Shown here in pieces: positions 1 to 64,000 of a DNA stretch of 64,000 bases. The notes beneath the pieces are model-generated. The model was not told the origin of the DNA, ran no database searches, and saw only the letters and a program-made list of their open reading frames with translations. Each line of letters opens with the position of its first letter. The first letter of the stretch is position 1. This DNA comes from Nitzschia sp. pyKryTriq1. Taxonomy: Eukaryota; Bacillariophyta; Bacillariophyceae; Bacillariales; Bacillariaceae. The position numbers were made by a program, and so were the translations under genes. The stretch spans positions 248,001 through 312,000 of the forward strand of contig OY101129.1 in NCBI GenBank assembly GCA_956465555.1, read 5' to 3'.

Positions 1-2
1 CA

Positions 3-425
3 TGGAAGAATGCCATGTCGACCAAGGATGAAGCTTTTGCCATACGCTTTGGTCCAAACAGGGACAAAATTATGGATTCAATTCGTCAATCTGATGAACC
101 AGAACCACCTAGTGTGATGCATCGTAACTCATTGCTGAAAGAAGCACGCACCCATTCCATTCTTGGAAAACTTTTATTTCAACTAATATTCAAGATTGGT
201 TGCCGGGAGATCAAACCTGGCCCGATGGAAACAGCAGAAATCCGGATGGTACGAGTGAACGTTGAGAACCTTCCCCTTCGTACGCTGGTCTTGTTCGGCA
301 AGGGTGCAATTTCCATGGACTTTCTCGACGGAATGATTGCCATCATGAATGGAAATGTCCAAAAGGCTTTTCGCAAATTTGGAGAGGGAATCTGGTATTG
401 CGCCAAAGGGAGCTTTGGCTATTGA
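3..425 (+). CDS. 3' end of an unidentified gene (partial)
   Basis: The frame is open to the left edge (W-K-N-A precede the first Met at 15) and ends with a stop at 423-425, so this is the C-terminal part of a longer protein, about 140 residues visible. The visible part is soluble-looking, with a segment PLRTLVLFGKGAISMDFLDG followed by a short basic helix and a Trp/Tyr-containing tail. I do not recognise the family. It is convergent with the minus-strand gene ending at 449, only 23 bp away, so the two must share or overlap 3' UTRs. An internal exon start at the edge cannot be excluded. Confidence 0.55.
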   Translation, partial: WKNAMSTKDEAFAIRFGPNRDKIMDSIRQSDEPEPPSVMHRNSLLKEARTHSILGKLLFQLIFKIGCREIKPGPMETAEIRMVRVNVENLPLRTLVLFGKGAISMDFLDGMIAIMNGNVQKAFRKFGEGIWYCAKGSFGY

Positions 426-448
426 GAAAGGAGCACAGCTAATACGAC

Positions 449-3400
449 TTAATCATCTTTTGAAGCGATTTCGGAAATCGCTTCTTCCATGGCCGTCTTA
501 GCCATGGCATCCGGCAATATCATTGTGATTCGCTTTTGCTGCCCATCGGAGCCTCTGCCAAAAATAGAGACGACGCGGCATATGATGTCTTCCGGAATTT
601 CTCGAGCCTCGACTGGGGAAGGATTTGTGATGCCAGCGTGACCCGAAAAGACGACGTGGCCAGTTGCAAGCTCTCCACTATCGAAAGCAAGGACACTTTC
701 CCACAACAAGAACCGTCGACCTTCGATCACAGCGAAATGACTTTTCCAATGAGAGTGGGTGTCACTTCCCTGGGTTTTGCCACCTGGATCATCGCTGGTA
801 AGGATTTCGACTGTGGAATGCCACCTCGCCTTCCAAAGACGACGAAGCCTGGACGCTCGCTTCTCGGAGGCGAATTTTTCGTTTTCGTATGAGCCTAGCC
901 TTCTACTTTCCCAGAAATATGCTCTACGAAGATCTTCATTTGTTGGCAAGCTGCGCAGTCCATTCATGAACCACTTCTCCAAATAGGCTGGGTCTTGCTC
1001 ATGAGATGGCGACGAGCCTTCACCGATTTCTGCACTCCGGTGCTTCCCAGCCGAACTCACAAATCCTATCGTCCTAAAAGAATTTAAGATAGCGTTCCCA
1101 TAGCGTTCCACAAACGTTGATCCAAACTGGGCCTACGTTGAATGGGCGGACAATCTATGTCAGAGAGGTGGAGGACACGCAGGCAATCGAAATTTTCATT
1201 TACGTACCAGCACTCCAAGCAACGCGATAAATCTTGTAGGAACCAAAAGCAGCGCTAGAGAAAGAGCGGATGTGGCCACAAACAAAAAGGAGGATTTGAA
1301 AGGATCCTATGGCGAGAGCAAAACGAATCAGTACCGTTTTGTTTGGTTGAAATGCTCGGCCAGCAGTGAGAGGACTTACTGTAAAGTTGAAGGCATTGAG
1401 CGCTGTCTCAATAGCGTCGAGGATGGCTCCTAAAGTGTTTTGGATTGATTGAATATTGCCTCCCAGACCTAATGCAGTGTTCATGGCATCTATCGAAGAA
1501 CCCACCAAGTCGAATTGAACTTGCTTTGAGAGTTGACTTGATCTCACTAGCTCCTCCTGAACGGCAACAGAAGTCTCACGTTGCGTCTCTTCGTGGCCTG
1601 CACTACCTGCCGGTGGAGCCCACTTCAAATTGATCTGAATTCTTGGCACATCGATTTCAGAATCGTCATTTTCAAGTTGCAGGATCGGAGCCACATTCTT
1701 TGTACCCGCCTCCAAGATCTGGAACCAACCCTTGATCTCACCTTTCGCGACGATTTGAGTGAGCGGTACCACAACCTCGCCAAGCACTTGATCGAAACCA
1801 ATGGCGAGACGAATCTGCAATACGACGGCCCCCGGGGACGTGTCCCAATCTTTCAGTATCCCGTCGAGAAATCGGCCTGAGTTGTCGCGTCGTCGACCTT
1901 TGACTTCAAAGGGCTGAAGGACAGGAAAGGTCAGCAGAGGTGATGACAGCTCGGGCCCATCGGCAAAAAAATCGTCGGCGCGGCGAAACAGTTGTTGAAG
2001 ACGCATGTTCTCGACACTCGCAATATGGCCACCATGCCATTCCGGATCCGCTGAGAGAATACCTGATGTAGCTCCCAGTTCATGCAACGACTGGGCAGAT
2101 TTGTCACACTCCAAAATTTTCGATCGCACTTTGCTCGATGCAAATCGTAGCGGATCGTAGAATATCCTACAGGAAGTCCTCCCTGGAATACCCAAGTCCC
2201 GAGAGACGAGCGCGCGTCCTCTGGGCACGGAAACGCTGACCATACCTACTGGCCGATGCAACAGATAGTCGACAGAAATCTTGGCCGCCTGACGCGACGC
2301 CTCGACTTCTCTCCGAATGAAAGGCTCCTTTCTCCCTTTTCGGCTCTGCCTTACGGAACAGTAAAGCAATGAGAGCAAGAGAGCGCAAGCTGGAAGACTG
2401 GGACAGAAAAAGGGGTCATCATACGGTGTTCAAGTCAGAGAGATTTGCCCGAAGATCTTACCTTCCAATATACTCCGCATTGAACCGGAGGCAGAGCCAA
2501 ACAAGAAAAGCAAGGCTGGATCCGGTCAACAGTGGGTCTCTCCAACTCACAGCATACAAGTAGAGTTCTAATACAGCATTCAGATCTTCGAAAATTACTT
2601 TCGCACGCATGACATGCACCTGGAACATTGTCGTGTTGAAATCCTCTGGTGGTCGCGAAGGGCATTCGATTGGTTTCTGTGGATCATAGAGGCGGTCGAC
2701 GAATTCTTCAAGGCCCAAGCTTATCTCAAGCCAGCCACTGACAGCGCCTGTGACAAAATTGAGCTGTAAGAAGTGGTCCAGGTTTGTACACAGCGCCGCC
2801 TCTAGCATCCTTACCTTTTTCGGATTCCGATGTCAAGTCTTTGGATGTGATGTAAAAGTCCAAACCGAACGCTCCTTTGACTCCTGTGCGCAGCATTACG
2901 CGCTTCAAAGATTGCCCCTTTTCGACCATGGGCCCCCGGAAACATTGGAACAGGGACGCGCCGCGCATTTTTATTGCTGCATCTCGCTGATCTTGTAGTA
3001 TTCCCTGGGTGGATAGTAGGGCCGTTCCCACCACTTCGTCTGTTCGTGCTGTGGGCAACAAAAACAAGGAACAAGGTGAGTTACAAAAGCCCCAAAGACC
3101 GCGGACTCAGATCACTTCACATCTCGTTTCTTACAGTCCACGCAGTCGAGCCGGAATTCTTCCCCATAATGCGCCCTAAAAAGCAATAAAACAAATGAGT
3201 GAACGAATGAGTGACTTGAACGCCAACAAAGAGGTTCCCACCGATATTTGCCGGAGCCACTTACACCGCCAGCTCAATGAGCTGCGAGTTGAATTGAGGA
3301 CACCCTGAATACACTGGGCGGGTCCTTGCTGTATTTTTGGGACCCATCGATGAGGTGATCCGTGCATAGTATTCCCCTTCTCGCGTGGGCCGTGTCGAAA

Positions 3401-4825
3401 CAAACGCGTTGTCAGGGCTCTCATCGGGTGAGAGGGGCTGCTCAAACAAATTCGCTCGTTTGAATTCAATTCGGAGACATCCAATTCCGGCTTGACTATC
3501 ATAGTTTGAGGGGGAGGATGTTTCCAGGGAGCTTCTTTTGTTCTCGTCTGTCGATGTGACGTTCCGATTTTTCTCGGCGTAGAGTTCGTCCGGGGCCACG
3601 ATGGACATGATATTGTGGACCGAAATTTTGTTTTGAATCGAATTTTCCACCTTTGATCTAGCCTTTTCCGAGCCACAAGGCATTTCCAGGTCAACGTTGA
3701 GCCGGCAATCCACACAACATATAATCGAGCATGCCTCGCAATGAAATCCTTTCTTGTTTCCAATCAGTATCGTGGAACAGACGCTGCAAGCACTCGGGAC
3801 CCAAAAGGATGCGACGCGGAGCATGTGGGGGTTGGTGGGTCCTTCCCCAGTTTTGCTGGATACATCATCAACTTCCTTTGTGGGACCGTCCTTGACAGGA
3901 GTACCAGCGTAATCGATAGCTTCACTGGGCCGAGTCGGTGACGACTCGTCAAGTGGGAGGCGAGAAGGAGGCGCTGGGCGAGGAGGCGTTACCGGGTGTT
4001 CCCTCTCTACCTTTTTCTTTCGTGCATTGGCCGGAGAAAGTACTGTAGTATTGAACGTAGAGTCCCCGGATGGTTTAAACATGGCCTCCACAAGAATGAG
4101 CGGTTGCTTGTTGTCTTCAATGCCACCATCGCGAGTATTGTTCGTATTAGTGCTAGGCGCCATCGAATCTTGCATGGAGGCCTGACACCACTGCGCCGCC
4201 TTCCAAACTCCTGGAGATTTCATCAGCACCTCACACGACAACGTCAAATCACACATGGTAAAGTCTAGAATTCCCATTCCCAAAGGACTGAATAGCAACG
4301 ATATTTTAATCGAAGGGACAGGAGAATCATAATTTCCCTGGGACACCATCTTCAACAAGCCGTCGTCGGTGGACCGATCCCACTTGACGCAAACTCCGTG
4401 AGTTTCACTGGAAAGAAACGCCGCCCTTCTATAAGTTTTCACGCGACCCGCAAAGGGGGGTAGAGATGCCGCTCCAACAACGCTGCTTCCCACCGGGCAT
4501 GGCAGTCTACCAGAAGTGGCCGTGGCAGTGGCAGTGGCGATGGACCGAAGAAGAAATCCATGGATTTTGGGGAGTGTGAGGCACGTTTCAAAAGTCATCA
4601 TTCATTCATGCATGCCATGCATCGATTAATTCATGCATTTTCCCTACTGTACTCGTACCTTTGAGCGCTGAGCAGTCGTACATACACAGCTCCATAACGA
4701 TTCAAAGATCGGTCAAACGGAACGTCCTTGGTGTCGTCCCACTCGGGGAGCGGCGTGACAAATTGGAATTCCGAGTCATCGATCGCGCTGTCGGGCTCGA
4801 GTTCTTGCATCAAATCTAGATTCAT
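449..4825 (-). CDS. Multi-C2 membrane protein with C1 and PH domains (MCTP/tether-like), 7 exons
   Basis: Exons on the minus strand: 4825-4659, 4506-3265, 3175-3135, 3048-2815, 2747-2462, 2349-1204, 1073-449. They sum to 3741 nt, giving 1246 aa with every junction in frame and GT-AG. Domains seen: C2 (~35-190); a C1-like zinc finger (~284-335) in which the usual second His is replaced by Cys; a second C2 (~375-490); C2-like material before a membrane segment (~632-656) led by SWRDP, the motif that opens the membrane region of MCTP proteins; another C2 (~695-870); a second hydrophobic helix (~994-1015); and a C-terminal PH-like domain (~1070-1240). Known families of this type bind lipid and calcium and bridge ER and plasma membrane; that role is inferred here. 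The last junction (donor 1203, acceptor 1074) is the least certain: another donor nearby breaks frame. The start is the first ATG of an acidic N-terminus. Confidence 0.75.
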
Positions 4826-5346
4826 TTTTTGTTTTACTCCTATTTTGTGGTATACTATCTGTCAGCAACAATTAAACGGATAAACAAGGCTTCCATGATG
4901 GAAGCAAGAGACAGTATTGTATTTGGAGGAAATGGGATTGATAGAAACGAAAGTTGAGAAGTGTGGGATGTGGCTAAAAGTCGCAAGTAAAAAAGATAAA
5001 TTTCGAAATTATTGATGAAAATCAGCGTCAAAAGGCGTTCGTTCGTTATTGTTCGTTCAGTTTCTCCAGGCACAACGAGTCGGATGTGTCGGCTTCTCCC
5101 GACGACGGACGAGGTATCACAATACATACCAGGTAGACATCTTTGCTAGCATTACGGTAACTATCTCAGCTCATCATTCACCATAATACATGATATCAGA
5201 TTAGATACAGCAAGAAGTACAGTAGGCTAGAGTATTACAGTCCCAGACTAGTTCATTCATAATTCATAACACACGCGCAATGCACTCCTACAGTGCATAC
5301 CACTTCTAATGTATCAAAGTCTCGATTGGATTCTTGCTGATCTTAT
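4826..5346. other. Intergenic, promoter side of the C2 gene
   Basis: AT-rich gap between the C2-protein start and the glutathione reductase stop, both on the minus strand. It must hold the upstream promoter of the first and the 3' UTR of the second. A minus ORF of 90 codons (4855-5127) has no protein-like composition. No repeat or RNA gene seen. Confidence 0.5.
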
Positions 5347-6825
5347 TCAGAGAGTCGGTTCCGGCGGTGGAGCTCCCATGAGCGGAGAGACCTTAGCACC
5401 GGTAAATTGAGGAGAGGTGCCCCAAGTACCCATGGTGACCAATTCTTCCGATCCCGTCGGGTGAATGGCCACACTTGAATCAAAGTCGGCCTTGGTTGCT
5501 CCCATTTTCATGGCGACTCCAAACCCTTGCAACATTTCATCCGCTCCCATTCCAATAATGTGAAGACCCACCACCAATTCTGTCTTGCCGGCGCACACCA
5601 ATTTCATGAAAGTCTTTGGTTTTTCGTCAGATTCCATCGAAAAGGGCCCGTAGTACAAGTTGGGAAACTTTGACTTGTAGACTTTGATATTCTCTTCTCC
5701 GTACTTGGCGATGGCTTCCTTTTCCGTCATTCCAATGGTGCCGATTGTTGGATGGGAAAAGACCACGGTCGGAACCAACTCGTAGCTAGTCTTGGAATCG
5801 GCAACTCCCCCAAAGATGCGATCCGCCAAGCGACGGCCAGCCGCAATGGCCATGGGAGTCAATTCGACTGCCCCACAGACATCGCCCAACGCATAAATGT
5901 TGGACGCGGACGTAGTTTGAAACGCATCCACTTGAATATACGTTTTGCCTGGAATGAGGTTGACGCCCGCCTTGGGCAGATTCAAGGTTTCCGTGTTGGG
6001 CAACCGACCAGGCGCCATCAAGACCACTTGGGCGCCCGCAATGGGAGTCCCGTCGCCCTCCTTCAAATACACCGTTTTGTTGCCGTTGCCGTCGAGTTCA
6101 ATTTTGGCGACACCGCCGGTGTTGCGATGGACGGTGATGCCTTGGCGCTGCATTTCGAAATCCAAATGATCTGAAATGTCGTCATCGAAAGATCGCAGAG
6201 CCTTGCCCCTGCGGACTACCAAATGCGTGTCCACCCCTAGTCCATTCAAGACACCCGCTAGTTCGACGGCGATGTATCCCGCACCGACCACGACTGCCTT
6301 TCGGGGGAGCACGTCCATTTCGAAAAAGCCATCCGAGCTGATCGCGTGTTCGATACCCGGACTGTTGGGCAGGTCGGGTCGGCCTCCGGTGGCCACCAAG
6401 ATATGCTCGGCCGTCACTTGCGAGATCGATCCGTCCTCCGCCGTGATTTGAAGGGTGTGGGCATCCGCAAAGGTGGCATCGCCAATGATTTTGGTGATAC
6501 CGGCCTTCTCCAGACCTCCCTCGTAAATGTTGTTCAATTTGACAATGTAGGCATCGCGTTTTTGCTTGAATGCTGCCATATTAAACTTGACCTCCGGTGG
6601 TTCGAAGCAATATTGCGCCACATCGTGCTTCATGGTTTCTGCCATGGTGGCCGCCGTCCACATGAGCTTTTTGGGCACACAGCCCACATTGACGCAGGTG
6701 CCTCCCCATCGGGCGCGTTCCACGAGACCTACTTTCTTGCCGTGGTTGATGGCAGCTCGTTTGGCAGTGGCGATGCCGCCCGAGCCTCCGCCGATCACCA
6801 AAAAGTCATAGTCAAAGGAAGCCAT
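5347..6825 (-). CDS. GSR: Glutathione reductase (NADPH), probably cytosolic
   Basis: Single exon, 492 aa, the family's usual length. It reduces glutathione disulfide with NADPH through FAD. The FAD-binding GGGSGG lies at residues 12-17, the redox-active pair C44/C49 is in GGTCVNVGC, the NADPH-binding [11 protein letters not shown] is near 182, and the catalytic C-terminal HPTGSEE is near 461. The start Met is followed at once by the FAD-binding strand, so there is no transit peptide and a cytosolic location is inferred. The short Pro-rich tail after the catalytic motif is unusual but probably harmless. The upstream gap is shared with the divergent DTW-domain gene and begins with a TTG run directly before the ATG. 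Confidence 0.95.
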
Positions 6826-6826
6826 C

Positions 6827-6839
6827 TTGTTGTTGTTGC

Positions 6840-6870
<31 letters not shown>
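6827..6870. repeat. TTG/CAA triplet run in the 5' UTR of glutathione reductase
   Basis: Fourteen or so TTG units (one changed to CTG) sit 1 bp upstream of the glutathione reductase ATG. On the transcript strand this is a CAA-rich leader, expected to be unstructured and possibly length-variable between alleles. Confidence 0.85.
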
Positions 6871-7276
6871 ATTTCAAGAAGAGTAAGAAGAAGAATGATG
6901 TTTTATGAGAAGACCCCGCACAGCACAGCCGATCGGAAGCGAACACTTTCGAAGCGCGAGAAAGATCGCATAGATCAAATCCTTGGTACGTAGTACCAGG
7001 TACGAGTACAGTAAGTGTACATAGTGCATCAGCTCAGGCCGTTTTGATGGGGATCCAATTTCGCTGCTCAGGCCATTTTCGGGGACAGGCCATAATGTTG
7101 GGGTCGAGAAATTGGGCCGAAAACCACCCGGATTTTCCGAGATTTTTGTGTGGTTCTGGTCGTGGTCGATCTACAGCAGATCTTGGATCTTCGGAACGAG
7201 AAACGACATCTCAGCTCCAGCTCCAGCACAATTTGAATTTGATTTGAAATGAAACCATGAGAAGAATAACAAAAGA
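6871..7276. promoter_or_regulatory. Divergent intergenic region, GSR / DTW gene
   Basis: Gap between two divergent starts and so a likely shared promoter. Around 6986-7020 it carries overlapping short palindromes of the GTACGTAC / GTACCAGGTAC type that recur across the window. No TATA box or RNA gene could be assigned. Confidence 0.4.
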
Positions 7277-8392
7277 ATGACAATGAACACCGACAGTAGT
7301 CCATTCGTGAGACAAGTCGAGGATACGGTACGGAATGTCTTGCAGAAATATGGTGCTGGATCGCAGGAAGACAGCATTGACAAGGGACCCCAAGAGCAAA
7401 AGACCCGGAGAAGTGCGCGTACGAAAGGAAAACGCACTAGCCGGGTCGATCATATTCCTCCCGAAGATAGAGAAACCGTCTTGATTGCCCGATGTCTTTC
7501 CGGAAGACTCGCACACGCACGTCAACATAACGTGTGTCCCCACTGTTGGCTCCAACGACCCGACCATTGCTTTTGCTCCCAGTGCCCAGCAGTACCCGTT
7601 CTGGATGATAATCTCGACACTAGCAAATTGGGCATTCGTCGCATCTTTTTGCTCTTGCATTATCGCGAAGTCTTCATGGGTGTCGATACCGCCAAATTGA
7701 TTTTAAAAGCCTTTCCCGAGACGACCCGATTAGTGATTGCGGGAATTCCGGCACAATATCAAGCGAGCATGGCCGAATTGGAAGATGCTGCCAGAATGTC
7801 ATCATCACCACGAAGAAGAAAACTATGCGTGTTGTTTCCAGATGAAGCCGCTAAAACTATTGGTGAATTACAAGAACAGTATGATTCTTCTTCTTCCGGG
7901 ACAACAGGGGACGACACCGATGTCGTGTTGGATACAATTACCCCTAGGAAACAGGAAAATGATACTCAAGGTTGGGATGTGGTAGTCATTGATGGAACGT
8001 GGCAACAAGCTCGTCGGATGAAATTGCGGTACTTTCCAGGCGATGAATCTTCGTCTTCTCCGTCGCCGTATCCCATGGTTCCCACGGTCAAACTGAGTCC
8101 TGCTGCTCTGGCACTTTTACAAGACGATAATGACGACCATGGCGACAAGAAATCGGGATCATCATCGTCATCACTACCAGCGGGACATCAATTGCGAAAA
8201 CATTCCATCCCCTGGAAACGGATTGCAACCTTTGAAGCTCTTCGATTGTTTCTAGTCGATTGTTCTCTCTTGTTGACAGCAGCGACAAAGACAAGTACAC
8301 CTCCGACGACTCCCGAGTGGCTTATCCAGATTCAAGACCTGGTTCGAATTGCCAATCAAGCCGCGTTGGGTCGAAGTGAAAAATGGAGATGA
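7277..8392 (+). CDS. DTW-domain tRNA-uridine aminocarboxypropyltransferase-like protein
   Basis: Single exon, 371 aa. The DTW family transfers an aminocarboxypropyl group from SAM to uridine in tRNA. A zinc-type cysteine cluster CPHC...CFCSQC lies near residues 86-100, followed by the family's HYRE..MGVDTAKL segment and the signature VIDGTWQQARRM near 236-247, where GTW takes the place of DTW. A Ser-rich insert (~275-315) rich in GAT/TCATCA codons interrupts the C-terminal half. The start is the first ATG (a second Met follows two codons later). Nuclear or cytosolic location cannot be told. Human DTWD1/DTWD2 and bacterial TapT are relatives; which subgroup is unclear. Confidence 0.85.
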   Translation: MTMNTDSSPFVRQVEDTVRNVLQKYGAGSQEDSIDKGPQEQKTRRSARTKGKRTSRVDHIPPEDRETVLIARCLSGRLAHARQHNVCPHCWLQRPDHCFCSQCPAVPVLDDNLDTSKLGIRRIFLLLHYREVFMGVDTAKLILKAFPETTRLVIAGIPAQYQASMAELEDAARMSSSPRRRKLCVLFPDEAAKTIGELQEQYDSSSSGTTGDDTDVVLDTITPRKQENDTQGWDVVVIDGTWQQARRMKLRYFPGDESSSSPSPYPMVPTVKLSPAALALLQDDNDDHGDKKSGSSSSSLPAGHQLRKHSIPWKRIATFEALRLFLVDCSLLLTAATKTSTPPTTPEWLIQIQDLVRIANQAALGRSEKWR

Positions 8393-8801
8393 TGATTCAT
8401 TCATTCGGTAAGATGTGTAGTTCTACAGTATGCGGTCGGCATTTGTACCGCCACCGTTCCTAGTCATTCTTGCTGAAACAAGAAGATACAGCTGTTCTCC
8501 TTGGAGCGACATGATTGCACGCAGCAACTTCATCGTAAACAATCGAATCCGGCTGACGACCATGAAATGACAGATATTCCTACCCTCAGCCTCAACTTGC
8601 TTGACAAAACATAAGAGTGATGCATAGGTGCAGTACTGGCATTACGACGCCTCGCTGGTACTACGACATACTGTAGGAAGTATTATCCGTGAGATGCTTT
8701 GCAGGGAGATCCTATTGAGCAATCCTACGATTACTTGAAAGTGAAGGATGTTTTTACTGTACAGACGACGCGTCAGTCATCAGCAGATGAAGGACGCCCC
8801 C
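8393..8801. other. Convergent intergenic region
   Basis: Gap between two convergent stops. It contains a GTACTGGCATTACG / CTGTAC-type low-complexity stretch around 8630-8680 but no ORF, RNA gene or clear repeat. Confidence 0.5.
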
Positions 8802-10037
8802 TCATCCACGCCCGTTGGATGTATCAGTGCGATTCTCCGCAGGGCGATCCAATTTGATAACCCCACGACTATCCACACTTGGAGTAATAGTAGGGGCCAA
8901 GATATCCTGCTTGTAGTTCCTTATAAGGTCAATAAGGGCACGATCTAGATCGTTCGATGATGATTCCAATTCTTCCACAAGACCATCAAACTCCTTCAAA
9001 ATGAAATCTCGTTGCTCTTTAGTGTAGCCGGGTGTATAATATTGCATGAGTTGTTCTTGTCGTCGCCACTCTTTCTGTGCTGTCTGATACCAGATACATG
9101 GAATATCTTCTGGTGGAGCCACTTCAAATCCCGCCTGTTGATATACATCGGCGAGCTGTTGTACCAGCTGGGGGCCCTTCGTTGGAGATAGGAGCCATTC
9201 AAAGGGTAGATACAGGGCAATGCGGTAGTAGTCGGCGGCCCGCCACCAACGAATCATGTCTTTCCAGGTTTGTAGACCGCCTTGCAGGTACTGATCGCGA
9301 ACTTTTCGCCATTGCTCTTCCGGCGGTTGTCCCTCGGCGCCGTGGTACGCAATGTTCTTGTCGGCGTGACCCGCGGGAAAGGCGGTGGCAAAATTCCGAA
9401 TACTGAAAATGACCGCGGGTTGAAAGTTGTCAGTTTGCGATTCGGGCCCCACGGGGACATAAGGGTGACCTTGTGTGCATGCCGCCGTCTCACTGACCCC
9501 ATAGCATCGGCGGAGCTTTCCTCCCTTTACGCTCATATGATAATTCTTGGTGGCTTGCTTGAGCCCCGTGATGGCATCAATGAGCTGTTTGGTCATGTCT
9601 CCCTTCTTGCTGGGACTGGATGACCCGGATGCGGGATAGGATGGCACCCAGAGCCGTTTTCGCCATTCTGGTTTCGGGCGAGGGGGCGGTGGGACAAAGG
9701 AGACTGTGCAATTTTGGTACTTGGCATGTGCTGCCTCTCGCGTTCCTTCTATAGGAGGAGCTCCAATACTACTCGTGCTAGTACCGGTACTTGCATTCTT
9801 GGTGCTCGTACGGATATCACTACCAGAGCTTGAACTCACGGACGAAAAGAAGGCAAGCCACATGGCAGACACCAGGACTGCCGCTAGTAGTAGTAGACGG
9901 ACCGGTACAAGTATATTGAGGCAACGAGTCCGAGCCTTCGGCCTATCGCTCGGGTCATCTTCTGCTCCGTGCTCGTCTCCTGCATATCTGGTGGTGGCTC
10001 TCGAATTTGGGTTCACACGTCGTGCAACAACTACCAT
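8802..10037 (-). CDS. Type II membrane protein, sulfotransferase-like, diatom type
   Basis: Single exon, 411 aa. A basic, polar N-terminus (1-40) is followed by one membrane helix at about 41-66 and a Ser/Thr-rich stem (~67-95), so the bulk faces the Golgi lumen or outside. The luminal domain has WVPSYPASGSSSPSK, IFSIRNFATAFPA and a Trp-rich block RWWRAADYY, laid out like the PAPS-binding loop and the R-N-P region of P-loop sulfotransferases, but the loop lacks a clear GSGT-K. I infer a sulfotransferase or glycan-modifying role from that layout only. The Ser/Thr stem is coded by the window's GTACCGGTAC-type repeat (9770-9830). Confidence 0.7.
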   Translation of the reverse strand: MVVVARRVNPNSRATTRYAGDEHGAEDDPSDRPKARTRCLNILVPVRLLLLAAVLVSAMWLAFFSSVSSSSGSDIRTSTKNASTGTSTSSIGAPPIEGTREAAHAKYQNCTVSFVPPPPRPKPEWRKRLWVPSYPASGSSSPSKKGDMTKQLIDAITGLKQATKNYHMSVKGGKLRRCYGVSETAACTQGHPYVPVGPESQTDNFQPAVIFSIRNFATAFPAGHADKNIAYHGAEGQPPEEQWRKVRDQYLQGGLQTWKDMIRWWRAADYYRIALYLPFEWLLSPTKGPQLVQQLADVYQQAGFEVAPPEDIPCIWYQTAQKEWRRQEQLMQYYTPGYTKEQRDFILKEFDGLVEELESSSNDLDRALIDLIRNYKQDILAPTITPSVDSRGVIKLDRPAENRTDTSNGRG

Positions 10038-10652
10038 CGTGCTAACAAGAGGCCATCCTCCAATGTCGATCGGTTAGTCGGTACCGTTACTGTACTTGTA
10101 CGTGTACCGGTAGCGAACAAAAATACTGATAACATTATATTTAGATCATGGTCGTCGGTCATCATCCATCATCCCTCGACCAGATCTTTTTTTCTGCGAC
10201 CGTCGATGCGACGACGCGTGGACGACATGATGGCCGAGAGCGCCATCGCCAACCCTGCTCCAACCTCTCTCACCCGCCGAAGTTTGAAAGTGCTGCCGAT
10301 AATTCCGGAAGACAAAGGCGAAGCGAAAGATCTAAGTCCTTCGCCTCGCTATTCTACATTTTTGACAGCTAAATATATCGAACAAACTGATGCTGTCCAT
10401 TCCGACCAATCAGATCCCAGGAAGGAGAAGAACGGTTTGGGAGGAAGCAAGCCAAAATCCAAAGATTTCAGCGTCGCCTCGTCGGCGCCATCACGCGCCA
10501 CTCATCAGCAACGACGACCGCGACGACCACGACAACAAAGACTATCCTCCTCAACGACATAGGCACAATACTCAAGAGTTTGTTTTGACTCTAGTACATA
10601 CTCGTAGTGTTCAGTTTGAGACCGACCCCAACCCACAACCACTACATCCAAC
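10038..10652. promoter_or_regulatory. Divergent intergenic region before citrate synthase
   Basis: Divergent gap with TACCGGTA-type words at 10079-10112. An open frame from 10205 to 10562 codes only Arg/Ser/Pro-rich low-complexity sequence and is probably leader or non-coding DNA. Confidence 0.4.
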
Positions 10653-12208
10653 ATGGCTCATCTGCTGTCCAACTCTGTGAAGAGACTTGTCCGCAAGGTA
10701 CGAATAATACCATCGCGGTTGCCGTTGTCAACGGACGGTCGTCGAAAGGTCGAAAGTGGGGCACTTTGTGTTCTTCGCTTTTTTGTGCGCCAGAGCCAGT
10801 CGACCGCTCACTGATAATCTTTATTTTGTATTCCTACTCCTACTGTCCTACCTTTCAGGTTCCGGTCGTTCAAAGCGCCGCTCGTAGCGTGACAACTCTC
10901 CATGAAACATTGATGGCACAAGTGCCCGAAAAGCAAAAGAGTTTGGCGGCCCTCAAGAAGGAACACGGCAATCACGTCATCGGTGAAGTGACGATCGATC
11001 AGTGCATCGGAGGTGCTCGTAGTGTCAAATGCATGTTGTGGGAAACATCCAACTTGGACCCCAATGAGGGTATCCGATTCCGAGGCTTGACGATCCCGGA
11101 ATGCCAGGCCGTTCTTCCCACCTACAGCGGGGTGCAAGGCGACGGAGAACCTCTCTTGGAATCGCTCTTGTGGTTGCTCTTGACGTCCGAAGTCCCCACT
11201 AAGGAACAAGCGGACTCCTTGACTGCGGAATTGCACGCCCGCTCGGAGCTTCCTCCCCACGTCATTAGTATCTTGAACTCGCTTCCCAAGCACATGCACC
11301 CCATGACCCAATTCTCCATTGGATTGAACGCCTGCCAAACCGAATCCAAATTTGCCAAGGCCTACGCGGACGGCGTCCCCAAGAACAAGTACCACGAGTA
11401 CGCCTTGGAAGATATTTTGGGTGTGATTGCCAAATGCCCCGAAATTGCCGCCATTATCTACCGAAACGTTTACTTTGACGGCGTCGTCAACAAGGATACC
11501 TCCTTGGATTACTCGGGTAACTTTTGCCGCATGTTGGGTTACGACGATCCTTCGTTTGATGAATTGATGCGATTGTACTTGTGCATCCACACGGATCACG
11601 AAGGTGGAAATGCGTCGGCCCACACGACTCACTTGATAGGAAGCACCTTGTCGGACCCCTACCTCTCCTATGCGGGAGGACTCAACGCCTTGGCCGGGCC
11701 CTTGCACGGACTTGCCAACCAAGAAGTCCTCAAGTGGATCCAGGACCTCAAGGCAAAGTTTGATGCCGAAGGCAAACAAGTCAACGCTGAAACCATCACA
11801 GAATTTGCCTGGGAAACCTTGAATGCCAAAAAGGTCATTCCAGGATATGGACACGCTGTTCTCCGTAAGACCGATCCTCGTTACACGTGCCAACGAGAAT
11901 TTGGGCTCAAGCACATGCCCGATGACGAACTGTTCAAGGTGGTCGATACGATTTACCAAGTCATGCCCGGTATTTTGAAGGAACACGGAAAGGTCGCCAA
12001 TCCTTACCCTAATGTCGATAGTCACTCGGGTGTCTTGTTGTGGCACTACGGATTCACACAATTCCAGTACTACACTGTCTTGTTTGGAGTGAGTCGAGCG
12101 GTCGGTGGACTCTGCCAATTGTATTGGGACCGTGCATTGGGTCTTCCCTTGGAACGTCCCAAGTCTGTTACTCCAGAATGGCTATGGGCGCAAGTGTCCA
12201 AGAAATAA
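10653..12208 (+). CDS. CS: Citrate synthase, mitochondrial, 2 exons
   Basis: Exons 10653-10697 and 10859-12208; the intron 10698-10858 starts GTACGA and ends TTTCAG. Product 464 aa, usual for eukaryotic mitochondrial citrate synthase, which joins oxaloacetate and acetyl-CoA. The start [15 protein letters not shown] plus VVQSAARSV is a basic amphipathic presequence split by the intron. Catalytic residues are visible: His in GPLHGLAN (~296), His in [14 protein letters not shown] (~344) and Asp in PNVDSHSG (~402). An open frame runs from 10607 through the intron without stop, but the protein it adds is not family-like, and the spliced start places the presequence correctly. Confidence 0.95.
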
Positions 12209-12678
12209 ATCCAGGACATGACTGACGCACGCGGAGGAGCAGCAGGAGTTTGAGTTTTTGTGATTGTCAAAGTCAAAGCATCTAGTAGTTTTTTGCAATA
12301 ATGCATCTTCATCCACCCACCCCGTGGGGGGCAACAATGGATAATAGTGTGATGTACAATTTGTAACTGCTTAGGTACCAGTGCTGCTTCGTTAGAGTAG
12401 CTAATAACGCCAAAATGTGAGGTTGAGGAGTGGCAGCTGGTGGTCTGAATGATCACACCGGTGCGTCGAGCACTCGGCCAACAACCATGACTTTTTAGCT
12501 GTCATCAGTCGACGTAGAGCAAAGCAAAAGACGTCTAGTAGGAGTAGTAAACCTTGTTGTTAGAATACACCGCTTCTGGTTTCACTCTTTCGCTTTCTCA
12601 ACAGCAATAGCACCAAGAACAAGATGGATATAATTCATTCAACAAGGTTTTCTCGTCAACAGGCTCGAAGAAGAAACG

Positions 12679-12710
<32 letters not shown>

Positions 12711-13416
12711 CACAAGAAACTCCTTGTACTAAGATAGTACAAGCCCAAGATTATTCACAACATCGCTTGAGAAGGTCGTCATCCATTTCTTTGCCCTTCG
12801 AGGTTTTGTCCAATAGAACAGTAGACTGGCTCTATTACTTAGCAGTAATGTAGTCTACATATTCGTACCGTACACGTACGGTACTCCACTACTCTACTAG
12901 TAGAGCTAGCTACTAGTAGAGCTCTCTCCTCTAGTAGAGTAGAGAGAGAGAGCCCTAAAATGCTGTCTTCATCAGTCTTCACGAAAACTCAGTCGATCGA
13001 ATCGAATCTCCACTCAATGTCCTCATTTTCGAATCGTGGATATTTTTGATCGGGTTATGAGGTGGAAATAGTGAGAGATGGATTGATTGAAGCAAAGATT
13101 TCGCACCCATAATAGAGATAGCAGCAGCTGGCGTCAACTTTGAGCAGATGGACGGCGGTCGGTGAAAACAACAGCAGTTTGTCCGAAGAAGAATGAAAGA
13201 ACAACTACAGTACCTATCGCAAGTACCGGCATCAAAAGTACAAGTACTACCTGTAGTAAAGTTTGTGTGGATCTGCTTGGCATTCACCCGCCTGGCAGAT
13301 ACCGGTACAGTACCGGTAGGGATAGGTAGACCATTGTATTGTTTGTTCTTTCAGGAAGAAAGCAACCTTATCGGCCAGTCAAGAGTCAAGAGTCAAGAGA
13401 TACAGTCAGGCGCAGT
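12209..13416. other. Intergenic region with microsatellite and CTAG palindromes
   Basis: No gene seen in 1.2 kb between two plus-strand genes. It carries a (CA)15 run and a palindrome-rich stretch at 12880-12950 built from CTACTAGTAG, GAGCTAGCTACTAGTAGAGCTC and AGAGAG words. TACCGGTA words lie at 13300-13320, about 100 bp before the next start. Confidence 0.6.
12680..12709. repeat. (CA)15 microsatellite
   Basis: Fifteen uninterrupted CA units in the gap downstream of citrate synthase. Confidence 0.97.
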
Positions 13417-15433
13417 ATGACTTTGAAGCGAAAATTGGGTTCCATGTCAGCCTTGTCGTCTCCCACCAAAAGAATGCTGGCGACGCCTCTTCTTTCTGTG
13501 GTCAGCCTGCTGTTGTGGTCGGCGAACGTCGTGGAAGCCTTGGCTGCCGCAGTATCCAAGCCAGGGATCTTGCCTACGACATCCTTACAATCGATCGATG
13601 CCACGCAACTTGCTATTTTGGATGGTGCGGAATGGGCTTCGATTCAAAGGCTGGGAGGGAATTGGAATGGCGGCAATAAAGATGAAAATTCGTCGACGAA
13701 GAATTTTTCCAAGTACGGATACATGAATGTGGTGGTTGGAATGGATGCAGAGGGGCAACGAATTGTCGGCATGCAGGCACCAGACAGTACGAGTAATAGT
13801 GGACTCCAGGTGTATCAAGAATCGGTGGCGCGGATTCCCTCCAACGTGAAAAAGGAAGATGCTGTCGCCACATATATTGCCGCAATTTCGGCCGTTCATT
13901 CGGTGTTGCCCAAAGTGGAGCAAGTAGGAGGATCCCACGAAACTGTCATGATGGGTGGGAAAGTAGTGGTGGTGGGAGGAAATGACCTGGCCTGTTTTGC
14001 CGCAGAAGCACTTTCCAGTCTGGGCGTTCAAGTCTGTTTGGTCACTACGGGGAACCCCAAAGTCCGACCGACAATCAAGGGCAGTGCTGGAAAAGGTACG
14101 TTTTTCAGGATTTTTTTCAAACTGCGACAACAAGAATGCAGAATGGATATTGACTGGTGTGGAGTTTTTTCTGGATTTTGTTTTTATTGTAGTTGAAATT
14201 CTCAAGCCAGCGATGGGATCGGATGGTATTGGATTCTCGGAATATGTGGGGCAATTCGATTCTTTGCTCGATACGATTAGCAACGAACGCCCTTTGAATT
14301 CTGATCCTCGCCCAAGTTTGGAAATCGATGAGGAGGACGATGCTGGTGATGCTGATGATCCCTTGGCTTCCTTTTCTCTCGCGAGTTCCAGATCGGTCTT
14401 GAATTTATTGAAATCTCGACACAACTGCCACATGTAAGTTACTTATTACCAAACACATACCATGATCTAAAAAAAATGTAGTGGATTGGCTGACTGACTG
14501 ACTCAATCGGATATTATTTCTTCCAGTTATGTTTCTACGCTGACGCATTGTCAAAGTTTGGTAGCCAAAGAAGGACTACTTGGTGGACCTAGGAAGGCGG
14601 ACGAATATGCCAAACAAGTCGGACAACAATCCTTTGTGGCAAGCAATAAAGAGTGTCAGCCCATGCTTCCTTGGTGTAATCTCGGAAGTACACTAGAATC
14701 CTTGCTGGATGCTGGCGTTTTGTTTCCCGCAAAATCGCGCGACAAATTGTACCAAAAATCCAAAAGTGTGAGAGGATGGACTCTTAGCGATTTCTGGGAA
14801 CAGTCCACGTGGCCGAGGGACTCGTCGGGAAGTGCACAAACTCGATTTGGTCTGCCAGTGGTAGAGGACCCGAACTTAGAAGACGAACCCTTGATCGCGG
14901 AGGCACCCTTTCGACCTGGGACTGGAGTGAAACGGAGGGCTTCTTCTTCCTTTGAGGATTTTGATTTTTCCAACAAAGATGACTATCTCGAGGATGCTCC
15001 ACCAACACCGCGCCAGGAGAATCCCTTTGTGTACCAAGTGGCAGGTGTTCAAGGAGTCAAAACTGAAATTATGGAGAAAGAATCGGACTGTATACTTTTC
15101 TTGTCAGCCAAGTTCTGCAAGACTTGCAAGCTCATCGATCCTCAGTATACTCGCATGGCACGAATTGCCAAAAATCCAGAAGAAGAAAATTCGCCATCGC
15201 CGATTGTCTTTACCAAAGCTGAAACGAGCGGGAGATGGGGAAAAGAGTTGGGTCGATATTTGCAAGTCGAAGCGGTCCCAGCCTTCATCTTGTTTCGAAA
15301 AGGGAAGCGTTTTGGATCCGCATTGTCTGTGTCGAAGCTACCTTCTAAAAAGATTGACCGAGCATTGTTTTTATTAGAATCGGGTGCCGATTGGGATCCG
15401 GATGTCCTCCGCGAAGACGAAACGTCCAAGTAA
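13417..15433 (+). CDS. Rossmann-like / thioredoxin-like fusion protein with N-terminal leader, 3 exons
   Basis: Exons 13417-14095, 14193-14433, 14527-15433; introns GTACGT..TGTAG and GTAAGT..TCCAG; 608 aa in frame. A hydrophobic leader (~20-45, from TPLLSVVSLLLW to EALAAA) suggests entry to the secretory route and perhaps the plastid, though the cleavage site lacks the usual Phe. Residues ~180-205 (GGKVVVVGGNDLACFAAEAL) look like a nucleotide-binding beta-alpha-beta unit of the quinone-oxidoreductase type; an acidic linker follows. The C-terminal ~130 residues form a thioredoxin fold with active site AKFCKTCKLIDP (Cys ~504 and 507) and the cis-Pro in VEAVPAF. A redox role is inferred. The CKTC site differs from canonical CGPC. 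Confidence 0.8.
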
Positions 15434-15958
15434 AACGCAAGAAAATGACAAATAACAATTGGCTAGACTACTGTAATACTGTATTCGTATACGAATAGAC
15501 GACTGGTACTCATGCACTCGGCGGGCGGCGTGAGAATCATCAGCGTTTCGCATTCGGCTATATGCCACGGGGCAAAGGAGAGCCGTGGTAGTGTTGTATC
15601 GGGAATCGCGGATCTCATCCATTCCAATAACGTATACAATGACCTTGAATCGCACTTGAAGCGCTCGTTCCTGTAGTTGGACGCAGACGAGCCCATGCTT
15701 CCTGCCACCATTGGCCAGCCCACCCTCGTCTCACCTAGACTCCGTTTAGACCATCATCTGGGTAGCACTCTCAAGCTAATTCGCAACTATCCGTATGCAG
15801 GATGCAGGATGCCCATTTTCGATGATTTCGCGCTTGTGCCAGAAATAACGACCACTGTAGTACTGCATCTCGCCGTTTGAAGCATGAAACACAGCTACTA
15901 ACTGACCACCAAAAGAAGGCACCCCATTCCGATAAGAATGAATATTTGTTTCGTGATG
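15434..15958. other. Convergent intergenic region
   Basis: Gap between the thioredoxin-fusion stop and the RbfA stop. It has no protein-like ORF and no RNA gene that I can support. Confidence 0.5.
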
Positions 15959-16690
15959 TTACTCTTCCATAAGATCCTCCATTGCTTGTGCTACCATACT
16001 CGGGGGCGCCGCGTGATACTTGAGCCTGGGCGGATAGTACGATCGCAGACGTGTGTGGACTTGGCGGGCCAATAATTTTCCTCCTCCATGCTTCTCCAAA
16101 TTTTGTTGGAGCTTTGCCACGAGTGTACGATACACTGTGGGTGTCAATCGTCGATCCGTCAAAATGGCATATGGCAACGTCCAAAAGACTTTGGCCTGTC
16201 TGGCATTCGAATTGACTTGGACGTCCAACAGGACAATGGGTTCTCCTCCGATGGCTAGCAAAGAGCTAGCGAGGGGGTCTCGCTCTACGAGCGCTTCCAA
16301 GCAGTCCGTCGCGACATCCAAAATGCGTTGAGATTCGGCGAGTTGCCGGTGAGTGGTAGTGGATTTGCGGGGCGAGGACGCCGAAAGACTGGCCTTCTTG
16401 GTTTTGGTTTGGACTTCGGTGGCAGTTCGTTCCAGAGATGTCATCCCTTGACTAATGACAGACTCGAGGCCAGGGTTCGGTCCCTCTTCGAATTCCGAGT
16501 TGAAAGTGGAAGCAGTACTTGAAATGCAACGACGAGACACGGAATACTCGTACATGCTGTACTTTGGGGAGCAAGACGACGCAAGAACATTTTTATGTGT
16601 CGTCCACGAGTGGAAATGTTGTGGCCGTACCACTCTCCCCACCAAGGTCAACGTTGTGGCTGGTCTGATCAATCGAGACGCCATTGTCAT
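15959..16690 (-). CDS. Ribosome-binding factor A-like protein, organellar
   Basis: Single exon, 243 aa. RbfA helps 30S/mitochondrial small-subunit rRNA maturation. The C-terminal half shows the KH-type core: IVLLDVQVNSNARQAKVFW (strand and the conserved 'A-K-V' turn), a helix with YRTLVAKLQQNLEKHGG in place of the usual L..L...LG, and the closing VHTRLRSYYPPRLKYH, which matches the family's R..L..R..P.L.F. The N-terminus (MTMASRLIRPATTLTLVGRV) is basic, free of acids and typical of a mitochondrial presequence, followed by a variable ~90-residue linker. Mitochondrial location is inferred. It diverges from the Rab gene. Confidence 0.7.
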   Translation of the reverse strand: MTMASRLIRPATTLTLVGRVVRPQHFHSWTTHKNVLASSCSPKYSMYEYSVSRRCISSTASTFNSEFEEGPNPGLESVISQGMTSLERTATEVQTKTKKASLSASSPRKSTTTHRQLAESQRILDVATDCLEALVERDPLASSLLAIGGEPIVLLDVQVNSNARQAKVFWTLPYAILTDRRLTPTVYRTLVAKLQQNLEKHGGGKLLARQVHTRLRSYYPPRLKYHAAPPSMVAQAMEDLMEE

Positions 16691-17401
16691 GGACCCCTTA
16701 TACGAATACGACGTACAGGTAAATAGGGTGCGGGAGTATCGTACAAGCTATGTGCCTCGAAATGAATAATGAATGGTTCATGAGATAAGAGATGCGTCAT
16801 GGTTCATGGTCTCATCGCGTATTATCGCGTCTCATCAAAAGTAGCGATTTTGGTGCTTGGTCTCGGCGGCGGTGGGCGGCAAAACCCGGTCGAATGAATC
16901 AATGAGTTCGATTCAGTCGAATGATTCTTCGGCAAACGGACAGACTGAACGGACAACAACGAGCGAGCGAGCGAGTGAGCGAGCGTGGGACGAAAATGAC
17001 TTTAGAAAATTAGCTTATCTAATTTGGCAGTTGCGCGCCACTTCGTAGAATTGTACTAAGTCGCCCTACCACGACGAAAATTCTTTCAAAGAATTCAACG
17101 CATGCGCCCGCGTCGGCCGACTTTTTGTTCGTGCAATGGCCGCGTGGTTGCATGGTTGGAATGCGGGGTTTTGTGTTTTCGCTGCGCTCCAGACAGGAAA
17201 CAGTGGTGGCTAGCTGCCGCAGCGGGAACGCTCCCGGGTGTCCTGTCCTCGCTGTTGCCTTGCAGTGCATTGCCCAGCTCATTGCTTCATTTCAATACAA
17301 ACGTACATTGCATTCCATTGTACGAGTACCACCCATTCACGTGCTGTATCTGCCTGTCTACCTGTCTCGTTACTTCCACTTAGTATAGTTTGTATCGCAC
17401 A
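16691..17401. promoter_or_regulatory. Divergent intergenic region, RbfA / Rab
   Basis: Gap between two divergent starts. It holds GAGCGAGC repeats (16958-16984) and short GAATGAATC-type repeats. No RNA gene seen. Confidence 0.4.
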
Positions 17402-18019
17402 ATGGCTTCCGGAAGCGCCCCCTACGACATTCAAATCAAGTTGCTGATGATCGGCGACTCCGGAGTCGGTAAGACTTGTCTCCTGCTCCGTTACGCCAAC
17501 GACTCGTTCAGTCCCACCTTTATCACGACGATTGGTATTGACTTTAAGATCAAGAATGTTGACATCGACGGCACCAAGATCAAGCTGCAAATCTGGGACA
17601 CGGCTGGCCAGGAGCGCTTCCGAACAATCACCACCTCGTACTTTCGCGGCGCCCAGGGCATTTTGCTGGTCTACGACGTGACAGACCGCCGCTCCTTTGA
17701 GAGCATTCGCAACTGGATCAGCCAGATCCAGCAGCACGCGGACGTTCACGTCAACAAACTCTTGGTAGGAAACAAGTGCGATATGTTGGACGAAAAGGTG
17801 GTCTCCACAGAAGAGGGAGAAAAGCTCGCCAAGGAATTTGGGATTCCGTTTTTTGAGTGTTCCGCCAAGAATGACATCAACGTCGATGAGGGTTTTATTA
17901 GTATTGCCAGGTCGGTCAAGGACCGGTTGGTGGCAGACGGAGCCGGAGGACCGGCCAAGCAGAACACGGGTATCAAGGTGGGAGGACCTGCGGCTCCTGC
18001 CAAGAAGCAGTGCTGTTAG
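17402..18019 (+). CDS. Rab-family small GTPase, Rab8/RabE type
   Basis: Single exon, 205 aa. Rab8-type GTPases direct vesicles from the trans-Golgi to the plasma membrane. All G motifs are intact: GDSGVGKT (18-25), the switch-I effector stretch [24 protein letters not shown] and the ECSAK motif. The RabF-type sequences IGIDFK and YFRGAQG are present. The C-terminus ends KKQCC, the substrate for double geranylgeranylation. Rab1 and Rab10 are close alternatives; the effector loop favours Rab8/10. The start Met is the first in frame and lies 20 bp after an in-frame stop. Confidence 0.93.
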
Positions 18020-19132
18020 ACATCTTACAAGCACTGTACTGTTCGTACCAGGTACTGTGTGGCACACATTGGATTGTACGAATAGGAGTATGAATAGCAA
18101 CTACGAGTACGAGTATGCAGCCAGCGAACGAGAACGAGAACTACAACAACGACATCAGCAGCATGAAGCAAAAGCAGAAACATGTGGAGATGCGCCATTA
18201 TATTTATATCATTATTTTATTATTAGAATGAGTGAGCGAGTGAAAAAGAGTATTCGTAAGAAGTACAGTACTCGTGTCTACTAGACTACTGTACTCGTAG
18301 GGTGCACTTTTAGTTAAAAGAATTTGATCAGTTGAAAGTGATAGACTTGCGGGCGTTCACTACCGAAAGGCAGGGAAAACAAAACAACTCTACCGTATGT
18401 CTTAATACTCGCACCGCACTTCACCATGACCTTTTGCTTGTTCCGAAGTGCGGGACAAAGAACCTACTTATCTCACTACATAGTTCCAGTAGATACTGGG
18501 AGGATCTTCATTTGTCATAGTACCGGTCCTTGGACCAACTATCTCTCGGGTAGTAGAGTAGTAGAGAGATTTAGACTCGTACAGTAGCTAGTGGAGATGC
18601 AGGAAAAAACTGATCCGTTGAGCTATCGAGACCACGTATGATGATTGATTTGCGCGTTGGTGATGATGATGGATGACGATGATTCGGAAGCTTCAAAATT
18701 CCTGATTCCAAGAGGTCGAGAGCTCGCACTGACGACGCGAGGTCGCTTGCGGTCGGTCATCGTGTCACCGCCCGCCATCATCGCATGCGCATCCCATCGT
18801 GCAAAAACAGAAAAAGGCGAAGAAGAACCAGCGCGAGAAAGGCCGAAACCCGAAGGAACGAATTGAAGAGACGACAGCAGACAGCTAGTAGAGCAGACAG
18901 CTTTCGTTCTTTCTTGTTCCTGCGTTTCACAATGACACGAGTTGATAAAAGCCGCGAGCCGCCGTTTACGTCTGTCGACCTTTCCTTCCAGCAGGAACGC
19001 AGAATACTTTCTTTTGGTCCTCGCTTCTCGCTCGAGCCGATCACACCAATATTTTCTTTCGCCGTTGCGGTTGTTCCGATCATTCCGAATTGACACTCAA
19101 ACTCAAACTGATTGACACATGTAAAGTGCACG
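18020..19132. other. Intergenic region
   Basis: 1.1 kb between two plus-strand genes. ORFs on both strands (for example 18623-19096 minus) are Arg/Ser-rich and not protein-like. Short GTACTCGTGTCTACTAGACTACTGTACTCG palindromic stretches occur at 18262-18300 and 18540-18570. Nothing else seen. Confidence 0.5.
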
Positions 19133-19636
19133 ATGATGATGATGATGATGATGATTGGCACCAAACGAAGTAATCCCCGGACGACCTCCCGCGTGACGTG
19201 CTGGTTGTTTTGTCTCTTGGCTCTAGCACTCTTCCTGGCCGATGTTCAAGCATTTTCGCCACTGATACAGGTACACCAGCAGTCCTGTCAATCGAGAGGC
19301 GCCGCCCCTCTTTATGCTGCCAGCAGCAAGGAAGGTGACGGGGACTGGTTCAAACAACAGCAGGGAGAATCGGATATGGCCTTCATCAAACGCATCACTT
19401 CCAAAGCTCCACCGCCACCATCACCAAAAGATGAATCAGCAGCCAAGAACCAACAAACGAGTGGTAAAACCGGCAATGGATACAAACGGATTGAAGACTG
19501 GGAAGCCGAGCAACAAGAGGCCCAAAAGAATGGAACGCTTTCCTGGGAAGAAAAGGTGCAGTTTGATGGGCAACGCTTTGGCAATCAAGTGCGACAAAAT
19601 GATATTTTGATGCGACAAATCAAGTACGGGAGTTGA
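19133..19636 (+). CDS. Small plastid-targeted protein of unknown function
   Basis: 167 aa from the first of seven consecutive ATG codons (19133-19153). A signal peptide with core WLFCLLALALFLADV ends in VQAFSP, the ASAF-type site whose +1 Phe directs diatom proteins into the plastid. The next residues are Ser/Arg-rich, as in a transit peptide. The mature part carries a conserved-looking C-terminal block (GYKRIEDWEAEQQ, then TLSWEEKVQFDGQRFGNQVR) rich in charged and aromatic residues, with no cysteines or membrane helix. No family recognised. The plastid location is inferred from the presequence. Confidence 0.75.
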   Translation: MMMMMMMIGTKRSNPRTTSRVTCWLFCLLALALFLADVQAFSPLIQVHQQSCQSRGAAPLYAASSKEGDGDWFKQQQGESDMAFIKRITSKAPPPPSPKDESAAKNQQTSGKTGNGYKRIEDWEAEQQEAQKNGTLSWEEKVQFDGQRFGNQVRQNDILMRQIKYGS

Positions 19637-20018
19637 AGAGTGTCTTTGTGTGAGATGAAGTTCGAGAGAGATAGAGCAGGCGAAAAAAACTAGAAGGAAC
19701 CACATTTTCTTTTTCTAGGAGCATAGCACGCCATATATTCATTCGGCATGGAACTGACATAGTACGTGTAGTCTACCACTTACATTGAAATTGTCACTCT
19801 GACATCGTAATACACTCCACCTGGGTATCGATATCATTTCGAGTCTCGTCGAAAATAGCGTATAAGTATGAGCAATTTCCTTGTGGGTGTACTTGTGCTA
19901 GTGTTTCTGGGGCCTACTCTAGTAGTAGTATCGCTTTTCGGTTACCTTTCGACTTGATGTTTTCATGTCGAGCCCTATTATGTTGAGAAGTGGTGTGGTA
20001 GTGCATAGCTAGTATCTA
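19637..20018. other. Convergent intergenic region
   Basis: Gap between convergent stops; AT-rich with short CTAGTAGTAGTA words near 19915. Nothing else seen. Confidence 0.5.
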
Positions 20019-21482
20019 TTATTGTTGCTTATCATCCATGCGTCGGAAAGGAGCTACAAAGGGTTGTGAAAGAGTTTCAAATCTTTGTAGTAAGCTCATG
20101 GGAGCAGAGCTCGAGTGCATGGAAGAAGAACTGTCTTCTAAATGATTCGAATCGACGAGGTCAAAGGTGATGGCAGTGTGGTTGCCATCACTGGTAAGGT
20201 TCACAATCGATCCAAGGTTGTGGCCAGCCTCGTAATCAACTGCCGAAAAGACAGTGATAACACTCTTTCCGCTGCCACAAGCCATTTCCTTGTAGCCGCA
20301 CTTGACCTCTTCGTGGCCTCGGATCAAGTATTTGAGATTCTCGCGTGTCAAGAAATCCTTGGCGATGTCCGGTCCAAACAATACTCCCTTGCCTCGGATA
20401 TGATTGGCATGGATTCCGGGTCGTCTGTGGGGGTCGCTCCACAGCAAGCCTCCCATCATTTGTTCTGTGGGAGTCTTGGGGTGAACCAATGTGTGGTACT
20501 GGCTTCTGTCTTGGACTGTCAACTGCCGCAGTTGATCGAGTCGAAAGTCGTTGGATGGCAAGCCCCCGTGGACAATAAAGGCTGTGTCGGTCACAACACC
20601 CATGGGAAGAGCCGCAAATATCTCGCTGATAGGGTCCCAGACGTTTTTCAGAGCCGCCTGGCCCTCCGCGTCGTCGCTGAGGGTGTATTTGCTCAACAGT
20701 TCATCGGCGAATCCGTAGACTTGGGCGACTATGCTGTCTTCATGATTGCCCCGCAACAGAACCACCCGGTCCGGGTACGCGATCTTCAGTAGCAAAAGCG
20801 TTACTAAGACCTCGACCGATTCGTCTCCTCGGTCGACAAAGTCGCCATCAAAGACAATGCATCGATCACTGTCATCCTCGATACCACCAACAAGCTCCAA
20901 CACCTTCTTTAAGCTGGCGAGCGACCCGTGCAGATCCCCAACCACGGTTACGAGATCGATGCCCCTTTTGTCGATGAGAGTCGGTTCTTGTTTCAGCAAG
21001 AGCGTGGTGGCCTGGCAGATTTTTGCCAAGTCATCCAGGTCGATCCGTCCTCCGCTGTGAATGTGTTCCAACACTTGGAGGGCCTCGTCCTTCTTCAGAT
21101 CCATGAGATCCAATCGATCCAGCGAGAGCGGTGACGGAGAAGAAGAAGTGGGCGGAGCCGATGACTCCTCCCCCCCATGTAATACTCGTGGTACTCGTGC
21201 CTTGGGCGTACTCGCACCGGTACTATGATGCTTCAACTCATCCTTGTTCTTGGCCTGGTGGATGCCAAAGTTGGGTCTACTTATGCCCGCAGCAGCAACA
21301 ACAGCCGGGGCAGCAGATTCCAGTCGCGAAAACCCCTGGACATCCCCCGCGCTCTGCTGTACAGCTAGGGCTGACGACAACAAGCAGATTCCTCCAGCAG
21401 CCGCGAGTTGTTGAGGTCGTCGTCCTTGAAACCATCGGCTGGTGACGACTCGAACGGATGTCCCAGCAGCGGAAGCACTCAT
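20019..21482 (-). CDS. PPP-family Ser/Thr protein phosphatase, PPEF/PP7-like
   Basis: Single exon, 487 aa from the ATG at 21482; an upstream TTG-initiated extension is unlikely. Metal and catalytic motifs are complete: GDLHG (~179), GDFVDRG (~211), LRGNHED (~241), HGG (~302) and the C-terminal IRGHEE/VFSAVDY. GDFVDRG rather than GDYVDRG and GNHED followed by YGF resemble the PPEF/PP7 branch. The N-terminal 115 residues are variable, with a hydrophobic run (AAAGGICLLSSALAV) ending in VQGFS, which could be a plastid or secretory leader. No EF hand or IQ motif is seen. It diverges from the TPR gene at 22747. Confidence 0.85.
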   Translation of the reverse strand: MSASAAGTSVRVVTSRWFQGRRPQQLAAAGGICLLSSALAVQQSAGDVQGFSRLESAAPAVVAAAGISRPNFGIHQAKNKDELKHHSTGASTPKARVPRVLHGGEESSAPPTSSSPSPLSLDRLDLMDLKKDEALQVLEHIHSGGRIDLDDLAKICQATTLLLKQEPTLIDKRGIDLVTVVGDLHGSLASLKKVLELVGGIEDDSDRCIVFDGDFVDRGDESVEVLVTLLLLKIAYPDRVVLLRGNHEDSIVAQVYGFADELLSKYTLSDDAEGQAALKNVWDPISEIFAALPMGVVTDTAFIVHGGLPSNDFRLDQLRQLTVQDRSQYHTLVHPKTPTEQMMGGLLWSDPHRRPGIHANHIRGKGVLFGPDIAKDFLTRENLKYLIRGHEEVKCGYKEMACGSGKSVITVFSAVDYEAGHNLGSIVNLTSDGNHTAITFDLVDSNHLEDSSSSMHSSSAPMSLLQRFETLSQPFVAPFRRMDDKQQ

Positions 21483-22746
21483 GATAATACGACTATTATT
21501 ATGATCATGCAAAATGTATGATGCTACCGGAATGCTCGATTTCCACAAATGCTACCGGTACAATGCACAATGCGATAAAGTAGGAAGGGACCGATTGATG
21601 CTCACGTATGTCGTAAATTGCAACAAGACTACTGTTGAGTTTCAAGAAGAATAAAGACTGCATACAGTACCTGGTACAATGAGCGAGTGAGACCCATGAT
21701 TCTGTGCGGGTGAGATGCCACTCCGTCGGTTGTTGGCCATCGTCATGCGTTTATCGGGTGGTTTTTTGTGGTCGTGATTGATTGGTTCTCTTATTGTTCG
21801 TTCGTCACACATACATTGATTGATTTCCACATACTGTATTTTAATATGTATGCTGTATGTGCGCACGTAGCGAACATATTCCTCGTACCCCCCCTATGAG
21901 CCCATAACCCATTTTTCAGCGATTTCGTCGATTTTTATACTTAAAGATAGAACGATTCTACGAAAGCAGTAGTATTCCCTGATGTTTTTGTGTTCTCAAT
22001 ACGACATTTGGATCAAAAGTTATGACCGAAAACGTGATAGGATCGGGATTCAATGACGGTCATGCACGCATGCGCGCTAAAATCGCAATGGGTTCAAGCA
22101 AAATGTGTCGGCGCGTGGATTGCACTCGAGAGTTCGTTTCTGCGCCATTTTGGAACTCGATCGGTGTTGGAATCCTTCCTCTACTAGAAATGCGTAAGTA
22201 GTAAATTTTAGCACTTGTGCGCACGTGTACGTACCAGTACTGGTACCGTTTATACCGGTACTGTACCGGTACGGTACCAGTACGTCCTTCTCTCTGCAGC
22301 AGCGACTCTCGCGATGCGACGGGATGAAAAACTCCCTCGCACGACTAAAAAAACTCCGCAGGTTATTTGGACAACGCCGTCCAACTAAAGTTGCAATAAA
22401 ATCCAAAAATGGTTTGACGACTGGTATCGCAACACGTAAAAGCACGGTCCAAATAACATGAAATGAATTCCTCAAATGCACGAATATGTCCAAATATCGG
22501 CCCAGGATGACCGATAATGTCCGATAGAGCAGGCCAGAAGCGGACTTTTTGCCAGATGTTCCTGTTCTTCGGAGGGAATCCGGCTTTGGAATTCTCACAG
22601 GTCCCCCTTTTTCCTTTTTCTTTCCTTTCTTTTCCCCCCTCCTCTTGTGCCGTCCCCCCCCCCCCCCCATTTTCGCTATGGGAACTCTTGTAGGTCGAAT
22701 CTCCCTGTCGGTAACGCTCGCGTAAAAAAAAAGGTGATGTTGCTGC
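21483..22746. other. Divergent intergenic region with palindromes and a poly-C tract
   Basis: 1.26 kb. TACCGGTACTGTACCGGTAC palindromes fill 22225-22285. A 10-bp inverted repeat (GTTATTTGGA about 22361, TCCAAATAAC about 22450) encloses an AT-rich loop. A pyrimidine tract at 22595-22668 ends in 15 Cs. Minus ORFs here (22077-22796) are not protein-like. Confidence 0.5.
22654..22668. repeat. Poly-C run (15)
   Basis: Fifteen Cs at the end of a T/C tract, about 80 bp upstream of the TPR gene start. It is likely length-variable and prone to sequencing error. Confidence 0.9.
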
Positions 22747-24489
22747 ATGCGTTTTGCGGTTGTGTTTCTTGTGTTGACAACGGATGTAGTTAACAAGACA
22801 GGTGTACGGGTAGCAGCAGATCCACAAACTAGAAAGATGCGCCCCCTTGTGACTCCTCCTCGAGGACGACTGAAGCAAGTTTCATTATCTAGTGGAGAGG
22901 ATGTACTGCTAAGCTTGACGAGTAGTAGTTCCTGCCATCGGCTCTACACCAAAAGTACAAGTACAAGTACAAGTACTCCTACGAGTAGTGCGGTCCATCA
23001 CCCCGCCATTGGAGCATCCTTGTCATGGGTGGAGTTATGTCAGTCGCGACATCGAGAGAGTTGTCATCGGTTTCTAAATGCTCAGCTACCGGTAGCACCA
23101 GAACCGAACATTCATGCTACCACTACATCATATTTTCAGACTCGCCATCTCAAAACTCAGAACAGGCCACTACTGCTGCCGATTAAGCCTTATAATGCAA
23201 TCCATCGCTTATCCGAGCCGTTCCCTGGACGATCTATTCCACAACGGCGACACTTTCGTTCGTCGTCGACCGTGTCTTCTTTTGATCCTCTGAAATTTCC
23301 TCTTTCGGCAAATTTATTGAAACAACCCAGCAACACTGACAATGACGATTGCGACGAGGAATCATCCGTCTTGTCGCCTGAAGAAATCGAATTGAAAAGC
23401 TGTCTACAAGCCTATCAGGATCAACGACAAAACATTACCAACAAGAGAACAGTAGATCCTGACTTGCTGGATCAACTGTGCCAGGCCTACATGGCTTTGG
23501 AGTATTGGGAAGAAGCCTTGCAAGTGGAAGAAACCAAGTGTCAGTGGTTGGTCGATGCTACTTATAATAACCATGCTACTGGTACCGGATCGGACGATCA
23601 TGCGGATTCCATTCATGCTCAAGGGAAATTATGGTTGCGACAAGGAGACTTTGATCGATCCAAACCATTGTATGAACAAGCTTTGGAATACTTTCAACAA
23701 ACGGAGAATCGTGTCCAAGAAGGGCATGTATATATTTCGTTGGCGGGATGGTACTTTTTTCAATACGAAAAGAATGCTGGTTCTCCATCGTCATTGTCGG
23801 CGACGTCGACATCATCCTCCTTGCTGGACACGGCCATGGAGTATTTGCAACTCGCCGAATCCCGGTTGGACAGTAACCCCACTCTCTTGGTCAAGTGTCT
23901 GGACAATCAAGGACTCATCTTTCGATTGCGGGGAGATTTTGAATCTGCCTTGGACAAGTATCAACAAGCCCTGCAGGTGGTAGTGGACGATTCCATACGA
24001 CATGCTTTGCAATTGCACGTGGCGGATATGATGGTGGCTTTGGAGGAACCCCACCAGGCTCTGGCCTTGTATGAAGAGCTACTACAGGAATGTCTGCAGC
24101 AACAGCAGCAGCAACAGCAACAGCAACAGGAGCCATCAACACCGGCCATCGTCGGAATGAAGGGTGTCCTGTGGCACAATATTGCTACCATACATGTGCA
24201 ACTTGGCGAGTACGATTTGGCCGAACACGAGTTTCGACAATCCTTGCAATGCAAACAAGAATCGGCGGGTAGCGAAGAACACCCGGAACTGGCCAAAACA
24301 TGGAATGCTTTGGGGGCGTTGTATTATGGAGTCTTGGACGAGAAGATTCAAGCCTTGGAATGCTTTCGTCACGTTTTGTGGATTGCCCGCGTCCACTCGG
24401 ATCACAGTGATCATTCCAAAGACCCACAAGTATTGTCGGCCCTTCAAACTATTTCGGATATTGAAGAACAACTGGATAAAGAACGATAA
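22747..24489 (+). CDS. Tetratricopeptide-repeat protein with polyglutamine tract
   Basis: Single exon, 580 aa. The N-terminal ~200 residues are Ser/Thr/Arg-rich and non-conserved in look (a Ser-Thr run at 22945-22990 comes from GTACAAGTAC repeats). From ~215 the chain is helical, with several TPR units: AYMALEYWEEALQVE, GDFDRSKPLYEQALEYFQ, LRGDFESALDKYQQALQV, PHQALALYEELL and LGEYDLAEHEFRQSLQCK. Eleven Gln (24097-24129) interrupt the repeat array. Such proteins are scaffolds; the partner is unknown. The N-terminus resembles a mitochondrial presequence (arginines, few acids), or the start may be the Met at 22837. It is convergent with the next gene. Confidence 0.8.
   Translation: MRFAVVFLVLTTDVVNKTGVRVAADPQTRKMRPLVTPPRGRLKQVSLSSGEDVLLSLTSSSSCHRLYTKSTSTSTSTPTSSAVHHPAIGASLSWVELCQSRHRESCHRFLNAQLPVAPEPNIHATTTSYFQTRHLKTQNRPLLLPIKPYNAIHRLSEPFPGRSIPQRRHFRSSSTVSSFDPLKFPLSANLLKQPSNTDNDDCDEESSVLSPEEIELKSCLQAYQDQRQNITNKRTVDPDLLDQLCQAYMALEYWEEALQVEETKCQWLVDATYNNHATGTGSDDHADSIHAQGKLWLRQGDFDRSKPLYEQALEYFQQTENRVQEGHVYISLAGWYFFQYEKNAGSPSSLSATSTSSSLLDTAMEYLQLAESRLDSNPTLLVKCLDNQGLIFRLRGDFESALDKYQQALQVVVDDSIRHALQLHVADMMVALEEPHQALALYEELLQECLQQQQQQQQQQQEPSTPAIVGMKGVLWHNIATIHVQLGEYDLAEHEFRQSLQCKQESAGSEEHPELAKTWNALGALYYGVLDEKIQALECFRHVLWIARVHSDHSDHSKDPQVLSALQTISDIEEQLDKER
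24097..24129 (+). repeat. CAG/CAA run coding 11 Gln
   Basis: Mixed CAG and CAA codons inside the TPR gene give a polyglutamine loop between helices. Confidence 0.95.
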
Positions 24490-24597
24490 CAGAAAAGGCA
24501 TACTAGAGATACAGAGTATTACCATCGCAGTAAGAGCTTCAGTGTACTCTACCTACTCTACTCTACTCGTAGAGTGTGTGGTGCATCCGCAGTGAGT

Positions 24598-25885
24598 CTA
24601 CCCAAAAAGTCCTCTTTTCACAAGCTTTTCGGGTGTAATGTGAAAAATGTTTTCCTCTTCTGGAATATCGGATTTTAAATTGCGAAACATGGCCATGATA
24701 TCCGCCAGACTCAAATTCTTGTCCCCGATTTTCTTCTCAAAATTTTCCTTGTCAAAAGTCACTCCTGGAATGTTGGAAAGATTCACTTTGAGTCGCCGCA
24801 ATTCCACCTTGTCAAACGAAAAGTTCATATCTGCATCGCTCTTTAATGTAAGTCTCAATACGCTTTGCATGACTTGGGCCTCTAGGTTCCGCTTGATCTG
24901 GGCTTGGAGCTTGGCATTCTCTTCAATGATGGATACCAACCGATCGGCTTGTCCTCCCGACTTTTTCGCAATGACTTGCAGATCCTGTTCCACATTTTTG
25001 AGACTAACGTTTATTATTCGCAGTGGTACACGCAGCAGGAGGAATACAATGACCAAGAAGAAGGTGCGCAGATATCAATATTGAGAGGGTCTCACTCATG
25101 ATTAGACTCGAACGACAATGTCATACAATGACGGTGTACGTACTCGTGAATGGCGGTTTGAATGCCCGATACAGTCCGCTGGAGCTTGTTATTTTCAATG
25201 GACAGATTATTTGCTGTCTGCAGGAATATATAGCAATAAAAAAAGAAGTGAGTGGTTGATGATGACGATGATTCGAACAATTCAAATGTCACGAGAGAAC
25301 GATACTGATGATTGACTGTCGAAAAATAATATAGCAACTAGCTACCGGTACATACCATCCGAAGGTTGTTTTGTTGGCTTCTCATGCCTCCCAGTTTCGC
25401 CAGACTTCGTTTTTGAGCAATAGCTACAGGTGCCAAAACAAAAACTGTCAAGCAGGCAAAATCAACTATTGCCGATGCCGTCAGGTACATGGAACATGCT
25501 GTAGAATAGAAAAACAGAGAATCGAATAAGAGCCCAGTGAGAAACTGGTAATGTACGCATTGTATGGTGGTTGGAGGAATCGAGCGACGCAACTACAATC
25601 GAGCCAAAAATAGCTTCCTCGATGATTTTCCAACCACCTCGCTTTGCGTCGTGCCACTACTAGACTACTCATAGAGTCCCTAATGACACATACGAGTATG
25701 AACCGGTACGTACCAGCCGAGGAAATAGCTACTAATGCAGCTACGACAATCCACGAACTCCCAAGGCCAGTCACCAATTCGTCGGTATCTTCCCCCTTGA
25801 CTCGTGTCGAAGATTCGAGTGGTGGAGATCCGATCGATGTCAGGGCCGACTGGACCCGGATTGCCGTTTGTATCGCGGATGCCAT
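24598..25885 (-). CDS. Two-helix membrane protein with coiled coil, unknown function, 4 exons
   Basis: Exons on the minus strand: 25885-25714, 25498-25356, 25217-25144, 25003-24598; 795 nt, 264 aa, all junctions GT-AG and in frame. A polar N-terminus (1-40) is followed by helix 1 (SSWIVVAALVAISSA, ~42-57) and helix 2 (~60-83, MYLTASAIVDFACLTVFVL), then a charged coiled coil (~90-175: QNNLRM, IENNKLQRTVSGIQ, VEQDLQVIAKKSGG, ENAKLQAQIKRNLEAQ). The tail (~180-264) is rich in Phe/Asp/Lys and ends KLVKRGLFG. I recognise no family. The shape suggests a membrane-anchored oligomer with both ends on one side. Three of the four intron ends lie inside GTAC-rich words. Confidence 0.7.
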
Positions 25886-26671
25886 ATTTGAATATGACTG
25901 TACCTATGAAACCAAGAAAGGTAGACCTTCTACTCGTAGTACCAACTTCTAAGATGCAAGGCTTTGCTTCTCCTACTCGTATCATATATCATACCATCGT
26001 CAATCGTCAAAGAGAAATTTCTGTCGAAAAGATCTTTTTACAGTCTGTCGGCGTCCGTATCGCATTGCAGTCCCGAATGATTGATTCAGCATTCATTCCA
26101 AATGCGTGTCGTTTGTCGCGTTGTTCGTACGTATAGCGGAGGGTGGGTTTTAATCGGTCAGGTACGCGCTCTACTACCACTCTACTACTACTACTGCTCT
26201 CTAGCTAGAGTAGCTAGCTCTACTACTCTACTACTAGAGCTAGCAGTAGAGTATCGCTGCTGCTACTACTACTACTACTACTCTAGTAGCTAGTAGAGTA
26301 TCGCTACTCTACTACTACTCTAGTAGTAGAGTAGACTACTCGTAGTAGTAGCTATCGCATGCTGCAAATCATAACATTTATGAAGTTCAAGTTGCTGCTG
26401 CTACTAGTACTTGTTGAATACATGTAGAGTTTCACAAACAACTTGCGTTGTATATATTGGGGGCTCATGCACAAGTTTTAAGAGCCACCACACACCGGGT
26501 CCTGTACATACCAGTCATGGGAATGTCAATGATGATAACGAAACCGCCTTCAGCAGTGTTCGTAGAACCAACCCCCCGCCGCTTGGCAGTCTGGATTCTT
26601 GCCGAACGACATCACCAGCACCAGCTGCTTCGGTAGAGTCCTCGTTGAAGAGCGGGGCAGTTTGTGTACTA
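25886..26671. other. Intergenic region with CTA/CTAG arrays
   Basis: Gap between two minus-strand genes. The stretch 26165-26350 is almost wholly built of CTACTA, CTAGTAG, GCTAGC and GTAGAGTA words, which can fold on themselves. The remaining bases show no gene. Confidence 0.6.
26165..26350. repeat. Self-complementary CTACTAG / CTCTAG low-complexity array
   Basis: About 185 bp made of CTACTACTA, its complement TAGTAGTAG and palindromic linkers (AGCTAGAGTAGCTAGCT). Both strands can form hairpins. Similar arrays recur at 12880-12950 and 37915-38250. Confidence 0.8.
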
Positions 26672-28357
26672 CTACCCAAGGAACATGTAATCCAAAGCCC
26701 CAGGGGGAAGGTCCCAACTGGAGAGATCTTGACTGAACGAAGTTGCATGGGTGAACATGTAATCGAACTGGTCTCCGTTTGAAACGTTCCATGGGGCTAT
26801 ATTCCCATTGAAAGACGTTGCATAGGCAAACATCATAGAGAAAACCGATACTCTCGAGACATCCCAGTCTTGCAACGGTTGATTGAATGCAGCTGCTTGG
26901 TAGAACATCGATTTGAAAGTGTGTGCCTTTGAAACGTTCCATGAAGCTATATTCCCGTTGAAAGCTGATGCAAAACCAAACATGGACTCGAAAATCTGTG
27001 CGTTCGAGACATCCCACCCGTGCAACGGTTGGTTGAATGCGGATGCCTTCTCGAACATCCAACTGAAAGTGTACCCTTTAGACACATTCCAATCGTTCAA
27101 GGGCTGATTGAAGTTCGTTGCCCTGGCGAACATTCCCTCGAACCTCTCTCCATTAGACACATCCCAATCGTTCAGTGGCTTGTTAAATTCCGATGCTCCC
27201 AAGAACATTCCGTAAAAATCCGTGATTCTCGACACATCCCAGCAGGAAATATCGGTGTTGAAGGTCGTGGCTTGGGAATTGCGGGAGGAAGAAAACAGAT
27301 GCTGGAAGTCCTTGACATCAGGTCCGAAGCACCAATTGTTAAGATTGTTCCCGTAGGTCGGGACCTGTTGATTTGACATGTACTTATCCACAGCATTCCG
27401 CACTCCGGTCATTGTTGTGAAACAAGACACACGGGGGACACAGGTGCCGTGTGCGCAATTTTCACCAGACGAGCAAACCTTGCCGCAAGCGCCACAGTTC
27501 TGAGGGTCACACAAACCTAAGGGTAAAAACGCAGGGCAAGAAGCACAGTTATTGTCAGAAGAAGTGCCAGAGTAACACCACACCGCTCCTCCTCTACTCC
27601 TACTAGTAGTGGTAGGAGGGCGTACTGGTGTAGGAGTAGTACTATACCAGCCAGCAGTACTACTAGGAGAAGCCGCTGGTGGTAGTACTACTCTATTGTT
27701 GTTCCACCAAGAATACTAATGCCAGTGCACTCGTACGCACCTTTGCACTGACCGTTGCAACACAGATGATCACACACGGTGCCACAACGGCCACAGTTCT
27801 GAGGGTCATTCATCAAATCTAAGGGTCGAAGAAGAAAAGGGCAACAAAAACAGTCAGTGTTAGAAGTGCCGTAGTTGTAGTGGTGGTACTATACTACCAA
27901 CACTACTGCCGTAGGAGCAGTAGCTGGTTGTACTACAACTACTAGTAGTGTGCCACTCGTACGCACCTTTGCACAGGCCGTTGCATTTCATCGTTGAAAA
28001 GCCAACGGATGGTCCGTAGATAGTGGTGGCTGACGTTTGACATGCCCAAAAGGTCTGGCCGTACTGGAGGCCGTCTCTTGGATCTTTATCAAAAGGAATC
28101 CCCGAGTTGCCGACCCATCGACAGTACGCTTCACACGTGTCGCCGTACCAACCAGTAAATCTGTTAGGGTAACCAGTATCTTTTGGCACACAACTGCCTT
28201 GTAAACACCTATTAGGAGCAGCACTACAAACGGAGCCACAATAACCACAGTTCTGAGGGTCATTCATCAAGTCTAAGGGTCAACAAAGAAGAAAAGGGCA
28301 ACAGAAACAGTCAGTGTTGGAAGTGCCGGTGCAACAGCAAGTCTTAGCAGAGTATGA

Positions 28358-28389
<32 letters not shown>

Positions 28390-29118
28390 AGTGTTCCACT
28401 CGTACGCACCTTTGCACAGGCCGTTGCATTTCATCGTTGAAAAGCCAACGGATGGTCCGTAGATAGTGGTGGCTGACGTTTGACATGCCCAAAAGGTCTG
28501 GCCGTACTGGAGGCCGTCTCTTGGATCTTTATCAAAAGGAATCCCCGAGTCGCCCACCCATCGACAGTACGCTTCACACGTGTCGCCGTACCAGCCAGTA
28601 AAGCTGTTGTTGAAACCCACATCAGTGATCGTGAAGAGACGTCTTGTCGTTGGGCTGGCTTCTTCTCCGTCGCCGCCCTCGTCAATCAAGAAGGGCCTGT
28701 CCTCGTCAGCTGCTGGTGGTCCACCGGCAGTTGGATGATCAGAAGTACCTTCCCAGTCCTCCTCGTTCTTCTCCTCCTCGTCAGCACTACGAAGAAGAAC
28801 AAGACCACTCGTACTAGTAGTACTACTATATCGTAAAGCAGCGAAAGTAGTAGTAGTAGTAGTAGTAGTACGACCAGCAGTAGTGGCAGTAAGGCCACCA
28901 TTATCACCACGGCGAAGATGGACGACCCCATCGACCTTGGCTCCGCCGCTAGTATCCAGCCACAAACCTTGTTCGTTCTTCAAGTTGTCATTCTCAGCAT
29001 CAGCAGCATCAGCATCGTCAACATCACCAGTAGCAAGCACGAGACTGATGCCACCACGACCGGACGACAACAAGGTGAAAAAGGCGGTAGTAGCCAAAGC
29101 AAAAGGGTGAAACTTCAT
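26672..29118 (-). CDS. Secreted Stig1-like / DUF285 (BspA-type) repeat protein, 4 exons
   Basis: Exons on the minus strand: 29118-28410, 28272-27967, 27818-27741, 27516-26672; 645 aa, every intron in phase 1 with GTGCGTACGAGTG donors and CCTTAG acceptors. A signal peptide (MKFHPFALATTAFFTLLSS) starts the chain. An acidic, Thr-rich region precedes a ~60-residue Cys module (GWYGDTCEAYCRWVG...CNGLC), which is repeated almost exactly in exon 2. Exons 2, 3 and 4 each begin with a Stig1-like Cys knot (DPQNCG.CG.VC....C..G.C). From ~430 to the end come about eight DUF285 repeats of the form FNQPLNDWDVS...MFARAT. DUF285 proteins are surface or adhesion proteins in bacteria and algae; an extracellular role is inferred. 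The C-terminus is short after the last repeat. Confidence 0.85.
27793..28610. repeat. Tandem duplication of an exon-intron unit (~455 bp)
   Basis: The block 27793-28160 matches 28248-28610: the Stig1 exon start, the CCTTAG acceptor, the intron body with AACAGTCAGTGTT, the Cys-module exon and the donor all recur in order. In the ~205 bp Cys module I count about four differences. A more diverged third copy of the acceptor and exon start lies at 27494-27570. Confidence 0.85.
28364..28388. repeat. (CTA)n run in intron 1 of the DUF285 gene
   Basis: Eight CTA units lie just inside the intron donor. A shorter, broken CTA tract lies at the same place in the other two introns, so the run was copied with the exon unit and has since changed length. 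Confidence 0.8.
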
Positions 29119-29780
29119 GTTAGAAGAGGGGTTTTCTTCGTGGTGTCAAGCAGATGTAGCAAGGACGTTTGTCAATTCTTTGTCGTCAAGCGCAAAATAA
29201 TGCGTAATTCGACGCTCTAGACGAGACCCGAGACGCCGCATGCGTGCAAATTCTTCGAGCAATAAAAGCAAGGAGAGATGCGTGCCTATGCTATCCTGGG
29301 ATGGATTTTTTTTGATCGCGGGGGTTGTTGTTGTGCTGCTGTTGCAGGACATTTTATTTTGAGAACACCCCTCCTCTAGTGGAGGGCTGGGAAGAGCTTT
29401 GACCTCTCGTGTGCAAGTACGTGTGGCGTGCGTCATTTCGCGCATTCAAAGAACAAACTCGGAGCTCCGCGGTGAGCTGTCACGGAATGCGACAGTGAGC
29501 GGACTCTGCTTTCTAAGTAAATTTAGCTCTTCTTACCCCTCCCTCTCGGGCCTCGATCTTCTGACAGGGCCTTAGCGCACTTTTTTGGCCATCCGCCGCA
29601 TCGCATTATTATCACGTTGTTGCATCTCCATCCAACATGTCGACCCCTCCAAACGGCCATAATCTCAAGGCCAATGGTAACACCAATTTACCCTCCTCTC
29701 GTTCCCCACCATTTCCTGGTGGTTCCATAAGTCTCTTTCCGGACAAACCAAAAGAACGCGAAAAACGTCACGAGCAACAA

Positions 29781-30463
29781 CATCAGAGGCGCAGAATCAG
29801 CACATCTGAGGCGCAGAATCTCCAGGATGGCAGATCTGTTCTCCAGGGGATTCTCCAGGGGATTCTCCATGGTCTCCTTAGAGATTCTCCTAGGAGAAAG
29901 GTCGTATGTTCTTCCTTTACATCCAATTGCCGAATTCGGGGAAATGGGGGGTAGATATAAAAACTACTGTAAGAAATATTAGTTTCCGGTCGAGAAGCCT
30001 TGGAGAGTTTGAATTGGGAAGATTGGCCGTTATCGGTAAGTTAAAGAACAGTACCGTTATTACGCAGGTGTGTTGCAACGGCGGGGTGGGGGGCGGATCA
30101 GCATTGGGGCGTGTAGTGTACCGGTACTGTAGATTGTAGAGTGATGAGTGAGGGTGCAACGGTGAGTGTGTGGGGGGTGCCTGATTATTTTTATGGTAGA
30201 AGAAGACATGATATTGTTGGAGAGATTTGACTGATGTACTGGTGAATTCAGCAGGGGTCTTGGAGATTTCTATGGAGTAGCGGGAGGCCAAAAATACGAT
30301 AGTGAGGGATCGCCAGGAGCATTCGCCAGAGAAAATCTGCAGGCGGAATTTGCAAGCTCCCTGGAGAATTTGGCAGAGAAAAATTGTCTTACGAGAATTC
30401 TGCCTACTATATAAATAATATCGGGGACATCCTGCCAATCCTGCCGATTCTGCGCCTCTGATG
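29781..30463. repeat. Possible non-autonomous element with 18-bp inverted ends
   Basis: CATCAGAGGCGCAGAATC at 29781-29798 (near-copy at 29803-29820) is matched by its exact complement at 30446-30463. Between them lie repeated GGATTCTCCAGG words but no ORF. It could be a MITE-like or palindromic insertion. No target-site duplication was recognised, so the type is open. Confidence 0.45.
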
Positions 30464-30522
30464 CAGGATTGGCAGGATGTCCCTGATATAATTCTATAGT
30501 AGGCAGAATTCTCTTAAGACAA
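30385..30522. repeat. Long imperfect hairpin with ~60-bp arms
   Basis: The left arm 30385-30444 and right arm 30463-30522 are complementary over about 60 bp with a few mismatches (shared core AGAATTCTGCCTACTATA and GGGACATCCTGCCAATCCTGC). The 18-bp loop is the inverted-end word of the neighbouring block. Confidence 0.85.
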
Positions 30523-30613
30523 AACTTCAGATTTAATAAATCTCCGAAATACCTATGTTAAAATTTGCCTTGAATACGAGAGCAAATGACAAAAACACCG
30601 CCAATGGAGGCCG

Positions 30614-30672
30614 TAGTTTCAACAGACTTGTTGAAACTAAGGCGAGGTCTGATGGTCGTCTCGCCCTTTTTT
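30614..30672 (+). other. Two adjacent stem-loops followed by T6; candidate small RNA or terminator
   Basis: TAGTTTCAACA / TGTTGAAACTA forms a perfect 11-bp stem with a 4-nt loop (30614-30639). GGCGAG...CTCGCC (30641-30665) forms a second stem, and CTTTTTTG follows at once, as at the end of a Pol III transcript. I see no box A/B or U6-type upstream element, so this is only a candidate. Confidence 0.25.
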
Positions 30673-31031
30673 GTGAGCTGGCCCGGCGCGTAAGACGTTA
30701 TTTGCTTGCTAAGTAAATATCTTACATACAGGCGTTTTCATGTGAGACCGTCTGTACGTCGATCATGCTCATTTTTACCCCGTGTTGCAGTGCGTGTCGG
30801 CGCGTAGCGGTACTGTCCGGTACCAGGTACGGGTACAGTACCGGTATTTGTACAGTATGAGCTTCGGATTGTTCTTCACTCGCGCGGCTATTTCGAATTT
30901 CGACGACCCTCCTCATCTTGTCTTATTATTTGTCTCGAGGAGTCAGTCGTCGTCTTTCATCTTCATTCACTGAACGCTCTCCCTCCATCATTCGTACAGT
31001 ACCAGGTACCAGTACCCAAACGAGAAGCAAG

Positions 31032-31739
31032 ATGGGAGGAGCACAGAGCAGCACGACGACTAAAGTCAAAGTCAAGAAAGCCCCGCCACCCGGCAGCGGC
31101 ATTTCGCAAGTCGATCGCGCCGTCTTGGATTTGAAAAATGCCCGCGATCGATTGAGCAAGTACCAAAAGAAGCTCGTGTTGGATGAGGCACGATTGGTGG
31201 AGCGGGCCCGCGAAGCAAAGCTCAGGGGACAAACCAAAGTCGCGCTGCAGTTGCTCAAAATTAAAAAGATCAAAACCAGAGAAGTCGAACAAGTCGAAAG
31301 CCAGCTACTGAACGTCTTGCAAATGGTGCAAACGATCGATTCGAAGCAAAATGAAACGCAAGTGCTGCAAGCGATGAAAACGGGTAAAGATGCTCTACAG
31401 AAAATGCACGAACAGACTTCGGTGGACGACGTGCTGGACTTGATGGATCAAATCCAAGAACAGAATGAAATGGAACGGGAGATTTCCGATATTTTGCAGG
31501 GAGTCCCCTCGCTTTCCGTGGAAGACGAGGCAGCCGTCGAAGAAGAATTGGAGGCCCTCATGCAAGCAGAAGGAATGGCGACGCCGACGAAAACGACGAC
31601 AAACCCAGCTACAAGCACCGAATCGCTTCCCGAAGTCCCCACCAGCAAACCTCTTCCGGTGGCACCCACCACCAAGTTGCCAGAAGCGGTCACGACTCCG
31701 ACTGCCGAAGCGGACCAGCGGGTGGCCGTACCTTCATAG
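31032..31739 (+). CDS. VPS20: ESCRT-III subunit Vps20/CHMP6
   Basis: Single exon, 235 aa. Vps20 starts ESCRT-III assembly on endosomes after ESCRT-II binding. The start at 31032 gives MGGAQSST, an N-myristoylation signal typical of Vps20; the longer in-frame extension from 30918 has none. The basic first helices follow (VDRAVLDLKNARDRLSKYQ, ARLVERAREAKLRG, ALQLLKIKKIK), matching CHMP6 spacing, then the acidic helices (QTSVDDVLDLMDQIQEQNE, VEEELEALMQAE). The C-terminus has LPEVPTSKPLPVAP, close to the Pro-rich MIM2 motif that binds Vps4. It is convergent with the Sec7 gene, 106 bp away. Confidence 0.9.
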   Translation: MGGAQSSTTTKVKVKKAPPPGSGISQVDRAVLDLKNARDRLSKYQKKLVLDEARLVERAREAKLRGQTKVALQLLKIKKIKTREVEQVESQLLNVLQMVQTIDSKQNETQVLQAMKTGKDALQKMHEQTSVDDVLDLMDQIQEQNEMEREISDILQGVPSLSVEDEAAVEEELEALMQAEGMATPTKTTTNPATSTESLPEVPTSKPLPVAPTTKLPEAVTTPTAEADQRVAVPS

Positions 31740-31845
31740 CATTCGTACTCGTACCTGTACAAGTAGAGAAATATCTGCCGCATGTGAATACACTTTTAAA
31801 AAACAATTATACTAGACTATATATATTTATAAGAGCATGCTTGAT

Positions 31846-34800
31846 TTAGTGCGACTTGGCGGCCGCTTTGCGAGCTCCCTCAATTGCAACCTGGCGCGAG
31901 ATTTCCTTGTCGATGGCCGAGCGAGTGGAGGATACCCACGCCGTTCGCTCCTCGCGGTCAGCAGCAAACACCAAAAAGCTCTTGCGAGGATGATAAATCT
32001 GAAACCCACGATCGGCTTCTTTCTTCTGCTCTGGATGGAACCAGTCTGTCACTTTCATGAGGATCAATTGCAACTCTCCGTGGATCTTGTATTGCATAAA
32101 TGATGTTGTACTGGTAGTGGGTATCTTCTTGGCATAGATCAAAACATCAGAGAATAAAAAGAAACGATATTCTACAAGGCGGCCACTGCGATTTGCTCGT
32201 TTCCAGAGCTTGCCAGTTCGCAGAAACTGTCGAGTAGGATCATTCAGCAGATATTCGGCGTTGGCAAGACATCGGACGGCGTCGCGTGTGGCCTTGCGAC
32301 CTTGAGCGTTGTCGCCAGAATGGTCAAGACTCAAATCAACAATCAATTCATCAACCAATTTCAAAGCCGCAACTTTGTTCTTGTCCATGGTGGCAACTGA
32401 TTTCTTGCCATCTGGCGTGCAAGCTTCTTCGATACCGGTGTACCAATCTTCGTGCTTGAAATCGTAGGTTTGCTCTTTTGAAGGAGTCTGGAGGTCACAA
32501 CTTTCACTGCGTCTCCATTTGGTGAAATTTCGGAAACGTCCAAGCTGTCCAAGGAATGCAGATCGTTCCATAGGCATATCCAAACAAATCGTCAGGGCAA
32601 GCGCGTATTTGAGTACAGTGGAACAAGATTCCATGCCTTGGAGATCCAAGTGCGCATTTTCGACTGAGGCATTGATTAGACCATGGAATTGATGCCATGT
32701 TTGTGACATGATCTTGCGAACCAGGAAGGTAGTTGCTTCCGATAGATTACCGTGGAAGAGGGCTTGTCGACTGTGCTCATGTATCGATGTGAACCTGTAC
32801 ACGCGTGTGGAAAGTCCCCGCAAAAGAGCCTCGAGACTTTTGGCATTTTTGACAATTGCAGAGAGCTCCAAGTTCAAACGATCACTGTTGTGACCTGGTT
32901 CGCCGCCAGAAGTCGCAAGATCGTCCTTCAGAACGATGGGATGGGCCTCGATTGAGTCATAAATAATGGATAGATAATCGGGGCTCAACTCGTCCGTCTT
33001 GTTGACAACTCCCTTCAAATTGTTGACAAATTCGACCTTGGTCATTCGCTTTATGGTAGATTTCTTGCCGTTGGATGTCGGCTTTGACTTGTGCAGGTCT
33101 GTGTTTAACATGATGATGGCAAAAGACAACAAGAAAACTGTATCTTGGTCGTTGAACGGGCAATTGACCTGATCACCGGCGTTGTCTTCCCAGTAACATT
33201 GTGCGAAGGTAGAAATCAGTCGATCGACTTGTTGGGCCTCTCCAGGTAAACGGAAGCCTCCACTAGTGAGCAAGTGGCGGAGCCCTTGTTCTACCGTCAT
33301 ACCGACAAAATTAATGGCTCGGACAAAACTGAATCGAATCAAGTTCCAGTACTCTGTTTCGGAAACATCCGAGCCCGCTTCTCCGAGGTATTTACCGAGT
33401 GCTGCAGGTTCCAGTTCAGCTCGGTGTAGACGTAAGAAGGAAGCAATATCCCGCGGGGAGGGGGTGAGAACGCTAACCGCGATCAGGTAGTCGATGCCCT
33501 TCCGGAGTCCTTTCTCTCTGGAAATGTCAAACGCGATGCCTAGATGATCAATCTTGTTGGTTTCATTCTCGACGACCTTAGCCATGACCTCTGCTGCTTT
33601 TTCCTCTTTCTTCACAATTTCTTTCTGCCAGAAGCCGAGAATACCAGCATCCCGCCCTTGCCGCTTGCCCAGGTGATCCCTATCTGCTTGACTGTCTAAG
33701 GAAGAATCAGAGTAGCTTTGTAGGATGTCCGTCAAAACGTTTTCTGATCGTTTCCCCCATGACTCTACCAAATCTCGATATTTCTTGCCTTTGCATGCCG
33801 CTGCTGACTCTGCAAGATTACGAATAAGGATTCCAATGGTATCAAGGGCCAATTTTCTTAGACGCTGCGCACTCTCCCGTGCTAAAGTCGTTCCACTGAC
33901 GCCCTCAAGAACTTCGATGTCCTCGTCTAGCGCACTGCTCGACACGGCCTGGCTCTGACGAATCTTTTCAGCGATGAATTCGCTACATTTTTCACACATG
34001 ATGCAAAGTGCGGCGCAGGTTTTCTGGGTAGTTTTCCAGTGCAAGCCGGAAATCAACTCGTGTGGAGACGAACCGGCTAGCATGTCCTCTTGTTGATCCG
34101 TGTCAAAGTTCAAAAAGAGTTCAAGGACACCAGGAGAGTCCGAAAACCAAACTTGAAGCGATTTCATGAGTTCAATTTGCTGAGCGAATAAGCAAGAAGT
34201 ATCAGAGTCGTCCTTGGGCTTTTCCTTGAACAAGATTTGGGGACCAAGTCTCAAAATTTTGATAACAAAATGATCCATTAGGGTAGCAAGCTCCAGTTTC
34301 ATGTGTTTTCTATACAGTGGCGAGCCCCATAGAACCCCGATAATGTTCATGACGCGTCGATAGACCTTTGGATCGTCGATGGCTTCCGACGTGTTCGAAA
34401 ATAGACACGGAACGACCAACCGCCGAATAGTAAAAATAAAAGTTGAATAGGAAGGAGAATTTGGAACTTCCATGTCTTGTCTGATCCCATCCCACTTTAC
34501 AAGAAAAAAATGAATCATCTCCAAGCTCATCAGCTTGCTTGCCACGTCTCTCGGCACTCCATCGTTATTCTTGTCCCTCCGAATCTTGGTCGAGGCCACT
34601 TTTACGCAGTTCGTCAATATTGCAAAGATCATGGAATACATTATCTTCGTTTCTTCTCGCAGAGCCTCGTCGTTTCCAAACAGGCCTGATCCGCACGAAT
34701 TCATCATGTCGTACCAGAAAAGTTCACTCCCTCCTGAACGCTGTATTTGATGCATCGCGAGTTGCGTATAATTTGCTATTTCCACTCGGTGAACCGATTG

Positions 34801-37467
34801 ATCAACAACTTCGTCAACAAGACGATTGATCATGTCATTAAAGAAGTCCGGTGCCAACTTCTGTTTGTTAGGGGGGCTTCCGAATCGGAACAACATTTGT
34901 TCACTTGCAACCAAAGATTGCAACCGCGCCATGGAGAATGAGATCAAGTCCTTCAACGAGAGAATGGCTGCCTGGGGCGCACCCCCAGGGAGATACTTCA
35001 CTGAACCCGATCTTGGATCATCCAAAATGAACTGATCTCGTCCGCCAACCGTTCCCCAGATACCATTCCCCCCGGAATATGCACTGGCACCAAAATAGAA
35101 AACGAAGAGATAAAAGCGCATGACATATCCCACCGTCTTCGTGTTGAGATGTCCACAACCAAATTCGACAGCAGATTGAACAAATTCAACACATGCTTGC
35201 AGATGAATCTCCTGTGCCCCCATAGTTGCAACATCACATACCACCTGGATAGAGATGTCGAGCAATGTAATCCGACTCGAAGAATCTTGTTCCAAGTTTA
35301 CATCACTCGAGAAAAAATCCCCACGCAGCATCTCCACCAAGCCTTCGACCGCCAACAAAGCAGACCCTCCATGCCTTGTGTAGCATGCTGTCAGGATGGG
35401 CGTCAAAACAGCAACTCGAGCCTGGAAGCGAAGCATCCCACGCGGATCGTCCTCCTCAATCGCTGTAGAAACAACGGGAATGAAGCTAAGAGCTTCTAGA
35501 CACCTTTGCAACTCGCTATCCTCGGTGGACAGGGTTCGATTTGCAGGGAGACCATCTTCCTCCGATATGCCTGAGATAGTGCTCAGTGATGGGCTGACCA
35601 TTTTCTGCACTTCATGCTCCGACAAATGAATTGTCCCACTCATGTCAGCTGACAAGTCACACTCGCTATCACCGTTGATTGAAAGTTTCTCCAGATCGGA
35701 GACAACCGAGCGACTGCAGGGAGTCCCAAGGCCATGGACAAGAAGAAGTGACGAGGTCAGAGCCTCTTTTGGGCTGTTTGGTCTCCGTGGACTGGCGACA
35801 GAATACACATAGTTGGCCCCAATGTCGTTTGGAAGGTCACTGATGGAATTTAGAGTCTTTCGTCTTGATGCCTCGATGAGAGAAAGTCGATTGCTGATGG
35901 AGCTTGGGCTGAGCAAGTTGTGCGTCGACCTGTCCATGATATGAAAGCGACCGACACGACTGTCAACAACCGTCCCACCAGTGCAATAGTATGCGTTAAG
36001 CTTTCTTGAGGTTCCCGAAGCATGAACCGACATGACCAATGGAAGTGGCCGCAGTGGCTCCAAATTCGCAAGGCGCTGGCGGTATGCCAAAAATACTTGG
36101 GATGAGTGAGTCTGGATTGCCGCCACGTGATTCCTGGGCGTTCTTTCTAGAACGGTAAATCCTTCCGGAATATATTCTCGTTTCGCAGGTAAAAGCGGTA
36201 AGATTGCTGTGATCGGGTTACCTTCTCGTGATCTTCGAAAACAAAGGAAGACCTGCTCATCACCGAGATTCAAATTTGCTGGATTTCGATCGTTACTCTT
36301 GGGTAGGGGGCTGTGGATGCGCACAACACTGAATCCAGGAGGGACAAACTCTTGCCTCTGAGGAAAGACTACGGCCAAAGCAGTCACACATGGTCGTTGT
36401 GCAGCCCTGTCCCAGTTAGGTTCTTTCTTGACATTGATGTACACTGGTGTTTTTCTGTCGTGTAGGAAGAACTTATCACCTCCTGCACTCTGTGAAATCC
36501 GATAATAACCTTTTGGTGGATGATCTTCGCCCACTGTGACAATCACGTCTGTGATGGGCCCGGTCAATACGGAAAGTTCGGCATCCTCGATATCCTGAAT
36601 ATTGTTTTGATTCTTCCTCCGGTTAAGGTTAACACGAGGCATCGCATGACCTCGAATAAGATGCACGTCCTTCGGCGCCAAGGCAGTGGTCGAAAGATAA
36701 CGTGCATACTCCGAGCCAAACATTTGCAGTCGATGGCCCGTGGATCGGTTTTCCTGATCAGCAGGCGGACCAGGCGCTCGAGATCTATCGTTTTGGGTTG
36801 GTGTTTGTTGTTGTGAAACTTTAATCTCTCCAAACCTTGGAGGACTAGCCGGCTTTGCTTTTGTGCCGCGTCCTCGAAGAAAAGACTTCACCTTCAGTGA
36901 CTGGTATCTTTTCTGTTTAGGCGACTTTTTTGCAGGATTATTCGCAATAGACGCTGTGTTCTCCGTATCTACCAACGACTTTGTCGGCTCACTGGACTTG
37001 CCAACTGTGTCAAGTGTCCGTGCACACAATGTAGCAAGTGCGGCATTACCCATTTTCTTAACATGTGGGTCACTGTGCATTCTATAGGAGTCATCCCATA
37101 AGACTGACGGATCTTCGCTCTTCTCTGACGAAACTGTGGACAGTTTTGTACCGGTAGCGCGAGCTGGTGGTACATGACATTGGCGGGAATAAGGCTGCGC
37201 CTCGCGCTCTTCCTGCTGGGGACAGTTTGGAGTGGCACCGTCGTTCGTCGGCGGAGCATCATCCCACGTAACCTGATCAAGGATGGAATGAACGAGCTCA
37301 CATGCGGCTGTTATGGATGGAGCGATTTCATCTTCTTCATGCGAAAATACCGCTGCAAGCTCATTCGCATCGGACGAAGACACCAGATTAAGCTCTAACG
37401 AAAGAACGGGCTTTATGTGGTCTTGCTGGGGAGGAATTTGTCGATTGGACGGAAACAAAGCACTCAT
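31846..37467 (-). CDS. Giant ARF guanine-nucleotide exchange factor: MABP + HUS-like + Sec7 + PH
   Basis: Single exon, 1873 aa. Sec7 proteins load GTP on ARF GTPases at Golgi and endosomes. A disordered N-terminus (1-300) leads to a MABP domain (~304-480): ITDVIVT...PPKGYYRI, then two further repeats VPPGFSVVRI and IPEGFTVLERT, each followed by VFLC/VFLA strands. A large helical region includes a HUS-like FLNFDTD (~1115). Sec7 spans ~1310-1512 with the catalytic Glu in FRLPGEAQ (~1407) and FNDQDTVFLLSFAIIMLNTDLH. A PH domain (~1752-1860, GKLWKRANRSGRLVEYRFFLFSD...ERTAWVSS) closes the chain. Membrane binding by both MABP and PH is inferred. No intron is needed over 5.6 kb, unusual next to its intron-rich neighbours. 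Confidence 0.92.
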   Translation of the reverse strand: MSALFPSNRQIPPQQDHIKPVLSLELNLVSSSDANELAAVFSHEEDEIAPSITAACELVHSILDQVTWDDAPPTNDGATPNCPQQEEREAQPYSRQCHVPPARATGTKLSTVSSEKSEDPSVLWDDSYRMHSDPHVKKMGNAALATLCARTLDTVGKSSEPTKSLVDTENTASIANNPAKKSPKQKRYQSLKVKSFLRGRGTKAKPASPPRFGEIKVSQQQTPTQNDRSRAPGPPADQENRSTGHRLQMFGSEYARYLSTTALAPKDVHLIRGHAMPRVNLNRRKNQNNIQDIEDAELSVLTGPITDVIVTVGEDHPPKGYYRISQSAGGDKFFLHDRKTPVYINVKKEPNWDRAAQRPCVTALAVVFPQRQEFVPPGFSVVRIHSPLPKSNDRNPANLNLGDEQVFLCFRRSREGNPITAILPLLPAKREYIPEGFTVLERTPRNHVAAIQTHSSQVFLAYRQRLANLEPLRPLPLVMSVHASGTSRKLNAYYCTGGTVVDSRVGRFHIMDRSTHNLLSPSSISNRLSLIEASRRKTLNSISDLPNDIGANYVYSVASPRRPNSPKEALTSSLLLVHGLGTPCSRSVVSDLEKLSINGDSECDLSADMSGTIHLSEHEVQKMVSPSLSTISGISEEDGLPANRTLSTEDSELQRCLEALSFIPVVSTAIEEDDPRGMLRFQARVAVLTPILTACYTRHGGSALLAVEGLVEMLRGDFFSSDVNLEQDSSSRITLLDISIQVVCDVATMGAQEIHLQACVEFVQSAVEFGCGHLNTKTVGYVMRFYLFVFYFGASAYSGGNGIWGTVGGRDQFILDDPRSGSVKYLPGGAPQAAILSLKDLISFSMARLQSLVASEQMLFRFGSPPNKQKLAPDFFNDMINRLVDEVVDQSVHRVEIANYTQLAMHQIQRSGGSELFWYDMMNSCGSGLFGNDEALREETKIMYSMIFAILTNCVKVASTKIRRDKNNDGVPRDVASKLMSLEMIHFFLVKWDGIRQDMEVPNSPSYSTFIFTIRRLVVPCLFSNTSEAIDDPKVYRRVMNIIGVLWGSPLYRKHMKLELATLMDHFVIKILRLGPQILFKEKPKDDSDTSCLFAQQIELMKSLQVWFSDSPGVLELFLNFDTDQQEDMLAGSSPHELISGLHWKTTQKTCAALCIMCEKCSEFIAEKIRQSQAVSSSALDEDIEVLEGVSGTTLARESAQRLRKLALDTIGILIRNLAESAAACKGKKYRDLVESWGKRSENVLTDILQSYSDSSLDSQADRDHLGKRQGRDAGILGFWQKEIVKKEEKAAEVMAKVVENETNKIDHLGIAFDISREKGLRKGIDYLIAVSVLTPSPRDIASFLRLHRAELEPAALGKYLGEAGSDVSETEYWNLIRFSFVRAINFVGMTVEQGLRHLLTSGGFRLPGEAQQVDRLISTFAQCYWEDNAGDQVNCPFNDQDTVFLLSFAIIMLNTDLHKSKPTSNGKKSTIKRMTKVEFVNNLKGVVNKTDELSPDYLSIIYDSIEAHPIVLKDDLATSGGEPGHNSDRLNLELSAIVKNAKSLEALLRGLSTRVYRFTSIHEHSRQALFHGNLSEATTFLVRKIMSQTWHQFHGLINASVENAHLDLQGMESCSTVLKYALALTICLDMPMERSAFLGQLGRFRNFTKWRRSESCDLQTPSKEQTYDFKHEDWYTGIEEACTPDGKKSVATMDKNKVAALKLVDELIVDLSLDHSGDNAQGRKATRDAVRCLANAEYLLNDPTRQFLRTGKLWKRANRSGRLVEYRFFLFSDVLIYAKKIPTTSTTSFMQYKIHGELQLILMKVTDWFHPEQKKEADRGFQIYHPRKSFLVFAADREERTAWVSSTRSAIDKEISRQVAIEGARKAAAKSH

Positions 37468-38520
37468 ATTTCTTCACAAAAGCTGATTTCGAAAAAGTGG
37501 AGCTTGTAGAGCAATCAATAGAGGCACTCTAGCAACAACCAGACGTTGCAACTGATGGGGTACGGTAGACTAATAAGGACGAAGGAGTGTTAACGTTAAT
37601 AGTCGTCAAACATCGTGATCATGAAAATTGGAGCGAGAGAGCTCTTCGAGCAAGTCTCCTTGCTTCGAGTAGCGAGGAACGTTGCCCAAAAAATGTGACG
37701 GTTACAGAGTGTCGGCAGACGACTCTTTATAAATAAATATATCGCAATTGTGTTTAAATATTATTCGTTATTGAATATGTATATTCAGTACTTAGTTGAG
37801 TACAGTACTTTGTATTTCGAAATAAACGGTAACCCCAGTCAAGTCTCTATAAAGACGAGAGAATAGACGAGAGAGGACCCGCCCATAGCATGCACAGCTG
37901 CGCTGGAGCAGAAACTTCTCCTCTCTCTCTCTACTACTCTACTCTAGTAGAGAGAGTAGTACGAGTTGGTCTCGACGAGTTGGGGTTGGGAAAGTTGGTA
38001 CCGGTAGATACCGGTACAGGATGACGACTCTCTCTCTCTCTACTCTACTAGCTAAGTAGAGAGAGAGGAGGGCTACTCTCTCTCTCTCTCTCTCTGCTCT
38101 ACTTAGATTAGCAGAGAGTAGAGCTACTCACTCTCCTCTAGAGTAGAGAGAACTCTTTCTCTATATCAACTGTACCCAGGTACTACTACCGGTAGTGGCT
38201 ACTCTACTAGTAGAGCTATCATATAAATAGCAGAGAGAGAGAGAGAGAGCTGGGTTTCTAGCTAGTAGAGAGACAACAGGTACAAGAGAATTTTCTTGAA
38301 CTCCGGAGTAGAGTACACGTACTACTAAAGCATTTGACTCCGACTCCTATCGGCAGGGCTGTCTATCCGTGGTCGAGAGACTGCGAGTACTCCAGTTTCC
38401 CGACAAAGAAATATCTGCCCTTGCTGTACCTGTATCATTGTGAAGAACAATGCTTCTAGTAGGAGGAAAGTCTCATACTGACTGATGTATACTTCGTTCC
38501 ATACATTATCCATAGAAATG
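37468..38520. other. Intergenic region with CT/AG and CTAG arrays
   Basis: 1.05 kb between two minus-strand genes. 37915-38250 is filled by (CT)n, (AG)n and CTACTAG words arranged as near-palindromes, with TACCGGTA at 37998-38018 and 38183. The ORF 38325-38513 is not protein-like. No other gene seen. Confidence 0.6.
37915..38250. repeat. CT/AG palindromic low-complexity array
   Basis: Successive CTCTCTCTACTCTACTAG...TAGAGAGAGAG blocks, each able to fold into a hairpin. Same vocabulary as 26165-26350. Confidence 0.8.
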
Positions 38521-41500
38521 TCATCTTAGTGTAGTTTTAAGCTCGTGTGGAGGTGTTGTAGTATTTGGCTCTCGCCTGTCAGCGTGATAGTAGCGTTGGT
38601 AGATCTCAGCGAGCATTGCAGCGTCATCGCGACTGAGGCATGGACGCATTTTCAACAGAGCAAGCCTCAAGTCCTCTATTTCAATCACAATTTCATGCAC
38701 ATCTTCGGCTTTAGTCATGTTCAAAGTGCGGTGGACGGCGTTGAGCTGCGCCGTATCCATGGTGGCTTTGATATCGGCTGGGCAGAATAAAGGATTCTTC
38801 TTTACAACAGCAAGGACTTCCTCCGCACCTCGCTCGGCAAAGAAATGCCCCCGGCATCGTGGCGAGAGATTCCAGCCGCCGGCGATCTGGCGAAAGAGAT
38901 CCAACCATTCCTCATCTTTATCCGGAGGGCCGACGAAGAGGTGCTGCTCTAGACGGCCCGGTCGAAGCAGAGCAGGATCGATCTTGTCGGGTCTGGAACT
39001 TGCACCAATAACATAGACAGTAGCATTGGAAGTATCTTCGACACCGTCCAGAAACGTGAGCAGTTGATTAACGACGCGATCGGTCACGCCCGTATGGTCC
39101 GACCCACGACGAGGCGCCAGCGCATCCAATTCGTCCAGAAACAAGATGGAAGGCGCCACAGAAGCAGCCCGCTTGAATAGTTCACGAATTTTTGCTTCCG
39201 AGGCTCCAATGTATTTGTCAAGTATCTCTGGGCCCTTGCAGGAAATCAAGGGGAATTGACACTCCTTGGCGAGTGCTGGAACCAAAGCTGTCTTTCCGCA
39301 CCCCGTCGGACCAAGAAGGAGAACCCCTCGAGGGAGCCGTATCTTGGCTCGATCGTAAATTGCTCGATATTTCATAGGCTTAAGAAGCGTTGCCTCCAGC
39401 CTCTCCTTGACGTGGAACAGCCCCCCGATCTCGTCCCAGGCCAGCCCGGCTTGAGCTCGTGGCTTGTCGAGCTCCATGTGCGCAAGCGGTATGACATCAC
39501 GAAGAACTGTCTCGGTGGCTTCTGCCAAAACAGTTGTATCTTCATGTAAAGCAAAATAGCGACGAACTCGAGCAGCTACTTTCTCCAAGTCTCGTGGACG
39601 GAATCCTTCTGTCGGCTGCCCAAACATAGCGTCCGGAAGTGATGCTGCCATCGGCAAACCGAGGGCAGAAAGCATATGGGCAAAGAGGTGCAGCCGCTCG
39701 CTGGAATCCACCTCTGGAACGTTGGCGGTTTTCTGGTCGTGGCAGAGGCCGGTATTCAGCGAGTTTGCACTTGCACATGTCGCGACGATAGATACGGAAG
39801 AGTATCCAGTAGTGTTGGCAGCCTCAAACAGCTGGAGAATACGATCCGATATCAATTTCGACTGGTCAATAGCTGTAGGATTAGCGCCCTGCATCTTTGC
39901 ACCCGGATCGCCTTCATTTCCGCCTAGCAAATTCGGGGCGATGCGATCCAGATCGTCCATGATGATGAGACACTGCTTCGTCGTGCAGGCAGAATCAAAT
40001 AGCTCGTCCAGCTCTGCGAGGATCTCAACGATAGTCGTCGTAGATTCCTGTAAACGTCTGCAATCCAGATAGAGTGTGGCCCGGCGATGATCCATTCTGG
40101 CAACGGCTCCCAGGGTGACGGCCGTGTGAGTTTTTCCGCTTCCAGTTGCACCGCATATCATCCCCAGAAATCGCACATCCCGCTGCAAGTCACGGGAAAA
40201 GGAGCCCAAGGCATCCAGTGTACTTTTGAAGATGGGCCGCGGAATCACTGACATGAATAAATCGGTCGGTGGTCTCTCCAATTGTTCTAAAACCCGCGAG
40301 CAAGTTGTGGATGCTAGCTTTTGCAGACGCCCCACGTCGTCCGGCTGTAAACACACCATTCCTTCCAAATCATTCCCAGTCGACGCCCGCGGCACGATGC
40401 GAAACAAATCTCTTTTGCGACGGTCTTCACTTTGATTTACATATGTCGACGACAGGGCGATAATTGAGCCCACTGGTAGTTGTAGGTTCCTACCTGCTAA
40501 ATCCTCGTCCAGCTCGTCCACCAGGGGTGGTTGACCATACTGCATGTCTGGATGGCGCCACTGCCGATTGCTACTGGATTTCAGAGATATCTTTCGAAGA
40601 TCTATATCCGACATGGAATATATTTCAACAGGGGGTAGGGACGGACGCAACTGAACATGATCCCAAAAGAGGGCTAGTCCAAGATCGAACCTTATCCATG
40701 GATGAATCACTGTATATGCATAAAACGCAACGACAGAGTGAATTAGTAAATGAGCAACGGTGGTATAGCAATACCAGTACGCGCACACACACACAAAGTA
40801 GGACATCCATTATTTCCTCCGAGTCCATTGAAGGAATACGTTTGCTCGTCACGGAAATTTGTTTCAGAATTAGCATGGTATATTCAGATCGTCATTGAAA
40901 AAAAGAAGATGGATCCCACTTTTGTGTGTGTCGCCAAACAGTTGAGAATTGAATAGAAAGGTAATTGTCATACGTACCTGGACAAAGTAGACGAGAGGAA
41001 AACAAACTCTGTGTTAGTTCTGAGGGAGATGTGCAGCTACAACACAAACGAGGGTATCATATTGGTTTTTTCTCAGGAGTATCAATTGGAAAAAGTATTG
41101 AATCGTCACTTGGCAATCCGGTTTCGATTTTCATCACAGAAACAACAAGCTACTCTGCGTAAGCACATCATCGCACGACGGTATCAATACACGTACCGGC
41201 ACAGCCTTCGGGTATATTTTCCAACGCCAATAGTCGAGCTACCACCACTTTTCCCTCGCCATTCTCCGCGGGCGTCATGATCATCTGCACCCAATCGCTT
41301 CCGACGACCAGCGTATCCCACGCGATGGAATCCGGGTGCACTAGGATACAACCTTGAGGAGCCAACTGAAGTGGTACAATGCCTGAGAGTTTGTCCTGGA
41401 GTGCCGTCAATTCTTCTCTTTGAATATCGAGGGAGCAAGGAACGACCTGCAACGGTTTCGACCACGAGGATGGGTCGAACCGATTTTCCTGAGCAACACG

Positions 41501-42523
41501 AGGCTTAGGAGTAATTATGATTTCCGTGTCGTTGGCTAACAAGACAAAATGATCCGCCACATCGTTGGCATCATCATAGGATGTGGCATCGTAGTCATCT
41601 GGTAGCTCGGGCCAAGGAGATGATGATAACTTTTCCATCTCGGTGGTCGACATGTCTTGCACCACCATTTGTATCGTGTCTCGCTGCTGCGTGCCTGCAT
41701 GGTTATTCGTTATGGGTAAAGTCAATCGCAATATTTGATCGCGATAGACAAGACTGAGTTGTTTCAGAAACGCTCCCGCCTCCAATAGTTCGGCATGAAC
41801 CTGCAGTAGCTCCCAGTCTTCGGTGGTGAGTGGGTCCACTTGTACGCTCGTAGCATATCGGACCCTATCCAACGCTCGTACTTGGACGACTCGACCACCA
41901 CCGCCACTGACAGAAGTGCTTGGCAGCAGTCCATTGGGGACTTGAATTGTTTCTGTAAAACGGACGACAGGGAGGGAAGCGTTAGATTGATGATTTTCAG
42001 CATCCATAAAGAGTCCATTTGTTCACTCAGAAAAAGTTCTTGGAGGGGCCTCAGAAGGAAGGCAACAGTTGTAATATTTCCACATCATTTGTTCGGTGGT
42101 AGTGACAAATATATTGTACTGAATCTATCATTGGTCCTCGCATCGACGAGCCAGCAAGCAAGTCGAGTATCTCACAATACAGCAGAAGCCACACTTACCC
42201 TTCGAATCCTCCGGCAATAGTCCTCCATTGTAGGAAGCGTAGATGATGCAGTCATCTCCTACTAAAATCTCTAGTGGCAAAAATGAAACGTGGCTCGCGG
42301 CATCAGGTTTCAGACGCCACTCCCTACCGGCACGACTGTTGGATCTAGTATTTGGCTCTTCGGTATCATCATCCGGCTGCTGGCAGGATGATTTTGCTGC
42401 TGTCGCTTTTGCCACCAATGCAGAGAGCACATCCGGGGACAGACGTACAAAGAGATTTTCTTGATCATCGTTCTTCGCCACCAGCATGCGAGCCGTCGAA
42501 GCATTTGGAATCCGTTCGATCAT
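38521..42523 (-). CDS. PEX1: Peroxisome biogenesis AAA+ ATPase PEX1, 3 exons
   Basis: Exons on the minus strand: 42523-42199, 41952-41197, 40709-38521; 3270 nt, 1089 aa, junctions in frame. PEX1 with PEX6 pulls the receptor PEX5 from the peroxisome membrane. Exons 1-2 carry the PEX1 N-domain (DNQENLFVRLSPDVL-like start, EWRLKP, then VQVDPLTTEDWELLQVHAELLE, matching the human V.PLS.DDWEILE.H). Exon 3 has D1 with a weak Walker A GATGSGKT (~545) and D2 with GPTGCGKT (~826), Walker B FLDELD (~881), APRRGSDHTGVTDRVVNQLL and RPGRLEQHLFVGPPDKDE. D2 has GPT where most have GPP. An alternative internal exon (41019-40978, 42 nt, symmetric phase) would add 14 residues. The frame of exon 3 is open to 40806, but its first 32 codons are intron. 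Confidence 0.88.
40710..41196 (-). other. Second intron of PEX1 (487 bp)
   Basis: The longest intron placed in the window. Donor GTACGTG, acceptor ATACAG. It contains a GTGTGTGTG run near 40785-40798 and a possible 42-nt cassette exon at 40978-41019 (acceptor CCTCAG, donor GTACGT) that would keep frame. Confidence 0.6.
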
Positions 42524-43763
42524 CCTTGAAAACTACCGTACTCGTAGTCGTCTTCTGAAAGCGATGCTCTGATCCATCCTGGCGTGTTGGAAACGATACG
42601 AACGAACAACAAACAATAAAGAAGTCGTCGTTGTCCTCTCTGATCCAACGCTGCGGCGCTTCGTTGTCCTCTCTGATCCAACGCTGCGGCGCTTCGTGCT
42701 CTACCGGACCTTCAGTACCAGGTACCAGGTGTTTGTACACAGTACAAGTACCAGCACGGGTACACGAGAAACGCTACACGTATCTTGTAGCTTGAATGGC
42801 GATGAGTTCCAGTTGATTGAGACTGAGTCGACCGCCCCTCACCTACTCTCGCTTGACAAAGGTTGTCTCTTAGTTGGGACCAAGATATGATGCAAGATCA
42901 AGGGAGAAGTGCTGTACGGTATAGGGACCGGTACGTCCTGTAGTTGGCGACAGCACTCGTTTTGTGTCTTGTTGTCGCTTATTGTCGCCGTTTTGTTGGT
43001 TTTTTGTTAGGACCAGCATCGCAGGTTGGGACTTTGGGCATCGGCTGGCGTACAGACGTCGCTCGTGGCGGGTCGGGGTCGATTGGTGGATTGTCGGTTG
43101 ATCGGGCATTCGGGTCAGTCTACTACCGGTACATGGCAGCGACCATTAGTGCGCGTGGAAGAGTAGTAAGTAGACAAGGGAAGAGCTCGAAGAGGAGAGT
43201 TGAAACAAAAGTTTGAATATCACTTTCACGAGTTATAGTTTTGGAGCAATAATGATGTCTCAAAGCGTCCGTGATCATCTGAAACGAGGCATCAGTAAAT
43301 TGCACGACTGCAGCAAGAAAGTAGCTTGATATTTGTGGTTCTCTTCCTGATAATAAGAATAGTAATATGGTAGGCAGACAGTCGTACAGCAGATAGTGTT
43401 CGACTATTTTACGAGGATCGCCACTACTAGAGCTACTCTAGAGAGAGAGGCTTGGATACCGTACTATGAGTAGTATACAGAAGCCAATTTTAATATATCA
43501 GTTCATTCAACAGTCTTCTCAGAAAATCCCAGCAGAAAATCGAAAATTGTTGCAAGCAAGCTTCATGTACTACCGGTACGGTGTCAACGCAAAATTATGT
43601 GGCCACGCACACTCACTACCACTCGACAAAGTCGGATAACATCGGAAGGGAAGAAAGCTGAACCACGCGCGCGTTTTGTTTTTGCTGGATCAAGAGCTTC
43701 CCAATAAGCCGTGATCATATTCTTGCTTCTTAGTATTCGTACAGTACCGACTATTACTACTAG
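42524..43763. other. Intergenic region with a 33-bp tandem duplication
   Basis: 1.24 kb between two minus-strand genes. It contains the duplicate at 42628-42693 and TACCGGTA words (43126, 43572). No protein-like ORF. Confidence 0.55.
42628..42693. repeat. 33-bp tandem duplication (two copies)
   Basis: The unit TCGTTGTCCTCTCTGATCCA plus 13 more bases occurs twice head to tail with no mismatch, so the copying is recent. It lies about 105 bp upstream of the PEX1 start. Confidence 0.95.
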
Positions 43764-44288
43764 CTAGACGCCTGACGAGTCTACGGGATCGGTCGATGTG
43801 ACAGTGATCCAAGCATCAAAGTCAGAGTCCCAATACACGCTGCACTTGCTACTGACTTCAAATTGAAAGTCAACGCGGTCCCACTTGGCCGAAGTTTCCT
43901 GACAAAACGCCGTCAAATCTTGCCCCAAGTTACCCAGAGGCTTGACGACTAGCGCTTGCATCAGAAAGAAATAAGCAGAAAATACCAGGAAGGCTGCTCC
44001 AAACAACGAAGCTGTCAGAATAAGCCCCATCTCTTCATCGTCCACTAGGACGAATCTCAGCACAATCCCCACGATTATTCCAAGAAAGAAGAAGGTGAAG
44101 ATGACACCCAAAAGCATCCACGCGGCCTTGATTTCTTCATATGGGCGTAATCTTCGATCGAGACTATCGCAGAAATTCGTCCAATCTCGATCTTCTTTAA
44201 AATAGGGCTGAAGAAATGTTGGCATTACCCGGGTCACTTTATAAGGAACATCCTTCGTCTCGATTTCGATCCTGGCGTTGAGAACCAT
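43764..44288 (-). CDS. Small two-helix membrane protein, unknown
   Basis: Single exon, 174 aa. N-terminal ~55 residues are soluble (PTFLQPYFKEDRDWTNFCD), followed by two strong membrane helices at about 56-80 (AAWMLLGVIFTFFFLGIIVG) and 88-112 (LILTASLFGAAFLVFSAYF), then a C-terminal ~55-residue soluble domain with alternating hydrophobics (VDFQFEVSSKCSVYW) that reads like beta strands. No family recognised. Both ends are predicted on the same side, probably cytosolic. The start is the first ATG after an upstream stop. Confidence 0.7.
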   Translation of the reverse strand: MVLNARIEIETKDVPYKVTRVMPTFLQPYFKEDRDWTNFCDSLDRRLRPYEEIKAAWMLLGVIFTFFFLGIIVGIVLRFVLVDDEEMGLILTASLFGAAFLVFSAYFFLMQALVVKPLGNLGQDLTAFCQETSAKWDRVDFQFEVSSKCSVYWDSDFDAWITVTSTDPVDSSGV

Positions 44289-45138
44289 CGTCGCTTTTCT
44301 TCTGCTGTCTGCCTTCAGTGGTGTTGTGTTCGCGTGGAATAAGAAGCTGAGGAAAATTGTGATGCTTTAGAGCAGTTATACCGGTACTGAGTTTGACTCT
44401 CTCTCTCTCTCTGGTAGAGTGGTAGATGGAAACAAACGGCGAGTTGCTTGCTGCTTCAATAAAATGAGAACGATGTGGCATCTTCTCGTCGTGGTTTTTA
44501 GAACAGAAGCAAGTGCGCGATCTGGAGGGAGAGCCGGAGGGACATTTTCGAAATAAATTTCGCGCAATTTTGTTACTCCAAAAGATGATGTCATTCGAAT
44601 TAGTCATGTCTTTGGTCTGTATGTATGTACCGGTACCATTACCATTACTGTACGGCAACCCGTGCTATCGGGTAGCGTGGGGATGCGTGCGACAAAACGC
44701 TCAACGGCTCAAATAAATCTCCAATCCCAAATTTGGGTCACGGATGGTCTCTCACTCCCCGTAGAACTGTACGAGGCACCGGTACTGTACTTTTCTGTAC
44801 TGTTCCAAGGACGTATCTACGTACAGACAGTACGCAAACGTACAGTACATGACTGGGCCGGCGCGCCATCGGACATCCGGTCCGTCGGGTCGAAAAGTCC
44901 ACAAACGCCGAAGCACAACACAAAACTTCGCTGAATATGGCATCATATCACAATGTCTGTTGTTGTGACCTTTATTTTGCTTCTCTCTTGTGTTTCATTA
45001 TATTCCTCAACGGCAACCAGAACAAGAAAGAAAGCATCCAAGCATATCCTAGAGAAACGAGCGACAGCCTTCCAGCCTTTGATGGGGTCCATCTAGTGCA
45101 AACCAGTTGACTTTGCTTGTAGTGTATTCCCGCGTGCC
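44289..45138. promoter_or_regulatory. Divergent intergenic region
   Basis: 850 bp between divergent starts. A (CT)n tract at 44397-44411, TACCGGTA at 44628 and several GTACTGTAC words at 44768-44850. No gene or RNA recognised. Confidence 0.4.
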
Positions 45139-48100
45139 ATGTCCTCGAATACGAATTCCTCCACCCCGAAACGAGGGGGGCGCGGCGGAGGTGGACGAGG
45201 ACGTGGAAGAGGTGGGGGGCGAGGACGTGGAAGAGGCCGTTCCAATAAACGCTCCGGTGAGAGAAACGGCGGCAATGCCTCTAGCAACGTTGGAGCCTCC
45301 GCCAGCAGTGACAGTGTTCCCACGGCGAACGGAGAGACGAGCGCGGCACCGTCCAGTATGCCCGGAATGAGAGACGAGGTGAGTCCGCTGGATTTTTGTT
45401 CAACATTGTGAGATATCTCGGCACTTTTAGCTCACTTGCATGCATCGTGATGTTATAATAATACAGGAGGTCTTGATTGCGTTCATGCCCTACCTAAAGG
45501 GGGACAACCAAGAGGCTATGACTATTCACGAACGCTATCAAGCGAAAAATGACCAGCAGTCATTCCTCAGGGAAGCTCGAGACTTTCTTTGGCGAGACAA
45601 ACACAGCAATGGAACTCTCCCCCAGCCTATAAAGGATTCAGTGACGTATACACAGCCCAAGCCGCCTCAGGGAGTACACGCTGTACAAATTCAGCCAATG
45701 ATCTCGCCCCGATCGGATCCATTCCAAGAGACAGGAAATCTCCCTTCAAACCCATTTAACCCATCAGCTGGAATCTCTTCAAATCAGCAACACCAAGGCA
45801 GGCCGTTAGATGCAATGGATGCGTTGGAACGTGATATGATGGGATTGATTGCCGATGACGATCCCGTTATAGAAATGCCTGGAATATCCCAAGGCCGGCC
45901 CTCTCAAGCGATTGGTGGTTCTACCATTGGATCAAGCCCTGCGGCTGGATCGATAGGATCCTCCATATTTGATCGCATCCACTCGGCCCCTACACCACCA
46001 AGTCACCTCTTCTTTCAACCAGAACGACAGCCCCAGCGCCCACAGCCTTTGGGACAATTCCACCAACCACAGCGCCAGCCCATCACTCCACCACGTCAAT
46101 CGGTCCCCAGCCAACCAGGCCACGGAAACCCATCTTCACCCTTTTCTAACGTCTTTCCCACCCCCAACAACAATAGCAGCAACGGTATGAACGGCATCAA
46201 CGCACAATCGCCATTTGCTCAGAATCAAATGCAAAGATCATTCTCGCCTCATCCGCCACCCGGCACATCCAGTTGGGCGAATAACACGCTGCCCCCTGGA
46301 CTTCTGAGCGCCGCCAAGACTCCGGAGCCTAGTAGAAGTTCCCAGTCCCCAATGCTGACTCCATCGTCTCCGGACATACGGCCGGATCCTCCAGCTTCGG
46401 ACGCGCCTGCAACGGTTTCGGCTGATGTAGACACCCCCAAAGTTCTTCCGAGGAAGGAGTACCAGCCAAAGCGACTGTGGACTCGTCTCGACGAACAGCC
46501 GGGCAAGGTTTTAGCCAACAATATCCCTGCAGCTATAGGGACTGTGGTTGATCTTCACCCGAGGGAGGAATTGAAAGCTAAATGGATGTTGCCACTCTCA
46601 TATTTGCGTCAGCACGCCGCTGGCAAAGACAACGTGAGGTCTGTTAGAGATTTGCTCGACAATTTGGCTGTGGGCCTTTTCCGACGAGGCTGTACCGAAA
46701 ATGGCGCGCAGGCATCGATTGTATCTAAGGAGGTATTAACACCTGCTGGTGAATCCCGCTCAGACTATCCTTTCCAAGTCATGAACGATGCGGTAGTTGG
46801 AACCGTACCATTTTTCTCTCCCCGCACTCCCGGCCACGTGGTCTTTCGCTTGTATTGGCAGGATGAACCGCTTTACACCTTGGCCACTGGACCGACTTTG
46901 AATGTCAGAGTGACAGAAAGGGATTTTGAATCTAGTATTCGCTTCATTCTATCCAACTTCAAGGCGAAGAAAGTCAACCCAACGAGCCTATCTTCACTAA
47001 ATTCTCTGTCTTTGGTGCTCGAACAGTTCCAACTACCTCCTACTGTTCAACAACAAAGAGTAGCTCAACAGCTTGAAGGCGCAGGTCGAGGAGTCTGGGG
47101 TTGCATTTGCGAAGCTCGAAAAGTTTTGGACACTTGCGCATCGGAATACCATAAAACCACTGCTAAACTTCAGAAACTGGAGGACTCCGTCGAGGATCTA
47201 AAAACCAAGGTTGAGGACGAAGAAAAAGAAAGCGGCAAGTCTCAAGATGGAGACGAGGGTTCTGAGGAGGAGCTCACCGAGAATGTACTTGCCTTTCGCG
47301 AGAAACAGAAGACATTGATGAGCGGCCGAGCCTCGTGTGAACGCAAGTGGCGAGACTCGCAGCTAGCCTTCGCCTCTATTCTGAAAGCAGTTGTTACGAA
47401 CCCCTCCATGACTGCGATCCTACGCCGAGAGTTGATTTCTAAGCTTCGTCTTGAATATGAACTTTGGTGTCCGCTATCCGAAGAATTCGCTGTTCCAGGC
47501 GATTCGGATTCCAACAAGATGTGGTACGAGCCATTAAACGATCTCCCGCATGCCATCACTGCTGATCACATTCAGATGTGCACCGAGGCCAGATCGAAGT
47601 TACAACAGCGAAGCTTGGGCTTTGATCCCAATATAACCAAGCTCGAAAGTGTTCTCTATCCCGATCAGGGCCGAAACCGACAAATGAATCCAGCAGCAGT
47701 CAGTGTTTTCAACCAATTATCCTCGGCCATGGGCCAGCTCTACCAAGACAACTACGCCACCGCGGATCTTATTCTTCGTCAGCGGGAAATGATCCGAATG
47801 CAGACCGAATCGTTCGTCAAGATGTGTGATTGCTTCCCTCCTGGAACCAAGGTCGCCATCTTCGGTTCATCTGCCAACGGATTCGGGTAAGTCAAAGATT
47901 TTTGGGAACCCAATTTTTTCCATCTAAACCGGACTGACGACTTACTCTTATCTCTCCTCTTACAGGTCCCCCAAGTCTGATCTTGACATGTGCCTTCAAA
48001 TACCAGCCGGGCATGTCATAACCGATGAAGAAGATCCAACAGGCGCGTTGAAGATGGCCACTCTCGCAAAGATTCTCGAAGAGAAGGGCATGAAAGAGGT

Positions 48101-49076
48101 TGACACCGCTCGATTGACAGCTCGAATTCCAGTGATCAAATTCAATTGCCCCAAACCATTGGACGATGGGTCTGAAGGAGAGGAAGCTCTTATGGAATGC
48201 GATCTTTCCATGCACAACCCGCTTGCGGTCCTCAATACTTCTCTTCTCCGAACATACGCAGATATTAATCCGGTGCCTCGCGTTCTGGCCGGTGTGATCA
48301 AACGATGGGCGAAAGCTCGTGATATTAACAATCCAGCTCGGCACACACTCAGCAGCTACGGCTACATCATAATGCTTCTTCACTTCCTAACTTTTCATCA
48401 ACGGTCAGGCAACGGTCTTGTTACGGCGTCGTCTTCGAAGGATGAGAAGGCGCCTCAAGGCCAGGGCCTGCCCCTACTACCAAATTTACAGTGGATGGAT
48501 GGTGCATGGCCCGAAACGCCACCTGGAACGCCCTACAAGGAGTATGCCGATATTCCTAAAAAGCGTATCCAACACCCCATTGAAGAGCGTGCCGCCGTCA
48601 ATGCTTACTTCTACCACCCCAATTCAGCTATGCTACAAAACTTACAGAGGCTATTTCCGGGGCAAGATCTTTCTCTCGGTATCCTCCTCGCTTCATTTTT
48701 CCGATACTATGCCTATGAATTCGACTACAAGAGATATGTAGTCAGTCTTCATTCAACTCTTGCCCACGGTCTTGTCGAGAGGGAGGTCAAGGCCGAACTA
48801 GACGGATGGCGCAACTACAGTGCAGCTTTGACGATTGAAGATCCCTTCGAAACCTTTTATGATGTTGCTCATGTGCTTCGCGGCGGCTACTATCACCGAA
48901 TCCGTCGCGAGTTTGCTGTTGCCTTTTCTAAGATTGCGGATGTCGCTAGTGGCAAAACAAGCAGCATCTGGAATAACAAGCCGGTAGACCTGACAAATAT
49001 GGTCGGTATGGAGTTGATCGACTGGATTTGTGAGCCCGTGGTTGCCGACCGCGACGATGCTTCAATGCAACGTTAA
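45139..49076 (+). CDS. Cid1-type nucleotidyltransferase (non-canonical poly(A)/poly(U) polymerase), 3 exons
   Basis: Exons 45139-45378, 45467-47886, 47966-49076; 1256 aa in frame. Enzymes of this group add A or U tails to RNA. The N-terminus is an RG/GRG-rich RNA-binding tail (12-40). A Pro/Gln/Ser-rich disordered stretch (~130-430) follows, then a folded region (~450-620) with a beta-sandwich look (GTVPFFSPRTPGHVVFRLYW) and a coiled coil (~690-750). The catalytic domain begins at the exon 2/3 junction: GSSANGFGSPKSDLDM (879-894, two metal Asp), third Asp in ALMECDLSM (~963). The central domain has RTYADINPVPRVLAGVIKRW, and a PAP-associated part LGILLASFFRYYAYEFDY. Cytosolic TUTases (TUT4/7) and Gld2 are the nearest named types; the specificity-setting His was not identified. 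Confidence 0.88.
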
Positions 49077-50155
49077 TTAAAAAAAGCTATTTGTCGTCTA
49101 TTATTATAGAATCTCATAATCGTTTGCGAGCGAAAAAGACGTTGATTTGATGTAACTTGCAGCACGTACTGAAAGGTTAGGTGCTCGTAGTGACTTTTGA
49201 GGCGGAAAACCTGTTGGGAGAGAAACTACCAAGCTGTATTATTTTGTCTACAGTATGTACATACCGGTAGCGTGGGGGGTGAACTTTTGAGTCGTCGTCC
49301 ATCGCCGTTCGATCTCCAGTACGACTCAATGGACCCATTGACGCATCATCGAATGACCGCAATGACCACTCTTTGGCTTCGTGGTACCAGTACCGGTACT
49401 GTACTGTACCAGGTACTGTACACCTGTACAGCAATTCTATCGGCCGACGGACAGCCCATCATTCGGGGATCCTTCTCTAAGGGGGAGCAGTTCATTCATT
49501 CAAGGATAACGGTTCATTCTGCAGTGTACAGTACCAGGTACTGCGTAGGAAGGGTTTGTAGTTTTGACAGCCTGGGTCCTGGCTGGGCCCCACAAAAATC
49601 CGCAATGAACCCATTTGGTCTGTCCGTCGGCCGATTCAGTACAGAGTGGACCAATGACGTCGCTCAACAAGCAAGTTGAAAAGGCGCGCAATATAAGCAA
49701 AAGGCGCAACTTCTTCAAAACTTTTGACCATGACGATTTGACGATGGACGGCGGCCCCGACCCCCACATCATCGCACACATCTCCTCTCTACTCACTCAA
49801 GTAGTGGTACAGTACAAGTACCGTACGTGTATCTCTCTCCCGCATCTCTATTGTTGCTCCAGCCAGCGTGCACGTCCAGAAAGTTACCGGTACAATCCGC
49901 CCAAAAGTCGCAACCAATCACTTCTATTGAGACGCCTACAAGTACAAGTACTGTACCGGTAATATATTCACCCGGGTAAGATGGCAAAGTGAGATTGGAA
50001 ATTCCAACCATCAATGACACCTTGAAAGAGCACGAGTTCTGTACTCGTACGAAGTACCTCAAGAGTAGAGGGAGTAGAACAGAGCAGAGCAGAGCGACAA
50101 AGGCAATCTTCCCTGTGCAAAACACAAATCGCTCTAGCAGTGACAAAAAGCCAGT
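49077..50155. other. Intergenic region with inverted repeat and palindromes
   Basis: 1.08 kb. Palindromic GTACCGGTAC / GTACTGTAC words at 49262, 49384-49432, 49528-49541, 49886 and 49935-49960. A 16-bp inverted repeat brackets 49439-49635. ORFs on both strands are low-complexity. Confidence 0.55.
49439..49635. repeat. 16-bp inverted repeat pair, 165 bp apart
   Basis: ATCGGCCGACGGACAG at 49439-49454 and its exact complement at 49620-49635. The word itself contains the palindrome TCGGCCGA. It may be the ends of a small insertion; no target duplication seen. Confidence 0.6.
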
Positions 50156-51526
50156 ATGGCGCTCTCTCCCTCGTATACGCTAGGCTTGATCTTTATTCTG
50201 CTGGTCTCCTTGATTTGGGCTGCCGCGAGTGTGTTGGTGCAGTTCGTCTACAGCGACAAGTTTTCCTTCGACTCGCCATTTTTGTTGACGTACACGGGCG
50301 TCTCGTTGTTTTCTTGCTTTTTGCCCCTCCAATGGCTGTCCCAGCGCTGGAAAGCGGTACACGCATCATCTTCACGACCAGTGGTGGAGATGGCGGCGGG
50401 AGATGACGATGTTCGATACGAGAGCATTCAAACGTCCCCCATCTCAGCTCACGAAAACGGACAAGAACAACAACAAGAAGACGAGGACGGGGGGGCTGCG
50501 GGAGTGCTGTCTCTATCAGCTGCAACAACAGCAACCACAAGTCGGAATAATAATCAGCACTGCTGGACGACTCGCGATCACATGGTGGCTGCAGCCAAGA
50601 TTGCGCCCGTGTGGTTCATCTCCAACTACGCCTACAATGCGAGTCTCAAATTCACCAGTATTACTTCCAGCACTGTGCTGGCAAGTACTGGCAGCTTGTT
50701 TACCTTTTTGTTTGCTCTGATTGCCCGTGAGGAACATTTTTGTCTCTACAAGTTTTTCGGAATCGTCTTGGGCATGACGGGAAGTATCGTGACGGGGCTT
50801 CATGACATTCCAAGTACTAGTACTAGCACAAGTACTGAACAACAACACCATGATGATGGAGCAGGAAACGATGACAATGGACGATTATGGGGAGATTTTC
50901 TTGGTTTGCTTTCGGCCGTGGGTTATGGAGGCTATGCCATCATGGTTCGATCATTATGTCCCAAAGATGAATCGCTCATGAGTATGCAACTCTTTTTGGG
51001 CTTTGTCGGGCTATGGAATATGATTTGTCTTGGTCCTATTGCCATTTATCAGGGGTTCTTTCGATCGACAGGCTTGACATGGTTCATCTTTGGATGCTTG
51101 GTCGGCAAAGGACTTTTTGACAATGTTTTGAGTGACTATTTGTGGGCCCGAGCGGTCGTTCTCACGTCCGCGACAGTAGCTACGGTGGGCTTGGGATTGA
51201 CGATACCATTGGCATTTGCAAGTGATATTGTTTTGGGTCGACCCAATGTCATGGATGCGGGTTCTATTGTTGGGGCCCTCTCGGTGCTGTTGGGGTTTGT
51301 ATTGGTCAATCTAGGCCAACAACAAGAGGAAGAAGAACAGCACAGTGTCAATACTACTTTTGACCACACAAGTAGTAGAATACAGCCCCTCCAGCAGGAT
51401 CATGAGGATATATTGGAGCAGTACCACGAAGTGGATGTCACAAGGGATATGCCGAATGGTAACAGAGCAGCAGAGCGGTTGCACATGTCAATGGAGTACA
51501 GAGACGAGCCGTTTCAAGACGAATGA
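50156..51526 (+). CDS. SLC35F-type (F5-like) DMT-fold membrane transporter
   Basis: Single exon, 456 aa. About ten hydrophobic helices in the EamA/DMT arrangement: helix 1 LGLIFILLVSLIWAAASVLV (9-28), helix 2 LLTYTGVSLFSCFLPL, then a long hydrophilic loop (~80-145) rich in Glu/Gln, and the family hallmark WFISNYAYNASLKFTSITSSTVLASTG, followed by FTFLFALIAREEHF and GYGGYAIMVR. The second half repeats the fold (LWARAVVLTSATVATVGLGLTIPLA). SLC35F5 is its nearest named relative by these motifs; the substrate is unknown. The loop includes a Ser-Thr run coded by AGTACTAGTACTAG. The tail is acidic and Gln-rich. Confidence 0.88.
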   Translation: MALSPSYTLGLIFILLVSLIWAAASVLVQFVYSDKFSFDSPFLLTYTGVSLFSCFLPLQWLSQRWKAVHASSSRPVVEMAAGDDDVRYESIQTSPISAHENGQEQQQEDEDGGAAGVLSLSAATTATTSRNNNQHCWTTRDHMVAAAKIAPVWFISNYAYNASLKFTSITSSTVLASTGSLFTFLFALIAREEHFCLYKFFGIVLGMTGSIVTGLHDIPSTSTSTSTEQQHHDDGAGNDDNGRLWGDFLGLLSAVGYGGYAIMVRSLCPKDESLMSMQLFLGFVGLWNMICLGPIAIYQGFFRSTGLTWFIFGCLVGKGLFDNVLSDYLWARAVVLTSATVATVGLGLTIPLAFASDIVLGRPNVMDAGSIVGALSVLLGFVLVNLGQQQEEEEQHSVNTTFDHTSSRIQPLQQDHEDILEQYHEVDVTRDMPNGNRAAERLHMSMEYRDEPFQDE

Positions 51527-52062
51527 CACATTACTACTTAGAGAGCTCTCTGGACGCAGCGATACGAGATCGGACTGGGTCAGAAATAATGCCATACTGT
51601 AGTGTAATCCCTCTCGCTGCTCTTCTAGAGTATAGTAGCAAATCTCTTCAGGTCTCTCTCTCTCTACTCTCTACTACTAGCTACTAGGTAGTAGAAGTTT
51701 AAGTAGTAGTAGTAGTAGTAGACCGGGCTCTTGTGGCAAAGACGAGACAAAAAACGTTGGATTTGCACCGTTACAATGACTTCCGACTCCTTCGATCAAG
51801 CCAAAAAGCAAGATCTAATATCTATTATTTAGCTTGCGGACGCAAGCTAAATACACACAGCACACAGCATCACACAGCATATGATGCAACCCGTCACTAC
51901 TCAACATCGAACCAGTACCGCGTCCATGGTGCCAGCCCATTGCAAGCAACTGATCGTCTACGAGTCGTAAGCAAGAGCTCAGAATTCTCGTGCATGTCGT
52001 GTATCGATTATTTTGTTCGTACAGCATCATTGAGCATTGGCAGCATACCCACGAACAAGAAC
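51527..52062. other. Intergenic region with GTA/CTA repeats
   Basis: Gap between two plus-strand genes. (CT)n and CTACTAG words at 51655-51685 and (GTA)7 at about 51700-51720. The frame is open from 51733 into the next gene, but only through a GTG start. Confidence 0.55.
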
Positions 52063-52614
52063 ATGGCACTGCCATCACGTCACAGTCGCCTGTCCACCTC
52101 GGGCGACAAGGCGTTGGCCAAGAAGAATATTCTGTTTCCGAGGATGACGATATTATTATTTTTCATCCTCTTATTGGTGTACATCCTAGCCTTTTCGGAC
52201 GTTCACTATCCTTCTGTCGGTGGGCTATTGCTGCGGAAATCTGCCAATACGAATGATATACTACCACCTGCTGTTTTTTCCTTGTTGGTGACGCTTCGAT
52301 TTTCCAGCGTGGAGTACAAGGATCAATTTCTCCAAGACATTCAACCAGTGGCAGAATATTGTTGGGCCAAGGAACCAGGCACCTTGGCCTACGAGGTATT
52401 GATGTCCGACCAGGATCCGCTGCAAGTGTTGGTGTTGGAACGATACCGTAACAAGGAAGTGGCCTACCTCCAAGTTCATAAATCCTCGGCTCCCTTTTTG
52501 GCATTTCGACCCAAACTTCAAGCAATGCAGGAAGGGGGGCATGTGCAAATAACAGGGCATTCCTATTTGGACTCGGGGATAGGATACGGGGATAGAATAA
52601 AGCGTAGCAAGTGA
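52063..52614 (+). CDS. Membrane-anchored ABM-fold (dimeric alpha-beta barrel) protein
   Basis: 183 aa from the ATG at 52063; the longer open frame upstream has no ATG and is low-complexity. A basic N-terminus (1-26) precedes one helix (MTILLFFILLLVYILAFSDV, ~27-46), so the rest is luminal or outside, or the segment is a signal anchor. Residues ~70-165 read as an antibiotic-biosynthesis-monooxygenase fold: AVFSLLVTLRF, DQFLQDIQPVAEYCWAKEPGTLAYEVL, LVLERYRNKEVAYLQVHKSSAPFLAF. Such proteins catalyse cofactor-free oxygenation or bind small ligands; the activity here is unknown. It is convergent with the exonuclease gene. Confidence 0.72.
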   Translation: MALPSRHSRLSTSGDKALAKKNILFPRMTILLFFILLLVYILAFSDVHYPSVGGLLLRKSANTNDILPPAVFSLLVTLRFSSVEYKDQFLQDIQPVAEYCWAKEPGTLAYEVLMSDQDPLQVLVLERYRNKEVAYLQVHKSSAPFLAFRPKLQAMQEGGHVQITGHSYLDSGIGYGDRIKRSK

Positions 52615-52861
52615 TGGATGCACTCGCCGACTAGTAGTCTGGATAGTTTCACTTCTACTGTTCGGAGGGATTGATTGCTCGCTGTTATGAGATCTGCCAA
52701 TGCGTCACAGAAATAGCTAAAGTTGATGTACTGTGGCCTACAAGAGATCATACCATGTCTCGAGAGAATATTCCTAAGAATTATGGCTTGAAGTCCCCCC
52801 TTTGAATCGCTCGAAGTAACGAGGAACTGCTAATATGTTTGGAGTTCTTCCAGCGCTCTCT

Positions 52862-54049
52862 TTAGAGCTCAGTGGACGACGTGGAAGTCGATGGTCGGTA
52901 GTGGCTCGCCATGACTTGTCGCTGTTGTTGCCACATCATTTGTTGTTGCATATGCATGTAGGCCATCTGTTGTTGATGCGTCCATACTTGTTGTTGCTGG
53001 ACCAATTTCTTTTGAAAGTTTCGCTCCCCAGTTTGTATTTCATTCGTTCTGGCTACCTTCTTTTGCATGAGCTTCTCCCACTCGACGCGAACCATTTTAT
53101 AGAGATCAAGGGCTGCCATGGCATCTTCATACGGACTATGCGGTTTTCCGTAGCTTTGAATGTCCGATCCGAGCTTTTCCATAGATAGATCCTTGAGTTT
53201 TCGTGGCCAGAGCGACGCGTCCGGCCCAAATGACTGCATGAATGGTTCATATCTTGCCGTCTTTTGAAAATCAGATGAAATGATAACAAACGTGAGGTTT
53301 TGGGCTGTTGTATATTGGACTAAAAGGGAATCAGGAGAGGATGAACTTACGTCACGAATCAACCACCAGGGATGTGACATTCCCAGAGCTTTGAGGTCGT
53401 TCTTCAGGGCGTGTCCAATCAACAATTTGCCGTACAGGATTTTGAGAATACGTTTGCGGGCATCGCGCAGTGAAAGCGTGGCAGTAGATAATTGTTCGGG
53501 GGTGATGCCCGAGACAAATGTTCGATAATCGACCACAGGCTGAGTCTGCCTGATGTATTCATCGAACAGAACTTTTCCGTCCCAATTGACAATAACTACC
53601 CGAGCCACGGATGAGTCTTCCCCATATTTACCGACTCCAACCATTTCTGCGTCCAAAGCGACACACTGATCGGGTGCCCAGGCAGGGAGACTGCGTGGGG
53701 TGGGTCTGTAGGTTTTGCGTGGTGTTGGATCTTGTTGTGGAAATCCACCACAAGCCATGTGCATTGGCGGGATGGCTGCTGGTGGTGACGACTGCGGTCG
53801 CCAATTCTTTCGTTCTCGCCTCTTGAGATTCGAATCACTTGACACAGGGCTTGCCTCATTTTGATCAAAGGAGGCGGACGTTTCTGAGGAGGACGAGTCA
53901 GCCGACCAGCTTCTCGAGGGGTTCTGCCAGTAGTCATAAACAGCAACCGGACTGCCTTGCCCGTAGGCTAGTGAGTATCCAGAATTCCCATCGTATCGTC
54001 CCTGGGAAGAGTAATGGACGGATGGCACATTGTTGGAAGGCTGCTTCAT
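52862..54049 (-). CDS. REXO4/ISG20-type DEDDh 3'-5' exonuclease, 2 exons
   Basis: Exons 54049-53351 and 53260-52862 on the minus strand; the 90-bp intron (GTAAGT..AAAAG) has no stop and is a multiple of three, so the frame is open through it. Spliced, the join gives IRDTARYEPF, the conserved R-D-T-x-x-Y of this family; unspliced reading inserts 30 residues there. Spliced length 365 aa. Exonuclease motifs: ExoI ALDAEMVGVG, ExoII GHALKNDLKALG, ExoIII HSPYEDAMAALDLYK. The family trims rRNA precursors. The N-terminus (1-120) is Ser-rich and disordered; the C-terminus ends in a Gln/Met-rich run (QQQMAYMHMQQQMMWQQQ). Start: first ATG. Confidence 0.9.
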   Translation of the reverse strand: MKQPSNNVPSVHYSSQGRYDGNSGYSLAYGQGSPVAVYDYWQNPSRSWSADSSSSETSASFDQNEASPVSSDSNLKRRERKNWRPQSSPPAAIPPMHMACGGFPQQDPTPRKTYRPTPRSLPAWAPDQCVALDAEMVGVGKYGEDSSVARVVIVNWDGKVLFDEYIRQTQPVVDYRTFVSGITPEQLSTATLSLRDARKRILKILYGKLLIGHALKNDLKALGMSHPWWLIRDVSSSSPDSLLVQYTTAQNLTFVIISSDFQKTARYEPFMQSFGPDASLWPRKLKDLSMEKLGSDIQSYGKPHSPYEDAMAALDLYKMVRVEWEKLMQKKVARTNEIQTGERNFQKKLVQQQQVWTHQQQMAYMHMQQQMMWQQQRQVMASHYRPSTSTSSTEL

Positions 54050-54793
54050 GATAACACTTTTCGAATTTTATGAAAAGATATGTCGCCTACTTGCTTTATT
54101 GTGATGCCAACCCTCTCGGAACGAAGGAAAGAAGAAACATGCAGGACCCAACGGCCCTTGATTTCATGTGCAAGTCTGGCTGCCATACGTGTGACACGTT
54201 GGCGGTGCGCCAGGCGCGAGGAGGCATGGGGTCATCGCGGGAAAACATGGCGGGAAAGACACAACGGATCGAGCGCACGGCCGGCGGGCGCCCGCGCCGG
54301 TGCGCGGCACTCTACCGTAGAGATTTGTACCGTATCGTACTGTACCAGTAAGAATAATATTCTACTTACACAGAGAACAGGGCACACGTGCCGTTCTGCA
54401 CCCTGAACACATCCGCTACTAGGTAGACCACCGGGGTACTATGTACCGGTACATACCTCTCTACCCGTAGTACTTTTTGTACCCGGGCGCCGGCGGCAGA
54501 GGCGGCCGGCGTGCGTTTGCTAAGAGTACGGTACCGGTACATAACCCTGAAAAATCTACCAAAGTCGTACTTTTCTACCAGATGTCGATTTCCCGTATGT
54601 AGAAATAGATCTACGGTGACTGGAGAAAGTAGATTTCGGACAGTAGTTGAACAAGAAATCTACCGCCGCGTCGCACGATTCGTCGCCTTTTGCGACACCT
54701 TTTTTCTACCCTACAAACAACAGACGCCGCACGGATAACACAACATCATCATAAAAATAATAATCAACCCCCACAACAGACAGAAAAGCGACA
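54050..54793. other. Intergenic region, GC-rich palindromes
   Basis: Divergent gap. GC-rich inverted stretches GGCCGGCGGGCGCCCGCGCCGG (54281-54302) and GGGCGCCGGCGGCAGAGGCGGCCGGCG (54485-54511), TACCGGTA at 54442 and 54531, and repeated (A)AATCTACC / GTAGA words at 54550-54670 just before the mobile-element-like ORF. Confidence 0.5.
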
Positions 54794-55576
54794 ATGAGCA
54801 ACCAAAATACGCCTGGGCCGTGTGCCAACAAAAATTGCCTCCTCGGTGGTATCGCCACGAGTACTCACAAGTGCCCGGACTGCGGTAAAAATATTCATGC
54901 CATTTGTGGCGAGGAGACGGAGGACGTGCACCATGTGTTGTGCCCCTCTTGTGCTGCCGAACGTTTGCAAAAGCGCAAGGAGGAAGAGCGCAAGGAGGAA
55001 GAGCGCAAGGAGGAAGAACACAAGGATGAAGAGTACGACAACAACAATGATGATGATGACGACGACAGTGAAAAGCAGGACGAATCAGGTCCTCCCCCGA
55101 AAAAGAGACGCCGCCGCAAGAACAAGGAGCTTCCGCCGGCAAGCCCGGCTCACAACAATACAAGCCTGCAGCGGAAGCTGAACGAGCCTGACTGTATCCT
55201 GGACTATCATAATTACCTGGCGGAATTTATGTCCTTCCGCGATGGGGCAACAACGTACACCTCGCCCCATCCATTTCCCAACGAAGAGCTGATGAAGGTA
55301 ACGCCTGTGCAAGTTGCCCAGTGGCTTGCCACCAAGGCATACGGTAAACCGTCTCCCACCGCAGAGGACAATCCAACTATCGGAAGATCCAGCTCCCTGG
55401 AGTTCTACAAGAAAGCAATAAGCTACTTTATGCCGAATAGATTGATGCCCTGGAATAGCCAGGTGGGATGGGGAAATCCAACCAGATCCAACGAGGTCAC
55501 CCCATTATTGTTGTACTCGTACTCTCACTGGGGTAAGTACCCCATTATTGTTGTACTCGTACTCTCACCGCGGTAA
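54794..55576 (+). CDS. Mobile-element-like ORF with zinc finger and basic region
   Basis: 260 aa. N-terminal Cys/His cluster (C-x4-C...CPDC...IHAIC...HHVLCPSC) of a PHD/RING-like kind, then an acidic-basic repeat (KEEERKEEE), an Asp run and the nuclear-signal-like KKRRRRKNK. The second half (SSSLEFYKKAISYFMPNRLMPWN...GNPTRS) resembles, from memory, an N-terminal domain of a multicopy ORF family in diatom genomes that I suspect to be a tyrosine-recombinase (Crypton-like) element. The ORF stops soon after that motif, so this looks like an N-terminal remnant or a spliced gene. Family assignment is weak. Confidence 0.45.
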   Translation: MSNQNTPGPCANKNCLLGGIATSTHKCPDCGKNIHAICGEETEDVHHVLCPSCAAERLQKRKEEERKEEERKEEEHKDEEYDNNNDDDDDDSEKQDESGPPPKKRRRRKNKELPPASPAHNNTSLQRKLNEPDCILDYHNYLAEFMSFRDGATTYTSPHPFPNEELMKVTPVQVAQWLATKAYGKPSPTAEDNPTIGRSSSLEFYKKAISYFMPNRLMPWNSQVGWGNPTRSNEVTPLLLYSYSHWGKYPIIVVLVLSPR

Positions 55577-55580
55577 GTAC
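55501..55580. repeat. 40-bp tandem duplication ending in GTAAGTAC
   Basis: Two 40-bp copies (55501-55540, 55541-55580) differ at only about three bases. Each ends in GGTAAGTAC, an ideal 5' splice site. The duplication lies at the 3' end of the mobile-element-like ORF. Confidence 0.85.
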
Positions 55581-55974
55581 TTTATTAATACCGAGGTAAA
55601 ACTACGTGCTTTTTGTCTTCGAGTGTTTGTGCGTACTCTGCTGGTTATTCGTGCGCGGGAGGACTTGTACGGTACGATTGCGGAGATGAGAACCCCGTGT
55701 TATTGTTAGTAGATTTTATGGTAGATTATTTTTCGACTACCTTCACAGTATGTGCGTACATCATACTGTACGTCATCCGCCGCTAGTCTGTTTTTGTACG
55801 TGAACGCGTTGAAGCGCAAGATACCCTGGACGGCCACGTGAAACGATCAACCAATCACATTCCTTTTGTTGACCAGAAATAATTTTGACGCAAGGAAACA
55901 ATAACATCTGCAAACTTCTGAAACAGTCGCTTCACTTTTTCAGCGTGCTCAATTTTGAAAGCAAACAATACAAG
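55581..55974 (+). promoter_or_regulatory. Upstream region of the light-harvesting gene
   Basis: About 390 bp before the Lhc start. Contains GTGCGTAC words and CACGTG-flanked sequence (GGCCACGTGAAACG, about 55833-55846) that may be a G-box-type element, as in light-regulated genes; this is inference. Confidence 0.3.
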
Positions 55975-56663
55975 ATGAAACTAATTACCGTTGCTTCCCT
56001 CGTGGCCTCCGCTGCCGCCTTTGCTCCTGCCAGCCAAAAGGCTGCTGGTTCCAGTGCTCTTGCCGCCAAGTCAGCTTTTGCCAATGAAATCGGAGCTCAA
56101 ATGCCTCTCGGATACTGGGATCCCTTGGGCATCTGCGCCGATGACAACAAGGCGAACTTTGATCGTCTTCGATACGTAGAGCTCAAGCATGGCCGCGTTG
56201 CCATGCTTGCTGTCGTAGGATACTTGGTGACTTACGCCGGTGTTAGGTAAGTTATCGAGATACGAAGGGATTTGCTCTAAACGATTTTCTTCGATGAATG
56301 TCGTCCACTCAATATTTATCTACGTGTAGATTCCCTGGCGCAGAATCGATCCCCAGTGGATTTGCTGCTCTTTCTGCTATTCCAAATGCTGTCTGGGTCC
56401 AGATGGCATTCACCTGGGGTGTTATGGAAGCCTTCAACCGCGATGCTTCGGATATTTGGGGTGAAGCTCCCTCTAGCGAGTTCGTTGGCGATTTCCGTAA
56501 TGGATTCTTGGACTTTGGATGGGACAAGCAAACTGACGAATGGAAGAACAAGAAGCGAGCGATTGAGCTCAACCAAGGCCGAGCTGCCCAAATGGGTATC
56601 TTGGGTCTCATGGTCCACGATTCCTTGGGCAATGTCGCGGACATTCTTCCCTTGGCAAAGTAA
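55975..56663 (+). CDS. Fucoxanthin-chlorophyll a/c light-harvesting protein, 2 exons
   Basis: Exons 55975-56246 and 56330-56663, intron GTAAGT..GTAG, 201 aa, the usual FCP length. It binds fucoxanthin and chlorophylls a/c in the thylakoid. The bipartite leader MKLITVASLVASAAAFAP has the ASAF-type site (AAF, Phe at +1). The first membrane helix carries the chlorophyll-binding RYVELKHGRVAMLAVVGYLV (E..H.R), the middle helix SAIPNAVWVQMAFTWGVMEAF, and the third KKRAIELNQGRAAQMGILGLM (E..N.R). The intron falls right after helix 1. It matches the Lhcf/Lhcr class; which subclass cannot be told. Confidence 0.95.
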
Positions 56664-57316
56664 ATATAGTACACCTCCAAGCAAGGTCAATATTCTATGT
56701 GGTGACGCTTCAGAGCGAGATTTGCGGATCTGGTGCATTCCTTATCGCGTTTGCTGATTGGATCACGAAAAAAATGGATGGGCATGGTCCTGTCGAGCGA
56801 GCAGTAATCCATCTTTCTCTCCCTCCAATCTTTGAAGCAGCATAACAACCGATAAGTAGAGTGCCGTAAGTCTGAAAGCTCGTCTTCTTCTGAAATATTG
56901 ATTGCCCTCCGACTAGGTAGGTTTTATAAGCTCCCAATCTGTTTGAAACGGTTGACTGGTCGGGAGATGAGATGCAACGTGGATAAGAAGGCTGTCGTCG
57001 ACCACTTCACTCCACCGCTGCTGCGGGTGAAGCATAATTCATTCTTCATCATTCATTCGAATCCCAGTTCCGACTCCTTTGACTAAGTTTTTTGCTGCCT
57101 ACGTGTCACTGGGGCATAAATAAACACTTCAGTCATCGAACGAACTTGACTGCCGCCTGCCTTGTTGTTCGATTTCGAAAGTTTGCGCGGACCGCTAGTC
57201 GAAGAATGAAGCATAATCAATCATCTTCATCCAACCGACGGCGCCCACAAGAACGGCATTGCTTGCTTTGTTGATTTGACAGAACAAGAAAGAGGAACAG
57301 TACGGAAAGTTTTACG
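56664..57316. other. Intergenic region
   Basis: Gap between two plus-strand genes. Short repeats of GAAGCATAATCA / TTCATCATTCATTCG occur at 57030-57060 and 57205-57235. No gene or RNA recognised. Confidence 0.5.
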
Positions 57317-58438
57317 ATGGCGAGTCAAATGATGCAAGGCCGAGCCTCCTCAGCAGTGAAGATTGAAAACTCTTTCTCTGAAGAGGACGAAAACAGCAGC
57401 GCGAGCACCGGCGCTGCAAAACATGAGGATACGGTTGCATCTCGTCGAGGCCTGACAGGGAGCATGTATACTGCTGGAATGCACGACCTTGGTCTTCCAG
57501 AACTCTTGGTTCAAGACGTTCCGCGAGACTATTCCGGTCTGGTGTCTAAGATTCTGCTCCGCTTGACTCGTAGACTCCTAACTGGCCACCGTTTCTACAC
57601 GGACAGTCGGATCATTGAAGAGAATCGCTACTACTTTCGCATTATCGGAGTCGACCACGATGCCTACCGTGTCAACTTGCTGCACCATGTAATGAAAAAG
57701 TGGGGCAAAGGCCGTCGGGTGACGGATTCTATTTTGAATTCAGTCAAAGTCATGGTACTGACTCCTTGGTTCGTGGAAAATATGGAGGAGTGGGCTACTT
57801 TGCCGCCTCCTCCTCGAGGTCGGCACGACTGCCGTGACAAGATTTTCGTGGCAGCGCTCTTCGGTGACTGCAGAGGGCAAGGCCGCGGCCGTCGTTACAA
57901 TTCTTTCTGGACCATGGCCAACGACATCGATCAAGTCTGCCCAGAAGACGACGACGACCAAGGCGACGACGATTTCTCCGATTCGGACGCAGCCTACTTT
58001 CTCATGCACACCGACTACTTTTTGCGGTTGTTGGATGTACCCGACACGCCTTCTTTTGTCTACCGAATGCCTCAGAGCTTCCAACGTCGAGTACTCGCCA
58101 TGGGCGATCGAATGACAGTAGCTGCCGCCGCTCGAATCTCTCGACAAGTGGCTTTTGCTGCTGTTACTTCGTCCCCCGGGCGGCGCCCCCGAATGCTACT
58201 TGACGACCGGCGAATCTACCGTTGTTCAGAGCTCCTCCCTGTCAATCGACGTGCTGGTCCGCGATGCTCTCGTCGAGACAGCCATCGATTCCATCGTGAT
58301 CAGCAGTCGACAGCTACTCACCGGCCTCTTCTGGATCTCTCTGAACTGAGGGAGGGATCAAAGAGCCCAGCACCCGAGGAGCACCAGCCAACTAGATCTA
58401 GGAGATGCAGCAGCAAGGTAGAAGAACTAGTAGCATAA
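57317..58438 (+). CDS. Paralogous unknown protein A (DUF4262-like core)
   Basis: 373 aa as read. The core (~45-255) has GSMYTAGMHDLGLPELLVQDVP, a helix with LLTGHRFYTD, FRIIGVDHDAYRVNLLHHVM, an aromatic LTPWFVENMEEWATLPPPP and SDAAYFLMHTDYFLRLLDVP. The opening 'YT.GM...GLPELLV' recalls bacterial DUF4262, and the same order is found in the next gene, so the two are tandem paralogs. Role unknown. After ~282 the reading frame turns Arg-rich and non-protein-like, while the other frame (58155-58349) reads as normal coding sequence, so the C-terminus may be shifted at a C/G-rich run near 58180 by indel or sequencing error. If so, the true end is about 58349. Confidence 0.7.
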   Translation: MASQMMQGRASSAVKIENSFSEEDENSSASTGAAKHEDTVASRRGLTGSMYTAGMHDLGLPELLVQDVPRDYSGLVSKILLRLTRRLLTGHRFYTDSRIIEENRYYFRIIGVDHDAYRVNLLHHVMKKWGKGRRVTDSILNSVKVMVLTPWFVENMEEWATLPPPPRGRHDCRDKIFVAALFGDCRGQGRGRRYNSFWTMANDIDQVCPEDDDDQGDDDFSDSDAAYFLMHTDYFLRLLDVPDTPSFVYRMPQSFQRRVLAMGDRMTVAAAARISRQVAFAAVTSSPGRRPRMLLDDRRIYRCSELLPVNRRAGPRCSRRDSHRFHRDQQSTATHRPLLDLSELREGSKSPAPEEHQPTRSRRCSSKVEELVA

Positions 58439-59193
58439 CTAGTAGCATAAGTGTAGAATTCCATTCTAGTAATACATCAAAGTCCTTGAGATGCTACTTC
58501 TACTACTCTAAACTCGGACCTCTCTCTCTCTCTCTCTCTCTCCCCCTTTCTTCTCGTCTTAGCCGCCGGCCAAGATGATATGTTGATGCCTTCATTGCAT
58601 GCTGCGTGCCGTCCCTCTACGATGCACTGGCGGCAATTTGATTGCCGTTAATTCTCAGCATTCGTGACTGCTTCTGGGAATAATTATTATGTGTCTTCGC
58701 AGAAGGATTAAATAGGCGAAATATCTGAACACCTTAATTGTAGCAAATGTAATAAGCCCCTGTGGGACTGCACGGGATCGAAATAATTATAGGAAATAGT
58801 TTACTTATTGTCGATGCATCTTGAGCCATGATCGAAATAAAGAACGGATCACGACGACGATGATGCATGCATGCGCAGCGGGCGGCCTTCGGCGTCGCAA
58901 GACTCACTCACACTCTCATGGCAAGCACCTCAAAAGCAAGATCGAGGGCCCGCCGTCATTGTTCCTTCGGTGATCGCAACCCCTTCCATTCGCTGCACTG
59001 TATTGCAAGGAAGCTCCGATTATTTGATTCCTTCTTCGTCCCGATTAGCAACCTCGCTGTTAGCATTGCACATGTAGGTCTTCCAGTCGCTAGTCCATCA
59101 ACATCCGTCTGAAGCGAGCGTTCTCACCTTCGCGTTTCCATCGTTCCTTCTTTGTTTGTCAAAACCGTTCCTCATCGCCGATCGAATTCCAGC
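58439..59193. other. Intergenic region between the paralogs
   Basis: Contains a (TC)11 run at 58520-58542 and AT-rich sequence; the ORFs at 58867-59112 overlap in two frames and are not protein-like. Confidence 0.55.
58520..58542. repeat. (CT)n microsatellite
   Basis: About eleven CT units followed by a C5 run. Confidence 0.9.
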
Positions 59194-60678
59194 ATGACCA
59201 CTCTCAACACGGCAGCAGCACTCGATCCATCCAATTGCTTCACGGACATTGATCCTAACGAAGCGCTCCCCAAAGCGGTCCCTTCGCCCGACCAACCCGA
59301 AGATATTCTCAGCGGTCCGGTAACCAGCTCGATCGAGGAGACTTCAACCACAATGGTTCTGGGCCGGGATCGGATGAACACGCTCACGACTCTTCCTCCG
59401 CAATCCAAAAGAGCCCCCGGAACAGTGACGGAACCTCCTCACCCGTCCTACTTTCATCCTGTGAATCATCGAGTTCTCTATGACTACCAACCCAACGACT
59501 TCTTCGGTCACATCTTCACGCAAGGTATGCACCAGCAGGGCTTTCCGGAGTTGTTCGCCGCGGGCGTTCCTCGAAATCGCGCCGACAAGGTCATCAAGAA
59601 CATGCGCTTTCTGACCAGTCTCATGATCAAGGGAACTCTTGTTCTCCCTGGGCATCGCTCGACGGATGAGGACTATCGCGTGAAGATTTCCGAGATTGTG
59701 GACGATGGACACCGCCAGAGTGTTCTCTTCCACTTCATTGGAGGAGCGAATCTTCCCATTCGAGTTCTGCAACTCCAATCCTACTATGCGGACGCCGAAG
59801 AATGGGGGAGTTTCCCTCCTGCTCCGGAAGGACAGCGCGCTCGTCGCAACCGTTTGCTCAACGTGGCCCTCTATCCAGGCAACAGCGGTGATGGTATGGG
59901 TCAAAGCGATGCCGTCTATTTTCTCCGGCACATTCACCACTTTTGCCATATCTTGGGAGGTGATCCCCAGACTATCATTGCCCATCTTCCAGTTGGTGTC
60001 TTGAAACACATGGTCTGTCACTTGGTGTCGTGGCCATCATCCCCTCCTCTTCTGCCCACGAAGAATGTTACGGACGGAGCGGCTACTATGGAGGACCATG
60101 AAGGGAAGCCAACACCACCTCGAGCCAAGTCCAACAACACTGCTTCCAAGCGTACCGCACCAAAGCTAGTGGAAAGGCCCCCCGCTTCAGAGAACGCTTC
60201 CAAGAAGCAGCGAGTCGTCGTCGTCAAGAAGAAAAAGACGCACGGCCTGCCTCTGAAAGCATCTACTGGCAACAGAAGCAAGACGTCCACGAAGAAGAAA
60301 AGCATGGGTACCACCGACAAAGAGAATGCTGTCAACCACACTAGCAGCATCCGTCATATGGGCCAGCACTTATTGAAGCCTGCTCCTCTTTCCAATTCTG
60401 CTGGTGGTGGTGGTGATGGTGGTTCTGCTTTGTCGGATGCAGTGGTCAAATCTGAGTCTATTACCTGCTCTGGCGCGAACAACAAGAGCCAGCTACATCC
60501 TCATCATGCATTCAAGCAGGAGGAGGAGTCTCCCACCAGCGAAGTTGTCCAAGGACTGAAGGAGGATATCACCCAAATGGGCTTTCCGGTCCATGCGCAG
60601 CAGCAGGCGGTGGGACAACCCGGGGAAGTCGAGACACCCACTACCTCCAATAAAACCACAATGGGAGTTCAAGTATAA
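59194..60678 (+). CDS. Paralogous unknown protein B (DUF4262-like core) with basic tail
   Basis: 494 aa from the ATG at 59194 (an earlier TTG in frame is not needed). The core (~105-285) has IFTQGMHQQGFPELFAAGVP, LMIKGTLVLPGHR, YRVKISEIVDDGHRQSVLFHF, ADAEEWGSFPPAPEGQ and SDAVYFLRHIHHFCHILGG in the same order as protein A. Unlike A it has a long Lys/Ser-rich tail (~300-420: KKQRVVVVKKKKTHG, KTSTKKKS) that resembles a nuclear or DNA-binding tail, then a Gln/Gly-rich end. Function unknown; the tail suggests nuclear location by inference. The core domain is more diverged from A than a recent duplicate would be. Confidence 0.75.
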   Translation: MTTLNTAAALDPSNCFTDIDPNEALPKAVPSPDQPEDILSGPVTSSIEETSTTMVLGRDRMNTLTTLPPQSKRAPGTVTEPPHPSYFHPVNHRVLYDYQPNDFFGHIFTQGMHQQGFPELFAAGVPRNRADKVIKNMRFLTSLMIKGTLVLPGHRSTDEDYRVKISEIVDDGHRQSVLFHFIGGANLPIRVLQLQSYYADAEEWGSFPPAPEGQRARRNRLLNVALYPGNSGDGMGQSDAVYFLRHIHHFCHILGGDPQTIIAHLPVGVLKHMVCHLVSWPSSPPLLPTKNVTDGAATMEDHEGKPTPPRAKSNNTASKRTAPKLVERPPASENASKKQRVVVVKKKKTHGLPLKASTGNRSKTSTKKKSMGTTDKENAVNHTSSIRHMGQHLLKPAPLSNSAGGGGDGGSALSDAVVKSESITCSGANNKSQLHPHHAFKQEEESPTSEVVQGLKEDITQMGFPVHAQQQAVGQPGEVETPTTSNKTTMGVQV

Positions 60679-61397
60679 GGGGTAAGGGTAAGGGGGGGGC
60701 GAGGGGCCTTCGTCCCATCGTGGGCTCATTTCTTGTGTGCTACTGTCATCCGCTGGCAAGCGTCGCATCGATGTGAGAAAGAATGATGCTGTTGCGGACC
60801 CAAAACAGCGGAGCGATCTACCGCGCCTGTACGAAGCGTACTGTACTTCTCATTCTTTGTCTGACCATAGCCAAGGTTCACTGAGACTTTTGCAATAAGG
60901 TAGCATTAGAATTCTAGTCTAATAGCAATAGGATTGAAATGGTATGGTAGATAGATACTGTACTCGAACAATCTAACGGTAGGGTTGTGCAACAAGGAAC
61001 GAGAGCGGGGCTATCAAGCTACAGTAATACGAATAGCAACAAAACCCAGAACTCTACTGTACCGCGATATTACCGGTATCGTCGGGGGTGCGGGAGGATT
61101 TTTGCATTCGCCGTGTACGACCAAAACCGTGCTATTGAGTACGAGTACACGTAAAATGATTCAACCGACCAAACAAGTTGAGCCCTCACCCCCCCTATTC
61201 CACGATACGCGTGTGTAATAATATTATAATACTGCTCGTACGACGCGAATGAAAAGGATTTGTACAACCAAAAAGAGTCAAATAGAAACTCTCAAACGAG
61301 GCAGAAAGCGAAAAGCTGCAACAGCGGGTCTGCAATCGTTGGAGATTAGATAGATGAGCGCAGCATCACCAGTCTGTCGAGAAGACAGAAGGCAACA
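60679..61397. other. Intergenic region
   Basis: GGGTAAGGGTAAGGGGGGGGCGAGGGG just after the stop (60680-60706) resembles a G-rich, quadruplex-prone run. TACCGGTA at 61071. No gene seen. Confidence 0.5.
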
Positions 61398-62534
61398 ATG
61401 AGCGTGGAAAGTAATGAAACAGACAACAGGGCGGAGGACGGGGGTCTGCCCGAACTCCCATTCGTCACAACCTCTGATGTCTTGAATCAACTCAACAAGA
61501 ATTTGACAGAGCTCGCCCACAACGATCCCGACGTATCTCTTGCGGGCCTCTCGCCCCGCTTTGAACTGCAGAAACGTCTCCCCGACGGATCGACGGTGCC
61601 AGCCTCGCAGTCCGATTTGGCGTATTCGGATCTCAAAACCAAATTGGAACAAAGTGCCAAATTCGTTTCGGGCCTCGAATCCGATGCCGAGCGCGCCAAA
61701 TGGGCCGAAGCGCAACGCCAGGTGGGAAACTCCTACTTTCACAAGGCCGAGTACCCAGCAGCGATGGACATTTATTTGACCTGTTTGGTGGTGAAACAAG
61801 AAACACCCGAGTTTCTCAAACAAACGCTGTTGCCCGTCTTGAATAATCTAGCGCAGTGCACCTTGCAACTGGGAATGCACAAAAAGACCTTGGAATTTTG
61901 CCAAATTGCCTTGGACGAACTCGCCAAGTATTCTTCTTCACAGGGGGAGCTGTTCTCTAAGGAGGATTCGATCGCCAAGTGCAAAATATATTTCAAACAA
62001 GCCAAAGCGCACAGGTTAACGGGATCCTATGGACTGGCACGAGAGCAGTTAAATCGGGCCTGTGCTTGTCTTCCTACGCACGATGATGCTGGTTCTTTAA
62101 AGAACGGCGATGATGATGTATTATTGTTTTGGGGGCCCTACCGGGAAGCTATTCAAAAGGAATTTCGACTGGTCGAGATCGCCGAAAAGGAAGCAAGGAA
62201 GAATCGACAACGTCAAAAGCGGGCCATGCAAATAGCACTCCAACGAAATGAATTATCCTCTGGTACCACTCTTAGTTCTTCCAACAACACGAATAATCCT
62301 CTTGCTGAGAAACAAGAAGAACCCAAAGCTCCTCGCAAGTATACTACGTTGAGGTCGCGCAAAACGAACCGTTCCGAGGGGAGAATAATCGAAGAGTCAA
62401 ACAAGAATGCCGAACTTGATGATCTTTCTTACTTTCAATATTATTGTTTGGTGGTAGCACAAGTTGCAGAAGCCTTGCTAATCTGGATGGGGGACGAAGA
62501 AACGAAGAAGCAGGTCAAGGAGCGAATCGCGTAA
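61398..62534 (+). CDS. TPR-containing protein (immunophilin/AIP-like TPR domain)
   Basis: Single exon, 378 aa. An acidic N-terminus (1-90) is followed by three TPR units with immunophilin spacing: EAQRQVGNSYFHKAEYPAAMDIY, LLPVLNNLAQCTLQLGMHKKTLEFC and CKIYFKQAKAHRLTGSYGLAREQL. A basic coiled coil (~255-285, KEARKNRQRQKRAMQIALQ) and a Ser/Asn-rich linker follow. The C-terminal block has a hydrophobic segment (YYCLVVAQVAEALLIW, ~346-361) just before the end, like a tail anchor. The TPRs may bind Hsp90-type partners, by family; no FKBP domain is present. Confidence 0.82.
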   Translation: MSVESNETDNRAEDGGLPELPFVTTSDVLNQLNKNLTELAHNDPDVSLAGLSPRFELQKRLPDGSTVPASQSDLAYSDLKTKLEQSAKFVSGLESDAERAKWAEAQRQVGNSYFHKAEYPAAMDIYLTCLVVKQETPEFLKQTLLPVLNNLAQCTLQLGMHKKTLEFCQIALDELAKYSSSQGELFSKEDSIAKCKIYFKQAKAHRLTGSYGLAREQLNRACACLPTHDDAGSLKNGDDDVLLFWGPYREAIQKEFRLVEIAEKEARKNRQRQKRAMQIALQRNELSSGTTLSSSNNTNNPLAEKQEEPKAPRKYTTLRSRKTNRSEGRIIEESNKNAELDDLSYFQYYCLVVAQVAEALLIWMGDEETKKQVKERIA

Positions 62535-63734
62535 ATTGCCAACATTACCAGGTTTGATTCCTTGCACTCACTGTGCTTGGTGAGTGATACCAGGATTCAT
62601 TCTCATCTGGTGGGCTATAGAGGCTCTCCTAGCAGGGTCCCACCTGGGTCTCAACACTCACTGGTCCATACTGTGATGTTTGGATGTGGTACTGACTGAT
62701 ACCCCCATAACAGAGGTTGTCGCCCCTCTATAGCTCGGGTGCGTCCAGAATACCAACGATGCCCTCGTCTGTTTGTTCGTTCCCACTTTGTTGCTTGCAT
62801 CTTTGTTGTGCGGCTGCCTATGGTGTGGCGATTGGCACTCCACCGCGAACGAGGATAATAGATCTTCGGTGCAAGAGAAAAGTTTATTCTAAAGCCCTGA
62901 GAAGTCAATAAGCTTGGCAAAAAATGATGGCCTTTGCTGTACGTAGGAATACAGTACAACTACCGGGTAGTTTCGATTCATTCTTGGCACCCCCAACGAG
63001 AGACGGACAGACCAGAAGTCGACCAGAGCGCGCCAAGAATTGGCGATCACCTAATATCCGACCGACGAGAGACGACCGATGATCACACAAGATCATCGAT
63101 CGAGCAAACATCGCTCCGACTTCGAGTTACTAGCAGAAATAGATTTAAAAAGGACCTTTTCAAACCTTTCAATCAAGGATACCAGTCCGCCCTGTCCCTA
63201 CTACATGACAACGAGATGGAACTAGCCCAGTTAGCGATCCGACGGAAGCAGGTCTGGGCTCAGCTGGCCTACGCATTCGACTTCGAAACTGTCCGAAGTG
63301 GCCAGTTCCATGTCGAAGGTAGAATGGTTGGCCAGCGTGCAAAACCAATGGCTGGTTAGGCCAACAAATTTGAAAACTACCTTCTAATATTCATCGGTCT
63401 AGAATGTCCGAAAGAGTTGGGGACTGGTTGGCGCCTGCGCCAGATACATAGACGTTGGAATTTTTCAGGTCGAACGAGTCCTTAGTACTGACGACGGCCA
63501 GATTTCGACCCTACGTACGAAGTACGTCATAACCGTGGAAGGTGGTGGAAGCCGCTCTTTTCTTCGTCAATCAATCACATCCACAACATACGCGCGCTCG
63601 AAGAAAAGCGTATCAACAACAACCAACAAAACATTCTTCGTATTGACATCGGACCGAGGAGAACAGAGACCCGTCATATCCAAACCTGTCTAGTAGAGAG
63701 AAATTGCTGGTGGATTGAGCAACAATATTCGACA
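62535..63734. other. Intergenic region
   Basis: 1.2 kb. Open frames such as 62934-63359 plus and 62651-62959 minus lack coding character. A GCTATAGAGG/CCTCTATAGC inverted pair lies at about 62613 and 62725. TACGTACGAAGTACGT palindromic words at about 63511. No RNA gene supported. Confidence 0.5.
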
Positions 63735-64000
63735 ATGATGTACCCGCAGAGTTCCTCGGCTGTTTCCTTCTCGCTCTTGCTCCTCGTCGCATGGGTACGT
63801 TCATCGGCGGCTTGGGCGCCACAGGTGCAGAGGACGGTAGCCTGGGCCCCCTCGAGCAGTAGCACAACTTTGGACCGGATAAGCACCGGACCGCAACATC
63901 AGTCAAGGTCAAGTAGTATGTCAACAACTCGATTGAACATGGCCGAATTGGAGTATAACAAGGATCGAATCCGCAATTTCAGCATCATCGCGCATATCGA
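63735..64000 (+). CDS. Plastid-type LepA/EF4 translation factor, 5' end (partial)
   Basis: Starts at the first of two adjacent ATGs and runs off the right edge; about 88 residues visible. A signal-peptide-like core (AVSFSLLLLVAWV) ends near SSAAWAP, an ASAF-type site with Trp in place of Phe, and a Ser/Arg-rich transit-like stretch follows. Then comes RIRNFSIIAHI(D), the start of the GTP-binding domain. The wording NFSIIAHI is typical of LepA (EF4) rather than EF-G or BipA. EF4 back-translocates stalled ribosomes. Plastid location is inferred. Confidence 0.8.
   Translation, partial: MMYPQSSSAVSFSLLLLVAWVRSSAAWAPQVQRTVAWAPSSSSTTLDRISTGPQHQSRSSSMSTTRLNMAELEYNKDRIRNFSIIAHI

What the first reader, a model, noticed from the sequence alone, without database searches (positions are those of the whole stretch)
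26672..29118. Secreted Stig1/DUF285 gene growing by fresh tandem exon duplication
All three introns are phase 1 and share donor (GTGCGTACGAGTG) and acceptor (CCTTAG) words. Exons 2 and 3 are symmetric (306 and 78 nt), so each can be gained or lost without a frame change. The Cys module in exon 1 and exon 2 differs by only about four bases in ~205, and the intron text is copied too. This is exon shuffling caught early, in a gene that joins a plant-type Stig1 Cys knot to bacterial-type DUF285 surface repeats.
Basis: partly seen in the sequence, partly recalled or inferred. Interest (0 to 1): 0.75.

Follow-up and report, generated by a model that had tools for sequence, protein, structure and literature searches.

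The report
Diatom surface-protein gene with duplicated exons
A diatom gene for a probable secreted, cysteine-rich repeat protein carries three related copies of an exon-plus-intron cassette, two of which have nearly identical ends; it is real and neat, but it is a familiar way for repeat proteins to grow and it is probably not as fresh as first thought.

Summary
A minus-strand gene (29118 to 26672) reads through as 645 aa if three phase-1 introns are removed; exons 2 and 3 are 306 and 78 nt; the extended donor word occurs three times in the 40.65-Mb genome, all here. Silicon transporters point to a diatom. There are no transcript data, but homology supports splicing: across the exon 1-2 join, 11 of 14 prokaryote loci with the same Cys repeat align without a gap.

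(1) The Cys repeat passes Pfam Stig1, but good relatives are common in myxobacteria; plants could not be searched, so 'plant-type' is unsupported. (2) The near-identical piece is a second, unnamed Cys module, found six times at three loci. (3) The array is not simply fresh: the two modules keep different but recognisable starts, the interiors of introns 1 and 2 are unrelated, exon 3 lacks the module. I read it as an older cassette array partly re-homogenised by conversion or unequal crossing-over. (4) 'Exon shuffling' between genes is unproved; internal tandem duplication is what the sequence shows.

Known kind of process, new member. Boldest open reading: an exon cassette varying by copy number or splicing.

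The parts
28410..29118 (-). Exon 1 (709 nt): possible signal peptide (by eye), low-complexity region with a Thr run, Cys module B1, first half of a Cys repeat (CNGLCK)
   Evidence: no Pfam family at E<=1 in this exon alone
28411..28623 (-). Module B copy 1 (DVGFNN...FTGWYGDTCEAYCRWVG...FWACQTS...MKCNGLCK)
28273..28409 (-). Intron 1 (predicted), 137 nt, phase 1, with a GTA microsatellite
27967..28272 (-). Exon 2 (306 nt): second half of a Cys repeat with its tail, module B copy 2, first half of the next repeat
27968..28180 (-). Module B copy 2 (DTGYPN...CNGLCK)
28396..28602 (-). Near-identical tract, copy 1: 193 exon nt with 3 differences plus 14 identical intron nt
27953..28159 (-). Near-identical tract, copy 2
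28226..28328 (-). Second copied stretch (intron 1 tail plus head of exon 2): 9 of 100 ungapped positions differ from its partner, plus one 3-nt indel
27772..27871 (-). Its partner (intron 2 tail plus head of exon 3)
27819..27966 (-). Intron 2 (predicted), 148 nt, phase 1
27741..27818 (-). Exon 3 (78 nt): Cys repeat DLMNDPQNCGRCGTVCDHLCCNGQCK, no module B
27517..27740 (-). Intron 3 (predicted), 224 nt, phase 1; its 3' part is open in frame with exon 4, so a longer exon 4 is possible
26672..27516 (-). Exon 4 (845 nt): last Cys repeat half and DUF285/PARCEL repeats, stop TAG
26729..27028 (-). Two 150-nt direct repeats (73% alike) inside the DUF285 region

Best explanation
A diatom nuclear gene for a probably secreted or cell-surface repeat protein: an N-terminal low-complexity region, Cys-rich repeats of the CNGxC...DPxNCGxCG...C..GxC type (Pfam Stig1) interrupted by two copies of an unnamed module B, then DUF285/PARCEL repeats. 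The Cys repeat carries a phase-1 intron at the same place in each copy, so [second half-repeat ... first half-repeat / intron] is a frame-neutral cassette. The cassette was tandemly amplified to three intron copies; later, copies 1 and 2 were homogenised over about 207 nt (most of module B plus the intron's first 14 nt) by gene conversion or unequal crossing-over, while the interiors of the introns drifted. Shown: the copies, phases, open joined frame, likeness of the intron ends, and that joining rebuilds the repeat. Inferred: splicing itself, secretion, order of events, homogenisation rather than one fresh duplication. Likely role, inferred from family knowledge: an extracellular binding or matrix surface.
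For: Joined frame of 645 aa. The Stig1 score rises on joining: exon 2 alone 17.7 bits and exon 3 alone 18.7, exon 4 start alone 21.8, exon 1-3-4 piece 40.4, a read-on into intron 2 gives no family, exon 1-2 piece 25.3, whole protein 52.8; cut-off 24.1. The best stretch, 329-390, crosses the joins that I place at residues 339 and 365. Across the exon 1-2 join, 11 of 14 prokaryote loci align from the first Cys without a gap at the join; of the other three one starts two residues before it, one has a one-residue gap there, one starts at it. The extended donor word is unique to the three introns. Sharp left edge: 21 of 38 nt differ just upstream versus 3 of 207 inside. Both module starts fit the D-x-G-[FY]...N of the C1 copies. 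Likeness of introns against 500 shuffles: for tails 1-2 0, 2-3 0 and 1-3 5 shuffles reach the score; for interiors 2-3 0.
Against: No transcript or strain data. Interiors of introns 1-2 (136 of 500) and 1-3 (353 of 500) are no more alike than shuffles, and the interior likeness of introns 2-3 (score 39, best shuffle 37) lies in CTA-rich sequence. The exon 3-4 join aligns poorly: by my count 12 of 14 loci show a gap at or within a few residues of it. An exon 1-to-4 join adds little (23.0 bits against 21.8 unjoined, still under the cut-off). The 14 loci were fetched with a joined query, one of whose six search words spans the exon 1-3 join and one the exon 3-4 join, so they are not fully independent. 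The contrast between the module tract (3 of 207) and the intron-tail/repeat-head tract (9 of 100; Fisher p 0.0027) used edges chosen after looking, and weakens at silent or intron sites: 2 of the 3 module changes are silent and only 3 of the 9 lie in the intron, so selection could explain much of it.
Confidence: 0.66

Rival explanations
1. A single recent tandem duplication of [module B end / intron / repeat head]; the apparent age differences come from selection on module B and fast microsatellite change in the intron.
For: Few silent changes in the module (2 silent of 3 changes in 192 nt) and 3 changes plus a 3-nt indel in the intron tail are not clearly different; copy order is collinear.
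Against: The 63 nt (SAAPNRCLQGSCVPKDTGYPN) between the copied head and the second module have no counterpart after exon 3's head and end in a proper module start; a plain head-to-tail duplication does not create them.
Confidence: 0.2
2. The 'introns' are partly coding: exon 4 at least starts further upstream, and the Cys-bearing tails are translated or were once coding and became intron.
For: In intron 3, 7 of 8 in-phase upstream AG sites give an open frame into exon 4. The three tails share a Cys pattern in the exon's frame; between introns 1 and 2 the tail differs by a 3-nt indel and two changes silent in that frame.
Against: The third intron-tail change puts a stop into intron 1; in introns 1 and 2 all in-phase upstream acceptors listed (1 of 1 and 7 of 7) meet a stop; a polypyrimidine tract explains much of the likeness.
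Confidence: 0.12
3. Assembly artefact: a cassette wrongly doubled.
For: A 155-nt identical run is a possible misassembly point.
Against: The copies differ in intron length and sequence, in the module starts and in exon 3; the window is one piece (248001-312000) of contig C15 in a 20-contig, 40.65-Mb assembly.
Confidence: 0.04

Closest known systems
Brown-algal ROCO genes with one LRR per exon (PMC11378527, abstract and passages seen)
   Same: Repeat protein of a photosynthetic stramenopile whose repeats lie on frame-neutral exons with introns of one phase, so copies can be gained, lost or spliced differently
   Different: There 72-nt phase-2 LRR exons in many genes, with alternative splicing reported; here phase-1 introns split a Cys repeat, few copies, one gene, no transcript evidence
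PARCEL/DUF285/TIGR02167 surface repeat proteins (PMC2996958, passages seen)
   Same: The protein passes PF03382 and exon 4 passes TIGR02167; that paper reports six such ORFs in the diatom Phaeodactylum tricornutum and none in Thalassiosira pseudonana
   Different: Here DUF285 follows Cys repeats and module B, with introns in the Cys part
Tandem Cys-repeat proteins of Myxococcales/Deltaproteobacteria (e.g. ORFs in L042 and L044); NCBIfam NF041328 MXAN_6577-like
   Same: CNGxC...DPxNCGxCGxxC...C..GxC repeat; 37-59% identical over the aligned part of the exon 1-2 piece in the 14 loci
   Different: The two bacterial ORFs that I looked at are long uninterrupted arrays, by eye without module B or DUF285; NF041328 scores 21.5 and 22.3 against a cut-off of 100
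Plant STIG1 proteins (PF04885)
   Same: The joined protein passes the Pfam cut-off (52.8 vs 24.1 bits)
   Different: No plant sequence was compared

Membership tests
DUF285 / PARCEL (PF03382, TIGR02167) | Score over curated cut-off | tested here: met
   251.8 vs 25 bits; TIGR02167 38.6 vs 30
DUF285 / PARCEL (PF03382, TIGR02167) | Tandem repeats in the protein | tested here: met
   three DUF285 stretches; a 150-nt direct repeat pair
Stig1 (PF04885) | Score over curated cut-off | tested here: met
   52.8 vs 24.1 bits for the joined protein; exons 2, 3 and the start of exon 4 alone stay below
Stig1 (PF04885) | Closest kin in plants | not testable with these tools
   only prokaryote and viral collections could be scanned; 14 prokaryote loci found
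Exon-shuffled extracellular genes (symmetric 1-1 exons; definition recalled) | Internal exons flanked by introns of one phase | tested here: met
   predicted phases 1,1,1
Exon-shuffled extracellular genes (symmetric 1-1 exons; definition recalled) | Same exon with its flanking introns found in another gene of this genome | tested here: not met
   the other module B copies (C1, C3) are 54-61% identical to ours over the matched part and each pair lies in one open frame; the DNA of introns 1-2 with exons 2-3 has no match outside this gene (4 matches, all within it); extended donor word absent elsewhere
Alternatively spliced exon cassettes | Isoforms with exons skipped | not testable with these tools
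   all four skip combinations stay in frame; no transcripts

The most novel reading that the evidence does not exclude
The intron-bearing Cys cassette is a live diversity generator in a diatom: each donor follows a first half-repeat and each acceptor precedes a second half-repeat, all skip combinations stay in frame, and the like intron ends drive copy-number change and conversion, so strains or isoforms differ in the number of modules, as with the brown-algal LRR exons.
Probability: 0.13. Interest if true: 0.6.

Novelty: new member of a known kind. Interest (0 to 1): 0.3.

Why it matters
It is a compact example, outside animals and plants, of how an intron sitting inside a protein repeat lets the repeat be copied or dropped without breaking the frame, and of how such copies can then be kept alike. 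DUF285 is the only domain of unknown function among the top 100 Pfam families of ocean diatoms in the metatranscriptome study PMC11992049 (passages seen), so how DUF285 genes are built is of some interest. Module B is a Cys-rich module that matched no family of its own in the libraries searched.

Tried and rejected
Donor word as a genome-wide splice or introner word: rejected, only these three exact sites exist. A phosphatase-like gene near the C1 relative (L021, label by eye) seems to use a GTAAGT donor (by eye), so GTGCGT is not a fixed donor here. Module B elsewhere: no confirmed relative in viral contigs (14 and 32 pattern stretches, none confirmed) or genome contigs (37, none); solved structures gave two hits at E 0.56 and 2.8 only; exon 2 matched no PHROG at E<=0.1, and exon 1 no NCBIfam at E<=0.1. 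Exon 4: the close-relative scan of viral contigs confirmed nothing, although PHROG families of unknown function match it strongly (best 3.8e-49); no solved chain at E<=1. Structure of exon 2: mean pLDDT 46.2, not used; no fold search was made. A Stig1 family search of the genome gave three matches, none over the cut-off; since it works exon by exon it also fails on this gene, so it does not show uniqueness.

Papers: seven searches. Listings were complete for (3, 1 and 5 papers) and capped for the others (20 of 410, 12 of 37, 8 of 34, 10 of 187). I saw no report of this gene or of a Stig1-DUF285 diatom gene in what was listed. Passages were read in three papers; the rest were seen as listings only.

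The Fisher tests use edges chosen by eye after seeing the alignment; treat them as descriptive.

Full report
What is there. The gene lies on the minus strand, 29118 to 26672. Cutting at the three GTGCGTACGAGTG donors and three CCTTAG acceptors gives exons of 709, 306, 78 and 845 nt and a 645-aa frame with one stop, at the end; all three introns are in phase 1. Retaining any of the three brings stops. The longer donor word GGTGCGTACGAGTG exists at 3 places in the 40.65-Mb genome, all here, against 0 for the reversed control; the shorter word with one mismatch allowed is not above chance in the window. The genome holds eight silicon-transporter matches over the cut-off, seven of them at 873-885 bits; the family rang in one of 14 control genomes, not over the cut-off. 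[quoted passage not shown]

Are the introns real? There are no transcripts here. Homology gives a partial test. Exon 2 alone scores 17.7 bits with Pfam Stig1, exon 3 alone 18.7, the start of exon 4 21.8, all below the 24.1 cut-off; joined pieces score 25.3 (exons 1-2), 40.4 (exons 1-3-4) and the whole protein 52.8, while an exon 1-to-4 join gives 23.0 and a read-on into intron 2 gives nothing. A scan of prokaryote genomes with a joined 64-aa piece gave 63 pattern stretches, of which 14 loci from 12 genomes were confirmed: 12 loci labelled as Myxococcales (or families of it) or Deltaproteobacteria, one unplaced bacterium, one Methanoregula. At the exon 1-2 join, 11 of these 14 run from the first Cys through the join without a gap there, one starts two residues before it, one has a one-residue gap at it, one begins at it. 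The exon 3-4 join aligns poorly: by my count 12 of 14 have a gap at or within a few residues of it; the last repeat is one residue shorter than the others. Two of the six search words spanned joins, so the 14 are not fully independent of the gene model. The two bacterial ORFs that I looked at are long uninterrupted arrays of the repeat. The introns thus most likely sit inside a repeat that is whole once they are removed.

What is copied. There are two kinds of Cys-rich piece. One is the Stig1-like repeat, split by each intron between CNGxCK and [DG]L...DPQNCGxCG. The other, module B (D-x-G-[FY]...GWY...C..YCRWVG...P.D.DP...FWAC.TS...KC), is nearly identical in exons 1 and 2. It gave no family match of its own and was found six times in this genome, as a pair at each of three loci (lower bounds). 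The second copies on C1 and C3 are identical to each other over the 83 residues searched, they are 45% identical to the first copies, and the C1 and C3 copies are 54-61% identical to ours over the matched parts. So a pair is what all three loci have, and only our pair is nearly identical.

How old. From TTTACTGG onward the two modules differ at 3 of 193 exon positions and at none of the first 14 intron positions; two of the three changes are silent. Just upstream 21 of 38 positions differ, yet both sides still spell a module start (DVGFNN, DTGYPN). Against 500 shuffles, the tails of introns 1-2 and 2-3 are alike (0 and 0) and those of 1-3 weakly so (5); the interiors of 2-3 are alike (0, in CTA-rich sequence), those of 1-2 (136) and 1-3 (353) are not. 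The tail-plus-head stretch of copies 1 and 2 differs at 9 of 100 positions with one 3-nt indel. Exon 3 has a related head and a related last 19 bases (17 of 19 as in exon 2) but no module B. A single fresh head-to-tail duplication does not make the 63 nt between the copied head of exon 2 and its module. I therefore prefer an older array with later homogenisation, by conversion or unequal crossing-over, which these data cannot separate. The rate contrast (Fisher p 0.0027) used edges chosen afterwards and is weaker at silent and intron sites, so I do not rest on it.

Fusion partner. The protein passes PF03382 with 251.8 bits and exon 4 passes TIGR02167. The genome search gave 15 DUF285 stretches in five regions, a lower bound. 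Two of them, on C2, hold single-frame ORFs of 702 and 720 residues whose DUF285 blocks begin much like exon 4 (42-55% identical over the aligned start) but carry other Cys repeats upstream. DUF285 in diatoms is known: PMC2996958 (passages) reports six such ORFs in Phaeodactylum tricornutum; PMC11992049 (passages) places it among its top 100 diatom Pfams and shows a solenoid model.

How it probably works (inferred). The protein would be secreted (hydrophobic start, by eye; no predictor was run), with disulphide-rich repeats and a DUF285 solenoid as an extracellular binding or matrix surface. At the DNA level, because every donor follows a first half-repeat and every acceptor precedes a second half, all four ways of using or skipping exons 2 and 3 stay in frame (645, 543, 619 and 517 aa). 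That makes the cassette tolerant of copying, loss and skipping. Whether skipping happens is unknown.

Known or new. The nearest process that I found in a related lineage is the brown-algal ROCO family, where 72-nt phase-2 exons each carry one LRR and are shuffled and alternatively spliced (PMC11378527, passages). The present case is the same kind of thing with other repeats, another phase and few copies. It does not look like an artefact and is not categorically new.

Change made at checking: the confidence of the best explanation went from 0.68 to 0.66, because the poor exon 3-4 alignment, the weak exon 1-to-4 join and the join-spanning search words had been left out of the evidence against.

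Noticed in passing
L021 (G000:C1:4713500-4721000) and L022 (G000:C3:3583500-3591000): The two module-B relatives lie about 24-25 kb from contig ends in copies of one block (four main pieces 91.6-99.5% identical). In C3 the frame of the upstream Cys repeats parts from that of the module B pair, which are one frame in C1. A phosphatase-like gene (label by eye) is part of the block, and a further partial copy of it (88.7%) lies in L022.
   Followed up: partly
L023 and L024 (G000:C2, near 4.05 and 4.16 Mb): DUF285 ORFs in one open frame in which the Cys-plus-DUF285 block occurs twice: internal duplication without introns.
   Followed up: partly
window 27517-27690: The 3' part of intron 3 is open in frame with exon 4 and carries a Cys-rich stretch (CYSGTSSDNNCASCP) whose pattern recurs in the tails of introns 1 and 2.
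   Followed up: partly
window 26160-26350, 28350-28400, 28830-28870: CTA/GTA trinucleotide runs in the flank, intron 1 and exon 1 (there a Thr run).
   Followed up: no
G000:C12:1149998-1150225: A DUF285 stretch with one TAA inside, next to DUF285 stretches in an open 566-residue frame.
   Followed up: no
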